Shown one piece after another: positions 1 to 64,000 of a stretch of 64,000 nucleotides of DNA; the first letter of the stretch is position 1, and each line of letters starts with the position of its first letter. A model generated the notes under the pieces. That model was not told the DNA's origin and did no database searches. It saw only the letters and a program-made list of their open reading frames with translations. A program made the position numbers and the translations under genes. This DNA comes from Pseudomonas sp. DY-1 (GTDB taxonomy: Bacteria > Pseudomonadota > Gammaproteobacteria > Pseudomonadales > Pseudomonadaceae), in NCBI RefSeq assembly GCF_003626975.1, contig NZ_CP032616.1, positions 1,488,001 to 1,552,000 on the forward strand, written 5' to 3'.

Positions 1-1273
1 GCGCATCGCCGACGCCCTGCTCGCTGCCAAACGTCCGCTGATCATCTCCGGCGCCTCCCTTGGCGAGAAAGCCCTGATCGAAGCCGCTGCCAACATCGCC
101 AGCGCACTGAAGAACCGTGAAAAGAACGGTTCCCTCAGCCTGGTGGTACCAGAAGCGAACAGCATGGGCCTGGCTCTCTTCGGTGGTGAATCCGTCGACG
201 CCGCTCTCGAAGCGCTGACCGCCGGCAAGGCCGATGCAGTCGTCATTCTCGAGAATGACCTGTACCGCCGCGCCGACGCCGGCAAGGTCGATGCCGCCCT
301 CGCCGCTGCCAAGGTCGTCATCGTTGCCGACCATCAGCAGACTGCTACCGTCGAACGTGCCCATCTGGTGCTGCCGGCCGCCAGCTTCGCTGAAGGCGAC
401 GGCACCCTGGTCAGCCTTGAAGGGCGCGCCCAGCGCTTCTTCCAGGTCTTCGATCCGACCTACTACGACGCCAACATCCTCGTTCGCGAAGGCTGGCGCT
501 GGCTGCATGCTCTGCACAGCACTCTGCAAGGCAAGGCCGTCGACTGGACCCAGCTGGACCAGGTCACCGCAGCTTGCGCCGACAGCAGCCCATTGTTGGC
601 CTCTATCCGCGACGCCGCACCGAGCGCTACGTTCCGCATCAAGGGGATGAAACTCGCCCGCGAGCCGCACCGCTACAGCGGTCGTACTGCCATGCGCGCC
701 AATATCAGCGTGCACGAGCCGCGTCAGCCCCAGGACAAGGACTCCGCCTTCGCCTTCTCCATGGAAGGCTATGCCGGTACCAAGGAAGACCGTCAGCAGA
801 TTCCGTTCGCCTGGTCTCCGGGCTGGAACTCCCCGCAAGCCTGGAACAAGTTCCAGGACGAAGTCGGTGGCCACCTGCGCGCTGGCGACCCGGGCGTTCG
901 CCTGATCGAAGCCAAGGGCCAGGCATTGCCCTGGTTCTGCATCAATGCTGCGTTCAACCCGGCTCAGGGCACCTGGCAGGCCGTGCCTCTGCACCACCTG
1001 TTCGGCAGCGAGGAGAACAGTTCCCGCGCCGCTCCGGTGCAAGAACGCATCCCGCAGCCCTACGTGGCCATGGCCAAGGACGAAGCCGATCGCCTCGGCG
1101 TCAATGACGGCGCCCTTATCGCCCTGACCGTCAATGGCCAGACCCTGCGTCTGCCGCTTGCCGTCAAGGAAGAAATGGGCATCGGCCTGATCGGCCTGCC
1201 TGCCGGTCTGCCGGGTATCCCGGCGGTCTTCGCCGGTGCCGTCGTCACTGCCGTACAGGAGTCCGCGCAATGA
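1..1273 (+). CDS. nuoG: NADH-quinone oxidoreductase subunit G, 3' part
   Basis: The left edge of the window cuts this gene; it is open in frame from base 2 and the last 423 codons are present. NuoG is the large peripheral-arm subunit of respiratory complex I that carries iron-sulfur clusters in its N-terminal half and a molybdopterin-oxidoreductase-like fold in the rest. Only the latter part is visible, so no cluster cysteines are seen. The C-terminal stretch, with repeated aspartate-decarboxylase-like beta-barrel character and the segment [15 protein letters not shown], fits the family. The stop overlaps the nuoH start by 4 bases (ATGA), and nuoHIJKLMN follow in standard order, which fixes the identity. 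Confidence 0.93.
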
Positions 1274-2262
1274 GTTGGCTGACGCCCGAACTGATCGACA
1301 TCGTCGTCACCGTCCTCAAAGCCATCGTCATCCTGCTCGGGGTGGTCGTGACCGGTGCGCTGCTCTCCTGGGTGGAACGCCGTCTGTTGGGTCTGTGGCA
1401 GGACCGATACGGCCCGAACCGCGTAGGCCCGTTCGGCGCCTTCCAGCTTGGCGCGGACATGATCAAGATGTTCTTCAAGGAAGACTGGACCCCGCCGTTC
1501 GCCGACAAGCTGATCTTCACCCTGGCGCCCATCATCGCGATGAGTGCCCTGTTGATCGCGTTTGCCGTGGTGCCGGTCACCCCCACATGGGGCGTGGCCG
1601 ACCTGAACATCGGCGTGCTGTTCTTCTTCGCCATGGCCGGCATCGCGGTCTACGCGGTGCTCTTCGCCGGCTGGTCGAGCAACAACAAGTTCGCCCTGCT
1701 CGGCAGCCTGCGTGCCTCGGCCCAGACCATCTCCTACGAGGTGTTCCTGGCGCTGTCGCTGATGGGCATCGTGGCCCAGGTCGGCTCCTTCAACATGCGC
1801 GACATCGTTGAATACCAGGCCCAACACCTGTGGTTCATCATTCCGCAGTTCTTCGGCTTCTGTACCTTCTTCATCGCTGGCGTCGCCGTGACTCACCGTC
1901 ACCCGTTCGACCAGCCGGAAGCGGAACAGGAACTGGCCGACGGCTACCACATCGAATACGCCGGCATGAAATGGGGCATGTTCTTCGTGGGTGAGTACAT
2001 CGGCATTGTGCTGATCTCCGCCCTGCTCGTGACCCTGTTCTTCGGCGGCTGGCATGGCCCGTTCGGCATCCTGCCGCAGATCCCCTTCATCTGGTTCGCG
2101 CTCAAGACCGCCTTCTTCATCATGCTGTTCATCCTGCTGCGTGCGTCGATCCCGCGCCCGCGCTATGACCAGGTGATGGCCTTCAGCTGGAAGGTGTGCC
2201 TGCCGCTGACCCTGATCAACCTGCTGGTGACCGGCGCGCTCGTGCTGGCCGCGGCCCAGTAA
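1270..2262 (+). CDS. nuoH: NADH-quinone oxidoreductase subunit H
   Basis: NuoH is the membrane subunit of complex I that joins the peripheral arm to the proton-pumping arm and forms the quinone-entry chamber. The 330-residue product has about eight hydrophobic segments and the family signatures [11 protein letters not shown] near residue 45 and, further on, the acidic loop [15 protein letters not shown] that lines the quinone site. The start ATG overlaps the nuoG stop, indicating translational coupling. Length and motifs are normal for the family; nothing is odd. Confidence 0.98.
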
Positions 2263-2273
2263 GGAGAAACACC

Positions 2274-2822
2274 ATGATCAAAGAAATCATCCACGTCGTG
2301 CATGGCACCTTCACCCAGCTTCGCAGCCTGGTGATGATCTTCGGCCATGCCTTCCGCAAGCGTGACACCCTGCAATACCCGGAAGAGCCCGTGTACCTGC
2401 CGCCGCGCTACCGCGGCCGCATCGTCCTCACCCGCGACCCCGATGGCGAAGAGCGTTGCGTAGCCTGCAACCTCTGCGCCGTGGCCTGCCCTGTCGGCTG
2501 CATTTCCCTGCAGAAGGCTGAGACCGAGGACGGACGCTGGTACCCCGAGTTCTTCCGCATCAACTTCTCCCGCTGCATCTTCTGCGGCCTGTGCGAAGAA
2601 GCCTGCCCCACCACCGCGATCCAGCTGACCCCGGATTTCGAGATGGGCGAGTTCAAGCGCCAGGACCTGGTGTACGAGAAGGAAGACCTGCTGATCTCCG
2701 GCCCGGGTAAGAACCCGGACTACAACTTCTATCGCGTGGCGGGTATGGCCATTGCCGGCAAGCCGAAAGGCGCCGCGCAGAACGAGGCCGAGCCGATCAA
2801 CGTGAAGAGCCTGCTGCCCTAA
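2274..2822 (+). CDS. nuoI: NADH-quinone oxidoreductase subunit I
   Basis: NuoI is the ferredoxin-like peripheral subunit that holds the two 4Fe-4S clusters (N6a, N6b) passing electrons towards N2 and quinone. The 182-residue product has [12 protein letters not shown] at residues 62-73 and [12 protein letters not shown] at 101-112, the two full 4-cysteine motifs. I start it at the ATG at 2274, preceded by AAGGAGAA, and not at an earlier in-frame start inside nuoH, because the N-terminal amphipathic helix [11 protein letters not shown] is the conserved beginning. Confidence 0.98.
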
Positions 2823-2832
2823 GGAGACACGC

Positions 2833-3333
2833 GTGGAATTCGCCTTCTATTTCGCCGCTGGTGTGGCCGTTGTCTCCACCCTGCGGGTAATCACAAACAC
2901 CAACCCGGTGCATGCCCTGCTGTACCTCATCGTCTCGCTGCTGGCGGTGTCGATGTGCTTCTTCGCCCTCGGCGCGCCGTTCGCCGGCGCCCTCGAAATC
3001 ATCGTTTATGCCGGCGCCATCATGGTGCTGTTCGTCTTCGTGGTGATGATGCTGAACCTCGGACCTGCGATTGCAGAACAGGAGAAGAAGTGGCTCAAGC
3101 CCGGCATCTGGACCGGTCCGGCCCTACTCTCCCTCGTCCTGCTGGCCGAACTGCTCTACGTGCTGTTCGGCAATGCCACTGGTGCCACCATCGGTCACAC
3201 CACCGTGGACGCCAAGGCAGTTGGCATCGCCCTCTTCGGCCCGTACCTGCTGGCCGTGGAGCTGGCTTCCATGCTGCTGCTGGCAGCCCTGGTCGCCGCC
3301 TTCCACCTCGGCCGCCACGAAGCTAAGGAATAA
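2833..3333 (+). CDS. nuoJ: NADH-quinone oxidoreductase subunit J
   Basis: NuoJ is a small membrane subunit of the complex I proton-pumping arm. The 166-residue product has five predicted hydrophobic helices, including the conserved segment EIIVYAGAIMVLFVFVVMML, which contains the pi-bulge region typical of this subunit. It begins with GTG at 2833, nine bases after an AAGGAG ribosome site that overlaps the nuoI stop region. The gene lies between nuoI and nuoK with gaps of only 10 and 3 bases. Confidence 0.97.
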   Translation: MEFAFYFAAGVAVVSTLRVITNTNPVHALLYLIVSLLAVSMCFFALGAPFAGALEIIVYAGAIMVLFVFVVMMLNLGPAIAEQEKKWLKPGIWTGPALLSLVLLAELLYVLFGNATGATIGHTTVDAKAVGIALFGPYLLAVELASMLLLAALVAAFHLGRHEAKE

Positions 3334-3336
3334 GCC

Positions 3337-3645
3337 ATGAACGCAATCCCACTGGAACATGGCCTCGCGGTCGCCGGCATACTCTTCTGCCTGGGCCTCA
3401 CGGGCCTCATGGTGCGCCGCAACATCCTCTTCGTGCTCATGAGCCTGGAAGTCATGATGAACGCTGCCGCGCTGGCCTTCGTGGTCGCCGGCGCCCGTTG
3501 GGCCCAGCCTGACGGCCAGATCATGTTCATTCTGGTGATCAGCCTTGCAGCCGCCGAAGCCAGTATCGGCCTGGCAATCCTGCTGCAGCTGTACCGCCGC
3601 TTCCATACCCTCGATATCGACGCTGCCAGCGAGATGCGCGGATGA
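3337..3645 (+). CDS. nuoK: NADH-quinone oxidoreductase subunit K
   Basis: NuoK is a three-helix membrane subunit of complex I related to MrpC of multisubunit antiporters and takes part in proton transfer. The 102-residue product has three hydrophobic segments and the conserved [14 protein letters not shown], with the membrane-embedded glutamate in helix 2, and a second glutamate in [12 protein letters not shown] of helix 3. Its stop overlaps the nuoL start by 4 bases (ATGA). Confidence 0.97.
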
Positions 3646-5489
3646 ACCTTCTATTCCTCACTTGCCTGTTCCCGCTGCTCGGCTGGTTCATCCTGGCCTT
3701 CTCCCGCGGGCGTTTCTCCGAAAACACATCCGCCGTCATCGGCGTCGGATCCGTGGGCCTCTCGGCCCTGATCGCCGCCTGGATCATCTGGCAGTTCAAC
3801 GTGGCCCCGCCGGAAGGCGGTGTCTACACCCAGGTGCTCTGGCAGTGGATGAGCGTGGCGGGCTTCGCGCCCAGCTTCACCCTCTACCTGGACGGCCTGT
3901 CCCTGACCATGCTCGGCGTGGTCACCGGCGTCGGCTTCCTGATCCACCTGTTCGCTTCCTGGTACATGCGCGGTGAAGAGGGCTACTCCCGCTTCTTCGC
4001 CTACACCAACCTGTTCATCGCCAGCATGCTGTTCCTGGTGCTGGGCGATAACCTGCTGTTCCTCTACTTCGGTTGGGAAGGCGTGGGGTTGTGCTCGTAC
4101 CTGCTGATCGGCTTCTACTTCAAGCACACGCCCAACGGTAACGCGGCACTCAAGGCCTTCATCGTCACCCGCGTGGGTGACGTGTTCATGGCCATCGGGC
4201 TGTTCATCCTGTTCTTCCACCTGGGTACCCTGAACATCCAGGAACTGATGAAGCTGGCCCCCGAGAAGTACGTGGCCGGTGACGCCTGGCTCTGGGTCGC
4301 GACCCTGATGCTGCTCGGCGGCGCAGTGGGCAAATCCGCCCAGCTGCCGCTTCAGACCTGGCTGGCGGACGCGATGGCGGGCCCGACTCCGGTTTCCGCG
4401 TTGATCCACGCGGCTACCATGGTGACCGCGGGCGTCTACCTGATCGCCCGTACCCACGGCCTGTTCCTGCTGACTCCGGAAATCCTCGAACTGGTCGGCA
4501 TCGTGGGTGGCGTAACCCTGGTCCTGGCTGGCTTCGCCGCCCTGGTGCAGACCGACATCAAGCGAATCCTCGCCTACTCCACCATGAGCCAGATCGGCTA
4601 CATGTTCCTCGCCCTCGGCGTTGGCGCATGGGATGCGGCGATTTTCCACCTGATGACCCACGCCTTCTTCAAGGCTCTGCTGTTCCTCGCTTCGGGTGCG
4701 GTGATCAACGCCTGCCACCACGAGCAGAACATCTTCAAGATGGGTGGCCTGTGGAAGAAACTGCCGCTGGCCTACGCGAGCTTCATCGTAGGTGGTGCGG
4801 CCCTGGCGGCCCTGCCGCTGGTCACCGCGGGCTTCTACTCCAAGGACGAGATCCTCTGGGAAGCCTTCGCCAGTGGCCACTCCGGTCTGCTCTACGCCGG
4901 TCTGGCGGGCGCCTTCCTGACCTCGATCTACACCTTCCGCCTGATATTCATCGCCTTCCACGGTGAAGCGAAGACCGAAGCTCACGCTGGTCACGGCGTC
5001 GCCCACTGGCTGCCGCTGAGCGTGCTGATCGTGCTCTCTACCTTCATTGGCGCACTGATCACCCCGCCGCTGGCCGGTGTACTGCCGGAAAGCGTCGGCC
5101 ACGCCGGTGGCGAAGCCAAGCACAGCCTGGAAATCGCCTCGGGTGCCATCGCCCTGGCGGGCATCCTGCTGGCCGCCCTGCTCTTCCTTGGCAAGCGCCG
5201 TTTCGTCAGCGCACTCGCCCAGAGTGCGCCGGGCCGCTTCCTTGGTGCCTGGTGGTACGCCGCCTGGGGCTTCGACTGGCTCTACGACCTGCTGTTCGTC
5301 AAACCCTACCTGCTGGTCTGCCGCCTGCTCCGTCGCGATCCCATCGACGGCACCATCGGCCTGGTTCCACGCGTGGTAAGGGGCGGCAACTTTGCCCTCA
5401 GCCGTAGCCAGACCGGCCAGCTGCGCTGGTACGCCGTATCCATCGTCGGCGGAGCCGTGCTCGTGCTCGGCGCCGTGCTGCTGACCTGA
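3642..5489 (+). CDS. nuoL: NADH-quinone oxidoreductase subunit L
   Basis: NuoL is the distal antiporter-like subunit of complex I and carries the long lateral helix along the membrane arm. The 615-residue product is highly hydrophobic and shows the family landmarks [16 protein letters not shown] (with the key glutamate), [23 protein letters not shown] and the lysine-containing [11 protein letters not shown]. Length is normal. The last ~120 residues contain the lateral-helix region and a final membrane anchor. The start overlaps nuoK, and nuoM follows after 25 bases with its own AAGGAATTGAG ribosome site. Confidence 0.98.
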
Positions 5490-5514
5490 ATCTTCTTAAG
5501 GAATTGAGCCCGTC

Positions 5515-7041
5515 ATGATTCTGCCCTGGCTAATCCTGATTCCCTTCATCGGCGGCCTGCTCTGCTGGCAGGGTGAGCGCTTCAGCGCCACCCTGCCACG
5601 CTGGATCGCCTTGCTGACCATGTCCCTGCTGTTCGTCCTCGGCCTTTGGCTGTGGGCGACCGGCGACTTCACTCTGGCCCCTGCTCCCGGCACCGATCCG
5701 GCGTGGGCGGAGGAGTTCAAGGTGCAGTGGATCGAGCGTTTCGGCGTCACCATCCACCTGGCCCTGGACGGCATCTCTATCCTGATGATCGTCCTCACCG
5801 GCCTGCTCGGTGTGCTGTCCGTGCTCTGCTCCTGGCGTGAAATCCAGAACCGCGTCGGCTTCTTCCACCTCAACCTGATGTGGATCCTCGGCGGCGTGGT
5901 CGGCGTGTTCCTCGCCATCGACCTGTTCCTGTTCTTCTTCTTCTGGGAAATGATGCTGGTGCCGATGTACTTCCTCATCGCGCTCTGGGGTCATAGCGGC
6001 AGCAAGGGCAAGACCCGGATCACCGCCGCCACCAAGTTCTTCATCTACACCCAGGCCAGCGGCCTGATCATGCTGGTGGCCATCCTCGGCCTGGTGCTGG
6101 TGAACTACAGCAATACCGGCGTGCTGACCTTCAACTACGCCGACCTGCTGAAAGCCCAGCTCGCCCCGGGTACCGAGTACCTGCTGATGCTCGGTTTCTT
6201 CATCGCCTTCGCGGTGAAGTTCCCGGTGGTGCCGTTCCACTCCTGGCTGCCCGATGCCCACGCCCAGGCCCCGACCGCTGGCTCCGTGGACCTCGCCGGC
6301 ATCCTGCTCAAGACTGCCGCCTACGGCATGATCCGCTTCGCCCTGCCGCTGTTCCCCAACGCGTCGGCCGAGTTCGCGCCAATCGCCCAGTGGCTGGGTG
6401 TGTTCGCCATTGTCTACGGTGCCCTGCTGTCGTTCGCCCAGACCGACATCAAGCGCCTGGTGGCCTACTCCAGCGTTTCGCACATGGGCTTCGTGTTGAT
6501 CGCCATTTACTCCAGCAGCCAGATCGCCCTGCAGGGCGCCATCGTGCAGATGATCGCCCACGGCCTCTCCGCTGCCGCGCTCTTTATCCTGTGCGGCCAG
6601 CTGTACGAACGCTTGCACACCCGTGACATGCGCGAGATGGGCGGTATCTGGAACCGTATGCCTTACCTGCCGGCCATCAGCCTGTTCTTCGCTGCCGCCG
6701 CACTGGGCCTGCCGGGTACCGGCAACTTCGTCGGCGAGTTCCTGATCCTGGTCGGTTCGTTCCAGCAAGTGCCGTGGATTGCCGTACTGGCTTCCACTGG
6801 CCTGGTGTTCGGATCGGTCTACTCGCTGATCATGATCCACCGCGCCTACTTCGGTCCGGCGAAGAACGAAAACGCCTACGAAGGCCTGCGCTATCGCGAG
6901 CTGACCATGGTCCTGGGCCTCGCCGCCCTGTTGATCCTGCTCGGCGTTTACCCGCAACCGGTACTGGATACCTCCGCTGCGACCATGCATGGCGTGCACC
7001 AGTGGCTGGATTCCGCCGTCAATCAACTCGTTGCCCGGTAA
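5515..7041 (+). CDS. nuoM: NADH-quinone oxidoreductase subunit M
   Basis: NuoM is one of three antiporter-like proton-pumping subunits of complex I. The 508-residue product has about fourteen membrane segments. Landmarks are FFFFWEMMLVPMYFLIALWG (conserved glutamate), FHSWLPDAHAQAPTAGSVDLAG and LVAYSSVSHMGFV. Length is that of the E. coli and P. aeruginosa proteins. It is preceded by AAGGAATTGAG and followed seven bases later by nuoN. Confidence 0.98.
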   Translation: MILPWLILIPFIGGLLCWQGERFSATLPRWIALLTMSLLFVLGLWLWATGDFTLAPAPGTDPAWAEEFKVQWIERFGVTIHLALDGISILMIVLTGLLGVLSVLCSWREIQNRVGFFHLNLMWILGGVVGVFLAIDLFLFFFFWEMMLVPMYFLIALWGHSGSKGKTRITAATKFFIYTQASGLIMLVAILGLVLVNYSNTGVLTFNYADLLKAQLAPGTEYLLMLGFFIAFAVKFPVVPFHSWLPDAHAQAPTAGSVDLAGILLKTAAYGMIRFALPLFPNASAEFAPIAQWLGVFAIVYGALLSFAQTDIKRLVAYSSVSHMGFVLIAIYSSSQIALQGAIVQMIAHGLSAAALFILCGQLYERLHTRDMREMGGIWNRMPYLPAISLFFAAAALGLPGTGNFVGEFLILVGSFQQVPWIAVLASTGLVFGSVYSLIMIHRAYFGPAKNENAYEGLRYRELTMVLGLAALLILLGVYPQPVLDTSAATMHGVHQWLDSAVNQLVAR

Positions 7042-7048
7042 GTAGGTT

Positions 7049-8512
7049 ATGGAATTCACGACTCAACACCTGATCGCCCTGCTACCGCTGCTGGTCACCT
7101 GCGCCACGATAGTTGTGGTCATGCTGGCCATCGCCTGGAAGCGGCACCACTCCTGGACCTTCGGCCTTTCGGTCATCGGTCTGAACCTCGCCCTGCTTTC
7201 CATCGTCCCGGCACTCAAGGTCGCTCCCCTGGAAGTGACCCCGCTGATGATGGTCGACAACTTCGGCGCCTATTACATGGCGCTGGTCCTGGCCGGCACC
7301 CTCGCCTGCGTCACACTGATCCACGCCTACCTGGGCGGTGAGTCGGGCAAGGGCTATCCGGGCAACCGCGAAGAGATGTACCTGCTGATCCTCCTGTCCG
7401 CCGCTGGCGGTCTGGTGCTGGTCACCGCGCAGCACCTCGCTGGCTTGTTCATCGGCCTGGAACTGCTTTCGGTACCGGTATACGGCCTGGTGGCGTACGC
7501 CTTCTTCAACAAGCGTTCCCTGGAAGCCGGCATCAAGTACATGGTGCTGTCCGCCGCAGGCTCCGCCTTCCTGCTGTTCGGCATGGCTCTGCTCTACGCC
7601 GATGCCGGCAGCCTGAGCTTCAGCCAGCTGACCGCTGCAGGCACCTCCAGCGTGCTGTCCCAGCTCGGCATCGGCATGATGCTCATCGGCCTGGCGTTCA
7701 AGCTCTCCCTGGTTCCATTCCACCTCTGGACCCCGGACGTGTACGAAGGCGCCCCGGCGCCGGTGGCGGCGTTCCTGGCCACCGCCAGCAAAGTCGCCGT
7801 GTTCGCTGTTCTGCTGCGTCTGTACCAACTGTCCCCGGCCACCGCCGGTGGCTGGCTGAACGACCTGCTGACCGTCATCGCCATCGCCTCCATCCTCTTC
7901 GGCAACCTGCTGGCCCTGGTGCAGAACAATATCAAGCGTCTGCTGGGTTACTCCTCGATCGCGCACTTCGGCTACCTGCTGGTGGCGCTGATCGCGAGCA
8001 AGGGCCTGGCGGTGGAAGCCATCGGTGTCTACCTGGCCACCTACGTGCTGACCAGCCTGGGCGCCTTCGGTGTGGTCACCCTGATGTCCACCCCGTACAG
8101 CGGCCGTGACTGCGACGCCCTGTACGAGTACCGCGGCCTGTTCTGGCGCCGTCCGTACCTGACCGCAGTGCTCACCGTGATGATGCTGTCCCTGGCCGGC
8201 ATCCCGCTCACTGCCGGCTTCATCGGCAAGTTCTTCGTGATCGCCGCCGGTGTCGAGTCCGGCCTGTGGTGGCTGCTGGGCGCCATGGTCCTGGGTAGCG
8301 CCATCGGCGTGTTCTACTACCTGCGCGTCATGGTCACCCTGTTCCTGGTCGAGCCGAACCTGCGTCGCCACGACGCCGACCTGCACTGGGCCCAACGTGC
8401 CGGCGGCATCATGCTGCTGTTCGTCGCCCTGCTGGCGTTCTTCCTCGGCGTCTACCCGCAGCCGCTGCTGGACCTGGTCCAGCACTCAGGTCTGGTGGCC
8501 CTGGCCAACTAA
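7049..8512 (+). CDS. nuoN: NADH-quinone oxidoreductase subunit N
   Basis: NuoN is the third antiporter-like subunit, nearest the quinone-binding end of the membrane arm. The 487-residue product has about fourteen hydrophobic helices with the markers [35 protein letters not shown] and [15 protein letters not shown]. It is the last gene of the nuo operon: the stop at 8510-8512 is followed within 15 bases by a strong hairpin terminator. Confidence 0.98.
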
Positions 8513-8524
8513 GCGGAACCCGAG

Positions 8525-8559
8525 AAACGAAAACCCGGCCATGTGCCGGGTTTTTCGTT
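8525..8559. terminator. Rho-independent terminator after nuoN
   Basis: The stem CCCGGC (8534-8539) pairs with GCCGGG (8545-8550) around a five-base loop and is followed by TTTTT. The pairing extends outward through AACGAAAA and TTTTCGTT, so the structure can end transcription from either side: the nuo operon on the plus strand and the convergent gene ending at 8581 on the minus strand. Confidence 0.9.
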
Positions 8560-8580
8560 CCTGGCGGAAAGCACACCCGC

Positions 8581-9645
8581 CTATGGCAGCATCACTTTCT
8601 TGCCCGCCTCGGTGAACAGGTCCCAACTCGCAACGAACAATGCCGCGATCAGCGGGCCGATGACGAAGCCGTTGAGGCCGAACAGCGACAGCCCGCCCAA
8701 GGTGGAAATCAGCACCAGATAGTCCGGCATGCGCGTGTCCTTGCCCACCAGCATCGGCCGCAGAAAATTGTCCACCAGGCCGATCACGAGGATGCCGAAC
8801 AGCGCCAGACCCACACCTTCCCAGAGCGCTCCATTAAGCACGAAGAACAGCGCCACGGGCCCCCAGATCAGGCCGGCACCCACCAGTGGCAGCAGGGACA
8901 GAAATGCCATCATGACGCCCCAGAACACCGGGCTCTGGATATCCATGAACCAGAACACCAGGCTGCCCAGCGCCCCCTGGACAATGGCGACCACTATGTT
9001 GCCTTTGACCGTGGCGCGTACCACGCGGGTGAATTTGATCTGCAATCGACGCTTGTGCTGCTCGCCGAGGGGTATGGCCATGCGCACGTTGCGCGCTACT
9101 TCGTAGCCATCGCGGAGAAAGAAGTACAACAGGTAGAGCATCACGAAGAAGCCCGCCACCGCCTCGAAGGTGTTCTGGCCGATGGCGAAAGCCTTGGTAG
9201 CGAGGAACTGGCTGCCCTGCAGCATCCCGCTGACGATGCGGTCACGCAGACCGTTGAAATTGCCAATGCCCAGGCGATCCAGCTGACGCTGGAGGAATCT
9301 CGGCAGCAACTCCCTGAATTGGTTCACGTACGCGCCAATATCCAGCTCTCCGGACTCGAGCCGGTGGTAGAAGTCCGCGCCTTCCTGCACCAACATCAGG
9401 CCGATGAGCAAAACCGGCAGCACCGCTACCACCAGGCAGAGGAACAGCGTGATCATCGCCGACAGATTGCCCCGTCCACCCAGACGCAGTGCAAGCTGGC
9501 GCTGCAAAGGGCTGAAGATCACCGCCAGCACCACTGCCCAGAAAACCGCTCCGTAGAAAGGCAGCAAAATCCAGCAGAAAGCTAGCGATACCACCACAAG
9601 AAGGAGGATCAGGGTACGGCTGTGCATTTGCCGCTGAGAAGCCAT
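8581..9645 (-). CDS. AI-2E / PerM family transporter
   Basis: A 354-residue integral membrane protein of the AI-2E transporter family (Pfam family also called UPF0118), which includes PerM, YdiK and TqsA. Proteins of this family are permease-like, but the substrate is known for few of them. Visible are two N-terminal hydrophobic helices (LILLLVVVSLAFCWILLPFYG), an amphipathic cytoplasmic middle region, and a C-terminal block ending LGGLSLFGLNGFVIGPLIAAL, the family hallmark near the end. The ATG at 9643-9645 is used; a second in-frame ATG six codons later is possible because neither has a strong ribosome site. It converges on the nuo operon. Confidence 0.85.
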   Translation of the reverse strand: MASQRQMHSRTLILLLVVVSLAFCWILLPFYGAVFWAVVLAVIFSPLQRQLALRLGGRGNLSAMITLFLCLVVAVLPVLLIGLMLVQEGADFYHRLESGELDIGAYVNQFRELLPRFLQRQLDRLGIGNFNGLRDRIVSGMLQGSQFLATKAFAIGQNTFEAVAGFFVMLYLLYFFLRDGYEVARNVRMAIPLGEQHKRRLQIKFTRVVRATVKGNIVVAIVQGALGSLVFWFMDIQSPVFWGVMMAFLSLLPLVGAGLIWGPVALFFVLNGALWEGVGLALFGILVIGLVDNFLRPMLVGKDTRMPDYLVLISTLGGLSLFGLNGFVIGPLIAALFVASWDLFTEAGKKVMLP

Positions 9646-9835
9646 GGCAGTGCCGCAGGGTGAAGAGAACCTACAGCGTTAGTCCGCAGCGAGTCGGGAA
9701 AAGTGCTAAGTGTTTTTTTGGCGCCTGTCGGGGTCAGCCGCAGGGTCGCGGGTCAGAATGCCGACGTGCTTTGCCCCTATAAGGGGCATCTCGAAGCAGA
9801 CGGGAAAATCGTAGCCCGGACTCACCGCCGCACGA

Positions 9836-9898
9836 GTAGGAGCGAGCTTGCTCGCGAAATAGCGCGCTCGGACTCTTCGCGAGCAAGCTCGCTCCTAC
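9836..9898. repeat. REP doublet (GTAGGAGCGAGC type)
   Basis: Two REP half-units face each other: GTAGGAGCGAGCTTGCTCGC begins at 9836 and its inverse ends at 9898, separated by about 20 bases. This head-to-head arrangement is that of a Pseudomonas REPIN. It lies 15 bases downstream of the ctpM stop. The preceding 190 bases (9646-9835) hold nothing else I can identify apart from a short dyad CCCCTATAAGGGG at 9774-9786. Confidence 0.85.
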
Positions 9899-9913
9899 CA
9901 AGGGATCTGCCGA

Positions 9914-11596
9914 TCAGATACGGAACTGGCGAACCAGTCCGCCGAGGCTATCGCCCAGTTGCGACAGGCTACGAGCGGTCTCGGCGCCGTGGCGGGTTTC
10001 TTCCGCCACGCTGTCCACCGCAACAGCGATCTGGTGGACGCTGCGATTGATCTCTTCAGCTACCGCAGTCTGCTCTTCAGCCGCACTGGCGATTTGCGCG
10101 TTCATCGCATTGATAGTCCCGATCAGCCCGGCAATGGCATCCAGCGACGCACCGGCCTGGTTCGCTTGGCTGCTGGTGGTATCTCCCGCATCGCTGGAAC
10201 GACGCATGGCCGTCACGGCGTCCTGGGTACCCTGTTGCAGACGGTCGATCATGCCCTGGATTTCCTGCGTGCTCTGCTGGGTGCGACTAGCCAGCGCACG
10301 CACCTCGTCCGCGACCACGGCAAATCCCCGCCCCGCCTCACCGGCACGGGCCGCTTCGATGGCAGCATTGAGCGCCAGCAAGTTGGTCTGCTCGGCGATG
10401 GAGCGAATCACGCCAAGCACGCTGACGATGGACTGGACATCCTGTTGCAGGCTGTCCAGAGACACGCCGCTGCTGCGGATATCGCCCACCAGAGCATGAA
10501 TTCGAGTAATGCTGCCATCTACCACCTGCTTGGCGGCCTGGCCCTCCTGGTCGGTCTGCTGCGCGGCCTCGGCGGCCCCCTGGGCACTCCTGGCCACTTC
10601 ATGGGCGGCGGCAGACATCTCGTTGATTGCCGTCGCCACCTGATCGGTTTCCTGGCGCTGGCGCTCCATGGCCTGCTCGGAACGCTGGGCCTGGGCTGCC
10701 ACCTCGCCCACCAGGCTGGTGAGCTGGCCAGTCATGTCGACGATCTGACGCACCAGACCGTGAATCTTCTCGACGAAACGGTTGAAGGAGCCCGCCAGCT
10801 CACCCAGTTCGTCCTGGCTGTCCACTGCCAGACGGCGGGTCAGGTCGCCTTCGCCAGCAGCGATGTCATCCAGGTTGGCCTTGATGCGCTGCAACGGACG
10901 CACCAGGGCGTTGGCCAGGCCCAGGCCGACGAGGCCGAAGATCACCAGCAGCACTGCGGCGATTACTGCCACGCTGGTCACGATAGTGCTTACGCGCTCG
11001 TCGATTTCTCCTTCCACCTCGGCCACCTGCGCAGCCACGCCATCGAGGTTAACTGCGGTGCCCAGCGCAATGTCCCACTTGGGCAGGTAATAGCTGTAAC
11101 CCAGCTTGGGAACCAGGACGCTCTCGTTCCCCGGCAATGACGAGCTGTACTCGACATAGTTGGAACCGTCCTTGGCCACTGCCACCAGACGGTCGTTCAC
11201 CGCAACGCCGTTTGGGTCCTTGCGACCGGTGAAGCTCTTGCCTACGTCCACCGGGCTATCGCCGCGGAACAGGCGAACCACCTGCGAGTCGTAACCGAAG
11301 AAGTAGCCGTCCTTGCCGTACTTGATTTTCGACAGGATGGCGATTGCCTGGTCGCGGCTGGCGGTGTCGCCGGGCGCGGATGCGTCATAGAGCGCCTGCA
11401 CCGATCCCAAGGCTATCTGCATGTAGTTCCTGAGCTCCAGGCGACTCTCCGCAATCAGGCGCTCGCGGGTGTTCTTGACCTCGTTTTCGGCCAGGCTGTG
11501 GATCACCTTGGTCACGGCGCCAGACAGCACGAGCGCGAAGAGGATCACCGGCACCAGGGCCAGCAGCAACAGTTTGGTCTTCAGAGTCAAACGCAT
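9914..11596 (-). CDS. ctpM: Methyl-accepting chemotaxis protein, CtpM-like
   Basis: A 560-residue transmembrane chemoreceptor. Order: membrane helix 1 (about 8-30), periplasmic single-Cache domain (about 35-180, with [11 protein letters not shown] and the paired [16 protein letters not shown] typical of sCache), helix 2 (about 190-212), HAMP (to about 265), and the signalling hairpin whose tip is [32 protein letters not shown] split around residue 400. It ends FRI with no CheR-tethering pentapeptide. The length, the Cache type and the neighbours (nuo operon, then antiporter, then another receptor) match P. aeruginosa PA2652, CtpM, a malate receptor. That the ligand is malate here is inference. 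A FliA-type promoter lies upstream at 11646-11672. Confidence 0.85.
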
Positions 11597-11630
11597 CGAG
11601 CAATCCTCGGAAAGCAGGGCCAGAACGCAC

Positions 11631-11662
11631 AGCGGGGTTGTCGATATATCGGCAACCCCGCT
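11631..11662. promoter_or_regulatory. 32-bp near-perfect palindrome upstream of ctpM
   Basis: AGCGGGGTTG at 11631-11640 is the exact inverse of CAACCCCGCT at 11653-11662, and the centre holds CGATATATCG; only one position pair (T/G) breaks the symmetry. It overlaps the -10 element of the FliA promoter. Either it is the terminator or attenuator of the antiporter gene that ends at 11721 on the same strand (no U tract is present), or it is an operator over the promoter. Confidence 0.5.
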
Positions 11663-11672
11663 CGTACCTTAA
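11646..11672 (-). promoter_or_regulatory. FliA (sigma28) promoter for the CtpM-like receptor
   Basis: Read on the minus strand, TTAAG (11668-11672) is followed after 14 bases by GCCGATAT (11646-11653). The FliA consensus in Pseudomonas is close to TCAAG with GCCGATAA at this distance. Transcription would start near 11638, about 40 bases before the ATG at 11596. The same spacing is found upstream of the second chemoreceptor in this window, which strengthens the call. Confidence 0.65.
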
Positions 11673-11720
11673 GCGACCGCTGAGTCGAAATAACTAAACG
11701 AACACCAGCTGTGGCGCGCC

Positions 11721-13040
11721 CTACAGCACCATCGCCGCAACCCAGCCGAAGGCCAGCAACGGCAGGTTGTAGTGCAGGAAGGTCGGCACCACGGTGTCCC
11801 AGATATGGTTGTGCTGGCCATCCACATTCAGGCCGGCGGTAGGGCCCAGGGTCGAGTCGGAAGCCGGAGAACCGGCATCACCCAAGGCACCAGCAGTGCC
11901 GACAATGCTGACAATGGCCAGCGGGCTGAAACCCAATTGCACGCACAGCGGCACAAAGATGGCCGCGATGATGGGCACCGTGGAGAAGGATGAACCAATG
12001 CCCATGGTCACAAGCAGACCCACCAGCAGCATCAGCAGCGCACCGAGCGCCTTGCTGTGGCCGATCCAGCCTGCGGAGGCGTCCACGAGTGTCGCGACGT
12101 GACCGGTTTCACGCATCACCTCGGCAAAGCCCGAGGCGGCAATCATGATGAAGCCGATCATCGCCATCATCTTCATGCCTTCGGTGAACAGATCGTCCGT
12201 CTCTTTCCAGCGCACCACGCCGGACACCGAGAAAATCACGAAGCCCAGCAGCGCACCGATGATCATCGAATCCAGCAACAGCTGCACCACGAAGGCACTC
12301 ACGATCGCCACGCCCGCCACACCCAGGCTCAATGGGTTGTATGCAACGCTGACCTGTTCGGCCTGGGCAATGCGTTCCAGGTCATAGATGCGCTTGCCGC
12401 GATAGCTGATGAACACCGCAATGAGAAGACCGGCGACCATGCCCAGTGCCGGTATCAACATAGCCTCGGTGACATTCACACCGGTAACGTCCACGCCACT
12501 TTTCACCACATTCGCCAGCAGAATCTCGTTCAGGAAGATGTTCCCGAACCCCACTGGCAAGAACATGTAAGGCGTGATCAGGCCGAAGGTGATCACACAG
12601 GCGATCAGGCGGCGGTCGATGGCCAGGCGCGTCAATACATATAGAAGTGGCGGTACCAGCAGCGGAATGAACGCGATATGGATTGGCAGGATGTTCTGCG
12701 AGGAGATCGCCACGCACAGCAGCAACGCCACCAGGCCCCATTTCAGTGCACCGCCCTCGTTGGCCTCCTGCTTGCCCACCAGCGCCAGGGCTTTGTCGGC
12801 CAACGCGTGGGCCAGGCCGGAACGAGCGATGGCCACGGCGAATGCGCCCAGCAACGCGTAGGACAGCGCCACGGTGGCACCGCCACCTAGACCTTTGTTG
12901 AAAGCCGCCAGGGCGCCGTCGACGCCCAGACCACCGACCATGCCGCCCGCCAGTGCACCAATGATCAGGGCCACCACCACATGTACCCGGCACAGGCTGA
13001 GGACCAGCATGATCCCCACCGCCGCCACTACCGCATTCAT
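11721..13040 (-). CDS. Na+/H+ antiporter family protein (NhaC-type)
   Basis: A 439-residue membrane transporter of the NhaC/YuiF-like antiporter family (Pfam Na_H_antiporter). About eleven hydrophobic segments are visible, with the glycine-rich start [21 protein letters not shown] and the C-terminal block [20 protein letters not shown], a conserved family motif. I start it at the ATG at 13038-13040, preceded by CGAGGAGTG, and not at an upstream in-frame start with no hydrophobic character. The P. aeruginosa counterpart lies between the same two chemoreceptors (PA2653). Substrate could be sodium/proton or an organic acid or amino acid; this cannot be read from sequence. Confidence 0.8.
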
Positions 13041-13220
13041 CGCCACTCCTCGGTTCTTCGAGCCTTGCCAGCCAAGGACTCTGCCGCAAAAAAAAGCGCG
13101 CACTCTGCCGAAAGCGGCCCCTCCTGTCAAAAGCGTTCGGAATATTGGTCGGAGTGTGCATAATTCTTGCCTGCAAATTGCGCCCTCGTGCATTCCGCAC
13201 GGCTATTCGTCGTCTTTGCG

Positions 13221-13247
13221 TCAAGAAATCGCCAGCCGCGCCGACAA
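13221..13247 (+). promoter_or_regulatory. FliA (sigma28) promoter for the TlpQ-like receptor
   Basis: TCAAG (13221-13225), 14 bases, then GCCGACAA (13240-13247). This is within one base of the FliA consensus at each box and has the same spacer as the promoter in front of ctpM. Transcription would begin near 13255, leaving a leader of about 28 bases with a GAAGGAAG ribosome site before the ATG at 13283. Confidence 0.7.
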
Positions 13248-13282
13248 CGAATGAAGTTCCGACGAGACAGAAGGAAGCCCCA

Positions 13283-15426
13283 ATGCCGTTCAATCGCCTG
13301 TCCATCCAGTGGAAGATCACCCTGCTGGCCGGACTCTGCCTGCTGGCCATCGTGACCCTGCTGGTCGGTTCGTCCCTGTACCAGTCCAAGCGCAGCGCCA
13401 GCCTGGTGAAAGCCGACAGCAGCCAGATGCTCGACCAGAGCGCCCGACAGAGCCTGCAAGCTCGTTCGGAACTCCAGGCCATCCGCATCCAGCGCTACTT
13501 CATGGACAACTATCAGTACGGCAAAGGCTTCTCGCGTCAGGTCCTGTTCCTCAAGGAACAGGCTGAAAAACGCTTCCTCGACGCCTTTGACCTGCGCGAA
13601 GACCTGACCCGCCAGGTGCGCACCAGCCTGGAGGCGAATCCGGAGATCCTGGGGCTGTACCTGGTCTTCGAACCCAACGCCCTGGACGGCAAGGACGAAC
13701 TCTTCGTCGACCAGGCCGAGCTCGGTAGCAACGACAAGGGTCGCTTCTCCCTGTACTGGTCCCAACCGACTCCCGGCAAGCTCGAATCCGAGTCGATGAC
13801 CGAGGAACTGCTCGCCGACAGCAGCACCGGCCCCAGCGGCGCGCCCTATAACGCCTGGTACACCTGCCCGATGAAAACCGGCCAGGCCTGTGTGCTGGAC
13901 CCCTACTTCGATAACGTGGGCGACCGCCAGGTACTGATGACCAGCATTGCCTTCCCGCTTCAACTGAACGGCAAGACCGTTGGCGTCATGGGCCTGGACA
14001 TCAGCCTGGAGAGCCTGCAGCAACTGAGCATGGCCGGTAATCGCGAGCTCTATGACGGCAACGGCCACGTCAGCATCATCAGCCCAGCTGGCCTACTCGC
14101 CGGCCACAGCCGCGATGCCAGTCTGCTCAGCGCCAAACTGGACAAGGCCTTCGGTGACAAGGCAGCGGAACTTGCCAGCAATCTGCAGGCCGGCAAATCC
14201 GCGGAAATGGAGCACGACGGCATGCTGCGCGTGATGCAGCCGTTCAAGCCGATCCCCACCGCCGCGCCCTGGAGCGTATTGCTGGAAGTTCCCGAGAAGG
14301 TCCTGCTGGCACCGGCCCTGAAACTGGATGCCAAACTCGACCAGCAGAACGACACCGCCAACCTCACCGGCCTGCTGATCGGCCTCGTCGCCGGCGTCGC
14401 CGGCCTGCTGCTGGTATGGCTCACCGCCCGTGGCGTGACCCGGCCGATCCTCGGCGTGGCCAGTATGCTGAAGGACATCGCCAGTGGCGAAGGCGACCTG
14501 ACCCGCCGCCTGGACTACGCCCGCCAGGACGAACTGGGTGAACTGGCCGGCTGGTTCAACCGCTTCCTCGACAAGCTGCAGCCGATCATTGCCGACGTGA
14601 AACGCTCGGTGCAGGACGCCCGCAGCACCGCCGACCAGTCCGCCGCCATCGCCAGCCAGACCAGCGCCGGCATGCAGCAGCAGTACCGCGAAGTGGACCA
14701 GGTGGCCACCGCCTCCAACGAGATGAGCGCCACCGCCCAGGACGTCGCCCGCAGCGCCGCCCAGGCCGCCGAAGCCGCGCGGGGGCCGACCACGCCACCC
14801 AGGAAGGCCTCGGCGTGATCGGCAAGACCACCAGCGCCATCGAGCAACTGGCCAGCGAAATGAGTGCGGCCATGGAAGAGGTGCAGGCGCTGGCCAACAG
14901 CAGCGAGCAGATCGGCTCGGTGCTGGAAGTGATCCGCGCCATCGCCGAGCAGACCAACCTGCTGGCGCTCAACGCGGCCATCGAGGCGGCGCGTGCCGGC
15001 GAGGCCGGCCGCGGTTTCGCGGTGGTGGCCGATGAAGTGCGCAACCTGGCCAAGCGCACCCAGGACTCGGTGGAGGAAATCCGCCAGGTGATCGAGGGCC
15101 TGCAGAACGGCACGCGCGAGGTGGTCGGTTCGATGCACAGCAGCCACCGCCAGGCCCAGGGCAGTGTCGAGCAGGTGGAACAGGCGGTGACTGCGCTGCA
15201 ACGCATCGGCGAAGCGGTGACGGTGATCACCGACATGAACCTGCAGATCGCCAGCGCCGCCGAGGAACAGAGCGCGGTGGCCGAGGAGATCAACCGCAAC
15301 GTGGCGGCGATCCGCGACGTCACCGAATCGCTCTCCGGCCAGGCCGAGGAGTCCGCCCAGGTCAGCCAGGCGCTGAACCGCCTGGCCAACCACCAACAGG
15401 GGCTGATGGCGCAGTTCCGCGCCTGA
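13283..15426 (+). pseudogene. tlpQ: Methyl-accepting chemotaxis protein, TlpQ-like, frameshifted
   Basis: A chemoreceptor read in two frames: residues 1-511 in the frame of the ATG at 13283, ending at a stop at 14816-14818, and the rest from about 14786 to the stop at 15424-15426 in the +1-shifted frame. Restoring one base at the G5 run (14781-14785) gives a continuous 714-residue protein: helix 1 (about 10-30), a large double-Cache domain (about 40-350), helix 2 (about 368-390), HAMP, and the signalling hairpin with its tip [32 protein letters not shown]. Length and position after the antiporter fit P. aeruginosa PA2654, TlpQ, a histamine and polyamine receptor. Either the gene is broken in the methylation-helix region or the assembly has a single-base error. 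Both halves keep receptor-like coding. Confidence 0.75.
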
Positions 15427-15800
15427 CCTCCCTCACCCCCACCCCTCTCCCAGAAGGCGAGGGGTGACGCGCGCCGGCGACTTCATACTCGCCAGCAACG
15501 CTCCGCTCTTCTGTCGGGGCGATTTCAATCGCCAAGCAGGCCGCAGGTCTGCCCTGCGAACACCCAGCGACACCTGGCTTCCCTCACCCCCAGCCCTTCA
15601 CCCTGAGGGCGAGGGAGCTGTCCGTGCGCACCGATATGTATGTGCTCGGATCCTGTAGGAGCGAATTCATTCGCGAAAGCAGGACGCACTCCTCCCTTTC
15701 CGAATCCTGTCACCATCGGCACATCAAACTGGCGTCAGATCGCTTGCCGCCGATCGGCACCCCGGCTAGCCTGCCTGCGGTCTAAACAAGGAACCCCCAG
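15427..15800. repeat. Gene-free gap with several intergenic repeats
   Basis: This 374-base gap holds four repeat units and no gene I can support. Units at 15429-15466 and 15581-15615 share the form CCCTCACCCC...GGCGAGGG, an inverted repeat family different from the REPs. A REP-like half-unit with GGGGCGATTTCAATCGCC is at 15516-15533, and a REP unit GTAGGAGCGAATTCATTCGC begins at 15655. The last 100 bases before the next ATG should contain its promoter, but I see no convincing boxes. Confidence 0.6.
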
Positions 15801-16397
15801 ATGCTGAACATCGTCCTGATCGCCGGCTCCAGCCGTGCAAACAGCCAATCGGGCAAGGTCGCCCGCTTCGTCCGCCAGCGCCTGATCGACCTCGACAAGG
15901 TGAGCCCCACATCCTGCAACATCATCGACCTCGGCGAAGGTCCGCTGCCGCTGTGGCCGGCCGAGAACACCGGTCCCTGGAGCGAATACCAGCAGCAACT
16001 GCGCGACGCTGACGCGGTGGTAGTGATCGCCCCCGAGTGGAATGGCATGGCCTGCCCGGCCATCAAGAACTTCTTCATCTACGCCAGCAAGGCCGAACTG
16101 GCGCACAAGCCGGGCCTGCTGGTGGGCGTCTCCTCCGGGATCGGTGGTGGCTACCCCATCAGCGAGCTGCGCGCTTCCAGCTACAAGAACTGCCGTCTCT
16201 GCTACCTGCCGGAGCACCTGATCGTTCGTGGCGTGGAAAAAGTGCTGAACGACGTCGAGCCGGTGAGCGAAGACGACCAGCGCATCCGTGCCCGCATGGA
16301 CTACGACCTGGACATCCTCGCGCGCTACGCGGTAGCCCTGAAGCCAGTGCGCGAAGCCATCGACATGAGCATTCCGGCCTTCGCCAACGGCATGTGA
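15801..16397 (+). CDS. NAD(P)H-dependent FMN reductase family protein
   Basis: A 198-residue flavodoxin-fold protein of the NADPH-dependent FMN reductase family, soluble and cytoplasmic. Visible are the FMN-phosphate loop IAGSSRANSQSGKVA at residues 6-20, and the second flavin segment APEWNGMACPAIKNFFIY around residues 76-93, where most family members have PEYNGS-P-LKN. Such enzymes reduce FMN, quinones or azo compounds with NAD(P)H; the real substrate is unknown. The ATG is preceded by AAGGAACC. It stands alone between repeats. Confidence 0.85.
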   Translation: MLNIVLIAGSSRANSQSGKVARFVRQRLIDLDKVSPTSCNIIDLGEGPLPLWPAENTGPWSEYQQQLRDADAVVVIAPEWNGMACPAIKNFFIYASKAELAHKPGLLVGVSSGIGGGYPISELRASSYKNCRLCYLPEHLIVRGVEKVLNDVEPVSEDDQRIRARMDYDLDILARYAVALKPVREAIDMSIPAFANGM

Positions 16398-16424
16398 TCA
16401 CGCCGCCCTGGGTCGTGCGGCCCT

Positions 16425-16447
16425 TGTGGGAGTGAATTCATTTGCGA
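16425..16447. repeat. Single REP half-unit
   Basis: TGTGGGAGTGAATTCATTTGCG is a degenerate copy of the GTGGGAGCGAATTCATTCGC repeat type seen at 22265, 42083 and elsewhere in the window. It lies between the FMN reductase stop and the convergent regulator. Confidence 0.6.
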
Positions 16448-16490
16448 AGGGTGGCAAAGCCACCCCCCACCCGCTCGAGCATCGCGAAAC

Positions 16491-17774
16491 CTACAACAAC
16501 TGATGCTTGTGCAGCAGCCTGTAGAAGGTCGGCCGCGACACCCCCAGCACCTTGGCCGCGTGGCTGAGGTTGCTGCTGTAGTGAGCCAACGCATCACACA
16601 GCGCCTGGTACTCCGCCCGGCGTTTGTAGTCCTCCAGCGTCCCTAGCAGCGCGCCATCCATCGGGGCGCTCTGCAGTCCCAGGTCGGCCGCTTCGATAGG
16701 CCCGCTTTCCGCCAGTGCATAGCCGCGCCGGACTCGGCTGGCAAGCTCGCGCACATTACCAGGCCAGCGGTGGCGAACCATGGCAGCGAGCGCCTCTTCG
16801 CTGAAATGACTGGGTCGACGCCCCGCCTCCAGGCTGTAGAGATCGGCGAAGTAGCCTGCCAGTAGCGCAATGTCTCCCTGGCGCTTGCGCAGCGGGGTGA
16901 TCATCAGGCGATTCTGATCCAACCACTGACGCAACCCCGGATGGAAATGCCCCTGCTCTACCAGTTCGCCCAGCTCCTCTCGCGCCGACGCCAGGACACG
17001 GATATCCAGGGGCATCACTTCTCCATCGGCGTGACGCAGGGTCCTGGAGCGCAGGCAAGTCAGCAAACGCTCCTGCTGGCCAGTGGGCAGCTCATGGATC
17101 GCATCGAGGAATAGCGTGCCGCCATTGGCCGACGCCACCTTGCCCTGATGGCCGAATAACAGGCTCGCGGTTTCCGGCTCAGGCAGTACGCCGCAGTTGA
17201 AACTGACAAAGGGGCCGGCCACCCGTCGCGACATGCGATGTAGGGTGCGGGCTACCAGCTCCTTGCCGCTACCGCTTTCACCGAGGATAAGCACTGGTTT
17301 CTCGCTCGGTCCCAGACGCGCCAGCTGCTTGCGCAAATCGCGTAGCGGACGGCTCTGGCCCAGCAGTTCGTGCTGGTCGCCTCGACGATTGCCGATGCCC
17401 CGCAGGCGGGCGATGCCGAACGCACGGCCCAGCAGACCCTGCAGACGCGGCAAGTCCACGGGAAGCGCCAGGGCATCGAAGAACCACTCACCTATGAACT
17501 CATCCAGACCGGGCACGGGTTCGCCCAACGGGTCGACCAGGGCAATCCATTCCGTGCCACTGCGACTGATCAGGTTCTTGACCCCTTCCGGGCGTGTCAG
17601 GTGGTCGCTGCGCAAGCGCAACAACCCGATGTCGTAGGTAGCTGCCAGGGCCTGGTCGAGGTTCTGACTGGACACCGACCAACCGGCTTCTTCCAGACGC
17701 GGCAACATTCGCCGGCAGTGATCGCATGGGTCGACCAGCAGTAGACGTCTCGGTGCAGAGGAGATCGCTTCCAA
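16491..17774 (-). CDS. VpsR-like regulator with degenerate sigma54-activator domain
   Basis: A 427-residue protein with an N-terminal receiver-like domain (1-125), an AAA+ domain of the sigma54-activator type (about 135-365) and a Fis-type helix-turn-helix (388-427, NLSHAAKVLGVSRPTFYRLL). Walker A is intact (GESGSGKE, 165-172). The loop that should carry GAFTGA is missing: FGH at 207-209 runs almost directly into GGTLFLDA at 218-225. The Walker B glutamate is Ala225. The two arginines of the FREDLYYRL segment are His and Trp (277-288 region). It therefore should not remodel sigma54 and may act like VpsR or TyrR-type relatives with sigma70. Start is TTG at 17772-17774, seven bases after AAGGAAGG. 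The signal and targets are unknown. Confidence 0.8.
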   Translation of the reverse strand: MEAISSAPRRLLLVDPCDHCRRMLPRLEEAGWSVSSQNLDQALAATYDIGLLRLRSDHLTRPEGVKNLISRSGTEWIALVDPLGEPVPGLDEFIGEWFFDALALPVDLPRLQGLLGRAFGIARLRGIGNRRGDQHELLGQSRPLRDLRKQLARLGPSEKPVLILGESGSGKELVARTLHRMSRRVAGPFVSFNCGVLPEPETASLLFGHQGKVASANGGTLFLDAIHELPTGQQERLLTCLRSRTLRHADGEVMPLDIRVLASAREELGELVEQGHFHPGLRQWLDQNRLMITPLRKRQGDIALLAGYFADLYSLEAGRRPSHFSEEALAAMVRHRWPGNVRELASRVRRGYALAESGPIEAADLGLQSAPMDGALLGTLEDYKRRAEYQALCDALAHYSSNLSHAAKVLGVSRPTFYRLLHKHQLL

Positions 17775-17858
17775 GATAAACCTTCCTTGACGCCAAAAAA
17801 TTGCTTTATCAATAAAAACAACAGCTTGTGGACGCTACTTGTAACGCTAGCAAGAACT

Positions 17859-17888
17859 TTGACGCTCTATGGAACGTTTCTCTATAAG
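17859..17888 (+). promoter_or_regulatory. Sigma70-type promoter for the GNAT-C39 gene
   Basis: TTGACG (17859-17864) and TATAAG (17883-17888) each match the sigma70 boxes at five of six positions and are 18 bases apart. The start site would fall near 17895, giving a leader of about 105 bases before the ATG at 18001. The region between the two divergent genes (17775-18000) is clearly richer in A and T than its surroundings. Confidence 0.6.
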
Positions 17889-18000
17889 CGCAATTTCGCT
17901 GCGCGCTTAAGGTGGGATAGGCCCCTCTTAAGCGTCTCGACAGCGTGTCAATCAAGGCCAATACTCGGGCGATTCCTTCCCTGCCTTGCAGGACCCTGCC

Positions 18001-19104
18001 ATGAACCTGCTTCTGCGTGAGGCCAGGCTCGACGACTTGTCGGCACTGGTGGAGCTCGAGAGTCGCTGCTTTGAGGTACCCCGCCTCAGCCGGCAGCAGT
18101 TCCGCTGGATGATCCTGGAAGCCAATGCCAGCCTGGTGGTGTCCGAGGGCGATGGCCATGCCCTCCTCGGCTATGCCCTTGCTCTCTTCCGTCGGGGTAG
18201 CAGCCTTGCCCGCCTGCACTCCATCGCCACCGACCCGCGTGCCCGTGGCAACGGCATCGGCCAGCGTCTGCTGGTCGCCGCGGAAGCCAGTGCCCGCGAA
18301 CACGACTGCGCCTACCTGCGGCTGGAGGTATGTCCGGACGACCGCCAGGCAGTGAGCCTGTTCGAGCGCAACGGCTACAGCAACCTTGGGCTGCTCACTG
18401 ACTTCTTCCCCGACCATCGCGAAGCACTGCGCATGGAGAAGCGTGTAGTCCAGCACCCGCAGGCGCTGCATCGGCCAGTCCCGTATTACGGCCAGACCAC
18501 CGAGTTCACCTGCGGCCCGGCCTGTCTGTTGATGGCCATGGGCGCACTGGACGGGGGCGTGCCCGGCAACCATCAGGACGAACTGCGCCTGTGGCGCGAG
18601 GCCAGCAGCGTGCATATGCAAGGCGGCCACGGCGGCTGCAGCCCGCACGGCCTCGCGTTGGCCGCCTGGCGTCGGGGCTTCCGGGTCAGGCTGGAGCTGA
18701 GCGACCGGGGCCCGCTGTTTCTCGAAGAGGAGCGCAACGCCGGCAAGCGCGAGGTTATTCGCCAGGCCCATGAAGACTTCTGTAGCGCCCTGCAGGACAC
18801 CGACATCGAGCAGCATCTGGGCGACGAGCTGGATCTGAAGCCGCTACTGGAGGCAGGGGGCCAGCCTTTGGTGCTGGTGGATGGTCATCGCCGCAGCCGC
18901 AGCCGGGCGCCACACTGGATCCTGGTTACCGATTGCGACCGCAATTTCATCTACCTGCACGACCCCAACGCTGAGCGCAGCCTGCAACGACACCCCCAGG
19001 ACTGCCAGCATGTACCGGTGCCTCACCGCGAGTTCGAACGCATCAGCCGCTTCGGTCAGGGCAAGCGCCGCGCGGCGGTCGTGCTTTATCCACGCGGGAC
19101 TTAG
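18001..19104 (+). CDS. GNAT acetyltransferase / peptidase C39-like fusion
   Basis: A 367-residue two-domain protein. Residues 1-148 are a GNAT N-acetyltransferase resembling RimI, with the acetyl-CoA loop ARGNGIGQRL at 81-90 and the late FERNGYSN. Residues about 158-360 are a C39-peptidase-like domain (DUF3335): PYYGQTTEFTCGPACLLM gives the oxyanion glutamine (165) and catalytic-position cysteine (171), with a histidine in HWILVTDCD and HDPN later. The fusion is known in Pseudomonas and relatives, where it often accompanies a RimK-family ligase and may process or modify a peptide; no such partner is adjacent here. The ATG at 18001 is preferred to one five codons upstream because it begins the GNAT fold. 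A sigma70-like promoter lies upstream. Confidence 0.82.
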   Translation: MNLLLREARLDDLSALVELESRCFEVPRLSRQQFRWMILEANASLVVSEGDGHALLGYALALFRRGSSLARLHSIATDPRARGNGIGQRLLVAAEASAREHDCAYLRLEVCPDDRQAVSLFERNGYSNLGLLTDFFPDHREALRMEKRVVQHPQALHRPVPYYGQTTEFTCGPACLLMAMGALDGGVPGNHQDELRLWREASSVHMQGGHGGCSPHGLALAAWRRGFRVRLELSDRGPLFLEEERNAGKREVIRQAHEDFCSALQDTDIEQHLGDELDLKPLLEAGGQPLVLVDGHRRSRSRAPHWILVTDCDRNFIYLHDPNAERSLQRHPQDCQHVPVPHREFERISRFGQGKRRAAVVLYPRGT

Positions 19105-19126
19105 CACTATTGCGTAGTAGCACCTT

Positions 19127-19148
19127 GCCAATACCCCTACCGATTGGC
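19127..19148. promoter_or_regulatory. Inverted repeat upstream of the dihaem cytochrome gene
   Basis: GCCAAT (19127-19132) and ATTGGC (19143-19148) form a perfect inverted repeat with a ten-base spacer, flanked by CTT and AAGG that extend partial symmetry. It ends 40 bases before the ATG at 19189 and overlaps a weak promoter-like pair, TTGCCA (19126) and TAAGGT (19150). It may be an operator for the cytochrome-catalase pair. Confidence 0.4.
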
Positions 19149-19188
19149 ATAAGGTAGGTAATTTCGTCAAGTTACAGGGAAGTATCTG

Positions 19189-21063
19189 ATGCGCGTCCTA
19201 CGCCGTGTCCTATGGTTGGTGCTTGTTCTCCTGCTCGCCGGCCTGGCGGTCATCCTCTACTACATCGCCAACCCCAACCTTCCGGCCTACCAGGTGCCCA
19301 GCCAGCTGCACTACCAGGCACAGTGGAGCGACCAGGAGCGCCAGACCTACTACTACACCCCTCAGGGCACTACGGTTAAAGGTCTGCGCTACGAGTGGTT
19401 CACAGCTTTGGAACTGCCCTTCTCCCAGGACAAGTTCGCCCGCCCTGAGTACCTGGCGCGTTTCGGTTTCCTGGTCGACCCACAACAGAAAGCCACGCCA
19501 CTGAACCCCGGCAACCTGCCGGTGGGCATGGCACGCCACGAGGACGAGAAAACCGGCGCGCAGTATCTGGATATCAGTTGTGCCGCCTGCCATACCGGCG
19601 AGTTGCGCTACAAGGGTCAGGCCGTGCGTATCGACGGTGGCGCTGCACTGCACTCCCTGGCGTCCACCGTGCCGACCCTGCGCGGCGGCAGCTTCGGCCA
19701 GGCGCTTGGCATGAGCATGGCGTTCACCTACTACAACCCGCTGAAGTTCAGCCGCTTCGCCGAACAGGTACTGGGCGAGCGCTACCCGGAGGGCAAGAAG
19801 GAGCTGCGCAGCGAGTTCAAGCAAGTCCTTGACCGCCTGCTCGGCACCGCGTGGAACGATACCCATCGGGGGCTCTACCCCACCGAGGAAGGTTTCGGCC
19901 GCACTGATGCCTTCGGCCGTATCGCCAACAGCGTCTATGGCGACGCCATCAGCCCCGACAACTACCGCATTGCCGATGCCCCGGTGAGCTACCCGCACCT
20001 CTGGGACATCTGGAAGTTCGACTGGGTGCAGTGGAACGGCTCTGCCATGCAACCCATGGCCCGCAACATAGGCGAAGCGCTAGGCGTGGGTGCCAGCCTG
20101 CACCTTTTCCAGGCGGACGGTGGCCAGGTGCCGGAAGCCGACCGCTACGCCTCCAGCGTGCGCGTGCGTGATCTCCATACCCTCGAGGAAACCCTGAAGA
20201 AACTCGCCCCGCCCACCTGGCCGGAGGCCATCTTCGGCAAGGTAGACCTGGCCCGTGCGAGCCAGGGCCGCGCCCTCTTCGTCGAGAACTGCGCTTACTG
20301 CCATGCCCCCAACGTGGTGCCGCTCGAGCAACGCATGGCGCCCGGCCGCGACCCGGAATGGCACATGCGTATCGTGCCCGTCGACATTGTTGGCACCGAC
20401 TCCACCACGGCCGACAACATCGCCGATCACCGCTTCGACATCAGCAAGCTGGGCTGGACCCGCGAACAACTGGCCAAGCTCGACGTGAAACTATTCGGCG
20501 CAAGTCTGGAGCAGGTGGACTTCAGCAAGGTTTCCAGCGCCAAGGGCCTGGCCTATATCACCTCCTTCGTAGAGGAGCAGGCCTACAAGCAGGCCGGCAT
20601 CTCCGGCGAAGAGCGCGCGAACATGGACGGCTTCGGCCTGCCCATCGGCGTGCAGGAGAAGCGCGGCTACAAGGCTCGCCCCCTGGATGGCATCTGGGCG
20701 ACACCACCATTCCTGCACAACGGCTCGGTTCCGACCCTGTTCCAATTGCTCTCTCCCATCACCGAGCGGGCCAGTCAGTTCCATGTCGGCAGCTTCGAGT
20801 ACGACCCGAAGTTCGTCGGATTCCAGACCACGGCCTTCCCCGGAAGCTTCCTGCTGGATACCTCGATCAAGGGCAACGGCAACCACGGCCACGAGTTCCG
20901 TGATGGTTGCCGCAAGGACGGCGTGATCGGCCGCGCCCTGTCCCCGGACGAACGACTGGCGCTGATCGAGTACCTCAAGGTGCTGGGTGACCCGACGCAG
21001 GAAAGCCAGCTCACCCCCGTCCAGGCCAAGCCGTGGAATCCCGGCCCGGACTGCCAGGGCTGA
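19189..21063 (+). CDS. Membrane-anchored dihaem cytochrome c (RoxA-like family)
   Basis: A 624-residue exported cytochrome with an uncleaved or slowly cleaved N-terminal membrane helix (residues 5-25). Two c-type haem sites are seen: CAACH at 131-135 and CAYCH at 368-372. The C-terminal block GIWATPPFLHNGSVPTLFQLL is typical of the large dihaem cytochrome group that includes the rubber oxygenase RoxA and MauG/CcpA-like proteins. The oxygenase function of RoxA cannot be assumed; most homologues are uncharacterised. It is followed after 40 bases by a catalase-like gene on the same strand, suggesting a two-gene operon acting in the periplasm on peroxide or an oxidised substrate. Confidence 0.8.
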   Translation: MRVLRRVLWLVLVLLLAGLAVILYYIANPNLPAYQVPSQLHYQAQWSDQERQTYYYTPQGTTVKGLRYEWFTALELPFSQDKFARPEYLARFGFLVDPQQKATPLNPGNLPVGMARHEDEKTGAQYLDISCAACHTGELRYKGQAVRIDGGAALHSLASTVPTLRGGSFGQALGMSMAFTYYNPLKFSRFAEQVLGERYPEGKKELRSEFKQVLDRLLGTAWNDTHRGLYPTEEGFGRTDAFGRIANSVYGDAISPDNYRIADAPVSYPHLWDIWKFDWVQWNGSAMQPMARNIGEALGVGASLHLFQADGGQVPEADRYASSVRVRDLHTLEETLKKLAPPTWPEAIFGKVDLARASQGRALFVENCAYCHAPNVVPLEQRMAPGRDPEWHMRIVPVDIVGTDSTTADNIADHRFDISKLGWTREQLAKLDVKLFGASLEQVDFSKVSSAKGLAYITSFVEEQAYKQAGISGEERANMDGFGLPIGVQEKRGYKARPLDGIWATPPFLHNGSVPTLFQLLSPITERASQFHVGSFEYDPKFVGFQTTAFPGSFLLDTSIKGNGNHGHEFRDGCRKDGVIGRALSPDERLALIEYLKVLGDPTQESQLTPVQAKPWNPGPDCQG

Positions 21064-21103
21064 GCCCTCGCCCCTACCACGCAGAACAAGGACCCAAGCT
21101 CCC

Positions 21104-22255
21104 ATGCTCAAGCGTTTCTGGCTCTGGCTCGGCCGACTACTCGGCAAGCTCACTCTCTTCGTGCTGGTGGTCGGCCTGGTCGGCTGGCTGGCTGGCGAGG
21201 CCTATTACGGCTGGAAATTCTCCGGTCCGGTGCCAAGCGAGGAGGTCATCCCTGCCGATGAGGCGGCACAGACCCGCGCCATCATCGACGACGCCGTCCG
21301 CATCGTCGAACAGCACCGCGACAACACCCGCGTACTGCGCGACGCCCACGCCAAGGCCCATGGTTGCGTGAAGGCGCAGGTCAGCGTCGTGCCCGACCTC
21401 GATCAAGGCCTGCGCGCCGGCGTCTTCGCCGAACCGGGCAAGACCTGGGAAGCCTGGATTCGCCTGTCCAATGGCAACGCCTTCCCGCAGTTCGACAGCG
21501 CGCGGGACGCTCGCGGCATGGCCATCAAACTGCTCGACGTGCCCGGCGAGAAACTGATGAAGAGCCCGACGCACACCAACGAGCAGGACTTCGTGATGTT
21601 CAACCATCCGGTGTTCTTCGTTCGTGACGTGGCCGAGTACCGGCAGAACTTCAACGCCCAGGCCAACGGCGAGAAGGTCGGCGCCTTCTTCCCCAGCTGG
21701 GACCCGCGCACCTGGGAGATCCGCCACCTGGTCATCGCCCTTAAGACCCTGGCCCCGGCACCGGACAGCCCGGTCAGCGCGACCTACAGCTCCATCTCGC
21801 CGTACAAGCTGGGCGAGGCGAACATCAAGTACCGCGTCATTCCCGCCCCGCAAAGCTGCCCGCCGTATGAGCTGCCCGAACAGAACACCGCGCTCCCCAA
21901 CTTCCTGCGCAACGCCCTGTACCAGCAACTGTCCCTTGACCGTGTGCCGGCCTGCTTCGCATTCCAGGTGCAGAAGCAGAATGCCCAGCACTACATGCCG
22001 ATCGAAGACACCAGCGTCGAGTGGGACGAGTCCGTCTCTCCCTTCGTGACCGTCGCCACCATCAAGGTTCCGGCCCAGGATTTCGACAGCCGCGAACAGA
22101 ACCTTGCCTGTGACAACCTTTCCTTCAACCCCTGGCACGGCCTGCCGGAGCATCGCCCCATCGGCGGCATCAACCGCCTGCGCAAGGCGGTGTACGAAGC
22201 CGTGAGCGCGTATCGCCATGAGCGCAATGGAGCGTCCGACGCGACCAGCCGTTGA
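21104..22255 (+). CDS. Membrane-anchored catalase-family protein
   Basis: A 383-residue protein with an N-terminal membrane helix (about 13-33) and a catalase-fold domain facing the periplasm. HAKAHGCVKAQ carries the position of the distal haem histidine, YSSISPYKLGEANIKYRV is the internal family block, and the end HRPIGGINRLRKAVYEAVSAYR gives the region of the proximal tyrosine. It lacks the extended classical catalase core, as is usual for this catalase-like subfamily, so true catalase activity is unproven. The ATG at 21104 starts the anchor helix; a longer in-frame reading overlaps the cytochrome gene and is rejected. The pairing with the upstream dihaem cytochrome is repeated in type elsewhere in the window (31559-36023). 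Confidence 0.8.
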   Translation: MLKRFWLWLGRLLGKLTLFVLVVGLVGWLAGEAYYGWKFSGPVPSEEVIPADEAAQTRAIIDDAVRIVEQHRDNTRVLRDAHAKAHGCVKAQVSVVPDLDQGLRAGVFAEPGKTWEAWIRLSNGNAFPQFDSARDARGMAIKLLDVPGEKLMKSPTHTNEQDFVMFNHPVFFVRDVAEYRQNFNAQANGEKVGAFFPSWDPRTWEIRHLVIALKTLAPAPDSPVSATYSSISPYKLGEANIKYRVIPAPQSCPPYELPEQNTALPNFLRNALYQQLSLDRVPACFAFQVQKQNAQHYMPIEDTSVEWDESVSPFVTVATIKVPAQDFDSREQNLACDNLSFNPWHGLPEHRPIGGINRLRKAVYEAVSAYRHERNGASDATSR

Positions 22256-22264
22256 GGACATACC

Positions 22265-22304
22265 TGTGGGAACGAATTCATGCGCGAATAAATTCGCTCC
22301 CACA
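22265..22304. repeat. REP palindrome (GTGGGAGCGAATTC type)
   Basis: TGTGGGAACGAATTCATGCGCG and the inverse AATTCGCTCCCACA make a compact palindrome of 40 bases starting ten bases after the catalase-like stop. The rest of the gap to 22537 shows no gene; the 150 bases before the next start may hold its promoter. Confidence 0.8.
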
Positions 22305-22537
22305 CTCAAAGACTGCACGCTCCGCCATCCCCACCCATCAGCCCAGCCAGGCCGCGTCTCGCGGCGGTGCTAGCCTTTTCTCTTACCTGCCGGGCGCCCA
22401 CAGCCCGCCCGGTGCATTGCCTACGGGCCACCCCATCAATCGCGGAACCAGCCCGAGGCCAGCCCGGCTGCCCGCTCCGTCTTCGCCAAGAAGCCCGCTC
22501 CGGACAGCGAACATCTACCGGTCACGGAGTCCAGGCC

Positions 22538-23497
22538 ATGGCCCAATATCGCGATGCCCTGCCACAACTGGAGGGTGAACTATTCCTGACCGATGGTGGC
22601 ATCGAGACCACCCTGGTCTTCCACGAGGGGCTTGCCCTCCCCGACTTCGCAGCCTTCGTGCTGCTCAACTACCCGGATGGCCAGGAAGCCCTGCGCAAGT
22701 ACTTCCGCACCTATTGCGCCATCGCCAGCCACTACGGCACCGGCCTGATCCTGGAAAGTCCGACCTGGCGCGCCAATCCCGACTGGGCCAGTCACCTCGG
22801 CTTCACCCCCCAGGGACTGGCCGAGGCTAACCGCCAGGCCATCGCCCTCCTGGACGAGCTACGTAGAGAAGTGGAAAGTGGTCGCACTCCCGTGGTTGTC
22901 AGCGGCTGTGTCGGTCCCCGGGGAGATGGGTATATCGCCGATGAGACCATGGATGAGTACGAGGCCCAGCAGTACCACAGCGAGCAGATCGGCGTGTTTG
23001 CCGAAACCTCCGCCGACATGATCACCGCCATGACCATGAACTATGTGGAGGAAGCGCTGGGTATCGCCCTTGCTGCACGCGCGGCACAGATGCCCGTGGC
23101 TATCGCCTTCACGGTGGAAACCGATGGCAGGCTGCCCACCGGCCAGGACCTGAAAGAAGCCCTCGAACAGGTCGACAGGGCCACGGCCTCCTACCCGGCC
23201 TACTACATGATCAACTGCGCCCACCCTGACCATTTCGAGGATGTGCTCGTTCCTGGAAGCCGCTGGGTGCAACGCATACGCGGACTGCGCGCCAATGCCT
23301 CGCGCAAGAGCCATGCCGAGTTGAACGAGGCCATCGCGCTTGACAGCGGCGACCCCGAGGAGCTTGGCGCACAATATGCCTGGCTGCGCCAGCGCCTGCC
23401 GCACATCAATGTCATGGGTGGTTGCTGCGGCACCGACCACCGCCATATCGAGCAGATGGCCAAGGCGTGCAAGCCGCTGTTCCGTGCAGCGTTGTAG
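22538..23497 (+). CDS. Homocysteine S-methyltransferase family protein
   Basis: A 319-residue soluble TIM-barrel protein of the homocysteine S-methyltransferase family (MmuM/BHMT-like). The start FLTDGGIETTLVFHEG is the family opening, INCAHPDHF (residues about 226-234) supplies the first zinc cysteine, and VMGGCCGTDHRHIEQM near residue 292 supplies the GCC pair that completes the zinc site. Family members transfer a methyl group from S-methylmethionine, betaine or a corrinoid to homocysteine; the donor here is unknown. The ATG at 22538 is preferred to a longer in-frame start because the family begins there and GGAG precedes it. Confidence 0.85.
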   Translation: MAQYRDALPQLEGELFLTDGGIETTLVFHEGLALPDFAAFVLLNYPDGQEALRKYFRTYCAIASHYGTGLILESPTWRANPDWASHLGFTPQGLAEANRQAIALLDELRREVESGRTPVVVSGCVGPRGDGYIADETMDEYEAQQYHSEQIGVFAETSADMITAMTMNYVEEALGIALAARAAQMPVAIAFTVETDGRLPTGQDLKEALEQVDRATASYPAYYMINCAHPDHFEDVLVPGSRWVQRIRGLRANASRKSHAELNEAIALDSGDPEELGAQYAWLRQRLPHINVMGGCCGTDHRHIEQMAKACKPLFRAAL

Positions 23498-23511
23498 GGT
23501 GGCGCGATCCT

Positions 23512-23534
23512 TGTGGGGGCGATTTCAATCGCTA
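23512..23534. repeat. REP half-unit (GGGGGCGATTTCAATCGC type)
   Basis: TTGTGGGGGCGATTTCAATCGC resembles the half-units at 15516 and 54931. The rest of the 220-base gap contains no gene; it must hold the promoter of the NfeD-slipin operon, but no clear boxes stand out. Confidence 0.6.
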
Positions 23535-23717
23535 TGGGCCGCTCAGCGATCCTGGACATTGGCGGGCAGGACTTGGTCCTGCTCAGCAGCTGAAGTCACC
23601 CTCACAAGGCAGCCATCTCCTTTGCACGCATTCCCTTGCACCTGGCTTTCCCGTCGAAAATACCCGACTAAAGACGTCAACTATGCTTTAGGTGAACACG
23701 CACGGCGTGAGGTCACC

Positions 23718-25100
23718 ATGATCCGCTGGCTACTAAGCAGGCTCCTGTGCCTGGCCCTGATCGCTCCCGGCACGCTGCTGGCCGCGGGAAGCATCAGCGT
23801 GCTCTCCATCGACGGCCCCATTGGGCCTGCCACCGCCGACTACCTGACCCGGGGAATCGAACGCGCCGAGGAAGACAAGGCGCAACTGGTGGTCATCCAG
23901 ATCGACACCCCTGGCGGCCTCGACACCTCCATGCGCAGCATCATCAAGGCGATACTCGCCAGCCCCGTACCGGTGGCCAGCTTCGTCGCCCCCAGTGGCG
24001 CACGGGCCGCCAGTGCCGGCACCTACATCCTCTACGCCAGCCACATCGCGGCCATGGCACCAGGTACCAACCTGGGCGCAGCTACACCGGTGCAGATCGG
24101 CGGCATGCCCGGCCAACCTGAAGGCGACAAGCCTGCCGGCGGCAAGGACGAGAAGCCAAAAGACGACAAGACCGCGCCAGCGGGTAACGAGGAAACCCTG
24201 GCTCGCAAACAGGTCAATGATGCAGCGGCCTATATCCGCGGACTGGCGCAACTTCGCGGGCGCAACGCCGAGTGGGCCGAGCGCGCAGTGCGCGAGTCCG
24301 TCAGTCTCTCCGCCACCGATGCCCAGCGCCTGAAAGTAGTGGACCTGCTAGCCCGGGATGTACCGGACCTGCTCGCCAAACTGGACGGCAAGAACCTGGA
24401 AGTCGCCGGACAGAAAATCTCACTGGCCACCAATGGTGCGCGGCTGGTGCAGCACGAGCCGGACTGGCGCGCGCAGATCCTCGCGGTCATCACCAATCCC
24501 AGCGTGGCGCTGATCCTGATGATGATCGGCGTCTACGGCCTGATCTTCGAGTTCTCCAATCCCGGTAGTGGCGTTGGCGGCGTGATCGGCGGCATCTGCC
24601 TGATCCTCGCGCTCTATGCGCTGCAGCTGCTGCCGGTGAACTTCGCCGGCATCGCGCTGATCCTCCTGGGCATCCTGTTCATGGCGGCAGAAGCCTTCAT
24701 GCCCAGCTTCGGCATTATCGGATTCGGCGGCATCGCCGCCTTCGTCGTCGGCGCAGTAATCCTGATCGACACCGAAGTTCCGGGCTACGGCATCCCGCTT
24801 TCGCTGATCATCACCGTGGCCCTGTCGAGCGCACTGGTGATCTTCGCCATCCTCGCCATGGCCGTTCGTTCCCGGCGGCGCGCACTGGTCAGCGGCGATG
24901 CCGGACTGGTGGGCAGCCAGACCACCCTGCTCGATCTCGGGGTGGACGACCCGCACATTGGCTGGGTCCAGTTGCAGGGCGAGCGCTGGCAGGTGCGCAG
25001 CGATGCCCCCTTGAGGAGCGGCCAGCGCGTGCGCGTGCTGGCACGCAATGGACTGCTGCTGGACGTGACGGCGGATGAGCGTCCGCCCAGAGGAGACTGA
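23718..25100 (+). CDS. NfeD family membrane serine protease, long form
   Basis: A 460-residue protein of the long NfeD class. Order: signal peptide (1-22), ClpP/SppA-like protease domain (about 25-215) with the nucleophile segment ARAASAGTYI (Ser99) and a lysine in LARKQVNDAAAYI as general base, then five or so membrane helices (about 250-390), and a C-terminal OB-fold domain. In archaeal and bacterial homologues the protease cuts the C-terminal region of the partner stomatin-like protein. That partner gene follows three bases later, forming the usual nfeD-slipin operon with a membrane quality-control role. A charged linker rich in Lys, Asp and Gly (about 135-160) interrupts the protease domain. 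Confidence 0.88.
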   Translation: MIRWLLSRLLCLALIAPGTLLAAGSISVLSIDGPIGPATADYLTRGIERAEEDKAQLVVIQIDTPGGLDTSMRSIIKAILASPVPVASFVAPSGARAASAGTYILYASHIAAMAPGTNLGAATPVQIGGMPGQPEGDKPAGGKDEKPKDDKTAPAGNEETLARKQVNDAAAYIRGLAQLRGRNAEWAERAVRESVSLSATDAQRLKVVDLLARDVPDLLAKLDGKNLEVAGQKISLATNGARLVQHEPDWRAQILAVITNPSVALILMMIGVYGLIFEFSNPGSGVGGVIGGICLILALYALQLLPVNFAGIALILLGILFMAAEAFMPSFGIIGFGGIAAFVVGAVILIDTEVPGYGIPLSLIITVALSSALVIFAILAMAVRSRRRALVSGDAGLVGSQTTLLDLGVDDPHIGWVQLQGERWQVRSDAPLRSGQRVRVLARNGLLLDVTADERPPRGD

Positions 25101-25103
25101 AAC

Positions 25104-25874
25104 ATGGCCTTTCCGCTGAGCTTTGCCACCCTCCTGTTCCTATTGATCGTCCTGGCGGTATCGGCCATCCGTGTCCTGCGCGAGTACGAGCGCGGCGTAG
25201 TGTTCCAACTCGGGCGATTCTGGAAGATCAAGGGTCCGGGGCTGGTTCTGATCATCCCGGCCATCCAGCAAATGGTTCGAGTCGACCTGCGAACCGTGGT
25301 CATGGACGTTCCGCCCCAGGACGTGATCTCCCGCGACAACGTCTCGGTGAAAGTCAACGCGGTGGTGTACTTCCGCGTGCTTGACCCGGAGCGCGCCATC
25401 ATCCAGGTGGAGAACTTCCTCATGGCCACCAGCCAGCTCTCCCAGACCACACTGCGCGCGGTGCTCGGCAAGCATGAGCTGGACGAGATGCTGGCCGAAC
25501 GCGAACGCCTGAACGTCGACATCCAGCAGGCGCTGGATGCTCAGACCGATGCCTGGGGGATCAAAGTCTCCAATGTCGAGATCAAGCACGTCGACCTCAA
25601 TGAAACCATGGTTCGAGCCATCGCCCGCCAGGCCGAGGCCGAGCGTGAGCGGCGGGCCAAGGTGATCCATGCCGAAGGTGAGCTGCAAGCCTCCGAGAAG
25701 CTGATGCAGGCCGCCGAGATGCTTAGCCGCCAGGCCGGCGCCATGCAGTTGCGCTACATGCAGACGCTGAACGCCATCGCTGGCGACAAGACCAACACTA
25801 TCGTCTTCCCGTTGCCAGTGGATTTGCTCGGTGGCATGAGCGATGACGGGAAGCAAAAGAACAGCAAGGATTGA
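25104..25874 (+). CDS. Slipin / stomatin-like SPFH protein
   Basis: A 256-residue SPFH (band 7) protein: one N-terminal membrane helix (6-24), the SPFH domain opening [21 protein letters not shown], and a C-terminal coiled coil rich in Ala, Glu and Arg (about 170-225). It should form oligomeric membrane microdomain scaffolds. The last residues, [13 protein letters not shown], resemble the hydrophobic site cleaved by NfeD proteases in other species. It starts three bases after the nfeD stop, so the two are co-transcribed and probably coupled. Confidence 0.9.
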
Positions 25875-25904
25875 GATATCGGCCCACACCCTGTTTTCCT
25901 CGCA

Positions 25905-25929
25905 CTTTTCAGGGAGATTCCCTGAAAAG
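25905..25929. promoter_or_regulatory. 10-bp inverted repeat between slipin and ald
   Basis: CTTTTCAGGG (25905-25914) and CCCTGAAAAG (25920-25929) are perfect inverse copies with a five-base loop. No U tract follows on either strand, so it is a weak candidate for an intrinsic terminator of the nfeD operon. It could equally be an operator for ald, whose start is 78 bases on. Confidence 0.5.
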
Positions 25930-25970
25930 GCTCCCGTATTCGGCGGGGCCGCTATGCCGGGGTTTCTACA

Positions 25971-25990
25971 CTTGTTCCAAGGACAACAAG
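25971..25990. promoter_or_regulatory. Short dyad just upstream of ald
   Basis: CTTGTT (25971-25976) and AACAAG (25985-25990) are inverse copies eight bases apart, ending 16 bases before the ald ATG and next to its CTGGAGG ribosome site. It may be part of an operator (ald is commonly under an Lrp-type regulator) or a leader hairpin. Confidence 0.35.
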
Positions 25991-26006
25991 AACCCTGGAG
26001 GTCGCC

Positions 26007-27128
26007 ATGCGTATCGGAGTGCCGAAGGAGATCAAGAACCACGAGTATCGGGTCGGCCTGACCCCGCAATCTGTGGCCGAATTGACCCGCCTGGGGCATG
26101 AAGTCTGGGTAGAGACCAAGGCTGGAGCCGCCATTGGCTTCTCCGACGAGGACTACCAGGCCGCGGGTGCCAAGGTGGCCAGCAGCGCCGGCGAGGTCTT
26201 CGAGCAGGGCCAACTGATCGTCAAGGTCAAGGAGCCGCTCACCCAGGAGCGCGCCCGCCTGCGCCCCGAGCAGACCCTATTCACCTACCTGCACCTGGCA
26301 CCGGACCGTCCCCAGACCGACGAACTGATCGCCTCCGGTGCCACCTGCATCGCCTACGAGACCGTCACCGACAGTCACGGCCGACTGCCGTTGCTCGCGC
26401 CCATGTCGGAAGTGGCCGGGCGCATGTCCATCCAGGCCGGCGCCAGCTGTCTGGAAAAAGCCAAAGGCGGCAGGGGCGTGCTGCTCGGCGGCGTACCCGG
26501 TGTAGCGCCGGCCAAGGTGGTGGTGCTGGGTGGCGGAGTCGTCGGCACCCATGCGCTGGCCATGGCGGTTGGTCTCGGGGCCAACGTCACCGTACTGGAC
26601 AAGAGCGTTGATGCCCTGCGCCGGCTGGATTCCCTCTACGGCAATCGCATCACAACCCTCTATTCGACCCACAGTGCCTTGCGCGAACAGGTGTTGGCGG
26701 CGGACCTGGTGATTGGCGGGGTGCTCATTCCCGGCGCCGCGGCACCCAAACTGGTCACGGCCGAAATGGTGGCACGCATGCAGGATGGCGCGGTGATGGT
26801 GGACGTCGCCATCGACCAGGGCGGCTGCGCGGAAACCTCGCGGGCCACCACCCACGCCGAGCCCACCTACGTAGTGGATGGCGTCGTGCACTATTGCGTT
26901 GCCAACATGCCCGGCGCCGTGGCACGTACCTCCACCCTCGCCCTGAACAACGCCACCCTGCCCTTCGTCATCGCCCTGGCGCAGAAGGGAACACGCAAGG
27001 CCCTGGAAGACGACCTGCACCTGCGCCATGGCCTCAACGTTGCCAAGGGGCGACTCACCAATGGCAGCGTCGCCGCCGCGCATCATCTGGACTACGTGCA
27101 TCTGGAGGAGATGCTCAAGCAGCTCTGA
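26007..27128 (+). CDS. ald: Alanine dehydrogenase
   Basis: A 373-residue NAD-dependent enzyme that interconverts L-alanine and pyruvate plus ammonia, normally a soluble hexamer used for alanine catabolism. The N-terminal block [20 protein letters not shown], the catalytic-lysine segment IVKVKEP, the histidine in FTYLHLAPD, and the NAD-binding [21 protein letters not shown] (about 172-192) are all present. Length equals that of characterised Ald proteins. The ATG has CTGGAGGTCGCC in front. It is transcribed alone, with two small inverted repeats upstream; no Lrp-family regulator gene is adjacent. Confidence 0.95.
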
Positions 27129-27134
27129 CCCTTT

Positions 27135-27190
27135 TCGCGACTGAAGTCGCTCCCACAGGTGGTCCCTTGTGGGAGCGACTTCAGTCGCGA
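27135..27190. repeat. Perfect REP palindrome with 23-bp arms
   Basis: TCGCGACTGAAGTCGCTCCC begins the left arm (27135-27157), and the right arm (27168-27190) is its exact inverse, with ten bases between. It starts seven bases after the ald stop and could act as transcription terminator or mRNA-stabilising structure. Confidence 0.85.
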
Positions 27191-27321
27191 TGCTCGCCAC
27201 GTCCCGACTCAAAGCTGTACATCCGAGCGTGGAAAACCTCCAGGCCACCTTGCGCGCCTGCGCCGACCTCGACCAGCAGGCCGCGCGCCTGCAACAGCTG
27301 GCGGGTAGCTTCCGCATCTGA
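27190..27321 (+). pseudogene. Possible remnant of a chemoreceptor C-terminal tail
   Basis: A 43-codon open frame between two REP elements translates to a tail of the kind that ends methyl-accepting chemotaxis proteins: NLQATLRACADLDQQAARLQQ followed by LAGSFRI and the stop. Chemoreceptors in this window end [10 protein letters not shown] and LMAQFRA. No upstream part of a receptor is present, the frame opens inside the REP arm, and no ribosome site is seen. I read it as a leftover of a deleted receptor gene, but a chance or independent small protein cannot be excluded. Confidence 0.35.
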
Positions 27322-27326
27322 CAGCA

Positions 27327-27389
27327 GTAGGAGCGAGCTCGCTCGCGAAAGATCGTGCTCGGACGCTTCGCGAGCAAGCTCGCCCCTAC
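27327..27389. repeat. REP doublet (GTAGGAGCGAGC type)
   Basis: GTAGGAGCGAGCTCGCTCGCG at 27327 and its inverse ending CGCCCCTAC at 27389 face each other across about 20 bases, the same architecture as at 9836 and 48231. The remainder of the 27129-27470 gap is this element, the 27135 palindrome and the receptor-tail remnant. Confidence 0.85.
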
Positions 27390-27470
27390 AAGTGAGGTGC
27401 CAGATTCCGCGCTCAGGGCGACCGCTGTGGCACTATCTCGCTCTCCCACAGCGCCCAAGGATCGCCCCGC

Positions 27471-28316
27471 GTGGATTCCTCCGTCTTCCTCATGGTCATT
27501 ACTGCCGCCGCGCTGCATGCCGGCTGGAATGCACTGCTGAAGATCGGTCTCGACCGCTTCCTCACCGCCTCCCTGATCCAGATCGCCGCCGGCCTGGTCG
27601 CGCTTCTCGCACTGCCCTTCGTGGCTGTGCCCAGGCTGGAAGCCTGGCCCTGGATCGTGCTCTCCGCGATTTTCCACATTGGCTACAACGTCTACCTGGC
27701 CCGCGCCTACCAGCACGGCGACCTCGGGCAGGTTTACCCGCTGGCGCGCGGCAGCTCGCCGCTGATGGTGGCGGCGCTGTCGGTGTTGCTGCTGGGTGAC
27801 CGAATCAGCCTGGGTGAGCTGACGGGGCTACTGGTGCTGGTGGGTGGGATCTTGTTGATGGCAGTGCGCGGCGGTCGCGGCAAGGAGCCCCTCCATGCAT
27901 CGCTGGTCGGCAGCGCCCTGATGACAGCGCTGTTCATCGCCGGCTACACGCTGTCCGATGCCACCGGGGCACGGAGCAATGGCGATGCGCTCTCCTACTC
28001 GATGTGGTTGTTCTCGGTGAACGCCCTGGTGATGGTCGTGGTAATCGCTATCACCAGAGGGTCTCGAACTTTCCTGCAACTGGGGCCCCACTGGCGTGGC
28101 GGCCTGGCGGGAGGGGCGATGTCGCTGGCGGCCTACAGCATTGCCATCTGGGCCATGACCCGGGCGCCGGTGGCGCTGGTCTCCGCATTGAGGGAAACCA
28201 GCGTGCTGTTCGCGCTGCTGATCGGTGCATTACTGCTCAAGGAGCCGGCGCCACCGATCCGCCTGCTGGCCTGCGGGGTGATAGCAGCAGGCGTGGCGAT
28301 ACTCCGACTGCTTTAG
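27471..28316 (+). CDS. EamA / DMT family transporter
   Basis: A 281-residue inner-membrane exporter of the drug/metabolite transporter superfamily with ten hydrophobic helices in two EamA halves (about 1-133 and 145-281). The ends of each half, VLLLGDRISLGELTGLLVLVGG and LLKEPAPPIRLLACGVIAAG, are the paired glutamate/aspartate-containing segments typical of EamA repeats. It starts with GTG at 27471; an ATG seven codons later is an alternative. The stop overlaps the stop of the convergent I78 gene by four bases. Substrate unknown. Confidence 0.82.
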   Translation: MDSSVFLMVITAAALHAGWNALLKIGLDRFLTASLIQIAAGLVALLALPFVAVPRLEAWPWIVLSAIFHIGYNVYLARAYQHGDLGQVYPLARGSSPLMVAALSVLLLGDRISLGELTGLLVLVGGILLMAVRGGRGKEPLHASLVGSALMTALFIAGYTLSDATGARSNGDALSYSMWLFSVNALVMVVVIAITRGSRTFLQLGPHWRGGLAGGAMSLAAYSIAIWAMTRAPVALVSALRETSVLFALLIGALLLKEPAPPIRLLACGVIAAGVAILRLL

Positions 28317-28654
28317 CCGCAGCTGAACTGTTTGACGACGTCAGTCGCGTCCACGTCGATGTTCAGGCGACGGGAGTTGTAGTCCATGGTGATCGGCTGG
28401 TTGGGACGCAGCACGCGAGCGGTTTCGGCACCGGACTGACGCTTGGCCTGCTCGACCAGTGCGACATTGGCGGTCTTGCCCACCAGGGCGGAGACCGCCG
28501 AGCTGTCGCAAGTGCCAGAGAGCGAAGGCGCAGCAGCGCTGGTGCTTTCTTCGGCTGCAGGCGCGTCGGGGGTTTCTGGTTTGTCGGTCGAGCTGCAACC
28601 GGCCAGGAGCAGGCCGGCAAAGGCAAGACTGAGAGAAATCGACTTGAAGTGCAT
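28313..28654 (-). CDS. I78-family peptidase inhibitor, lipoprotein
   Basis: A 113-residue outer- or inner-membrane lipoprotein: signal with lipobox LLLAGC at about residues 15-20, a Ser/Ala/Pro/Glu-rich linker, then an inhibitor I78 domain (about 48-113) recognised by CDSSAVSALVGKTA, RVLRPNQPITMDYNSRRLNI and a C-terminal cysteine that should pair with the first one. I78 proteins resemble the potato inhibitor I fold and are thought to block serine proteases in the periplasm. The ATG at 28652-28654 has AGAGGAC in front; longer in-frame readings lack a signal. It converges on the EamA gene, sharing four bases. Confidence 0.8.
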   Translation of the reverse strand: MHFKSISLSLAFAGLLLAGCSSTDKPETPDAPAAEESTSAAAPSLSGTCDSSAVSALVGKTANVALVEQAKRQSGAETARVLRPNQPITMDYNSRRLNIDVDATDVVKQFSCG

Positions 28655-28825
28655 ACAACGGTCCTCTTTTGAACGAATGTCCTGGCGTGCGCCTGCAATG
28701 GAACGGCAAATGCGGCGGGGCTCCTGCCCGCCGGCGCACGGCGGGTGCATTCTATCCTCTGCCTTTGACTCCGGTCAGTCATGTGCGGCCTAATGCCCGG
28801 CCCCTGAAACGCGCCGAAACACTAC

Positions 28826-29707
28826 ATGTCCCATAACCCGAGCATCCGCCCCAGCGTCCTCCACCTGCCCCCGGGCAACTGGAGCACCGTGCTGGACTGC
28901 CTTTGCGAGCGCTTTCCTGCTATCGCCCGCGAGACCTGGGTGGAGCGTATGCACAGCGGCAAGGTGACGGATGGCGACGGCAACCGGATTGGGCCGGCGC
29001 ATCCCTACCAGCTGGCATTACGAGTGCACTACTACCGCGAAGTGAAGGACGAGAAGATCATCCCCTTCGAGGAATCGGTGCTGCACGTCGATGAGCATCT
29101 GGTGGTAGCCGACAAGCCGCACTTCCTGCCGGTGATGCCTGCCGGCGAGTACGTCGAGGAAACCCTCCAGGCGCGCCTGACACGGCGCCTGGGCAATCCC
29201 CACCTGGTTCCCCTGCACCGCATCGACCGCCATACCGCCGGCCTGGTGCTGTTCTCCGCGAACCCGGCCAGCCGCAACATCTACCACGCGCTATTCCGCG
29301 ACCGCGAAATCCACAAGCGCTACGAAGCCATCGCCCCGGCCCTGCCAGGATTGGACTTTCCACTCCTGCGGGAAACCCGCCTCGGCAAGGGCGAGCCCTT
29401 CTTCCGCATGCAGGAAATGGAAGGCGAGCCGAACACCCGCACGCGCCTGGATGTGCTGGAGAAGAATGGCGACCTCTGGCGCTACGACCTCTCGCCCATC
29501 ACCGGCAAACAGCACCAGCTGCGGGTGCACCTGGCCGCCCTCGGCGCGCCGATCTGCAATGACGGCTTCTACCCGGAGCTGACCGACAAGGGCGGCTCGG
29601 ACGACTACCAGCGCCCCCTCAAGTTGCTGGCCCGCAGCCTGGCCTTCGACGACCCCATCAGCGGCGAGTCGCGCCACTTCGAGAGCCAACTACGCCTGGA
29701 CTGGTGA
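28826..29707 (+). CDS. RluA-family pseudouridine synthase
   Basis: A 293-residue RNA pseudouridine synthase of the RluA branch, converting uridine to pseudouridine in rRNA or tRNA. The catalytic aspartate lies in PLHRIDRHTAGLVLFS (about residues 129-144), preceded by VVADKPHFLPVMP and followed by KQHQLRVHLAALGAPI, the RLU motifs II and III. There is a short S4-like N-terminal part with HSGKVTDGDGNRIG. Target RNA unknown. The ATG at 28826 has no strong ribosome site, and the start could lie a few codons away. Confidence 0.9.
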   Translation: MSHNPSIRPSVLHLPPGNWSTVLDCLCERFPAIARETWVERMHSGKVTDGDGNRIGPAHPYQLALRVHYYREVKDEKIIPFEESVLHVDEHLVVADKPHFLPVMPAGEYVEETLQARLTRRLGNPHLVPLHRIDRHTAGLVLFSANPASRNIYHALFRDREIHKRYEAIAPALPGLDFPLLRETRLGKGEPFFRMQEMEGEPNTRTRLDVLEKNGDLWRYDLSPITGKQHQLRVHLAALGAPICNDGFYPELTDKGGSDDYQRPLKLLARSLAFDDPISGESRHFESQLRLDW

Positions 29708-29727
29708 CCACCCCGATCCAACTGCGC

Positions 29728-29756
29728 TTGACGGCGAATACGCCACGAATAATATT
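29728..29756 (+). promoter_or_regulatory. Sigma70-type promoter for lpd3
   Basis: TTGACG (29728-29733) and AATATT (29751-29756) are 17 bases apart; the first matches five and the second four of six consensus positions. The leader to the ATG at 29856 would be about 90 bases. The flanking DNA, including AATATTACAACCATAATTC, is unusually AT-rich for this genome. Confidence 0.45.
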
Positions 29757-29855
29757 ACAACCATAATTCAAGCGAGATATTACCGGGCTGGAAGGCTGCC
29801 CGTTGTCCACTAGTCTTCTGCTTTCCCCCTACGAATTCCTGACCGAGGTGAATCC

Positions 29856-31256
29856 ATGAGTGCGTACGACGTGGTGGTGATAGGCGGCGGCCCAGGCGGC
29901 TACAACGCGGCGATCAAGGCCGGGCAACTGGGCATGAAGGTGGCCTGCGTCGAGGGTCGGGACACCCTCGGCGGCACTTGCCTGAACGTCGGCTGCATGC
30001 CGTCCAAGGCCCTGCTCCACGCATCCGAACTCTATGAAGCGGCCTCCGGCAAGGAGTTCGCCATCCTTGGGATTCAGGTCGAACCCAAGCTGGACCTCGC
30101 ACAGATGATGAAACAGAAGGCCGAGAGCGTCGCCGCGCTGACCAAGGGCATCGAGTTCCTGTTCCGCAAGAACAAGGTGGAATGGGTCAAGGGCTGGGGC
30201 CGCATCGACGGCGCCGGCAAAGTCGTGGTGACCTCGGCCGACGGCCAGCAGCAGACGCTGGAGGCCCGCAACATCGTCGTCGCCACCGGCTCGGTACCAA
30301 GTCCCCTGCCCGGCGTGACCATCGACAACGAGCGCATCCTCGATTCAACCGGAGCCCTGTCGCTGCCGGAGGTGCCCAAGCACCTTGTGGTGATCGGCGC
30401 TGGCGTCATCGGACTGGAGCTCGGTTCGGTCTGGCGTCGCCTAGGCGCCCAGGTGACCGTGGTCGAGTACCTGGGCCGCATCTGCCCTGGCCTGGACGAG
30501 GAAGCCGCGAAAACCCTGCAACGCTCCCTGACCAAACAGGGCATGACCTTCAAGCTCAGCTCCAAGGTCACCAGCGCCAAGTCGGACAAGACCGGCGTCG
30601 AGCTATCCATCGAGCCGGCCGCAGGCGGCCTTGCGGAGAATCTCAAAGCGGACTACGTGCTCGTCGCCATCGGCCGCAGGCCCTACACCGAAGGGCTGGG
30701 CCTGGAGACCGTGGGTCTGGCAACCGATAACCGCGGTGTGCTCACCAACGAACGCCACCAGACAACGGCTCCCGGTGTCTGGGTGATCGGAGACGTCACC
30801 TCCGGCGCAATGCTCGCGCACAAGGCCGAAGACGAAGGCATCGTCTGCATCGAGCGCATCGCCGGACAGGCTGCCGAGGTGAACTACAACCTAATCCCGA
30901 GCGTGATCTATACCCGCCCGGAAGTGGCCAGCGTAGGCAAGAGCGAAGAACAGTTGAAGGCTGAAGGCCGTCCCTACCGCGTCGGCAAGTTCCCCTTCAC
31001 CGCCAACAGCCGGGCCAAGATCAACCATGAGACCGAAGGCTTCGTGAAGGTCCTGGCGGACGAGCGCACGGACGAAGTGCTGGGTGTGCACATGGTTGGT
31101 CCGAGCGTCAGCGAAATGATCGGCGAGTACTGCGTGGCCATGGAGTTCTCAGCTTCGGCCGAAGACATCGCCCTCACCTGCCACCCGCACCCGACCCGCT
31201 CCGAAGCCCTGCGCCAGGCCGCGATGGATGTGCACGGTGCGGCGATGCAGGCCTGA
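29856..31256 (+). CDS. lpd3: Dihydrolipoyl dehydrogenase
   Basis: A 466-residue FAD-dependent disulfide oxidoreductase that reoxidises dihydrolipoamide of 2-oxoacid dehydrogenase or glycine-cleavage complexes with NAD+. Seen are the FAD loop VVIGGGPGGYNAA (7-19), the redox disulfide GGTCLNVGCMPSK (Cys42, Cys47), the NAD loop VVIGAGVIGLELGSVWRRLG (about 178-197), the second FAD motif VWVIGDV, and the C-terminal catalytic HPHPTRSE. Length is closest to P. aeruginosa Lpd3 (PA4829) and not to LpdG, and no 2-oxoacid dehydrogenase genes are adjacent, as for lpd3. The paralogue assignment is inference. GACCGAGGTGAATCC precedes the ATG. Confidence 0.9.
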   Translation: MSAYDVVVIGGGPGGYNAAIKAGQLGMKVACVEGRDTLGGTCLNVGCMPSKALLHASELYEAASGKEFAILGIQVEPKLDLAQMMKQKAESVAALTKGIEFLFRKNKVEWVKGWGRIDGAGKVVVTSADGQQQTLEARNIVVATGSVPSPLPGVTIDNERILDSTGALSLPEVPKHLVVIGAGVIGLELGSVWRRLGAQVTVVEYLGRICPGLDEEAAKTLQRSLTKQGMTFKLSSKVTSAKSDKTGVELSIEPAAGGLAENLKADYVLVAIGRRPYTEGLGLETVGLATDNRGVLTNERHQTTAPGVWVIGDVTSGAMLAHKAEDEGIVCIERIAGQAAEVNYNLIPSVIYTRPEVASVGKSEEQLKAEGRPYRVGKFPFTANSRAKINHETEGFVKVLADERTDEVLGVHMVGPSVSEMIGEYCVAMEFSASAEDIALTCHPHPTRSEALRQAAMDVHGAAMQA

Positions 31257-31558
31257 TCCCACGTTCACCCTCGGAGGATGGGCCGAGCCCGCGCGCAGGG
31301 TTTTCGCGTCCCATCCTACGGGTCACCGCCTTCGGTGATACCCGCCTCCAGTGCTACTCCCCAAGTCGCAACGCAGTCTCCGCCCGAGGCGGTAGATGCT
31401 CGGTGCAGCAGCTCAGGAAAATGTCGAACTCATCCGCCAGGCCCTTATCCAACTAATGAAGCGCTTGCCACAAGGCACCGCTCCCCGACCGGAAGCAGAT
31501 TGCGCCACATCGCCAGGGGCCGCCACGGCTATTGAGTGGCAGGCCCGGGAGGACACAG
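31257..31558. repeat. Gap with two palindromes after lpd3
   Basis: This 302-base gap holds GGATGGG (31276-31282) paired with CCCATCC (31310-31316), and right after it CGGGTCACCG (31319-31328) paired with CGGTGATACCCG (31333-31344). Both are hairpins of a repeat family different from the main REPs; neither is followed by a U tract. The last 200 bases show no supportable gene and should contain the promoter of the cytochrome gene, not identified. Confidence 0.55.
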
Positions 31559-32779
31559 ATGACGAAGTTTCTGTCTTGCTCATGCGTGTGGGCATTGCTT
31601 GCCCTGGTTGGCTGCGGCGCCGGCAGCGGCACGGATTCGGAGTCGGGGACCGCTGATAGCGAACCCGCTACGGCGGATACAGGGGTGAACGATCCCGCGA
31701 CCATCGAAGCCGGCAAGCAGATCTTCCGCTTCGACACCTTCGGCAACGAGACGCACTGGACCCAGACGTTGCGACTCCACGAGATCGTCGACAGTGAGAT
31801 CCAGCCAGTGGAAGCCTTGGCACTGGGGCTGAAGGTAGACCTCGACAAGCTGGATTTCACCAAGTTCGTGCTGAAAAACCCATTGTTCGCCAGCGGCACG
31901 CGCGAATTATTGCGGCAGGACGCCGTAGTCGGATTAAAGGCAACCTTCGACGAGAAAGGCCGCATCGCGACCCTTGGGGTGACCTGCGCGTTATGCCATT
32001 CCACCGTCGATAATGCCTTGCTCCCTGGCATCGGCCACCGGCTCGACGGCTGGCCTAACCGCGACCTCGATGTGGGCGCCATCATTGCAATGTCGGCAGC
32101 GCTGACCGCGGAGCAGAAAGCCGTCTACAAGTCGTGGGGCAAAGGCAAATACGATCCGCGCTACAACCTGGACGGCCGAAACGGGCCCGTGGTCATCCCC
32201 CCTGCCTATGGTCTGGCGGGCCTCAACCGGGTGACCTTCACCGGCGATGGCGACAACATTGCCTATTGGAACCGCTACGTCGGTGTCACTCAGATGGGCG
32301 GGCATGGCACGTTCACCGAACCACGCACGGGGGTCAGCGTCACCAATGGCAGCGACGATCTGATCAGCAGCAAGCTGCCGGCCCTGCAGGCGTACCAGTT
32401 GTCTCTGGAAGCGCCACGACCACCCGCACGCATCGATGCCGAGGCAGCGCAACACGGCAAGGTCCTGTTCGACGGCGCTGCCCGCTGCGCTACCTGCCAC
32501 AGCGGGCCCAAGTTCACTGACGCCAATACCCGACTGCATGCCCTTGCTGAAGTGGTCAGCGAGCCCGAACCCGAAGGTGCTCCCAGCTATGCCTCGCGTG
32601 GCGCGACCAAGCAGTATCGGACCTCACCGCTACGAGGCGTCTGGCAACATCCGCCGTATTTTCACAACGGCACCGCTCCAACCCTGGAAGCCGTGGTAGC
32701 GACCTACAACACCAAAAAGTCGCTCGGTTTGAGCCAGGCGGATATCGCAGATATCGCGGAATACCTGAAGTCGCTGTGA
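31559..32779 (+). CDS. Dihaem cytochrome c lipoprotein
   Basis: A 406-residue exported lipoprotein: signal with lipobox LLALVGC (residues 13-19), a low-complexity Ser/Thr/Glu/Asp linker, then a dihaem cytochrome domain with CALCH at 143-147 and CATCH at 310-314. HNGTAPTLEAVVATYN near the end is the block shared with the large dihaem peroxidase-like group. It probably reduces or senses peroxide or moves electrons in the periplasm. GGGAGGACACAG precedes the ATG at 31559. It stands alone on the plus strand and converges on the anti-sigma gene, so a link with the ECF module beyond proximity is not shown. Confidence 0.78.
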   Translation: MTKFLSCSCVWALLALVGCGAGSGTDSESGTADSEPATADTGVNDPATIEAGKQIFRFDTFGNETHWTQTLRLHEIVDSEIQPVEALALGLKVDLDKLDFTKFVLKNPLFASGTRELLRQDAVVGLKATFDEKGRIATLGVTCALCHSTVDNALLPGIGHRLDGWPNRDLDVGAIIAMSAALTAEQKAVYKSWGKGKYDPRYNLDGRNGPVVIPPAYGLAGLNRVTFTGDGDNIAYWNRYVGVTQMGGHGTFTEPRTGVSVTNGSDDLISSKLPALQAYQLSLEAPRPPARIDAEAAQHGKVLFDGAARCATCHSGPKFTDANTRLHALAEVVSEPEPEGAPSYASRGATKQYRTSPLRGVWQHPPYFHNGTAPTLEAVVATYNTKKSLGLSQADIADIAEYLKSL

Positions 32780-32802
32780 CGTCGCGAGAAGCTGCATTGC
32801 CC

Positions 32803-32858
32803 GTAGGAGCTGGCTTGCCAGCGAATAGCCCCTTATTCGCTAGCAAGTTAGCGCCTAC
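32803..32858. repeat. REP doublet (GTAGGAGCTGGC type)
   Basis: GTAGGAGCTGGCTTGCCAGCG at 32803 faces a partly decayed inverse copy ending GCGCCTAC at 32858. A cleaner copy of the same type is at 54784-54838. The rest of the 32780-33021 gap has no gene. Confidence 0.75.
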
Positions 32859-33021
32859 AAGGCTCCTGTACCGACATAGCCAATGAGTTCCCCCCATAGG
32901 ATCAGACCGTAGGGTGCGCTGTGCGCATCGACTTCAGGAACCGCTTCGACACCCCGTCACACCGCCGGTGCGCACGGCAAACCCTACCGGAGTGACCTCA
33001 TCCCCCCAGAGACCCCTCCCA

Positions 33022-33765
33022 TCAGAACGAAAGCGCCCTGCCCAGAACATCTCCGCGCGGGTCGCCTTCGCGGCTTACCAGCGCGTAGTTGTAGCCATCC
33101 CTCGACCAGTACCGCGCCTCCAGTTCGCCGTCGCGACGCTGGCCCCTCTTCATGCTCGGATAGAGCGAGCCCGGCGCTCGCAGGTACAGGCTGACCCGTT
33201 GCCCCTGGCCATCCTCGAACAGCAACAACGCCGCGGCCCCCTGCTCCGTCACCAGCCAGCGCCCACCCACCGGGTTGAAGCCATAGGGGCTGAGATCGGG
33301 AATCCGCGCCGCGTGGCTGAAGCGCTGGTCCAGCCAGGCCTGGAGTTCTCCGGGCCGGGTCACCTGGATATCGACCACAGGACTCGCCGAAAACAGCCGG
33401 TGGGCCTGCAGGGCGTCCTGCATGGGTGGATTCGCGGCCGCGAGGCTCATGTCCCGTGCCTGCCAACCACCGATGCCACCAGCACCCAATGCCAGCACGA
33501 AGGACGCGGCCAAGGCGAGGCGCCGCTGCTTGCGCGCGTGCATCGAGCGACGTATCGCCCGGGGGTCCAGGCGCGGGTTAGGTGCCAACCCCGGACTGGC
33601 GAGTGCCGCCCGTAGCGCCTGAGCGTCGCGGCGCCAGGCTTCCACTTGCGCCGCCGCCTCAGGGTTGGCTGCCAGATAAGCCTCCACCGCCTGGCGTTGC
33701 TCAGCATCCAGCTGGCCGTCGAGATAGGCGTGCAGGTCGTCTTCACCGGGATGGAATACGTTCAT
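33022..33765 (-). CDS. Anti-sigma factor, membrane-anchored
   Basis: A 247-residue protein: N-terminal anti-sigma domain (1-75) starting FHPGEDDLHAYLDGQLD, one membrane helix (about 83-100, LALAASFVLALGAGGIGGW), and a periplasmic domain of about 145 residues. The N-terminal helix pattern fits zinc-less anti-sigma domains: the usual HxxxCxxC is absent. Its start codon overlaps the stop of the ECF sigma gene (33762-33765), so the two are translationally coupled and made in proportion. It should hold the sigma factor at the membrane until a periplasmic signal, perhaps oxidative, frees it. The signal is unknown. Confidence 0.82.
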   Translation of the reverse strand: MNVFHPGEDDLHAYLDGQLDAEQRQAVEAYLAANPEAAAQVEAWRRDAQALRAALASPGLAPNPRLDPRAIRRSMHARKQRRLALAASFVLALGAGGIGGWQARDMSLAAANPPMQDALQAHRLFSASPVVDIQVTRPGELQAWLDQRFSHAARIPDLSPYGFNPVGGRWLVTEQGAAALLLFEDGQGQRVSLYLRAPGSLYPSMKRGQRRDGELEARYWSRDGYNYALVSREGDPRGDVLGRALSF

Positions 33766-34268
33766 TTGAGTACCCGAAGCTGAGGGTTGGACATCTCGCC
33801 CTCGGCCAGTTCGCGCAGCGCCTTGCGCGCGCGGGACAGCCTGGACATCACGGTGCCGATGGGGATTGCCAGGGTTTCAGCGATCTCCTTGTAGCTGAGC
33901 CCTTCGACGCTCACCAGCAGCAACAGCGCACGCTGCTCCGCCGGCAGCCGGCCAAAGGCTTCCAGGGTGGCCTGGTTGACCACGAGGTCCTCGGTGGACG
34001 GCGCTTCCTCACTACGCGCGCCGAAGAACTCCAGCAGCCGCGCATGACGTCGGGCGCGGCGCTGACCATCGAGGAACTGCCGGTAGAGGATGGAAAACAA
34101 CCAGGCGCGCAGGTTGCCGTCGCCCTTGCTGCTCCAGCGGGAAAGCGCTCGTTCCAGTGTCGCCTGGACCAGGTCGTCGGCACTGCTGGCATTGCGCGTC
34201 AGCCACAGAGCAAAACGCCGCAGTCGCTGTAACAACTCCCGCAGTTCCGCGTCTTCAATCATGTTCAT
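33762..34268 (-). CDS. ECF-family RNA polymerase sigma factor
   Basis: A 168-residue extracytoplasmic-function sigma factor. Region 2 (about 10-75) has LTRNASSADDLVQATLERAL and the promoter-melting part LFSILYRQFLDGQRRARRH. Region 4 (about 108-160) has LLLLVSVEGLSYKEIAETLAIPIGTVMSRLSRARKALRE. It is divergent from the catalase-b561 genes and followed by its anti-sigma gene. Two ATGs lie close (34268 and 34262); I use the first. The symmetric promoter at 34310-34365 points to autoregulation and control of the divergent catalase operon. P. putida and Caulobacter have similar ECF-catalase-b561 clusters. Confidence 0.87.
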   Translation of the reverse strand: MNMIEDAELRELLQRLRRFALWLTRNASSADDLVQATLERALSRWSSKGDGNLRAWLFSILYRQFLDGQRRARRHARLLEFFGARSEEAPSTEDLVVNQATLEAFGRLPAEQRALLLLVSVEGLSYKEIAETLAIPIGTVMSRLSRARKALRELAEGEMSNPQLRVLK

Positions 34269-34309
34269 AGCCAGTTCGTGTGCCGCTCTTGCCAAGGGTG
34301 CGACGGGTA

Positions 34310-34365
34310 GACGCGCGAAGCAGGATTTTATTCCCGGCCGGGAATAAAGGTCGCCCGCCTGCGTC
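34310..34365. promoter_or_regulatory. Mirror-image divergent ECF promoters around a 22-bp palindrome
   Basis: A perfect palindrome at 34327-34348 has arms TTTATTCCCGG and CCGGGAATAAA. It places GGGAATAAA on both strands. On the plus strand GGGAATAAA (34340-34348) is followed after 13 bases by CGTC (34362-34365), towards the catalase gene. On the minus strand GGGAATAAA (34335-34327) is followed after exactly 13 bases by CGTC (34313-34310), towards the sigma gene. GGAATA with a downstream CGTC is a known form of ECF promoter, so the palindrome is most simply two overlapping -35 elements. Start sites would lie near 34373 and 34302. Confidence 0.75.
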
Positions 34366-34407
34366 ATACCGGCTCATGGACAAGGGCATATCGCCCGGGA
34401 GTATCGC

Positions 34408-35466
34408 ATGAGCAAGGCAACACCCAAGGGATTAGACCTGGCGGCACGGCTGGCCGTGATCAGCCTGACCATTGGCGGCCTGGCAGCAGGCTTCGCCTAT
34501 GCCGCCGGCTGGATCGGCGGCGAACGTCTGACGCCACAACAAATCATCGACGCCTTCGAGGCCAACGCCGGGAAGTTTCCCGGCTACCGCAAGAACCACG
34601 CGAAAGGCATCTGCATTACCGGGCACTTCGAGAGCAGCGGCCAAGCGACAAGCCTGTCCCGCGCCAGCGTATTCGCGCCCGGCAAAGTGCCGGTGATCGG
34701 TCGCCTGGCCATTGGCGGGAGCAATCCGCACGTACCGGACGCCGGCGTTCCGGTCCGCAGCATGGCCCTGCTCTTCCAGCTACCCGGTGGAGAGCAGTGG
34801 CGCACTGGCATGAACTCTTTCCCAGTGTTGCCGGTAGCCACTCCGGAAGCGTTCTACGAACAGGTATTGGCCTCGCGTCCCGACCCCGCTACCGGCAAGC
34901 CGGACCCGGCAAAGATGCAGGCATTCTTCGCCGCCCACCCGGAAAGTACTGCCTTCCGCCAATGGGCCCAGACCGCGAAACCCAGCAACAGCTTCGCCAA
35001 CGTCGCCTACAACGGCGTCAATGCCTTCCGCCTGGTGGATGCCGACGATAATGGCCACTACGTGCGCTGGTCGATGCAGCCCGAGACGCCCTTTGAACCA
35101 ATTGGCGAAGCCGGTAACGACCCGGAGTTTCTCAGTCATGACCTGCAGCAGCGCCTCTCCCAGGGCCCCCTGCGCTGGCATCTGATACTGACTTTGGCCG
35201 ACCTCGGGGACCCCACCCACGACGCAACTCGCCAATGGCCGGCCGATCGCAAGCAGGTGGACGCCGGCACCCTGGTGGTGGAAAGCGCAGAATCTCAGGA
35301 CACCGGCGCCTGCCGCGACATCAACTACGACCCACTGGTGTTGCCCGGCGGCATCGAGGCCTCGGACGACCCGATTCTCGCCGCGCGCTCGGCCGCCTAT
35401 GCCGTGTCCTACAACCGCCGCACCCGTGAAGGTGCGCCACACCCCGAGCAAGGAGCCCAGCCATGA
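34408..35466 (+). CDS. SrpA-type catalase-family peroxidase
   Basis: A 352-residue protein of the SrpA catalase-related subfamily, anchored by an N-terminal helix (about 12-34) so that the haem domain is periplasmic. YRKNHAKGICITGHFESSG (about 60-78) gives the distal histidine and the family block; the end ARSAAYAVSYNRR gives the proximal-tyrosine region. Family members are small haem peroxidases with weak or no catalase activity that need an external reductant. The next gene is a cytochrome b561 whose start overlaps this stop (ATGA), a natural electron donor. An ECF promoter lies upstream. Confidence 0.88.
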   Translation: MSKATPKGLDLAARLAVISLTIGGLAAGFAYAAGWIGGERLTPQQIIDAFEANAGKFPGYRKNHAKGICITGHFESSGQATSLSRASVFAPGKVPVIGRLAIGGSNPHVPDAGVPVRSMALLFQLPGGEQWRTGMNSFPVLPVATPEAFYEQVLASRPDPATGKPDPAKMQAFFAAHPESTAFRQWAQTAKPSNSFANVAYNGVNAFRLVDADDNGHYVRWSMQPETPFEPIGEAGNDPEFLSHDLQQRLSQGPLRWHLILTLADLGDPTHDATRQWPADRKQVDAGTLVVESAESQDTGACRDINYDPLVLPGGIEASDDPILAARSAAYAVSYNRRTREGAPHPEQGAQP

Positions 35467-36023
35467 GCGCACCGACCCATTTCAATCCGTTGCTGCGTGT
35501 ACTGCACTGGCTGATGGCGATCCTCTTGCTGGCCATGCTGTTCATTGGCGTCAGCATGGTGGGCGACCTGTCCCCCCGCCACAGCTTACTGATTGCCGTG
35601 CACAAGCCTCTGGGCCTGGTGCTTCTGGTGCTGGTGCTGATTCGCCTGGCTGTGCGCCTGGCCCGCCCCGTGCCAGAGCTGCCCAGCGACATGCCCGGCT
35701 GGCAGCAGAGGATCGCCAAGCTTTCGCACCTGCTGCTCTATGCCCTGATGTTCGCCTTGCCGTTGGTGGGCTGGGCCATGCAATCGGCGGGCGGTTATCC
35801 GCTGGTGCTCCACGAGTCCCTGCTACTGCCGCCCATCGTCTCGCAGGACGCGCAGCTCTATGCCCTGTTGCGCCTGGCCCACACTGTACTGGCGTACCTG
35901 CTGTTCATCAGCATCCTGGCGCACCTGGCGGCGGCCCTCTACCACGCGCTCATCCGCAGGGATGACGTGCTCTCGAGCATGACCACCGGCAGCGGCATCC
36001 CTTCGATGCCCGATGGTCAGTAG
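35463..36023 (+). CDS. Cytochrome b561
   Basis: A 186-residue inner-membrane dihaem cytochrome b561 (YodB/CybB family) with four hydrophobic helices. Histidines suited to haem ligation are seen in FNPLLRVLHWLMA (helix 1), LLIAVHKPLGL (helix 2) and RLAHTVLAYLLF (helix 4), with another in HLAAALYHAL. It should pass electrons from the quinone pool to a periplasmic partner, here most likely the SrpA-type peroxidase encoded just upstream with a four-base overlap. Confidence 0.9.
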   Translation: MSAPTHFNPLLRVLHWLMAILLLAMLFIGVSMVGDLSPRHSLLIAVHKPLGLVLLVLVLIRLAVRLARPVPELPSDMPGWQQRIAKLSHLLLYALMFALPLVGWAMQSAGGYPLVLHESLLLPPIVSQDAQLYALLRLAHTVLAYLLFISILAHLAAALYHALIRRDDVLSSMTTGSGIPSMPDGQ

Positions 36024-36068
36024 ACGCGGGACTACCCGCAAATTCCCTCTCCAGCAGGAGAATCCACC

Positions 36069-36326
36069 ATGAAAACCCTTGTAGTCGCCTTGAGCCTCAG
36101 CCTTGTCTCCACCGTCGCCCTTGCCGCCAATACGGGCCAGAGCGCACCGCCGGTTACTCAATACGAGTACGGCGTGCACCTGGATATCGCCCGGGTCCTG
36201 GAAATGACCGACCTGTCGACTTTCTGCGGCATCGGGCCGGCACGCATGACCTACGAAGACAGCCAGATGCAGACTAAGACCCTGGAGTACCTGGTCTGGG
36301 GCACCGGCTGCAAGAACGACTACTGA
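36069..36326 (+). CDS. DUF2790 family exported protein
   Basis: An 85-residue protein with a cleavable signal peptide (about 1-20, ending VALAA) and a short mature part of the DUF2790 family, common in Pseudomonas and of unknown function. Marks are YGVHLDIARVLEMTD, CGIGPARMTYEDSQ and the final LEYLVWGTGC, with two cysteines likely to form a disulfide. CAGCAGGAGAATCCACC precedes the ATG. It lies 45 bases after the b561 gene on the same strand and may be co-transcribed with the ECF-controlled genes. Some family members in P. aeruginosa respond to metals, which is not tested here. Confidence 0.82.
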   Translation: MKTLVVALSLSLVSTVALAANTGQSAPPVTQYEYGVHLDIARVLEMTDLSTFCGIGPARMTYEDSQMQTKTLEYLVWGTGCKNDY

Positions 36327-36332
36327 GAAGCC

Positions 36333-36402
36333 GTAGGTTGGGCTGAGCGCAACGAAGCCCAACAGCCGATCGTTGGGCTTCGCAAGCTCAGCGCCAACCT
36401 AC
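36333..36402. repeat. REP doublet (GTAGGTTGGGCTGAGC type)
   Basis: GTAGGTTGGGCTGAGCGCAACG (36333 on) and the inverse ending AGCGCCAACCTAC (36402) form a long imperfect palindrome with an inner GCCCAAC/GTTGGGC pair. It is the only copy of this sequence type in the window. Confidence 0.75.
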
Positions 36403-36463
36403 GAAACCCGGGCTCTCGCCAGCGGTCCATAGCAGATTGCCAACCGCGCCCGAGGTCTATCCC

Positions 36464-36784
36464 TTGAAAAACCCGTTCCCGCTACTGTTCGCCACACTTC
36501 TTGCCGCCCAGGCCCACGCCTCCAGCGACCAGGCCTGGAAGGAGCACGACGCCCGCCTGCTCAGTGCCTGCAAGGCCGTCAGTGGTCTGCAGGACGTCCA
36601 TCCCGCCGGCCAGCCGGTGCTCTTCGATGACCGCCTCGGGCTGACCGCCCTGGTGCTCGAGGGTCGCTACCCCCAGCCCCATATGAAAGACCAGCGCGGC
36701 CGCGAGCTGTGCCTGTTCGAACGCAAGTCGCGCAAGGCGCATATCGCCGAGGCCGACACCCTGTTGGACACCCGCAAGCCCTGA
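36464..36784 (+). CDS. Small exported protein, function unknown
   Basis: A 106-residue product if read from the TTG at 36464. That start gives a clean signal peptide (MKNPFPLLFATLLAAQAHA) and has CGAGG eleven bases upstream; the alternative upstream ATG at 36437 would put nine polar residues in front of it. The mature part has two cysteines (SACKAVSG and RELCLFER) likely to pair, and no motif I can name. The stop is one base from the end of the convergent corA gene. Confidence 0.6.
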   Translation: MKNPFPLLFATLLAAQAHASSDQAWKEHDARLLSACKAVSGLQDVHPAGQPVLFDDRLGLTALVLEGRYPQPHMKDQRGRELCLFERKSRKAHIAEADTLLDTRKP

Positions 36785-36785
36785 G

Positions 36786-37772
36786 TCAGAACCAGCCTTT
36801 CCACTTGAACCAGGCATACGGCAGGATCGCCGATACCACCATCAGGCCCAGCGCCACCGGATAGCCGAACGCCCAATCCAGCTCCGGCATCGAGCGAAAG
36901 TTCATGCCGTACACCGTGCCCACCAGGGTCGGTGGCAGGAAGAGTACGGCGGCAATGGAAAACACCTTGATGATGCTGTTCTGCTCGATGTCGATCAGCC
37001 CCAGGGTGGCGCTAAGGAGGAAGGCGATCTCGTCGAACATCTTTGCCACGTAATCCACCAGGGAGCGGATGTCCCGCTCGATCGAACGCGAGCGATCCAG
37101 CCCCTGCTCGCTCAGCCAGAGCTCCGACCACGCATTCGAATAGTCCACTACCCGACCCATGCCGGTCAGGCTCTCGCGCAACTTCACCAGCGCCGAGTTG
37201 TGCCGGCCGAGGCGCTTGACCACCTGTTGCAGGTCGGTCCGGCTGCCCTTGCTTCTGGGCGCTGCGCCGCGCTCCTCGCTGAACACCGCGCCGGACATCT
37301 CATCCAGTTCACGCTGCATCAGCTCCAGCATGTCGGCAATGTGGTCCACCACACTGCCGCACAGGGAGAGGAATATCTGCTCGCTGGACGCGTGAGTCTC
37401 AGGCTCGCGAAGGAACTTGTCCTCCAGGTATTCGAAGAACGGCAGGTTGGCGTAGCGCACTGTCACCAGGTAATCGGGCGCCACCACGAACATCACGTCG
37501 CTGGAGATCGGCCGCTGCTCGCGCAGGCCGCTCACCAGGGTGGCATTCATGTAGAGGGTGCCGGCGTGCTGATAGAGGCGCGAGGTTTCCTCGATCTCGA
37601 CAATGGCCTCGCGGCCTGGAATCTCCACGCCCAGGGCCTCGGCGATGAAAGCCGCTTCCCCCGGTTCGGGGTCCATCAGGTCGATCCACAAGGTGCCTGG
37701 CGGAATGGCCACGCCGGGCTGGCCTGCAGTGGCGTGCAGGACGCCGCCATCCTGCGCGTAGTAGTGGATCAT
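36786..37772 (-). CDS. CorA-family divalent cation transporter
   Basis: A 328-residue inner-membrane protein of the CorA metal-ion transporter family: a large cytoplasmic alpha/beta and helical domain (1-265) and two C-terminal membrane helices, the first ending in the selectivity motif YGMNF (the GMN of CorA) and the second in PYAWFKWKGWF. It likely carries Mg2+, Co2+ or, as in the ZntB branch, Zn2+. The ATG at 37770-37772, after AAGGAGCC, is chosen over a long in-frame upstream extension of low-complexity proline-rich sequence. Confidence 0.9.
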   Translation of the reverse strand: MIHYYAQDGGVLHATAGQPGVAIPPGTLWIDLMDPEPGEAAFIAEALGVEIPGREAIVEIEETSRLYQHAGTLYMNATLVSGLREQRPISSDVMFVVAPDYLVTVRYANLPFFEYLEDKFLREPETHASSEQIFLSLCGSVVDHIADMLELMQRELDEMSGAVFSEERGAAPRSKGSRTDLQQVVKRLGRHNSALVKLRESLTGMGRVVDYSNAWSELWLSEQGLDRSRSIERDIRSLVDYVAKMFDEIAFLLSATLGLIDIEQNSIIKVFSIAAVLFLPPTLVGTVYGMNFRSMPELDWAFGYPVALGLMVVSAILPYAWFKWKGWF

Positions 37773-37900
37773 CCATTGGCTCCTTGGGCGTCTGGGAATG
37801 AGTAAAGCACCGGTCATGCCCTGCGAAGACGCGTCTGGCGGACCGGGAGGCACGCGCCCGGCACCTGGGCTAGGTTGAGACCAAGGCAAAGGAGACAACC

Positions 37901-39001
37901 ATGACCCAGCGCAGATCACCCGTGGAGCCGGGCGAAGCGGTGCCCTGGTTCACCAGCAGCACCCCTAGCCGCGAGCGTTTCACCTTCGACACCGCAGCCG
38001 GACGCTACATCGTCCTGAGCTTTCTCGGCTCGACGTCAGACCCGACGGCATCCCGCGTACTCACAGACCTGCTTGCGCGCCGCGAATATTTCAACGACGA
38101 CCAGGCGAGTTTCTTCGGCGTCATCGTCGACCCGCGCGACCGCGACCAGCAGCGCATCCGCGATCTACTGCCAGGCGTTCGCTTCTTCTGGGACATCGAC
38201 CGCACAATCTGCAACCTCTACGGCGTCCAGCGGGAAAATGGCGCGATTCGCCAGATGACCTATGTGCTCGACCCGCGGCTGCGGGTGATTGCGGTGCTGC
38301 CTATCGCCACGGGTGGCGAAGGCCATGTCGATAACGTCCTCGCCCTGCTCCAGGCGCAGGACCCCGTCCCTGCACCGGCTACCGCCCAGCCTCAGGCGCC
38401 GGTCCTGGTGATCCCGCGCATCTTCGAACCCGCCCTGTGCCAGAAACTGATCGATTACTACGAGCGTCAGGGCGGAAGCGAATCCGGCTATATGATCGAA
38501 CGCGACGGCATGACGGTCGAAGTCCTCAAGCACGAACACAAGCGCCGCCGCGATTGCGCATTGGAGGACGAGCAATTGCGCCAGACCTGCATGCACCGCA
38601 TCACCACGCGACTGATCCCCGAACTGCTGAAGGCCTTCCAATTCAACGCCACACGCATGGAGCGCTACCTGGTCGCCTGTTACGACGCCGCGGAAGGCGG
38701 CCACTTCCGCCCCCACCGCGACAACACCACCAAGGGCACCGCACACCGCCGCTTCGCCGTCTCCCTGTTCCTCAACAGCGGCGAGTACGAAGGCGGCCAA
38801 CTGCGCTTCCCGGAATTCGGCCGCAGCCTCTACTGCGCCCCCACGGGCGGCGCCGTCGTGTTCTCCTGCTCGCTGCTGCACGAGGCCACGCCCGTCACGC
38901 AAGGCCGCCGTTACATGTTCCTGCCCTTCCTCTATGACGAAGAGGCCCGGCGCATTCGCGAAGAAAACCAGCAGTACCTGGCCAGTCAGGCCGAGCAGTG
39001 A
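37901..39001 (+). CDS. Redoxin-prolyl 4-hydroxylase-type 2OG oxygenase fusion
   Basis: A 366-residue soluble protein. Residues about 8-150 resemble an AhpC/TSA-type thioredoxin fold (PVEPGEAVPWF, IVLSFLGST, a domain end with YGVQ and YVLDPRLRVIAV), but the position of the peroxidatic cysteine in the SFLGSTSDP segment is not a cysteine. Residues about 165-355 are a 2-oxoglutarate/Fe(II) oxygenase of the prolyl 4-hydroxylase family: iron ligands in HFRPHRD (His272, Asp274) and LLHEA (His327), and the 2OG arginine in QGRRYMF. The enzyme should hydroxylate a protein or small molecule; the substrate is unknown. AAAGGAGACAACC precedes the ATG. Confidence 0.82.
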   Translation: MTQRRSPVEPGEAVPWFTSSTPSRERFTFDTAAGRYIVLSFLGSTSDPTASRVLTDLLARREYFNDDQASFFGVIVDPRDRDQQRIRDLLPGVRFFWDIDRTICNLYGVQRENGAIRQMTYVLDPRLRVIAVLPIATGGEGHVDNVLALLQAQDPVPAPATAQPQAPVLVIPRIFEPALCQKLIDYYERQGGSESGYMIERDGMTVEVLKHEHKRRRDCALEDEQLRQTCMHRITTRLIPELLKAFQFNATRMERYLVACYDAAEGGHFRPHRDNTTKGTAHRRFAVSLFLNSGEYEGGQLRFPEFGRSLYCAPTGGAVVFSCSLLHEATPVTQGRRYMFLPFLYDEEARRIREENQQYLASQAEQ

Positions 39002-39058
39002 TCAGCCACCTGCTTTATCATTTCGCCCCCGCCGCAATTGATGATGGATGAACGCCTG

Positions 39059-39388
39059 ATGACTCACGAAAACCTGCTGGATGCGCTGCTGGCCGCCGAT
39101 ATGCTGCTGATCGACGACCTGCACGCCTGGGAGTTCGATCTCGACGAAGTGCTGGTGGAAGCGCTGCAAGCAGGCCAGCCCGGCGAACCCGAGGCCCAGT
39201 TGCTGTGCATTGCGTGCATGGACGGACGCACCCGCCGCGAATGGCGCTTCACCCAGGCGGCCGTGCAATCTGCGCGCTTCGACAGCGCCACTGGTTGCTG
39301 GAAACTTGCAGGGGCCGAAGGCGACCACGCCCTGCTCTGCCTGGACGCTGTCGGCGGCGATGCAGAGGATGAAGACGAGCAGGAGTAA
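39059..39388 (+). CDS. Small acidic protein, DUF5629-like
   Basis: A 109-residue acidic soluble protein starting MTHENLLDALLAADMLLIDD and ending in a run of Asp and Glu (DAEDEDEQE). The pattern of LLDAL-AADML-IDDL-AWEFDLDE recalls the Pseudomonas DUF5629 family, function unknown. Start choice among four in-frame codons (TTG 39038, ATG 39041, 39044, 39059) is uncertain; the last has GGATG nine bases upstream and matches the family opening. No signal peptide. It follows the oxygenase gene by 57 bases. Confidence 0.65.
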   Translation: MTHENLLDALLAADMLLIDDLHAWEFDLDEVLVEALQAGQPGEPEAQLLCIACMDGRTRREWRFTQAAVQSARFDSATGCWKLAGAEGDHALLCLDAVGGDAEDEDEQE

Positions 39389-39483
39389 CACTCCACCACC
39401 GGTGCGCGCAGCGCACCGAGTGCAGGATCGGTTCAGCCAAGCGATACCGCTGTACCTGTAAGTGACTGGTGTACCTCTGAGGT

Positions 39484-40047
39484 TCAGGTCAGCACATTGC
39501 GAATGAAGCGGACGAGCACGTCGCCTTCATTGGCATAGGTGTAAAGCTGGTCGCTGCCGAACACCAGGAAATCCCCGGCGCCCACCTGCTGCTTCTCCTC
39601 GCCGCGCAGCACACTGAGGCTGCCCTCGATCACGTAGATCATCTCTCGCCAGCCCTCGGCATCCGGTTCAGCCGTATAGCGCTCACCGGGCTCCAGCGAC
39701 CAGCTCCAGAGTTCGACCTCGTGTCGCGTCGCGGAACTGGCCAGCAGGGTCGCGCGGCTACCCGGCTTGGAGCCGACCCAGGCGACAGCATTGATACGCG
39801 AGCGATCGGGACGATCCGGCCGTTGCACCAGGTCCGGGAAAAGCACGCCGAGGGCTGCGGCAATGCGATCCAGCGTGGCGAGGCTGACATTCACATCGCC
39901 GCCTTCGATACCCACCAGCATGCGTCGACTGACACCAGCGGCGCCGGCCAGGGCTTCCTGGCTCAGCCCCGCCGCGCGACGCAGGCGGCGAACGTTTTCA
40001 GAAACATGTTCGAGGACGTTGGGGCGCTCATCTGACTTGGGCAACAT
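39484..40047 (-). CDS. XRE-family regulator with cupin domain
   Basis: A 187-residue transcription factor: an N-terminal HTH_XRE domain (about 12-68, VRRLRRAAGLSQEALAGAAGV and a second helix SRRMLVGIEGG) and a C-terminal cupin barrel (about 105-185, with PGERYTAEPDAEGWREMIYVIEGSL), probably binding a small effector. It is divergent from an RhtA-type exporter and likely controls it. Earlier in-frame ATGs (40086, 40074) exist, but they fall inside an inverted repeat that looks like its operator, so I use 40047. Confidence 0.82.
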   Translation of the reverse strand: MLPKSDERPNVLEHVSENVRRLRRAAGLSQEALAGAAGVSRRMLVGIEGGDVNVSLATLDRIAAALGVLFPDLVQRPDRPDRSRINAVAWVGSKPGSRATLLASSATRHEVELWSWSLEPGERYTAEPDAEGWREMIYVIEGSLSVLRGEEKQQVGAGDFLVFGSDQLYTYANEGDVLVRFIRNVLT

Positions 40048-40073
40048 ATTGCTCACACCCTGGCTTTTGCGCA

Positions 40074-40088
40074 TTATGTTGCACATAA
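40074..40088. promoter_or_regulatory. Candidate operator between XRE-cupin regulator and rhtA
   Basis: TTATGT (40074-40079) and ACATAA (40083-40088) are perfect inverse copies three bases apart. A related dyad GCAACATATTGC lies at 40041-40052. Their position between divergent regulator and exporter genes suggests autoregulation and control of the exporter. Confidence 0.5.
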
Positions 40089-40132
40089 CCAGTAAAACAC
40101 GCCACCCCTACCGTCTTGCCGGATCTGCCTCC

Positions 40133-41026
40133 ATGACCTCGCTGTCGCGTCGCCTTGCTTCCACCCTGCTACCCGTTGCCGTCCTCATGGTGGCCATGGC
40201 CTCGATCCAGAGTGGCGCCTCCCTGGCCAAGTCACTGTTCCCGGTTATCGGCGCCCAGGGCACCACAGCACTACGCCTGGTGTTCGCCGCCGTCATCCTT
40301 ACGCTGATCCTGCGCCCGTGGCGCGCGCGCATCAGCAAGAATTCCCTGCTGCCGCTGATCATGTACGGCCTCGCACTGGGCGGCATGAACCTGCTCTTCT
40401 ACATGTCACTGCGTACCATTCCGCTGGGCATCGCCGTCGCCCTGGAATTCACCGGCCCGTTGGCCGTGGCGCTGTTCGCATCGCGCCGGGCGATCGACTT
40501 CATCTGGATTGGCCTGGCGGTACTGGGCCTCTGGCTTCTCCTGCCGCTGGGCAAGAGCGAAGGCCACCTGGACCTGACCGGCATGGCCTACGCACTTGGC
40601 GCGGGCGTCTGCTGGGCTCTTTACATCCTCTACGGCGCGCGTGCCGGTAACGACCATGGCATGCAAGGCGCTGCCCTGGGGGTGCTGGTAGCAGCCCTGT
40701 TCGTCGCCCCGATTGGCATCGCCCATGCCGGCGCCGACTTGCTGCGCCCGGAACTGTTGCCCGTGGCGCTGGCCGTCGCCCTGCTTTCCACCGCCATTCC
40801 CTACACCCTGGAAATGGTCGCCCTCACCCGCCTGCCGGCGCAGACCTTCGGCACCCTGATGAGCATCGAACCAGCCTTTGGTGCTCTCTCGGGCCTGATC
40901 TTCCTTGGTGAACAGCTTTCGCTGCTGCAATGGTTGGCAATCCTCTGCATCATCCTTGCGTCCGTCGGTTGCACCGTCACCGCGACACCCCGCCAACAGA
41001 CCCCGCCACTGGTACCCGCCGACTGA
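40133..41026 (+). CDS. rhtA: RhtA-like threonine/homoserine exporter
   Basis: A 297-residue inner-membrane exporter of the RhtA branch of the EamA superfamily, with ten helices. SIQSGASLAKSLFPVIGAQGTTALRL at the start, LEFTGPLAVALFASRR in the middle and FGTLMSIEPAFGALSGLIFLGEQLS near the end are RhtA-like segments. RhtA exports threonine, homoserine and some analogues; the assignment at this level is by similarity. The ATG at 40133 is used; the frame is open far upstream only because it overlaps the divergent regulator. Confidence 0.82.
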   Translation: MTSLSRRLASTLLPVAVLMVAMASIQSGASLAKSLFPVIGAQGTTALRLVFAAVILTLILRPWRARISKNSLLPLIMYGLALGGMNLLFYMSLRTIPLGIAVALEFTGPLAVALFASRRAIDFIWIGLAVLGLWLLLPLGKSEGHLDLTGMAYALGAGVCWALYILYGARAGNDHGMQGAALGVLVAALFVAPIGIAHAGADLLRPELLPVALAVALLSTAIPYTLEMVALTRLPAQTFGTLMSIEPAFGALSGLIFLGEQLSLLQWLAILCIILASVGCTVTATPRQQTPPLVPAD

Positions 41027-41117
41027 GCACGGGCATTTCCGTTGAACACCCTCTTGCGGAAGTCAGGTAATTCTCCGCACGCTATAGCGATCCGGACCGC
41101 GCCTTACAGGTACCTCA

Positions 41118-42059
41118 ATGAACAGACTTCCCTATGTCGCCACCGGCTGCCAGCCGGTGAACTGGCAACTCGACCAGATCGTCAACGACCTGCGCGACGC
41201 CCGTGCCCAATGGCGCGCCCAACATGGCCGCCTGCAGGACCGTGGCGGTCGTGAACTGCCGTCGCGCGTTACCGTCGGGCAGATCATTGAAGCCCTGTCC
41301 GGCGCCCTCTTCCCCATGCGCCTCGGCCCGGCTGATCTGCGCGAGGAAAGCGAGGACTTCTACGTCGGCCATACCCTGGACGTGGTGCTCAACGCGCTGG
41401 CCGGCGAAGTGCGCCGTGAACTGTCCTATGCCGCGCGCCAGAACGGCGTCAGCGGCGACGATATCGCCTGCCAGGCGATCGAGATCGTCAAAGGGTTCGC
41501 CGCCACCCTGCCCAAGCTGCGGATACTGCTGGACACCGACGTGCTGGCCGCCTACCAGGGCGACCCGGCAGCCCGCAGCGTGGATGAGGTACTGATCTGC
41601 TATCCGGGTGTGCATGCAGTCATCCACCATCGCCTCGCCCACTACTTCTACACGGCCGGCCTGCCGCTGCTGGCGCGGATGATCGCCGAGATCGCCCACT
41701 CGGCCACGGGCATCGACATCCACCCCGGCGCCCAGATCGGCAAGAGCTTCTTCATCGATCATGGCACCGGCGTGGTCATCGGCGAGACGGCAATCATCGG
41801 TGAGCGGGTGCGCATCTATCAGGCCGTGACCCTGGGCGCCAAACGCTTTCCCGCAGACGAGGAAGGCAACCTGCAGAAGGGCCAGCCGCGCCACCCGATC
41901 GTCGAAGACGACGTAGTGATCTATGCCGGCGCCACCATCCTCGGCCGTATCACCATCGGCAAGGGCTCCACCATCGGCGGTAACGTCTGGCTGACCCGCA
42001 GCGTGCCGGAGCACAGCAACATCACCCAGGCGAACCTGCAGAACGAGTCGGGGGTGTAA
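41118..42059 (+). CDS. epsC: Serine O-acetyltransferase, EpsC type
   Basis: A 313-residue soluble enzyme that makes O-acetylserine for cysteine synthesis from serine and acetyl-CoA. The N-terminal helical half (1-165) is followed by the left-handed beta-helix (about 190-290) with DIHPGAQIGKSFFIDHGTGVV and the catalytic histidines, including HGTG. The insert before the last helix turns (KRFPADEEGNLQKGQPRHP) is typical of the EpsC/SrpH form and not of enteric CysE. It has no cys-gene neighbour. Confidence 0.88.
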   Translation: MNRLPYVATGCQPVNWQLDQIVNDLRDARAQWRAQHGRLQDRGGRELPSRVTVGQIIEALSGALFPMRLGPADLREESEDFYVGHTLDVVLNALAGEVRRELSYAARQNGVSGDDIACQAIEIVKGFAATLPKLRILLDTDVLAAYQGDPAARSVDEVLICYPGVHAVIHHRLAHYFYTAGLPLLARMIAEIAHSATGIDIHPGAQIGKSFFIDHGTGVVIGETAIIGERVRIYQAVTLGAKRFPADEEGNLQKGQPRHPIVEDDVVIYAGATILGRITIGKGSTIGGNVWLTRSVPEHSNITQANLQNESGV

Positions 42060-42082
42060 GGCCGTTTGTGGCAGCCAATTAT

Positions 42083-42122
42083 TGTGGGAGCGAACTCATT
42101 CGCGATTGAAATCGCTCCCACA
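42083..42122. repeat. REP palindrome (GTGGGAGCGAACTC type)
   Basis: TGTGGGAGCGAACTCATTCGCG followed directly by ATTGAAATCGCTCCCACA: two different half-units joined head to head, 24 bases after the epsC stop. Confidence 0.8.
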
Positions 42123-42189
42123 TTGGCCTGACAGGCGCTCGACAGAGCCCCCCTCTGCAAACCCTATCCGGCCAGCCCATGCAATAAAC

Positions 42190-42217
42190 AAAACCGGCCC
42201 CATCAGGGGCCGGTTTT
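42190..42217. terminator. Bidirectional terminator between epsC and the M14 gene
   Basis: AAAACCGGCCCC (42190-42201) and GGGGCCGGTTTT (42206-42217) pair perfectly over 12 bases with loop ATCA. T runs lie at the outer end on both strands, so it can serve the epsC transcript and the carboxypeptidase transcript that ends at 42233. Confidence 0.9.
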
Positions 42218-42232
42218 CATTGCGCGGTCGTC

Positions 42233-43363
42233 TCAGCGCAGCTTGTCGACCATCGCGGCGATCACCGACAGCACATCCTTGCCCAATCGCTTGGAACGAT
42301 CACCGTTCCAGGCCGTACGCGGGTGCGGATTGTCGTCGTGGTCCTTGAACGGCATTTCGATGGTGAAGGACAGGCAATCGAAAGCCATGCCCACCGCATT
42401 GCAGGCCAGCGTGGTATTGGCCTGGCCGGGTTCGTCGCGGGGATAGCCGAACGTCGTCTGGAACTCTGCGCCCATGTCGACTAGACGCTGGCGGAACTCG
42501 GATTCCAGGGCTTCCAGGCGCGGCGTGTATCCGGGGTTGCCCTCACAGCCGGCGGTGAACACATGGGGAATTTCCTCGTCACCATGGATGTCGAGGAAAA
42601 GGTCCACACCCACCTTGCGCATCTCTTGCTGGACGAAGAACACCTCGGGCGTTTCCGTGTCGTTGGCCGACTGCCAGGCGCGGTTGAGGTCCTTGCCGGC
42701 GGCATTGGTGCGCAGGTGGCCACGGAAGGCTCCGTCCGGGTTCATGTTCGGCACCAGATAGAGGTCGGCCTTGGCCAGCAGCGCGTCCAGTTCGGAATCG
42801 CCCTGCTTCGACAGACGCTCGATCACGCCTTCCATGTACCACTCGGCCATGTGCTCGCCAGGGTGTTGCTGGGCAATGATCCAGACCTTGCGCTGGGCAT
42901 TGGGGTTGCGGCTGACCCGAAGCAGCGGAATCTCGCGGCCTTCGATGCTCTTGCCAATTGCCACGATCTCAGCGCCCGCCTTGTCCAGGGCTTCACTGAT
43001 CAACCATTCGTGGCGCGCGCGGCTGTACGGTTCGAAGTAGGCGAACCAGATCTGCTCGTGGGTGGGCTCCAGAGCGAAGTGCAGGCCCTTGTCGTCGAAG
43101 TTGCTGGGGACACGGAACCAGTGAACCTGATCATAGGAGGCGGCGGCGTTGTAGCCGGTCCAGGCATGACTGTAGGCGGACTGGCCGGCATTGGTAAGGC
43201 TGAAGCTGTGGCGCTGGCCGGGGGTCAGGCCGTCGACTTTGAAGTGGAACCACTGGAAGTGGTGGCTCTTCAGGTCCGGACGCATGGCCAGCAGCACCTG
43301 TTGCGGGTTGCTGGCGTCAATTACTTCGATATTGCCGCTGTCGAAGTCCGAGCTGATCTTCAT
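42233..43363 (-). CDS. M14 zinc carboxypeptidase, cytosolic CCP-like
   Basis: A 376-residue protein without signal peptide. Residues about 1-120 are the beta-sandwich N-domain of cytosolic carboxypeptidases (FDSGNIEVID, FHFKVDGLTPGQRHSFSLTNA), and residues about 130-375 the M14 catalytic domain: zinc ligands in QQHPGEHMAEW (His and Glu), the third ligand in FLDIHGDEE, and the catalytic glutamate in FTIEMPFKD near residue 342. Eukaryotic relatives trim glutamates from tubulin; bacterial substrates are not known. It is transcribed towards epsC. Confidence 0.88.
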   Translation of the reverse strand: MKISSDFDSGNIEVIDASNPQQVLLAMRPDLKSHHFQWFHFKVDGLTPGQRHSFSLTNAGQSAYSHAWTGYNAAASYDQVHWFRVPSNFDDKGLHFALEPTHEQIWFAYFEPYSRARHEWLISEALDKAGAEIVAIGKSIEGREIPLLRVSRNPNAQRKVWIIAQQHPGEHMAEWYMEGVIERLSKQGDSELDALLAKADLYLVPNMNPDGAFRGHLRTNAAGKDLNRAWQSANDTETPEVFFVQQEMRKVGVDLFLDIHGDEEIPHVFTAGCEGNPGYTPRLEALESEFRQRLVDMGAEFQTTFGYPRDEPGQANTTLACNAVGMAFDCLSFTIEMPFKDHDDNPHPRTAWNGDRSKRLGKDVLSVIAAMVDKLR

Positions 43364-43467
43364 GGATACCTCAGGGGCGGTGTTTCACGGTTGCGACAGC
43401 ATCGCAGGTCGAATCGTGCGGGGAAATCGTCGGGGCGACATCGACGGACAGCCGGCGCCCCGCAGGG

Positions 43468-44127
43468 TCACTCGCCGCGATCTTCCAGACGAGCCAGGCG
43501 TGCTTCCAGGTCGGCGACCCGAGCTTCCAACTCTTCGATCCGCGCATCAGCGGCGGCGCGTGACTCGCCCCGCTCCGGCTGGCTGGCACGAGCCTCCAGC
43601 AGCGCCTCCAGATCGGCCGGTTCGCCCATCAGGTGCATGTAGCGATCTTCCCGCTGGCCGCCCTGGCGCGGCATCAATACCGCCAGCCCGCGGGCGATCA
43701 GGCGTTCGAGCTGGTGCCGGACGTCCTCGGTATCGTCGAAGTCGGTCAGGCGATTGCTACGGGTCAGCAGCTCACCGAGGGTCTGCGGGCCGCGCAGGAG
43801 TAGCAGGCCGATAAGGATCAACTGCGGCTGCACCACTTCCAGCGCCTTGTCAGCTCGCTGCTCCCAACGGTCTGCACGGCTGCCCATCACCAGCTTCACC
43901 AGGTTCAGCGCCTCGAGGTTGCGCAGCGACTGCCCAGCCTGCCCGGGCGTGACATTCATTACCGGCTCGCGGCTGGTCTTCTGGTTGCAGGCCAGCACCA
44001 GGGCGTTAAGGGTCAACGGGTAGGACTCGGGTGTTGTGGCCTGTTTTTCAATCAGGCTCCCGAGCAACCGAGCCTCGATTGCATTGAGTGGCGCGTCGGC
44101 AAATTGGGCATGGATCTCGGTGGACAT
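43468..44127 (-). CDS. yceH: UPF0502 / DUF480 family protein YceH
   Basis: A 219-residue protein of the YceH (DUF480) family: two winged-helix domains (about 12-95 and 98-175; [54 protein letters not shown]) and a C-terminal coiled coil with heptads rich in Glu, Arg, Ala and Leu (about 190-219). Function is unknown; a DNA-binding role is guessed from the folds. Length and motifs are normal. Confidence 0.88.
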
Positions 44128-44570
44128 AGCACTATCCGTTTGCTGAAAAGTGCCACTAGCCTAGTCCCCGCCGGCTGGCGAGAAAAGCATTCCTCCCTGC
44201 CGCCTTCCAATCAGTGTTTTCAGGGCAGGCAGCAGAAGTGTTCGACAACTGACGCAGCCGCTCTGGAATAGCCATCACAGATAGCTAACCGGGTTGGAAT
44301 GAGTGGAGACTGATACTTCAGTGGTGATGTTTGAAGGGTGCCGCAGCCATATCCAATCGCATAATTCGATTATACCAATTTCAGGAAAAAGCCTTTCCAC
44401 TTTGCGCAACCACTCCCTGAAAAATCTCTTAAGCCATTGTTTTTAATGATATCTCCACAACTATCATTAACGTCGATGGTAACCATTACACAGGATCACT
44501 TCTTCATCGAAATCACATCAGTAACATGGGCCCCGTAGACAAATTCCAACCCTCCACGAGGTGCCCGAAA
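44128..44570. other. AT-richer gene-free gap upstream of the repeat protein
   Basis: This 443-base stretch has clearly more A and T than the rest of the window, above all from 44270 to 44520, and no supportable gene. It includes a perfect inverted repeat listed separately (44443-44470) and TAATTCGATTATACC near 44363. Low GC next to a repeat gene may mark transferred DNA, a large regulated promoter region, or an undetected small RNA; I cannot tell which. Confidence 0.6.
44443..44470. promoter_or_regulatory. 9-bp inverted repeat upstream of the repeat-protein gene
   Basis: TTAATGATA (44443-44451) and TATCATTAA (44462-44470) are exact inverse copies ten bases apart, so their centres are close to two helical turns apart. 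It lies 100 bases before the ATG at 44571 and looks like a dimer-binding operator. Confidence 0.5.
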
Positions 44571-45086
44571 ATGAAAAAGCAAATCCTTGCCAGCCTGTTC
44601 ATCGCCAGCCTGTCTGCCACTGCCTTTGCCCTGCCGAAAGGCGTCACCGTTACTGAAAGTGGTTCAGATCGCACCTCGATCCATCGCGTAGCTGAAGGTG
44701 GCGCCGACCGTACCGGTACCAACCGCATTGCCGAAAACGGCTCCGAGCGTTCGCAATCCCTGCGCGTTGCCGAAGGTGGCTCCGACCGCACCAAAGCCTT
44801 CGATGTTGCCGAAAACGGCTCCGAGCGTTCCCAGTCCCTGCGTGTTGCCGAAGGTGGTTCCGACCGCACCAAAGCCTTCGATGTCGCCGAAAACGGCTCC
44901 GAGCGTTCCCAGTCCCTGCGTGTTGCCGAAGGTGGTTCCGACCGCACCAAAGCCTTCGATGTCGCCGAAAACGGCTCCGAGCGCTCCCAGTCCCTGCGCG
45001 TTGCTGAAGGTGGCTCCGACCGTACCAATGCCTTCCGCGTAGCCGAAGGTGGTGCCGACCGCACTGGTGCCAACCGCATCAGCTGA
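44571..45086 (+). CDS. Exported protein of eleven 13-residue repeats
   Basis: A 171-residue product. A signal peptide (1-20, MKKQILASLFIASLSATAFA) is followed by six residues and then eleven perfect-length 13-residue repeats (27-169), ending Ile-Ser. The repeat consensus is V-A-E-(G/N)-G-(S/A)-(D/E)-R-(T/S) followed by three variable residues and Arg or Asp. Inner units alternate between two versions, RVAEGGSDRTKAFD and VAENGSERSQSLR, giving a 26-residue period. The absence of cysteines and hydrophobic core residues suggests an extended or beta-solenoid-like, highly charged periplasmic or secreted protein. Similar short proteins in Pseudomonas have, as I recall, been labelled phage infection protein, without functional basis known to me. 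CGAGGTG precedes the ATG; a strong terminator follows. Function not recognised. Confidence 0.8.
   Translation: MKKQILASLFIASLSATAFALPKGVTVTESGSDRTSIHRVAEGGADRTGTNRIAENGSERSQSLRVAEGGSDRTKAFDVAENGSERSQSLRVAEGGSDRTKAFDVAENGSERSQSLRVAEGGSDRTKAFDVAENGSERSQSLRVAEGGSDRTNAFRVAEGGADRTGANRIS
44649..45077 (+). repeat. Coding tandem repeat, 39-bp units in 78-bp pairs
   Basis: Eleven 39-base units in frame. From 44727 the array is four 78-base units (44727, 44805, 44883, 44961) plus a partial one. The two middle 78-base units differ at very few bases, including silent positions, which points to recent unequal exchange or slippage. The outermost units are more diverged. Confidence 0.85.
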
Positions 45087-45140
45087 TCCCGGAGCAATCA
45101 AGAGGCAGGCAATTACGATGTATGCAGTTTCTCGAAAGGC

Positions 45141-45170
45141 AGAAGGCGCCACTTGTGGCGCCTTCTTTCA
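45141..45170 (+). terminator. Terminator after the repeat-protein gene
   Basis: AGAAGGCGCCA (45141-45151) and TGGCGCCTTCT (45156-45166) pair over 11 bases with loop CTTG and are followed by TTCATTT. It ends the transcript of the repeat-protein gene, whose stop is 55 bases upstream. Confidence 0.85.
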
Positions 45171-45264
45171 TTTCGGGAGATCGGAAAAGATCACTTCAGG
45201 TTACGTGGCATAGCGCTTCGCGGGATGGGACTCACCCTTCCAGCCGCACAGTCACCCCTTCCCC

Positions 45265-45555
45265 TTACTTCACCAGGCTCAGTCGTTTGTCGGTGAACAC
45301 GCAGATCACCCCGGCCTCGTTGTACATCACCTGGTAATTGAAGTCGCAGTAGGCCGCCGCCACGCTCAGCGGCAGGGACTGGTTGACGGCTTTGCCCGCC
45401 TTGAACCAGGACATCTGGCCGGATTTGCACAGCTTGGCCTCGGCATCGGTACTGTAGGTACACAGCACAGCCTGGTCGATGGGCTCTTCTTTCAGGCAAC
45501 CAGCCAGCGGCAGGGCCACGAGACCGACGAGTGCGAGTTTCTTCAATGGGGACAT
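45265..45555 (-). CDS. Small lipoprotein, function unknown
   Basis: A 96-residue product with a lipoprotein signal (MSPLKKLALVGLVALPLAGC, Cys20 as lipidation site) and a mature part of 76 residues with four further cysteines (VLCTYS, KLCKSG, AYCDFN, VICVFT) that can make two disulfides. I do not recognise the family. The ATG at 45553-45555 with CGGAGC in front is used; the frame upstream lacks a signal. It converges with the repeat-protein gene. Confidence 0.68.
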   Translation of the reverse strand: MSPLKKLALVGLVALPLAGCLKEEPIDQAVLCTYSTDAEAKLCKSGQMSWFKAGKAVNQSLPLSVAAAYCDFNYQVMYNEAGVICVFTDKRLSLVK

Positions 45556-45638
45556 GGAGAGCTCCGTGTTGGGTCGATCCGCCATATGCGGACCCGGGAC
45601 CTTTGATCCATGGCCCCGCGCCGGGTTCCGCAACTGGA

Positions 45639-45962
45639 TCAGGTATAGCCGGTATAAAGCAGCATTCCCCAGGACATCAGGAAAGTTGCCGCCAGCCCGA
45701 CCAGGTAGTAGCCGCCCGCAAGCAACAGCTTGAAGGACAGCCGACGGGGTGAATCGTGGATCAGTGGAAGAGCGGAAATGGCCGGCACCAGAAACATACC
45801 GAACGTGCTCAAGCTGGAATTGAACAGCCAGTGGATCTGGAAGAACTCATGGAGAAACTGGGCAAGGAAAATGAACAGGACGGGTGACCAGACAGGGGCG
45901 ACCAGCAGCGTAGCCTCCACCGGGTCCCGGAATGAATGTTTTTGCTCGCTCTGGATGCCCAT
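45639..45962 (-). CDS. Small membrane protein, function unknown
   Basis: A 107-residue product with three hydrophobic segments (about 16-40, 50-72, 80-105) and no named motif. Start is uncertain: ATG at 45960-45962 follows GGGGGGCGG, while another ATG lies four codons upstream. An upstream extension of this frame to 46148 would overlap the divergent DUF2789 gene and is arginine-rich, so it is rejected. It probably sits in the inner membrane. Confidence 0.55.
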   Translation of the reverse strand: MGIQSEQKHSFRDPVEATLLVAPVWSPVLFIFLAQFLHEFFQIHWLFNSSLSTFGMFLVPAISALPLIHDSPRRLSFKLLLAGGYYLVGLAATFLMSWGMLLYTGYT

Positions 45963-46140
45963 TCCGCCCCCCATGCAGGTGGCCCGCGGCTCGATAGCCG
46001 CGCTTTTTGTGAGGCTAGACAAGACTGTCGGCAGCGCAAGCCATAGCCGACATGCTGCCATCCGACGGCCCTGGCCGGCACAGGGTCTATAGTCGATGGA
46101 AATCTTGTTTTCCGTCGAACGCCCCACCGGAGGCACGTAA

Positions 46141-46371
46141 ATGGACACCAGCCATCACTCCCTCAGCGCCCTCTTCGATCAACTCGGCCTGCCCTCCGGA
46201 AAGTCCGAGATAGACAGCTTTGTCGCCGGGCATCGTCTGGCGGTGGGACAGGCCCTGCCTGACGCGCCATTCTGGAGCCAGTCCCAGTCCAGCTTCCTGC
46301 GCGACGCCCTGCTGGATGACTCCGACTGGGCCGAGGAAGCCGACGAACTGGCGGTACTCTTGAGCAAATAG
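46141..46371 (+). CDS. DUF2789 family protein
   Basis: A 76-residue soluble acidic protein of the DUF2789 family, widespread in gammaproteobacteria and without known function. The marks are the start HSLSALFDQLGLPS, DAPFWSQSQSSFLRDAL and the acidic end DSDWAEEADELAVLL. CGGAGGCACGTAA precedes the ATG and a strong terminator follows. Confidence 0.82.
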   Translation: MDTSHHSLSALFDQLGLPSGKSEIDSFVAGHRLAVGQALPDAPFWSQSQSSFLRDALLDDSDWAEEADELAVLLSK

Positions 46372-46382
46372 ACGAAACAAAG

Positions 46383-46410
46383 AAAGGCGGCCACTTGGGC
46401 CGCCTTTTTT
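46383..46410. terminator. Terminator between DUF2789 and SDR genes
   Basis: AAAGGCGGCC (46383-46392) and GGCCGCCTTT (46398-46407) pair with loop ACTTG; six T follow the stem on the plus strand. AAAG on the left lets it work weakly for the convergent SDR transcript as well. Confidence 0.88.
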
Positions 46411-46421
46411 GCTGGCTGGGA

Positions 46422-47165
46422 TCAGAAATCCTGAACCGCGGGACGCAGCACCACCTCGTTGATGTCCACGTCGGCCGGTTGCTCAATGGCGTAGGCGATC
46501 GCCCGTGCCACGGAATCGGCCGGAATGGCCATCTTGTAGAACTCGCCGACAGCCTGGGTGCTTTCCTGGTGGGAGCTGCCGTGCTTCAGCTCGGAATCCA
46601 CGGCCCCGGGAGAGATCACCGTCGTACGGATAGAACCATCGACTTCATGGCGCAGACCTTCACTGATAGCGCGTACCGCGAACTTGGTGGCGCTGTAGAC
46701 GGTGCCGCCCGGACTGAACACCTTGATGCCGGCCACCGAAGCGACGTTGATGAAGTGACCGCCGCCCTGCTTGCGGAACAGAGGAAGCGCCGCAGCAATC
46801 CCGTGGAGTACGCCCATGACGTTGATATCGAACATGCGCGACCACTCGTCCACCTTGACCTCATCCATGGGTGCGATGGCCATCAGTCCCGCGTTGTTCA
46901 CCAGCACGTCTACGCGACCGAAACGCTGTACCGCACCTTCGATCAGTGCGGCCACCTGCTCGGCCGAAGTCACGTCGGTGGCGATTGCCAGGGCTTCGCC
47001 GCCGTTGGCTTCGATCTCGGCGACCAGGCTTTGCAGGCGCTCGACCCGACGCGCACCGAGCACCACCTTGGCACCCTTGGATGCCAGGTGACGGGCGGTG
47101 GATTCGCCCAGACCGCTGCTGGCGCCAGTGATGACCACGACCTTGGAAGAAATGTTGTTGCTCAT
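46422..47165 (-). CDS. SDR family oxidoreductase
   Basis: A 247-residue classical short-chain dehydrogenase. NADP-type cofactor loop TGASSGLGE (about 13-21) with a following Arg pair in GARRVERL, structural NNAG at about 89, catalytic Ser in INVASVAG and the YSATK pair (Tyr and Lys about 155-159). It reduces or oxidises an alcohol, ketone or aldehyde; substrate unknown. CTGGAGTG precedes the ATG at 47163-47165. The LysR-type gene is divergent and presumably regulates it. Confidence 0.88.
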   Translation of the reverse strand: MSNNISSKVVVITGASSGLGESTARHLASKGAKVVLGARRVERLQSLVAEIEANGGEALAIATDVTSAEQVAALIEGAVQRFGRVDVLVNNAGLMAIAPMDEVKVDEWSRMFDINVMGVLHGIAAALPLFRKQGGGHFINVASVAGIKVFSPGGTVYSATKFAVRAISEGLRHEVDGSIRTTVISPGAVDSELKHGSSHQESTQAVGEFYKMAIPADSVARAIAYAIEQPADVDINEVVLRPAVQDF

Positions 47166-47261
47166 TGAGGGCACTCCAGAGAAGCCCGGAATCAGGATGA
47201 ATCCGGTAACTGGACGCCAGTATCGGAAAGCTCTTACCGCCACGGAATGGAATAGTTAGGA

Positions 47262-47277
47262 TTTTGAAATTCCAAAA
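47262..47277. promoter_or_regulatory. Candidate LysR operator in the SDR-LysR gap
   Basis: TTTTG (47262-47266) and CAAAA (47273-47277) flank AAATTC, giving a near-palindrome that contains T-N11-A forms expected for LysR-type regulators. It lies 15 bases before the LysR ATG and 97 bases before the SDR ATG. Confidence 0.4.
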
Positions 47278-47292
47278 AACGGAACACACACC

Positions 47293-48204
47293 ATGTTCAA
47301 TCGCATCGAACTTCTGCGCATTCTCTGCGTAGCCGCCGAATCGCCCAGCTTCCGCGAAGCTGCCACCCGCCTGGGTGCTTCGCCGCAGACCGTGACTCGC
47401 GCCATCAAGGACCTGGAAGACCAGTTCGGCGAGCCGCTGTTCCACCGCAGCACCCGCCATGTGCAGATCACCGCCTTTGGCGAACGGCTTGTCAGCCAGG
47501 CCCGTGAAGCCCTTGCCGGACTGGACCAGCTGTTCCAGCAACATGGCGGCAAACGCGAAGAAGAAATGGCCGGGCGCGTGGGTATCGCCGCGCCACGCTC
47601 GGTAGGTCGGCGTTTCCTGCTCCCGGTACTGGCGAAGATCGCCCGTGAGCATCCGCGCATCCATTTCGATATGCGCTTGTCCGACCAGCTCACGGACTCG
47701 GTCGAACAACAGATCGACCTCGGCGTGCGCATCGGCTTCATCCGCGACCGCCGCTACATTGCCCGGGCCGTAGCGCAGATTCCGCTACTGGTGGTCGGGG
47801 CTCCGGAACTGTTGCAGCGCCACGGCGCACCTGGGACGGTGGACGAGCTGCACCACACGCCCACCACCGCGCTGATCGACAACAACACCGGACGCGTCTG
47901 GCCCTGGATGTTTGCCGAGGGGAGGCAGATCCAGCCGGCCAGTGCCGCTTTCTGTACCGACGACCCAGAGAACGAACTGGAAGCCGTGCTGGCCGGATTC
48001 GGCTTCGGCCAGCTACCCAGTTACCTGGTCGACCCGCACATCCGCGCCGGCCACTTGAAAGTGGTGCTCCAGGAGCAGGCGCCACCGCCCTGGGAGATGT
48101 TCATCTACCGCCCGCAACAAGGCCCGGTATCACCGCGGGTTCGACTCGTCCACGACCTGCTGGTGGAGCATCTGTCCGATCCCACGCTCGTGCCGCAGCG
48201 GTAG
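47293..48204 (+). CDS. LysR-family transcriptional regulator
   Basis: A 303-residue regulator: winged helix-turn-helix at 4-62 (FREAATRLGASPQTVTRAIKDLEDQFG) and a LysR substrate-binding domain (about 90-295, AGRVGIAAPRSVGRRFLLPVL). It most resembles the group that controls neighbouring short-chain dehydrogenases. Divergent from the SDR gene over 127 bases. Effector unknown. Confidence 0.88.
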   Translation: MFNRIELLRILCVAAESPSFREAATRLGASPQTVTRAIKDLEDQFGEPLFHRSTRHVQITAFGERLVSQAREALAGLDQLFQQHGGKREEEMAGRVGIAAPRSVGRRFLLPVLAKIAREHPRIHFDMRLSDQLTDSVEQQIDLGVRIGFIRDRRYIARAVAQIPLLVVGAPELLQRHGAPGTVDELHHTPTTALIDNNTGRVWPWMFAEGRQIQPASAAFCTDDPENELEAVLAGFGFGQLPSYLVDPHIRAGHLKVVLQEQAPPPWEMFIYRPQQGPVSPRVRLVHDLLVEHLSDPTLVPQR

Positions 48205-48230
48205 GCAGCCTTGCGAATGCGTGAGCCTTT

Positions 48231-48293
48231 GCAGGAGCAAGCTTGCTCGCGAAAGACAGTGTGTGGACTGTTCGCGAGCAAGCTCGCTCCTAC
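48231..48293. repeat. REP doublet (GTAGGAGCGAGC type)
   Basis: GCAGGAGCAAGCTTGCTCGCG (48231 on) faces its inverse ending GCTCGCTCCTAC (48293), with about 20 bases between, like the elements at 9836 and 27327. Confidence 0.85.
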
Positions 48294-48442
48294 AAGTTCG
48301 GCAGCTAGCCAGGCGCTCGAGATCCGGTCATGCCATCGACAGAAGTGATGTTCACCATCACGCCCAATCAATTCCGCACTGGACACCTCGGCGGCACTAT
48401 CACTCCATCGGCCTTGCGGCCAACCGGAACGAGACCAACGCC

Positions 48443-48637
48443 ATGTCCGCCGACCCGCGCATCAGCGACAACCTGTATCAGGTCACCCACGTGACCCTCG
48501 ATGAACTCCGCCTGCACTTCGAAACCGAAGTGGTAGTCGGCCTGGAAGACGGCAGCCTGGCCGTGCGCAAGGCCCCCACTCCGGTTGCCGAGCGCAAGGC
48601 CCTGCGCGAACTGATCTGCGCCGCCCAGGCCGCCTGA
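48443..48637 (+). CDS. Small protein, function unknown
   Basis: A 64-residue soluble product with the sequence block THVTLDELRLHFETEVVVGLED and no signal or membrane segment. No family recognised. It has no strong ribosome site (GAGACCAACGCC precedes the ATG), so the call rests on codon use and on filling the space before the convergent iorB-type gene, one base from its stop. Confidence 0.5.
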   Translation: MSADPRISDNLYQVTHVTLDELRLHFETEVVVGLEDGSLAVRKAPTPVAERKALRELICAAQAA

Positions 48638-48638
48638 A

Positions 48639-50882
48639 TCAGGCCTGCTGCACCTGCTTCGGCAGCGGCAGCTTGTAGATCCGCTGGCCCACCGCCGCGT
48701 ACAGCGCATTGGCCACCGCCGGCGCAATCGGCGGTACGCCTGGCTCCCCAACCCCGCTAGGCGCTTGTGCCGATGGCATGATGTGCACCTCCACCACTGG
48801 CATCTCGTTGATCCGCAGTACCTGGAAGTCGTGGAAGTTGGACTGTTCCACCACCCCGTCCTTCAAGGTGATTGCGCCGTGCAGTGCGGCAGCCAGGCCG
48901 TAGCCTATGCCACCTTCCATCTGCGCCCGGATCACGTCTGGATTCACCGCCACCCCGCAATCCACCGCGCAGACCACTCGATCCACCCTGTAGCTGCCAT
49001 CGGCCTTCACGGTCACTTCCGCCACCTGGGCAACGAAGGAGCCGAAGGATTCGTGCACGGCGATTCCACGTCCGCGCTTCTCGCCCTCTGCACCCGGCTT
49101 CAGTGGTTTGTCCCACTCCGCTTTCTGCGCTGCCAGCTCAAGTGCGCCGAGATGGCGTGGCTTCTTGCCGAGCAACCCTTGGCGGTACGCGTAAGGGTCC
49201 TTGCCGGCGGTCGTGGCCGCCTGATCGATCAGGGTTTCCACCGCGTAGGCCGTGTGGGTGTGACCCACGGAGCGCCACCACTGCACCGGCACGCCGATGT
49301 CATCCGGCGTGTGCAGCTCCACCTGGAGGTTGGGCACCGCGTAGGCCAGGTTGGACGCGCCCTCCACCGAGGTGTGATCAATGCCTTCCTTCACCATCGC
49401 CCCCTCGAAGGCCGTGCCCTTGAGGATGGACTGCCCCACCACTCGCTGGTGCCAGCCCTGCAACCGGCCCTCGCCATCCAGCGCCAGGCGCGCCCGGTGC
49501 AGATAAGCCGGACGGAAGAAGCCTGCATGGGTGTCATCTTCGCGGGTCCAGACCAGTTTCACCGGTACGTCCTGGCCTTTGGCCCGGGCCGCCTTGGCGA
49601 TGGCCACCGCCTCCAGGAGGTAGTCCGACTGCGGGTTTGCACGACGACCGAAACTGCCACCCGCGTAGAGCTGGGTCAGGCTGACCTTCTCCACCGGGAT
49701 GCCCAGGTACTTGGCGATGGCCAACTGATCCACCGTCTGGAATTGCTCGCCGTTCCAGACATCGCATTGTCCCGCGGATATCTTCACCAGGCAGTTCATC
49801 GGCTCCATGGCGGCATGGGCCAGATAGGGAAACTCGTAGTCGGCCTCGATCAGCTTGGCTGGCTGTGCCAGGGCCGCGGCGATATCCCCCTGTTTGCCGG
49901 CGATTCGGCCCTCCTTGCCGGCGGCCTCGCGGTAGCGGGAGAAGATTTCCTCACTGCCAAGCTTGAACGCCTTGCTTTCATCCCACTCCACGACGAGCGC
50001 ATCGCGGCCCTGGCGCGCCGCCCAGGTGTTCTTCGCCAGAACCGCTACGCCGGATCGGCCGTGGGGAGCATCCTTGAACTCCACCACCTCGACGACGCCG
50101 GGCACAGCCTTGGCCTTGCTTGCATCCACCGTCTTGGGAACGCCGCCGAAGCGCGGCGGATAGGCAACCACAGCGACCAGCATGCCGGGCAACTTGAAGT
50201 CCTGGGTAAAGGTGGCACTGCCGTCGGTCTTGTCGGCGCTGTCCTTGCGGGAGAGCCGTTCCTTGCCAATCAGCGTGAAGTCCTGGGGCGACTTGAGTGA
50301 CACCTCCGCCGGCACAGCCTGACGCGCCGCCGCGTCGGCCAACTCACCGAAACCGGCCTTCTTCCCAGAGGCAGCATGGCTGACCACGCCTTTGCTCACG
50401 GTGATCTCCGCCACTGGCACTTTCCACTGCTCGGCGGCGGCCGATACCAGCATGGCGCGTGCGATGGCACCGGCCTTGCGCATTTGCTCATAGGAATTGG
50501 CGATGGCTGAACTGCCGCCTGTTCCCTGCATCGGCCCGAAGGCCAGGTTGTTATAGAGCGCAGCGTTGGCCGGTGCGCCCTCGACCTGTACCTGGTTCCA
50601 GTCGGCATCCAGTTCTTCTGCCAGCAAGGTGGCAAGACCGGTGTAGCTGCCCTGCCCCATTTCGACGTGCTTGGCCAGAACGGTCACTCTGCCATCACCG
50701 GCAATACGCACGAAGGCATTGGGCATGAAAGGTTCGGCGCTTGCAGCCAGGGCGTCACCGCCTTTCAGCAAGGGGGCAAAGGCGATGCCCAGCGCCAGGC
50801 CGCCGCTGCCCTTGAGGAAGGTCCGCCGGCTGACATTGAGGATGCCGCTGGCGGCTCGGGTTTCGGTTTCGAACGTGCCCAT
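48639..50882 (-). CDS. Molybdopterin-binding subunit of IorB-type hydroxylase
   Basis: A 747-residue large subunit of the xanthine dehydrogenase/aldehyde oxidase family, closest in layout to isoquinoline 1-oxidoreductase beta (IorB). It has a twin-arginine signal (SRRTFLKGSGGLALGIAF, about residues 18-35), so the folded enzyme is exported to the periplasm. GGSFGRRANPQSDY and the late GVGEPGVPPIAPAVANAL are molybdopterin-binding and catalytic-glutamate segments. The small subunit gene is upstream with an 11-base gap. Members hydroxylate N-heteroaromatics or aldehydes; the true substrate cannot be read. No cytochrome c subunit follows, unlike many such operons. Confidence 0.87.
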   Translation of the reverse strand: MGTFETETRAASGILNVSRRTFLKGSGGLALGIAFAPLLKGGDALAASAEPFMPNAFVRIAGDGRVTVLAKHVEMGQGSYTGLATLLAEELDADWNQVQVEGAPANAALYNNLAFGPMQGTGGSSAIANSYEQMRKAGAIARAMLVSAAAEQWKVPVAEITVSKGVVSHAASGKKAGFGELADAAARQAVPAEVSLKSPQDFTLIGKERLSRKDSADKTDGSATFTQDFKLPGMLVAVVAYPPRFGGVPKTVDASKAKAVPGVVEVVEFKDAPHGRSGVAVLAKNTWAARQGRDALVVEWDESKAFKLGSEEIFSRYREAAGKEGRIAGKQGDIAAALAQPAKLIEADYEFPYLAHAAMEPMNCLVKISAGQCDVWNGEQFQTVDQLAIAKYLGIPVEKVSLTQLYAGGSFGRRANPQSDYLLEAVAIAKAARAKGQDVPVKLVWTREDDTHAGFFRPAYLHRARLALDGEGRLQGWHQRVVGQSILKGTAFEGAMVKEGIDHTSVEGASNLAYAVPNLQVELHTPDDIGVPVQWWRSVGHTHTAYAVETLIDQAATTAGKDPYAYRQGLLGKKPRHLGALELAAQKAEWDKPLKPGAEGEKRGRGIAVHESFGSFVAQVAEVTVKADGSYRVDRVVCAVDCGVAVNPDVIRAQMEGGIGYGLAAALHGAITLKDGVVEQSNFHDFQVLRINEMPVVEVHIMPSAQAPSGVGEPGVPPIAPAVANALYAAVGQRIYKLPLPKQVQQA

Positions 50883-50893
50883 GTCGACTCTCC

Positions 50894-51352
50894 TCAGGCC
50901 AGGGTGCCGGCCGCTTCATGGATGGCGGCGCGAATGCGCACGTAGGTGGCGCAGCGGCAAATGTTGCCGCTCATCGCTGCATCGATATCGGCGTCGCTGG
51001 GTTTGGGATTGACGCGCAACAGAGCCGTGGCGGACATGATCTGCCCGGACTGGCAGTAACCGCACTGCACCACGTCGAGATTGCGCCATGCGGTCTGCAC
51101 GGCTTTGCCCACCGGGTCTTCAGCCACCGCTTCGACCGTGGTGACCTTCTTACCCACCACCATCGAGACCGGGGTGATGCAGGAGCGGGTCGCCTGGCCG
51201 TCGATGTGTACGGTGCAGGCACCGCACAGGGCCATGCCGCAGCCGTACTTGGTTCCGGTGAGGTTGGCGACATCGCGCAAGGCCCACAACAGCGGCATAT
51301 CTGCAGGCACGTCGAGCTCAACGTCCTTGCCATTAAGGTTCAGGGTAATCAT
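50894..51352 (-). CDS. 2Fe-2S subunit of IorA-type hydroxylase
   Basis: A 152-residue iron-sulfur subunit. The plant-type cluster cysteines are in [14 protein letters not shown] (about residues 37-50) with a further one in RSC (about 58), and the second cluster in CGYCQSGQ (about 97) and ICRCATY (about 131). It passes electrons from the molybdenum subunit. It has no signal of its own and would be exported with the Tat-dependent partner. The ATG at 51350-51352, nine bases after GAGGTGG, is chosen over one four codons earlier. Confidence 0.88.
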
Positions 51353-51458
51353 CAGGCGTACCACCTCGGACTGGATGGTTCAGGGAACCGGCCGGCAATG
51401 CCGAACCGGCATTCGGGAACAAGACAATGATGGTTCAGGCGCCCCGATCGGGGCGAAT

Positions 51459-52388
51459 TCACGCCGACTGGCGCAAGCGCGCGATATCGCGCAGCGGCGG
51501 CGCGCCGAACAGCCGGCTGTATTCACGACTGAATTGCGATGGGCTCTCATAACCCACGCGGCCACCTGCGCTGGCGGCATCCAGGGCTTCCACCAGCATC
51601 AGCCGGCGGGCCTCCTGCAAGCGCAGCTGCTTCTGGAACTGCAGCGGGCTCATGGCCGTCATCGCTTTGAAGTGGTGATGCAGGGCCGAGGTGCTCATGT
51701 TCACCTCATTGGCCAGGCGTTCGATCTGCAGCGGCTGGTGGAAGTTCTGCCGCAACCAGTTCACGGCGCGGCCGATGCGATGGCCCTGGGTGCCACTGCT
51801 GGCAATCTGGCGCAACTGCCCGCCCAGTTCGCCGCGCAGCAGGCGGTAGAGAATCTCCCGGCGAATCATCGGCAATAGCACGGGAATATCTTCAGGTGCG
51901 TCCAGCAGGCGCAACAGACGCAGCACGGCATCCTGCAGGGACGCCGTCAGGCCATTGACCGCCAGGCAGCGCGGACAAGGACGCGGCTCCTGGGCAGGGA
52001 TATCGAGCTCCATCAGCAGCGCGCTGATTTCCTTGGGGTCCAGGGAAAGGCGCAGACTGAGGAAAGGGACTTCCGGGCTGGCTTCGAGCACCTGGCCGAT
52101 CACCGGGACGTCGACCGATACGATGAGGAACTGCGAGGGCCCGTAGTAATAGGTTTCCTCGCCCAGCAGCACTTTCTTGCGCCCCTGCACCACCAGGCCC
52201 AGGGCGGGTTCGTAAAGACAGTGCAGCGGCTCGCTGGGAAGGGAGGTGCGATATACCAGCAAGCCCGGAACATCCGTTTCATAGACGCCGTCTTGCCTGG
52301 CGAATCGTTCAATGAAGTGCACCAGCTCCTTCTGCTGGCGCGCAGCCGTATCCGATTCCTGCGCGGCAAGGAGCGCATGTGCATTCAT
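51459..52388 (-). CDS. AraC-family transcriptional regulator
   Basis: A 309-residue regulator with an AraC N-terminal arm and barrel of the AraC_N (PF06719) type (about 25-185; YRTSLPSEPLHCLYEPALGLVVQGRKKV) and a C-terminal double helix-turn-helix (about 205-300; LANEVNMSTSALHHHFKAMTAMSPLQFQKQLRLQEARR). It lies just upstream of the iorAB-type genes on the same strand and may control them or the alcohol-dehydrogenase-like gene mexS before it. GAGGGTC precedes the ATG. Confidence 0.88.
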   Translation of the reverse strand: MNAHALLAAQESDTAARQQKELVHFIERFARQDGVYETDVPGLLVYRTSLPSEPLHCLYEPALGLVVQGRKKVLLGEETYYYGPSQFLIVSVDVPVIGQVLEASPEVPFLSLRLSLDPKEISALLMELDIPAQEPRPCPRCLAVNGLTASLQDAVLRLLRLLDAPEDIPVLLPMIRREILYRLLRGELGGQLRQIASSGTQGHRIGRAVNWLRQNFHQPLQIERLANEVNMSTSALHHHFKAMTAMSPLQFQKQLRLQEARRLMLVEALDAASAGGRVGYESPSQFSREYSRLFGAPPLRDIARLRQSA

Positions 52389-52586
52389 GGTTTCGACCCT
52401 CGATGAAGATGGGCCAACTCTACCCATGAGATGCATGGGTAGTCTCGTACCTGGAAGCGGTTCAAGAGAATCAGGCAATAATCCAGCAGAAATCGGCTAT
52501 CGATCCGGCCGCCTCGCGCGGCACACTGCCCAACATTCCACAACAAGACAGATTCGGGGCGGACCCTAGGGCCCGCCCCGCCTTCC

Positions 52587-53609
52587 TCAGTCGGCAACCT
52601 TCATCACCACACGCCCACCTGCCGGGCAGGTTTCCATGTGACGGTTGGCCTCGACGAAGTCCTCGAACGCGAAGACGCGATCAATCGGAGGCTTCAGCAG
52701 ATGATCACGGGTCATCTGGTTGATATGGTCCAGCGCCCGCTTGACCGAAGCCTCATTGGTCTCGATGCCCAGCTCCGGCGAACCGGTGAAGTCGAGTACG
52801 CAATGACGATAGAACTGCAGATGTTTCTTGAACGCGGCGCAAGCCGGGAACGCTGTGTCGTTACCGCCGTTGCAGCCATAAACGACCAGCTTGCCGCGCT
52901 GCGCGGCGACGTCGCCCAGAAGCTTCATCTGCTGGCCGGCGCACTGGTCCAGGACCACTTCGACACCTTTGCCCTGGGTGAAGCGCTCGACCTCCAGGAC
53001 CAGGTCCTGCTCTTCGGTGACGATGATCTTGTCGGCACCCAGTCCTTTGATAAAGGCACGGCTTTCCGGGTAGCTGGTCGATGCGATCACCTTGGCACCC
53101 AACGCCTTGGCCAGCTGCACCGTCTGCGGCGCCAGGCAATGCCCTGCCTCGGTGACCAGTACATGCTGGCCCGGCTTCAGGCCGCCCAGATCTACCAGGG
53201 CGAAATAGGCCATCAGCAGCGGCGTGTAGTGGATGGCGGCTTCCTCGGGCGTCAGCGCGTCGGGATAGGCCACCAGCCCATTGCGTGGCATCAGCACCAG
53301 ATCGCCCCAGGCCGGATGATGGCTCGGCGTGCTGGCCGGGAAGCTGGCAACTGGCGTACCGGGGGTCAGGTCGTCAACGCCTTCGCCAACGGCCTCCACA
53401 ATGCCGGCCATTTCGGAGCCAAGGCCGGAAGGTAGCTGGGCAGGTTGCTCGGCAGCCAGGTTCTGCCGCCAGAGCACGTCCCGCCAGCCCACACCCAGGG
53501 CCTGGGCACGAACCAGTACTTCACCCGGCCCCGGAATGGGGGTGGGCATCTCGTCCAGTTGAAGGACTTCTGGGCCTCCAAACTGGTGAAAACGGATCAT
53601 GCGGGACAT
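52587..53609 (-). CDS. mexS: MexS, quinone oxidoreductase-like MDR protein
   Basis: A 340-residue zinc-independent medium-chain dehydrogenase/reductase. The cofactor-binding region is around VLVTEAGHCLAPQTVQLAKALGA; the catalytic zinc cysteine and histidine of alcohol dehydrogenases are absent. In P. aeruginosa MexS (PA2491) lies divergent to mexT, and its loss switches on MexEF-OprN, probably because a toxic electrophile builds up. Position, length and divergence are the same here. GCGAGG precedes the ATG at 53607-53609. A MexT-box-like sequence lies upstream. Confidence 0.88.
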   Translation of the reverse strand: MSRMIRFHQFGGPEVLQLDEMPTPIPGPGEVLVRAQALGVGWRDVLWRQNLAAEQPAQLPSGLGSEMAGIVEAVGEGVDDLTPGTPVASFPASTPSHHPAWGDLVLMPRNGLVAYPDALTPEEAAIHYTPLLMAYFALVDLGGLKPGQHVLVTEAGHCLAPQTVQLAKALGAKVIASTSYPESRAFIKGLGADKIIVTEEQDLVLEVERFTQGKGVEVVLDQCAGQQMKLLGDVAAQRGKLVVYGCNGGNDTAFPACAAFKKHLQFYRHCVLDFTGSPELGIETNEASVKRALDHINQMTRDHLLKPPIDRVFAFEDFVEANRHMETCPAGGRVVMKVAD

Positions 53610-53686
53610 CACATACCTCGCCTGTTGACTCTTCATAGCCACGGACTCTATCCGGGCTTTATCTACAAAACCACCTGCAGCCATTG

Positions 53687-53710
53687 ATAGTTGTCATAAA
53701 CGGCGATGAT
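53687..53710 (-). promoter_or_regulatory. MexT-box-like (nod-box) element upstream of mexS
   Basis: On the minus strand the sequence reads ATCA, five bases, GTTTAT, four bases, ACTAT. The published MexT consensus as I recall it is ATCA-N5-GTCGAT-N4-ACYAT, so the outer blocks match fully and the inner one at four of six positions. It sits 77 bases upstream of the mexS ATG, as expected for MexT activation of mexS. Confidence 0.6.
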
Positions 53711-53771
53711 GTGAGCCTTGACGACCGGTCATTGGAACTGCACCTTTCACACATTAATTACGGATGATTCC

Positions 53772-54689
53772 ATGAACCGGAACGACCTGCGAAGAGTTGA
53801 CCTCAACCTTCTTATCGTGTTCGAGACGCTCATGCATGAGCGCAGCGTAACGCGTGCGGCAGAAAAATTGTTCCTCGGGCAGCCGGCTATCAGTGCTGCG
53901 CTGGCCCGACTGCGGACCTTGTTCGACGACCCGCTGTTCGTCCGTACCGGCCGCAGCATGGAGCCGTCGGCCCGGGCCATGGAGATCTTCGCCCTGCTCT
54001 CCCCGGCCCTGGACTCCATCTCTACCGCCGTCAGCCGCGCCGCCGACTTCGACCCCGCCACCAGTAATGCGGTATTCCGGATCGGCCTGTCAGACGACGT
54101 GGAGTTCGCCCTGCTCCCCGCCCTGCTTCGCCGCCTGCGCGCCGAAGCGCCCGGTGTGGTGCTGGTGGTGCGACGCACCAACTATCTATTGATGCCCAAC
54201 CTGCTGGCTTCCGGCGAGATATCCGTGGGCGTCGCCTACACCGAGGAGCTGCCGGCCAACGCCAAGCGCAAGACCCTGCGTCGCTCCAAACCCAAACTCC
54301 TTCGCGCCGACTCGGTCCCCGGCGCACTGAGCCTGGACGACTACGCCGACCGTCCGCATGCCCTGGTGTCCTTCGCCGGCGACTTGGGTGGCTTCGTCGA
54401 CGAAGAACTGGCCAAGGTAGGGAAAACCCGCAAGGTGGTCCTCGCTGTACCCCAATTCAACGGCCTGGGCACCCTGCTCGCTGGTACCGACCTGGTAGCC
54501 ATGGTCCCGGACTATACGGCCGCAGCCCTGACCGCCGCCGGGGGCCTGCGCGCCGAAGACCCACCTCTGCCGGTCCAGTCCTTCGAGCTGTCCATGGCCT
54601 GGCGCGGCGCCCAGGACAACGACCCCGCCGAGCGCTGGCTGCGTTCACGCATACAAATGTATTGCGGGGACCCGGACAGCCTGGAATAA
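53772..54689 (+). CDS. mexT: MexT, LysR-type activator of mexEF-oprN
   Basis: A 305-residue LysR-type regulator: DNA-binding domain (about 8-66, ERSVTRAAEKLFLGQPAISAALARLR) and effector domain (about 95-300). The opening MNRNDLRRVDLNLLIVFETL and FRIGLSDDVEFALLPALLRR match P. aeruginosa MexT (PA2492) as I remember it. MexT responds to redox or electrophile stress and activates mexS and mexEF-oprN, both adjacent. The reading frame is intact, so a functional, switch-on-capable regulator is expected. I start at 53772; an in-frame upstream ATG at 53718 adds 18 residues. Confidence 0.9.
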   Translation: MNRNDLRRVDLNLLIVFETLMHERSVTRAAEKLFLGQPAISAALARLRTLFDDPLFVRTGRSMEPSARAMEIFALLSPALDSISTAVSRAADFDPATSNAVFRIGLSDDVEFALLPALLRRLRAEAPGVVLVVRRTNYLLMPNLLASGEISVGVAYTEELPANAKRKTLRRSKPKLLRADSVPGALSLDDYADRPHALVSFAGDLGGFVDEELAKVGKTRKVVLAVPQFNGLGTLLAGTDLVAMVPDYTAAALTAAGGLRAEDPPLPVQSFELSMAWRGAQDNDPAERWLRSRIQMYCGDPDSLE

Positions 54690-55084
54690 CGGCCTCGCGA
54701 AGCCCCTCATTTTGTAGGGGCGAATTCATTCGCCATGTCTGCGTTAGTTGTTGCGAGAGTTTTTCAAACTGGCCAATAGCCTTGTAGGAGCTGGCTTGCC
54801 AGCGAAGCGCGGCCATTCGCAGGCAAGCCAGCTCCTACGGGCAATGCAACTGCCAGCAACACGCAACGCAGACATCGCCATTTCACGAAGGCCTGCCCAT
54901 CAGACTCTCAGGGGACGCTGCGCATCCCTCGGCGATTGAAATCGCCCCTACAGTTCCCGAATCCATAACCCCGCCCTGATCAATCACTTCCAGTAATAGT
55001 CATCTTCAGGGCGTTCGATTCGTCTGGTCGAAACGCCGCAATCAGACTCCGCCCATTCATAAAACCAATTGGCGGAGCTGTCCC
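54690..55084. repeat. mexT-mexE gap with three REP-type elements
   Basis: The 395-base gap contains a half-unit GTAGGGGCGAATTCATTCGCC (54714-54734), a perfect palindrome with 17-bp arms GTAGGAGCTGGCTTGCC at 54784-54800 and the inverse at 54822-54838, and a third half-unit ending ATCGCCCCTAC at 54951. The mexE promoter must lie between 54955 and 55070. A weak MexT-box candidate, ATCA (54983-54986) with AGTAAT nine bases on, is present but matches the consensus poorly. Confidence 0.75.
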
Positions 55085-56326
55085 ATGGAAGCAATACAGA
55101 AGAATCTCTGGCGTTACCCTCTTACCCTCGCGGCGGCGGTGGTACTGGTAGCCTGCGGCAAGGCACCGGAAGCCACGCTCAACCAAGCGGCCCCCAAAGT
55201 CAGCGTCGCCGAAGTGATCGAACAGCCCCTCAACGAATGGGACGAATTCACCGGCCGCCTGGAAGCTCCGGAGTCCGTGGAAATTCGCCCGCGCGTCTCC
55301 GGCTACATCGACCGCGTAGCTTTCGATGAAGGCAGCCTGGTGAAGAAAGGCGACCTGCTGTTCCAGATCGACCCACGCCCCTTCGAGGCCGAGGTCAAGC
55401 GCCTGGAAGCCCAGCTGCAGCAAGCCCGCGCCAACCAGAACCGTGCCGCCAACGAAGCCCGCCGCGGTGAGCGCCTGCGCCAGAGCAATGCCATCTCCGC
55501 CGAACTGGCCGACGCTCGCGCCAGCGCTGCCACCGAAGCCCAGGCCGCGGTCGCCGCCACCCAGGCCGAACTGGACAACGCCAAGCTCAACCTCAGCTTC
55601 ACCCGCGTGACCGCGCCCATCGACGGTCGCGTCAGCCGTGCCGAAATCACCGAAGGCAATCTGGTCAACGCCAGCCAATCGCTGCTGACCTCGGTGGTCT
55701 CCACTGACAAGGTCTACGCCTATTTCGACGCCGACGAGCGCGCCTTCCTCAAGTACGTGGAACTGGCCCGCAAGACCGGCTCCGACACCCGCGCCGCCAG
55801 CCCCGTCTACATGGGCCTGTCCAGCGAAACCGGCAACCCGCACCTGGGCCAGCTGGACTTCCTCGACAACCAGGTCAATCCGCGCACCGGCACCATCCGT
55901 GGCCGCGCCGTGTTCGACAACAAGGACGGCCGCTTCACCCCTGGCCTCTACGCCCGCATCAAGCTGGTTGGCAGCGAGACCTACCCCGCCGCGCTGATCA
56001 AGGACGAAGCCATCGGTACCGACCTGGGCAAGAAGTTCGTCCTGGTGCTCGGTGACGACAACAAGGTGAACTACCGCTCCATCGAACTGGGGCCGAAGCT
56101 GGAAGGCCTGCGCATCGTTCGCAGTGGCCTGGCCAAGGGCGAGACCATCGTCGTCAACGGTCTGCAACGCGCCATGCCTGGCGCCCCGGTGGAACCGCAG
56201 TCAGTCCCCATGGCTGACGAATCCACCCTCGCGCAACTGGCACGCCTGCGCCAATCGGTCGACAGCAGCAACGCCCCACGGGTGGCTGAGCAGAGCGCCA
56301 AAACTTCCGTCGGCCCGCGCGGCTGA
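55085..56326 (+). CDS. mexE: MexE, RND efflux periplasmic adaptor
   Basis: A 413-residue membrane-fusion protein that links the inner-membrane pump MexF to the outer-membrane channel OprN. Lipoprotein signal with the lipobox LVACGK (Cys around residue 23), barrel-sandwich segments around RPRVSGYIDRVAFDEGSLVKKGDLLF, a coiled-coil hairpin rich in Ala, Gln and Arg (about 105-165), then beta-barrel and membrane-proximal domains. Sequence around EVIEQPLNEWDEFTGRLEAPESVE is as in P. aeruginosa MexE. The pump expels chloramphenicol, fluoroquinolones, trimethoprim and quinolone-signal precursors in that species. Confidence 0.93.
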   Translation: MEAIQKNLWRYPLTLAAAVVLVACGKAPEATLNQAAPKVSVAEVIEQPLNEWDEFTGRLEAPESVEIRPRVSGYIDRVAFDEGSLVKKGDLLFQIDPRPFEAEVKRLEAQLQQARANQNRAANEARRGERLRQSNAISAELADARASAATEAQAAVAATQAELDNAKLNLSFTRVTAPIDGRVSRAEITEGNLVNASQSLLTSVVSTDKVYAYFDADERAFLKYVELARKTGSDTRAASPVYMGLSSETGNPHLGQLDFLDNQVNPRTGTIRGRAVFDNKDGRFTPGLYARIKLVGSETYPAALIKDEAIGTDLGKKFVLVLGDDNKVNYRSIELGPKLEGLRIVRSGLAKGETIVVNGLQRAMPGAPVEPQSVPMADESTLAQLARLRQSVDSSNAPRVAEQSAKTSVGPRG

Positions 56327-56337
56327 GGTAGCACGTC

Positions 56338-59300
56338 ATGAATTTCTCCCAGTTCTTCATCCTGCGGCCGATCTTCGCCGCCGTGCTGTCGCTGCTGATC
56401 CTGATCGGCGGTGCCATCTCGCTGTTCCAGCTGCCCATCAGCGAATACCCGGAAGTGGTACCGCCGACAGTGGTCGTGCGCGCCAACTTCCCCGGCGCCA
56501 ACCCCAAGGTGATTGGTGAAACTGTCGCCTCGCCGCTGGAACAGGCCATCGTCGGTGTGGAAGGCATGCTCTACATGTCCTCCCAGGCCACCAACGACGG
56601 CAAGCTGACCCTGACCATCACCTTCGCCCTGGGTACCGACCTGGACAACGCGCAGGTGCAGGTGCAGAACCGCGTGACCCGAACCGAACCCAAGCTGCCG
56701 GAGGAAGTCACCCGTATCGGCATCACGGTCGACAAGGCCTCGCCCGACCTGACCATGGTCGTGCACCTGACCTCGCCGGATAACCGCTACGACATGCTCT
56801 ACCTGTCCAACTATGCCGCGCTCAACGTCAAGGACGAGCTGGCGCGCCTGGACGGCGTAGGGGACGTGCAATTGTTCGGCATGGGCGACTATTCCCTGCG
56901 CGTGTGGCTGGACCCCAACAAGGTCGCCTCGCGCAACCTGACTGCCACTGATGTGGTCAATGCCATCCGCGAACAGAACCGTCAGGTGGCAGCCGGCGCC
57001 CTCGGTGCGCCGCCGTCCAACGCCGGCAACAGCTTCCAGCTCTCGATCAACACTCAGGGCCGCCTGGTTACCGAGGAGGAGTTCGAGAACATCATCATCC
57101 GCGCCGGCGAGGACGGCGAGATCACTCGCCTGAAAGACATCGCTCGTGTCGAGTTGGGCTCGAGCCAGTACGCCCTGCGCTCTCTGCTGAACAACCAGCC
57201 GGCCGTGGCCATCCCGGTATTCCAGCGTCCCGGTTCCAACGCCATCGAAATCTCCGATGCAGTCCGGGCACGCATGGCCGAGCTGAAGCAGAACTTCCCC
57301 CAGGGCATGGACTACGAAATCGTCTATGACCCGACGATCTTCGTGCGCGGTTCCATCGAGGCCGTGGTCCACACCCTGCTCGAAGCCATCGTGCTGGTGG
57401 TGCTGGTGGTGATCCTGTTCCTGCAGACCTGGCGCGCCTCGATCATCCCGCTGGCCGCCGTGCCGGTGTCGTTGATCGGCACCTTCGCGGTGATGCACCT
57501 GTTCGGCTTCTCGCTCAACGCCCTGTCGCTGTTCGGCCTGGTGCTGGCCATCGGCATCGTGGTGGACGATGCGATCGTCGTCGTGGAAAACGTGGAGCGG
57601 AACATCGGACTCGGCAAGTCGCCGATCGATGCGACCCGCCAAGCCATGAAGGAAGTGACCGGCCCGATCATCGCTACCGCCCTCGTGCTGTGCGCCGTGT
57701 TCGTGCCCACCGCCTTCATCTCCGGCCTCACCGGGCAGTTCTACCAGCAGTTCGCGCTGACCATCGCCATTTCCACGGTGATCTCGGCCTTCAACTCGCT
57801 GACGCTGTCGCCGGCCCTGGCCGCCGTGCTGCTGAAGGATCACCACGCGCCGAAAGACCGCTTCTCCCGCGTACTCGACAAGATGTTCGGTGGCTGGCTG
57901 TTCGGCCCGTTCAACCGCATGTTCGAACGCGCCGGAGGCGGTTACGTCCGTACCGTACGCCGCGTCCTGCGTGGCAGCAGCATTGCCATGCTGGTCTATG
58001 GCGGCCTGCTGGTGCTCGGCTACCTGGGCTTCTCCAGCACCCCGACCGGCTTCGTGCCGCAACAGGACAAGCAGTACCTGGTGGCCTTCGCTCAACTGCC
58101 GGACGCCGCCACCCTCGACCGTACCGAGGCTGTGATCAAGCGCATGTCCGAGATCGCCTCCAAGCATCCGGGCGTCGAAAACACCGTGGCCTTCCCGGGT
58201 CTGTCCATCAACGGTTTCACCAACAGCCCGAACAGCGGCATCGTGTTCACCCCGCTCAAGCCCTTCGATGAGCGCAAGGACCCGTCCATGTCCGCTGGCG
58301 CCATCGCGGCCGAGCTGAACAAGCAGTTCGCGGATATCCAGGACGCCTACATCGCGATCTTCCCGCCGCCCCCGGTACAGGGTCTCGGCACCATCGGCGG
58401 CTTCCGCCTGCAGGTCGAGGATCGCGGCAACCTGGGCTACGAGGAGCTGTACAAGCAAACCCAGAACATCATCGCCAAGGCCCGCCAGTTGCCTGAGCTG
58501 AACCCCATGTCGGTGTTCACCAGCTATCAGGTCAACGTGCCCCAGGTGGATGCCGCCATCGACCGCGAGAAGGCCAAGACCCACGGCGTGGCCATCAGCG
58601 ACATCTTCGACACCATGCAGGTGTACCTGGGTTCGCTGTACGCCAACGACTTCAACCGCTTTGGCCGCACCTACCAGGTCAATGTCCAGGCAGAACAGCA
58701 ATTCCGCCTGGAGCCCGAGCAGATTGGCCAGCTGAAGGTACGCAACAACCGTGGCGAGATGATTCCGCTGTCCACCTTCGTCAAGGTGGAGAACAGCTCG
58801 GGCCCTGATCGCGTGATGCACTACAACGGCTTCATCACCGCCGAGATAAACGGCGCTGCAGCCCCCGGCTACAGTTCCGGCCAGGCCGAGGCAGCGATCG
58901 AGAAACTGCTGAAGGAAGAGCTGCCCAACGGCATGACCTTTGAGTGGACCGACCTGACCTACCAGCAGATCCTCGCCGGTAATACCGCGGTGTTCATCTT
59001 CCCCCTCTGCGTGCTCCTGGCCTTCCTGGTACTGGCCGCCCAGTACGAGAGCTGGAGCCTGCCGCTGGCGGTGATCCTGATCGTGCCGACCGTACTGTTC
59101 TCCGCCATTACCGGGGTGATCCTGGCCGGTAGCGACAACAACATCTTCACCCAGATCGGCTTGATCGTCCTGGTGGGCCTGGCATGCAAGAACGCCATCC
59201 TCATCGTCGAGTTCGCCAAGGAGAAACAGGAAGAAGGTCTGGATCGCGTCGCCGCCGTCCTGGAAGCCTGCCGCCTGCGTCTGCGCCCGATCCTGATGAC

Positions 59301-59526
59301 CTCCATCGCTTTCATCATGGGCGTGGTGCCGCTGGTGCTGTCCTCCGGTGCCGGCGCCGAAATGCGCCATGCCATGGGCGTTGCAGTGTTCAGCGGGATG
59401 ATCGGCGTGACCTTCTTCGGCCTGCTGCTGACCCCGGTGTTCTATGTCCTGATCCGCGGATTCGTCGAGAAGCGCGAAGCGCGCAAGGGCGCCCGCGCCC
59501 AGCAACTGAAGGAAGCACACACATGA
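56338..59526 (+). CDS. mexF: MexF, RND multidrug efflux transporter
   Basis: A 1062-residue inner-membrane proton-driven pump of the HAE1 RND family, the same length as P. aeruginosa MexF. Twelve membrane helices, two large periplasmic loops, and the proton-relay aspartates in the helix-4 segment GIVVDDAIVVVENVER (about 405-420) are present, with the lysine of LVGLACKNAILIVEFAKEKQ in helix 10. GAGGTAGCACGTC precedes the ATG, 11 bases after mexE. Long antisense reading frames across this gene are artefacts of GC-rich codon use. Confidence 0.95.
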   Translation: MNFSQFFILRPIFAAVLSLLILIGGAISLFQLPISEYPEVVPPTVVVRANFPGANPKVIGETVASPLEQAIVGVEGMLYMSSQATNDGKLTLTITFALGTDLDNAQVQVQNRVTRTEPKLPEEVTRIGITVDKASPDLTMVVHLTSPDNRYDMLYLSNYAALNVKDELARLDGVGDVQLFGMGDYSLRVWLDPNKVASRNLTATDVVNAIREQNRQVAAGALGAPPSNAGNSFQLSINTQGRLVTEEEFENIIIRAGEDGEITRLKDIARVELGSSQYALRSLLNNQPAVAIPVFQRPGSNAIEISDAVRARMAELKQNFPQGMDYEIVYDPTIFVRGSIEAVVHTLLEAIVLVVLVVILFLQTWRASIIPLAAVPVSLIGTFAVMHLFGFSLNALSLFGLVLAIGIVVDDAIVVVENVERNIGLGKSPIDATRQAMKEVTGPIIATALVLCAVFVPTAFISGLTGQFYQQFALTIAISTVISAFNSLTLSPALAAVLLKDHHAPKDRFSRVLDKMFGGWLFGPFNRMFERAGGGYVRTVRRVLRGSSIAMLVYGGLLVLGYLGFSSTPTGFVPQQDKQYLVAFAQLPDAATLDRTEAVIKRMSEIASKHPGVENTVAFPGLSINGFTNSPNSGIVFTPLKPFDERKDPSMSAGAIAAELNKQFADIQDAYIAIFPPPPVQGLGTIGGFRLQVEDRGNLGYEELYKQTQNIIAKARQLPELNPMSVFTSYQVNVPQVDAAIDREKAKTHGVAISDIFDTMQVYLGSLYANDFNRFGRTYQVNVQAEQQFRLEPEQIGQLKVRNNRGEMIPLSTFVKVENSSGPDRVMHYNGFITAEINGAAAPGYSSGQAEAAIEKLLKEELPNGMTFEWTDLTYQQILAGNTAVFIFPLCVLLAFLVLAAQYESWSLPLAVILIVPTVLFSAITGVILAGSDNNIFTQIGLIVLVGLACKNAILIVEFAKEKQEEGLDRVAAVLEACRLRLRPILMTSIAFIMGVVPLVLSSGAGAEMRHAMGVAVFSGMIGVTFFGLLLTPVFYVLIRGFVEKREARKGARAQQLKEAHT

Positions 59527-60917
59527 TTCACAAGGCTTTTGCCCCCGCTCTGCTGGCCCTGGCGCTTGCCGCCTGTGCCGTAGGCCCGGACTACAAGGCC
59601 CCGGAGAGCGAGCCCGCGCGGCTCGCCTCTTCCGAAGGTGTGAAGGTTGATCGCACCCGCTTCGAGAGCCTCTGGTGGCAGCAGTTCGAAGACCCGACCC
59701 TGAACCAGTTGGTGCAAGAGTCGCTGAAGGAAAACCGCGAACTGCGCATCGCCTTCGCCCGCCTCAAGGCCGCCCGCGCCATCCGCGATGACGTCGGCAA
59801 CGACCAGTTGCCTGTGGTCACCGCCGGAGCCAGTGCCGAAATTGGCAAAGGCCAGCAGCCTGGCGTAACAGAAGAGCGGGTCAACGCCGAACGCTACGAC
59901 CTGGGTCTGAACATGGCCTGGGAGCTGGACCTGTTCGGTCGCATCCAACGGCAGATCGAGGCCAGCGAAGCGGAAACCGACGCCGCCCAGGCCGACCTGC
60001 AACAGTTGCAGGTGAGCCTGATCGCCGAGTTGGTAGACGCCTACGGCAACCTGCGTGGCGCACAGCTCAGGGAGCGGATTGCACGCGAAAACCTGGAGAA
60101 CCAGCAGGAGTCCCGCGGCCTGACCGAACAACTGCGCGACGCGGGCGTCGGCAGCGAACTGGATGTGCTGCGCGCTGACGGTCGTCTGGCCGCCACCGAA
60201 GCCAGCCTGCCGCAACTGCAGGCCGAAGAAGCGCGTGCCCGCAACCGCATCGCCACACTGCTCGGCCAGCGTCCGGAACAATTGTCCGTGGACCTGTCTC
60301 CCAAGCCCCTGCCGGTGATTGCCAAGGCACTGCCCATCGGCGATCCGGCCGAGCTGCTGCGTCGTCGTCCGGACGTGCGTTCAGCGGAGCGGCAACTGGC
60401 CGCCGCCACCGCCGGTGTTGGCGTGGCCACGGCTGACCTGTTCCCGCGCGTGAGTCTGTCGGGCTTCCTCGGCTTCACGGCCGGACGCGGCTCGCAGATC
60501 GGCTCCTCCGCCGCACGAGCCTGGGCGGTGGCACCGACCATTTCCTGGGCAGCCTTCGACCTTGGCAGTGTTCGCGCCCGACTGCGTGGCGCCGAGGCCG
60601 ACGCCGACGGTGCACTGGCCAACTACGAGCAACAAGTGCTGCTGGCCCTGGAAGAGTCGGAAAACGCTTTCAGCGACTACGGCAAACGCCAGGAACGACT
60701 GGTGTCGCTGGTGCGCCAGTCGGAAGCCACCCGCGCCGCCGCCGAACAGGCCGCGACCCGCTATCGCGAAGGTACCGTGGACTTCCTCGTGCTGCTGGAC
60801 GCCGAACGCGAGCGCCTGGCTGCCGAAGACGCCCAGGCCCTGGCCGAAGTCGAGGTCTATCGCGGCATCGTCGCCATCTACAAGGCCCTTGGCGGCGGCT
60901 GGCAACCTCAGGCGTGA
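59523..60917 (+). CDS. oprN: OprN, outer-membrane efflux channel
   Basis: A 464-residue TolC-type outer-membrane factor (NodT family) with a lipoprotein signal (LALALAACAVGPDYK, lipid Cys near residue 18). Two repeats of outer-membrane efflux protein domain are seen (about 60-255 and 275-455), with long helical parts and WELDLFGRIQRQIEASEAE and PTISWAAFDLGSVRARL as the conserved strand-turn blocks. The ATG overlaps the mexF stop by four bases (ATGA). The long in-frame reading upstream overlaps mexF and is not used. Confidence 0.93.
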   Translation: MIHKAFAPALLALALAACAVGPDYKAPESEPARLASSEGVKVDRTRFESLWWQQFEDPTLNQLVQESLKENRELRIAFARLKAARAIRDDVGNDQLPVVTAGASAEIGKGQQPGVTEERVNAERYDLGLNMAWELDLFGRIQRQIEASEAETDAAQADLQQLQVSLIAELVDAYGNLRGAQLRERIARENLENQQESRGLTEQLRDAGVGSELDVLRADGRLAATEASLPQLQAEEARARNRIATLLGQRPEQLSVDLSPKPLPVIAKALPIGDPAELLRRRPDVRSAERQLAAATAGVGVATADLFPRVSLSGFLGFTAGRGSQIGSSAARAWAVAPTISWAAFDLGSVRARLRGAEADADGALANYEQQVLLALEESENAFSDYGKRQERLVSLVRQSEATRAAAEQAATRYREGTVDFLVLLDAERERLAAEDAQALAEVEVYRGIVAIYKALGGGWQPQA

Positions 60918-60959
60918 TCATTTCCTCCCTTGTCCGGCCTGCCCCGGCCGGCAGCTTTA

Positions 60960-60997
60960 CCCCGCGGGTCCGAGCTCCTCGCCGCGGGGACTTTTAT
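60960..60997 (+). terminator. Terminator of the mexEF-oprN operon
   Basis: CCCCGCGG (60960-60967) pairs with CCGCGGGG (60982-60989) around a 14-base loop that itself contains GAGCTC; ACTTTTATTC follows. It lies 43 bases after the oprN stop. Confidence 0.7.
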
Positions 60998-61125
60998 TCA
61001 GCTCTCCGTGGGCGTCCGGGAAAAGCCGGCTCCCAGGAAGCCTGCTGACCGCGTCAAGGATGGCAGTACCGAATTCGGAGAAAGCTCTGGATACCCCAAC
61101 CCTTGATCTCGATAGGAGAGATTCC

Positions 61126-61317
61126 ATGAAAAAGCTCATCACTTCCGCAACCCTTCTGGCCGTCGCCCTTTCCGCGGGTTCCGCCATGGCATCCGGCGGT
61201 GGCGACCGCACCATCTCGCGCTATGAAAAGCGCCTGGCGCAGATCGAGAAGCAGCAACGCGAGGCAAACGAAGCCGTCGCCCAGAAGGAACTCGCAGAAA
61301 AAGCAAAACGTGGCTAA
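61126..61317 (+). CDS. Small exported protein with SGGGDRT N-terminus
   Basis: A 63-residue product: signal peptide (about 1-22, ending AGSAMA) and a mature part of about 40 residues starting SGGGDRTISRYEKRLAQIEK, highly charged and helical, ending in Lys-Arg-Gly. ATAGGAGAGATTCC is a strong ribosome site. Family not recognised; the GG-x-DRT start recalls the repeat core of the protein at 44571. It lies downstream of the oprN terminator and is probably transcribed separately. Confidence 0.7.
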   Translation: MKKLITSATLLAVALSAGSAMASGGGDRTISRYEKRLAQIEKQQREANEAVAQKELAEKAKRG

Positions 61318-61329
61318 GCCACAGGGACG

Positions 61330-61357
61330 GGGCGGGATTACCTGCCCCATCCCGCCC
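61330..61357. terminator. Hairpin after the small exported-protein gene
   Basis: GGGCGGGAT (61330-61338) and ATCCCGCCC (61349-61357) pair perfectly around a ten-base loop, 12 bases after the stop. No U tract follows, so its role as a terminator is uncertain. Confidence 0.45.
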
Positions 61358-61499
61358 ACAGCGATAACCCGCCGGCCCTCAGTCGAGGTCTGGCGGTTTG
61401 TCCCGCCCCCATCACCTCGGGCGTGATCGCTGCAGGCGACGCACTTGCCTCGGCGACAATCGCCGGCTAGCGTCATGCCGACAGCCGACGAAGCCCTCC

Positions 61500-61955
61500 A
61501 TGCCAACCGACGCCCAGATCCTCGCTGCCATAGATACCGCCTTCGGCGACTGCCGGCGCCCGGAGCACTTCACCAATTTCCAGCATTGCTGCGAATGTGC
61601 AGAGCACGACGCGCTGCTGTGCAGTCGTGACCGCGAAACACTGCAACACGCGGATGTTGGCAATGCCGGTTGGGACCCTATCTGTTTCTGCTCGCCCGAA
61701 GGCATCGCCTACTACTTCCCAACTCTGGCGCGCTTCGCGTTGGCCGAGCCGTCGCCGGAAATAGACTGGTATGGCTGGCAAATGGTCTTCCATCTCGGCT
61801 ACGGCGGCGCGGAAAACGCTTTGCTCCAGCATTGCTCGACGGCTCAGCGCCAAGCCGTGGCCAGCTTGCTGGCGCACCTGCTCGATACCCGTACCGAGCT
61901 ACTGGAAATGGACGCCGACGCTGCTCTGCACGCCCACGGAAACTGGTCGCGTTGA
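61500..61955 (+). CDS. Conserved hypothetical protein, DUF6714-like
   Basis: A 151-residue soluble protein with the blocks DTAFGDCRRPEHFTNFQHCCECAEHDALL and WDPICFCSPEGIAYYFPTLARFAL, a pattern that recalls DUF6714 proteins (WDP, SPE-YY-P). The cluster of His and Cys residues in HCCECAEHD could bind a metal. The ATG at 61500 is used because the family-like part begins directly after it; the upstream in-frame extension is arginine-rich noise. Function unknown. Confidence 0.65.
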   Translation: MPTDAQILAAIDTAFGDCRRPEHFTNFQHCCECAEHDALLCSRDRETLQHADVGNAGWDPICFCSPEGIAYYFPTLARFALAEPSPEIDWYGWQMVFHLGYGGAENALLQHCSTAQRQAVASLLAHLLDTRTELLEMDADAALHAHGNWSR

Positions 61956-61977
61956 GCGGACTTCAGACCGCAGGGGA

Positions 61978-62325
61978 TCAACGGGGCGGCTGGCCAGATG
62001 CCAGCTTGCGCCGCGCCACTAGTGTCTTGGCCGCCGTCATGTGAATGGGGCCGCCCTGGTAGGTGGGCAGCTCGCGCGATACCCAATCGATCCCCTTGTC
62101 ACGCCAGTGAACCTCACCCGCCTCCAGTTTCATGTCCCTCTGCACTTCCCGGATCACCTGACGAACACGCTCGTCGCTATAGAAGGCTTCGTTGTCGATG
62201 GCTTTGCAGAAGGTCGCACCATCCTGGCTGATCAGCGTGAGCAGCAGCGACCCGTCGGGTCGCGGCTTCACGTCGACCTGATGCTGCGGGAAAGCGTCAT
62301 AGAAGGCAGTGAATGGCAGCTTCAT
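61978..62325 (-). CDS. DUF3509 family protein
   Basis: A 115-residue soluble protein resembling the Pseudomonas DUF3509 family: VDVKPRPDGSLLLTLISQDG, a block with VRQVIREVQRDMKLEAGEV, and a basic C-terminus. Function unknown. The ATG at 62323-62325 is preceded by CAGGAGTG. It converges with the 61500 gene. Confidence 0.68.
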   Translation of the reverse strand: MKLPFTAFYDAFPQHQVDVKPRPDGSLLLTLISQDGATFCKAIDNEAFYSDERVRQVIREVQRDMKLEAGEVHWRDKGIDWVSRELPTYQGGPIHMTAAKTLVARRKLASGQPPR

Positions 62326-62618
62326 GCGGAACACTCCTGTCGGACCATGGGTCGTTCGGACCCTGTTTCTTGCACTCGGCATGCCCGTTCGCCGTTTCCA
62401 CCAATTTCCTTGCTAATCAGGCATATGGCGCGAACGCACTGTGTCGCTTCCGGGTGACTTGCACGGTCCCTAGTCCAATCCCCGTGCAAGTTGCACGAAG
62501 TTCCGATGAAACCGGCTTCCTGTCACCTGGCCACTGGGCTTGACCAGTGCGCCCTATCCTGCGAAAAGGCTGCGCGCAAATGGCCGGGCCCGGTCGACGA
62601 ACCAAGGAGCACATTCCC

Positions 62619-62960
62619 ATGAGTGACGAACTGCAGATAACCGATATCCAGCTGGGCGACGGCAAGGAAGTGGTCAAGGGCGCCCTGATCACGACCCAGT
62701 ACCGCGGCACCCTGGAAGACGACACCGAGTTCGATTCCTCCTACAGCCGTGGCAAACCCTTCCAGTGCGTGATCGGCACCGGTCGCGTTATCAAGGGCTG
62801 GGACATCGGCCTGATGGGCATGAAGGTCGGCGGCAAGCGCAAGCTCTTCGTCCCCGCGCACCTGGCCTATGGTGAGCGCCAGGTCGGTGCCCACATCAAG
62901 CCGAACTCCAATCTGTGCTTCGAAATCGAGTTGCTGGAAGTCCTGACCCGCGACGATTGA
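62619..62960 (+). CDS. FKBP-type peptidyl-prolyl isomerase
   Basis: A 113-residue cytoplasmic single-domain FKBP that speeds proline isomerisation. YRGTLEDDTEFDSSYSRGKPF (split at about 28-48), the active-site loop VIGTGRVIKGWDIGLMGMKVGGKR and HLAYGERQ are the fold hallmarks. It lacks the dimerisation domain of FkpA/Mip-type and the insert of SlyD-type proteins. CCAAGGAGCACA precedes the ATG; a longer in-frame start at 62547 has no such site. Confidence 0.92.
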   Translation: MSDELQITDIQLGDGKEVVKGALITTQYRGTLEDDTEFDSSYSRGKPFQCVIGTGRVIKGWDIGLMGMKVGGKRKLFVPAHLAYGERQVGAHIKPNSNLCFEIELLEVLTRDD

Positions 62961-63323
62961 GCACACGCCCAAACCTGTAGGAGCGAGCTTGCTCGCGAAT
63001 ACAGATCGACCCCACTGATCGAGTGACGACAAGGCGGCCAGCCACAGGCTTGTGGCCTGGGCCGCCGCCGGCACCGCAGGGTATGGGAGTTGAAACGCCC
63101 GGCAATCGTGTCACCTGGCAGCGGCAGGATACCGGGCGAATCTGTCAGCTGGCTGTCAGCTGGCCGGGGGGCAAGCGCGTGTTGATGTCATCGCACACCA
63201 CCGGCTCGGCTATGGTGTCGACCAGGTATTGCAGGCGTGAGCCTTCGAGCGTCAGCCCGATGTCGATCTCGCCTTACGCCAATCGACCAGTCAGCGAATC
63301 CACACCTATCCCAGGAGTCGCCC
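62961..63323. other. Gap with a REP unit and a possible coding remnant
   Basis: A single REP unit GTAGGAGCGAGCTTGCTCGC lies at 62977-62998. On the minus strand 63273-63145 reads 43 codons of protein-like sequence (GEIDIGLTLEGSRLQYLVDT at its start) bounded upstream by an in-frame TAA and with no start codon, possibly a decayed gene end. Before the transferase gene an AGGAG ribosome site is clear; no promoter was identified. Confidence 0.5.
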
Positions 63324-63983
63324 ATGTCCCTGCAACTGTTCGCGCATCCCTTCTCGTCGTACTGCCAGAAGGTCCTGATCGCGCTCTACGAGAACGACAC
63401 AGCGTTCCAGATGCGCCTGCTGTCGCCGGACGATCCGGCGACCGCCGAGCAGTTCCAGCGCCTCTGGCCGTTGCAGCGGTTTCCGCTGCTGCTGGACGGC
63501 GAGCGGCCGGTGATGGAGTCGAGCATCATCATCGAATACCTCCAGCAGCATCATGCCGGGCCGGTGAAGCTGATCCCCGAGCAGCCGGAAATGGCGTTGG
63601 AGGTGCGGATGCTGGATCGCTTCTTCGACCTGTACGTGATGACACCCATGCAGAAGCCGGTGCTCGATAGCCTGCGCTCGGAGGGCCAGCGCGATGCCTG
63701 TGGGGTGGCGGACGCCAAGGCTCTGCTGGAGCGCAGCTACGCCTGGCTCGAGGGGAAGCTCGCGAGGCGAACCTGGGCTGCCGGCGACGCCTTCAGCCTG
63801 GCGGACTGCGCGGCTGCGCCCTCGCTGTTCTACGCCGACTGGGTACACCCGATCGATGCGACCTTCAGCAACCTGCGCAACTATAGGCAACGCTTGCTTG
63901 CGCATCCTTCGATCGCCCGTGCAGTAGATGAGGCGCGCCCGTATCGGCCACTGTTCCCGCTGGGAGCGCCGGATCGCGACTGA
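63324..63983 (+). CDS. Glutathione S-transferase family protein
   Basis: A 219-residue soluble transferase. N-terminal thioredoxin-like domain (1-78) with the active-site region LFAHPFSSYCQKVLIALYE (Ser or Cys as activating residue) and the glutathione gamma-glutamyl site RPVMESSIIIEYLQ (about 61-74), then the all-helical C-domain (90-205) with WAAGDAFSLADCAAAPSLFY. Substrate unknown. CCAGGAGTCGCCC precedes the ATG at 63324. It is complete in the window, ending 17 bases before the right edge. Confidence 0.9.
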   Translation: MSLQLFAHPFSSYCQKVLIALYENDTAFQMRLLSPDDPATAEQFQRLWPLQRFPLLLDGERPVMESSIIIEYLQQHHAGPVKLIPEQPEMALEVRMLDRFFDLYVMTPMQKPVLDSLRSEGQRDACGVADAKALLERSYAWLEGKLARRTWAAGDAFSLADCAAAPSLFYADWVHPIDATFSNLRNYRQRLLAHPSIARAVDEARPYRPLFPLGAPDRD

Positions 63984-64000
63984 AGCTCAAGGTTGGACGC

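Follow-up and report, generated by a model that had tools for sequence, protein, structure and literature searches.

Genes and promoter boxes at the divergent locus

Two sets of genes diverge from a short intergenic region in the 64,000-nucleotide stretch of Pseudomonas sp. DY-1 DNA analysed here (the window). On the minus strand lies a gene for an ECF sigma factor (33762–34268; 168 amino acids from the ATG at 34268), with matches to Pfam Sigma70_r4_2 and Sigma70_r2 and to NCBIfam sigma70-ECF; its best NCBIfam match, PRK12511, is below that model's cut-off. The end of this gene is overlapped by a putative anti-sigma factor gene (33022–33765, minus strand), whose product has weak NCBIfam anti-sigma matches below cut-off and no Pfam match; its translation contains no cysteine and, judged by eye, one hydrophobic stretch. 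On the plus strand are genes for a catalase-family heme protein (34408–35466; Pfam Catalase, 3e-22), probably exported to judge by eye from its N-terminal hydrophobic segment, and for a cytochrome b561 (35463–36023; PF01292, 1.8e-31), which overlaps the catalase stop codon. A DUF2790 gene (36069–36326, plus strand; PF10976) follows 45 nt after the b561 gene, and is possibly the last gene of this operon. At another locus (L117) a DUF2790 gene is the divergent neighbor of the orthologous ECF gene, behind a CGTA-type promoter, so DUF2790 proteins may belong to the same stress response. Farther from the intergenic region, the product of 37901–39001 joins an AhpC/TSA-like domain and a 2OG-Fe(II) oxygenase domain in one protein, and a plus-strand gene at 31532–32779, facing the end of the anti-sigma gene, has weak cytochrome c peroxidase/MauG-like matches.

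Between the sigma factor and catalase genes, positions 34327–34348 read TTTATTCCCGGCCGGGAATAAA, a perfect 22-bp palindrome whose arms (34327–34337 and 34338–34348) match at 100% in an inverted-repeat search. Around it, each strand carries GGGAATAAA-N13-CGTC when the sequence is read directly, so that the palindrome and the CGTC 13 bases off on either strand are as originally described. The plus-strand copy supplies the putative −35 box (34340–34348) and −10 box (34362–34365) of a catalase–b561 promoter, and the minus-strand copy those of a sigma/anti-sigma promoter (34327–34335 and 34310–34313). The −35 boxes had been described as overlapping, but they abut, with GGCC (34336–34339) in between: the boxes are 4 bp apart, and their GGAAT cores 6 bp. 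The two CGTC boxes are separate and outward-pointing, with 48 bp between them. If transcription begins 10 nt downstream of CGTC, as mapped for sorT in Sinorhizobium meliloti (PMC6180224, Table 1), the predicted start is near 34375 for the catalase–b561 operon and would be near 34300 for the sigma/anti-sigma operon.

Both the boxes and the gene order resemble those of the S. meliloti ECF26 sigma factors RpoE1 and RpoE4, which act in the sulfite response and are encoded sigma first and anti-sigma second (PMC6180224, PMC3511301). Start-site-mapped promoters in that species include GGGAATAAA...GTGTC for the operon of rpoE1 and GGAAT-N16-CGTC for sorT, and the ECF26 consensus is given as GGAATA at −35 with a −10 element containing GT (PMC6180224). 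Anti-sigma genes of the ECF26 group are expressed along with the sigma gene, and their products have an N-terminal anti-sigma domain, a single membrane span, and a C-terminal domain in the periplasm. This locus has GGAATA-N15-CGTC on either side, orthologous loci have GGAAT-N16-CGTC, and the anti-sigma gene (33022–33765) lies just downstream of the sigma gene, overlapping its stop codon. By promoter type, the DY-1 sigma factor would thus be ECF26-like. The known targets differ: sulfite oxidase and others in S. meliloti, catalase and b561 here. The available portions of the two S. meliloti papers describe no abutting divergent ECF promoters (PMC6180224, PMC3511301).

Occurrence of the promoter pair

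Such an arrangement is not expected by chance. The composite GACG-N16-ATTCC-N0-40-GGAAT-N16-CGTC did not occur in 200 first-order simulated 64-kb windows; GGAATA-N15-CGTC alone occurred at 0.035 per simulated window, counting both strands; and 22-bp perfect palindromes numbered one in the window vs. none in 30 simulated ones. Across the whole DY-1 genome, within the spacings searched, GGAATAAA is carried only by the two sites at this locus. A larger regulon in this genome was considered and dropped: GGAATA-N14-16-CGTC has 24 matches, against 12 for a reversed control, and GGAATAAA is confined to the locus pair. The stricter composite GACG-N15-TATTCC-N0-30-GGAATA-N15-CGTC was found in 7 of 398 genomes of the phylum and 2 of 367 of the class (both counts including the window's genome), and in none of 60 genomes of one further genus; the reversed control gave no match in any of these scans. 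Every composite match outside the window has an ECF gene adjoining the pair.

Both promoters are kept in all 18 genomes searched within the genus, with 16 nt between GGAAT and CGTC on both sides apart from a single N17, on one side in one genome. Among Pseudomonadaceae, the ECF gene was detected at E ≤ 1e-30 in 179 of 398 genomes, and 90 loci were read, a non-random selection of the 30 best-scoring ones and 60 others chosen by hand among the matches listed. The sigma promoter (GACG-N16-ATTCC) occurs in every one of the 90; 77 have a divergent catalase gene, 76 of them with both promoters in exact form, the catalase-side −35 box included; at the one exception (L119), the opposite −35 box has decayed. 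In a second family (f191, apparently the Burkholderiaceae), the ECF gene was found at E ≤ 1e-35 in 50 of 299 genomes and all 50 loci were read: both promoters are present, again with the catalase-side −35 box, in 40/40 loci that have the catalase gene. A collection of named organisms gave 195 catalase relatives, of which the best 80 were taken further. An ECF gene lies within 350 bp in 14 of these 80, all 14 with the pair; six belong to the window's own genus and were already counted, and eight are new (Ps. capeferrum, Achromobacter, two Bordetella, three Luteibacter, and Modicisalibacter). None of the other 66 named catalase loci has the pair: in 30 there is an ECF gene (42–46% identity) more than 1 kb away, and in 36 no ECF gene was detected.

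In sum, 124 of 125 loci with divergent ECF and catalase genes (77 + 40 + 8) carry the pair. GGAAT and CGTC are separated by 16 nt on the catalase side in 123/124 and on the sigma side in 124/124, the latter spacing being demanded by the scan, which recovered all of the 124 loci supplied to it. The original prediction was of two mirror-image ECF promoters, one for the sigma operon and one for the catalase–b561 operon, with the same symmetric arrangement to be looked for at orthologous ECF–catalase loci; it is there, CGTC boxes and spacing included, in distantly related organisms. Judged by this conservation, both promoters are real.

Of 23 loci with a neighbor other than a catalase gene, 20 lack the pair. 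The 13 such loci in the Pseudomonadaceae (no catalase gene within 1.5 kb) all keep the sigma promoter; ten lack an opposite promoter, and in the remaining three an opposite promoter with CGTA as its −10 box precedes DUF2790 or SnoaL-like genes. An absolute statement, that no divergent promoter occurs without the catalase gene, was therefore given up: it holds (0/13) for −10 boxes of CGTC or CGTT only, and the three CGTA promoters came to light in a wider scan. In f191 the pair is present in none of the ten loci without catalase, six of which also lack an exact sigma promoter, five of these having a near match. With the pair present beside catalase and mostly absent elsewhere, the second promoter tracks the gene it should serve. 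More distant ECF matches, at class level (40–47% identity), were read at 29 of 39 loci with 1.5-kb flanks, and by tblastn none has this catalase. At two of these distant loci (L168, L172) the ECF gene has a divergent pair with CGTT as −10 box and a gap of 26 bp; the neighbor encodes a long acidic-repeat protein, subtilase/protease-like by eye, a layout that recalls that of RpoE6 and a serine protease noted for ECF26 (PMC6180224). At L075, L079, L082, L086, and the similar loci of group g14, the place of catalase is taken by a long gene whose start looks, by eye, like that of a non-ribosomal peptide synthetase; the g14 loci keep the sigma promoter, and an opposite promoter was not found in them.

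Promoter spacing and upstream A/T content

The distance between the two GGAAT cores is 4–9 bp (compact) in 37 and 25–46 bp (wide) in 87 of the 124 loci. Gaps fall at 4–9, 25–30, and 34–38 bp, with one of 46; none of the 124 catalase loci is in the range 10–24. A strict rule (4–9 or 25–46 bp, and nothing between) is weakened by gaps of 18 (L123, L124) and 19 (L362) at other ECF loci, so the empty zone is a tendency and not a law. On a tree made by a quick method, covering 94 of the 124 loci (30 of the 40 f191 loci were left out as near duplicates), the compact and wide forms switch three times, and the starred branches force three. Perfect palindromes of at least 20 bp occur in six of the 37 compact loci, and in the other 31 they reach no more than 6 bp; on these comparisons the perfect palindrome of the window is incidental, an instance of two mirrored boxes between which the filler happens to be symmetric. 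Compact loci also conserve the stretch just 3′ of the catalase-side CGTC (34368–34377 in the window, ACCGGCTCAT), perhaps a discriminator or an early-transcript element.

Origin of the pair by inverted duplication of one promoter was considered and set aside. The spacers within a locus are only marginally more alike than those of different loci in compact Pseudomonadaceae (6.04 vs. 5.53, with values as high in 16 of 1000 shuffles), and likeness within a locus is not clear in f191 (110 of 1000) or in wide Pseudomonadaceae (321 of 1000).

Upstream of GGAAT, with positions counted from its first G, the highest A/T content is found at about −11 to −17 in both compact and wide loci, and the peak is broader, at about −12 to −24, in single promoters. 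The A/T fraction at −17 to −11 (plus/minus side) is 0.86/0.82 in compact Pseudomonadaceae and 0.95/0.95 in Luteibacter; it is 0.70–0.98 in the wide groups and 0.65 in single promoters, where the contrast is modest (0.65 vs. 0.42 and 0.53). The single-promoter set had 17 loci, three of which were later found to have an opposite CGTA promoter; group averages use the 14 strict ones. No peak is seen in 48 distinct chance matches from the window's genome (those genome-scan sites whose DNA was returned), which have 35–47% A/T at each position. The tract is weak on the plus side in Bordetella/Achromobacter (0.52; three loci) and on the minus side in Modicisalibacter (0.57; one locus), and one single-promoter locus (L130) has none; on the plus side in f191, A/T content is high outside the tract too (0.68 at −7 to −1, 0.57 at −30 to −24). 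At positions 8–10, just after GGAATAAA, A/T fractions are 0.50 and 0.65 in compact, 0.12 and 0.30 in wide, and 0.43 in single promoters.

The source of the tract depends on the architecture. Many wide loci have a single central A/T tract that serves the promoters to its left and right; where the layout is compact, the filler is rich in G and C, and the opposite −35 box itself forms the tract. For the window, this puts the tract at −9 to −16 from the catalase-side GGAAT and at −9 to −14 from the sigma-side one, a little closer than the usual peak, and the A/T part of the plus-strand −35 box would fall at about −43 to −48 of the sigma promoter, if the predicted start is right. UP elements, the binding sites for the alpha-CTD of RNA polymerase, are A/T-rich and lie farther upstream than the −35 box, between about −40 and −60. 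For a start 10 nt after CGTC, −11 to −17 from GGAAT corresponds to about −45 to −51, inside this range, and an A/T tract upstream of the −35 box is present throughout save at L130 and in the weak groups just named. In E. coli, Rhodius and co-workers obtained activity from ECF promoters of GC-rich genomes once an A/T-rich UP element had been added (PMC3817407).

Since the opposite −35 box of a compact locus falls about where the A/T tract sits elsewhere, each box may act as the UP element of the other promoter, a tentative reading, on the doubtful side. Because the opposite box itself supplies the A/T content of the compact loci, the tract agrees in position but is not independent proof. If the reading were correct, one short symmetric element would hold four functional sites and couple the two operons in cis, and both promoters would lose strength if the A/T part of one −35 box were exchanged for other sequence. 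The wide form would then be an alternative solution, with one central A/T tract common to both promoters, and evolution would switch between the two layouts, mostly avoiding the distances between.

Possible modes of regulation

The arrangement could be explained by a single ECF26-like sigma factor, restrained by the anti-sigma factor whose gene comes next. This sigma factor would transcribe its own operon and, divergently, that of catalase and cytochrome b561, each from a GGAAT-N16-CGTC promoter of its own, the two promoters lying back to back. Once released, it would raise both operons together, giving positive feedback along with a peroxide-defence output. To judge from the conserved boxes, the two are very probably promoters of this sigma factor; co-induction in DY-1, as opposed to a toggle, is likely; and the two propositions taken jointly still make a rather likely account. 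In the compact form, the A/T part of each −35 box would sit about 9–16 bp upstream of the other GGAAT, and the likeliest job of this geometry, if it has any, would be the cis coupling, with each −35 box serving also as an UP-type alpha-CTD contact for the other promoter. Crowding of polymerases could set a limit at high activity, where competition between them is possible, as known from other settings.

The nearest expression data appear to be for divergent catalase (BCAL3477) and sigma factor (BCAL3478) genes of Burkholderia cenocepacia, which are probably orthologous to the present loci, going by their annotation and divergence and not by their own sequence. In biofilms expression of both genes climbs jointly as H2O2 exposure is prolonged: at 15, 30, and 60 min, qPCR gave 1.7, 6.5, and 23.1 for BCAL3477 and NS, 5.5, and 16.6 for BCAL3478, and NaOCl induced neither (NS) (PMC2830190). 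The authors call the patterns highly similar, and think the catalase trigger indirect, from its late timing (PMC2830190). The gene layout is shared with DY-1, but likely relatives of this pair are of the wide type, with 25–26 bp between cores vs. 6 here, and the parts of that report dealing with the pair name no ECF promoter for it (PMC2830190).

Competition had been proposed originally: two polymerases would compete at the −35 site, giving a toggle or balance between regulator and effector. In the strong form of this proposal, expression of the sigma factor and of the effector would exclude and balance each other. Cores 4–9 bp apart would indeed leave little room for two holoenzymes, and there are precedents in Pseudomonas syringae, where RNAP-HrpL at hrpJ occludes control sites of hrpL (PMC5263251), and in the bidirectional promoters of E. 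coli, which compete when one direction is strongly activated (PMC12825309). At basal activity, however, the E. coli promoters did not compete (PMC12825309); orthologous loci keep the pair at gaps of 25–46 bp, so exclusion is not a required feature; and the same sigma factor and signal probably act on both sides, for which joint induction is expected. With the B. cenocepacia pair co-induced as well (PMC2830190), a toggle is unlikely. The palindrome could also be the operator of a dimeric repressor or activator, with the CGTC boxes coincidental, since dimer sites commonly take the form of perfect palindromes like this one of 22 bp. The half-sites are not a constant distance apart, however, the gap varying between 4 and 46 bp over 124 loci, which excludes a rigid dimer operator; a half-site also stands alone before sigma genes with no divergent partner, and CGTC keeps a fixed distance on both sides. 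An operator is thus improbable in the extreme.

Two promoters of the same sigma factor might simply be close together, in a compact geometry without a function of its own, a reading that departs from the preferred one on the geometry only and has a substantial chance of being right, if somewhat short of even. The loci are related and their tree needs only three compact/wide changes, which counts against the preferred account; lineages differ in their gap, which means that no one geometry is required, and intermediate gaps of 18 and 19 bp exist. Against a functionless geometry, the gaps cluster, with the range 10–24 empty among the 124 although the compact form has been gained or lost more than once, and the A/T tract lies at a similar distance in all three architectures.

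The locus has partial likenesses in other known systems. In the P. syringae HrpL–hrpJ region, too, the presence of an ECF holoenzyme on one of two divergent promoters influences the other, but there the promoter influenced is of the sigma54 type and is repressed, whereas both promoters look ECF-type here (PMC5263251). Bidirectional promoters of E. coli likewise engage polymerase in two orientations on symmetric DNA; they have one common −10 region with −35 elements on either side, unlike the abutting −35 and outward −10 boxes of this locus (PMC12825309), where separate CGTC boxes take the place of the common pseudo-symmetric −10 element by which Warman and co-workers define the class. No description of such a divergent ECF promoter pair was found in a search of open-licence papers. 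The parts are of known kinds; what is new is the abutting layout and the possible reciprocal use of −35 boxes.

The layout is kept in several distant bacterial groups, where it probably makes the two outputs rise together, and it connects the ECF/anti-sigma/catalase/b561 module, which is widespread but has been little studied, with a concrete switch made of two promoters. It also raises a general point, that a promoter could have a neighbor's −35 box as its upstream contact. If so, the spacing of divergent promoters in GC-rich genomes could be read as coupling and not as mere crowding, and symmetric ECF pairs would be compact two-output parts.

Two observations from the motif scans concern other loci. 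In genomes G016 and G003 (L212 and L216), a GGAATAA–CGTC site lies 90–113 nt before a small secreted-repeat gene, possibly a further target of this sigma type; the L216 protein matches PF03640 (Lipoprotein_15), and that of L212 is alike by eye. In G011 (C1, 3253460–3276078), four identical GGAATAACGTTCGTGTCATCGCGTC sites occur about 7.5 kb apart, which suggests a large tandem repeat.
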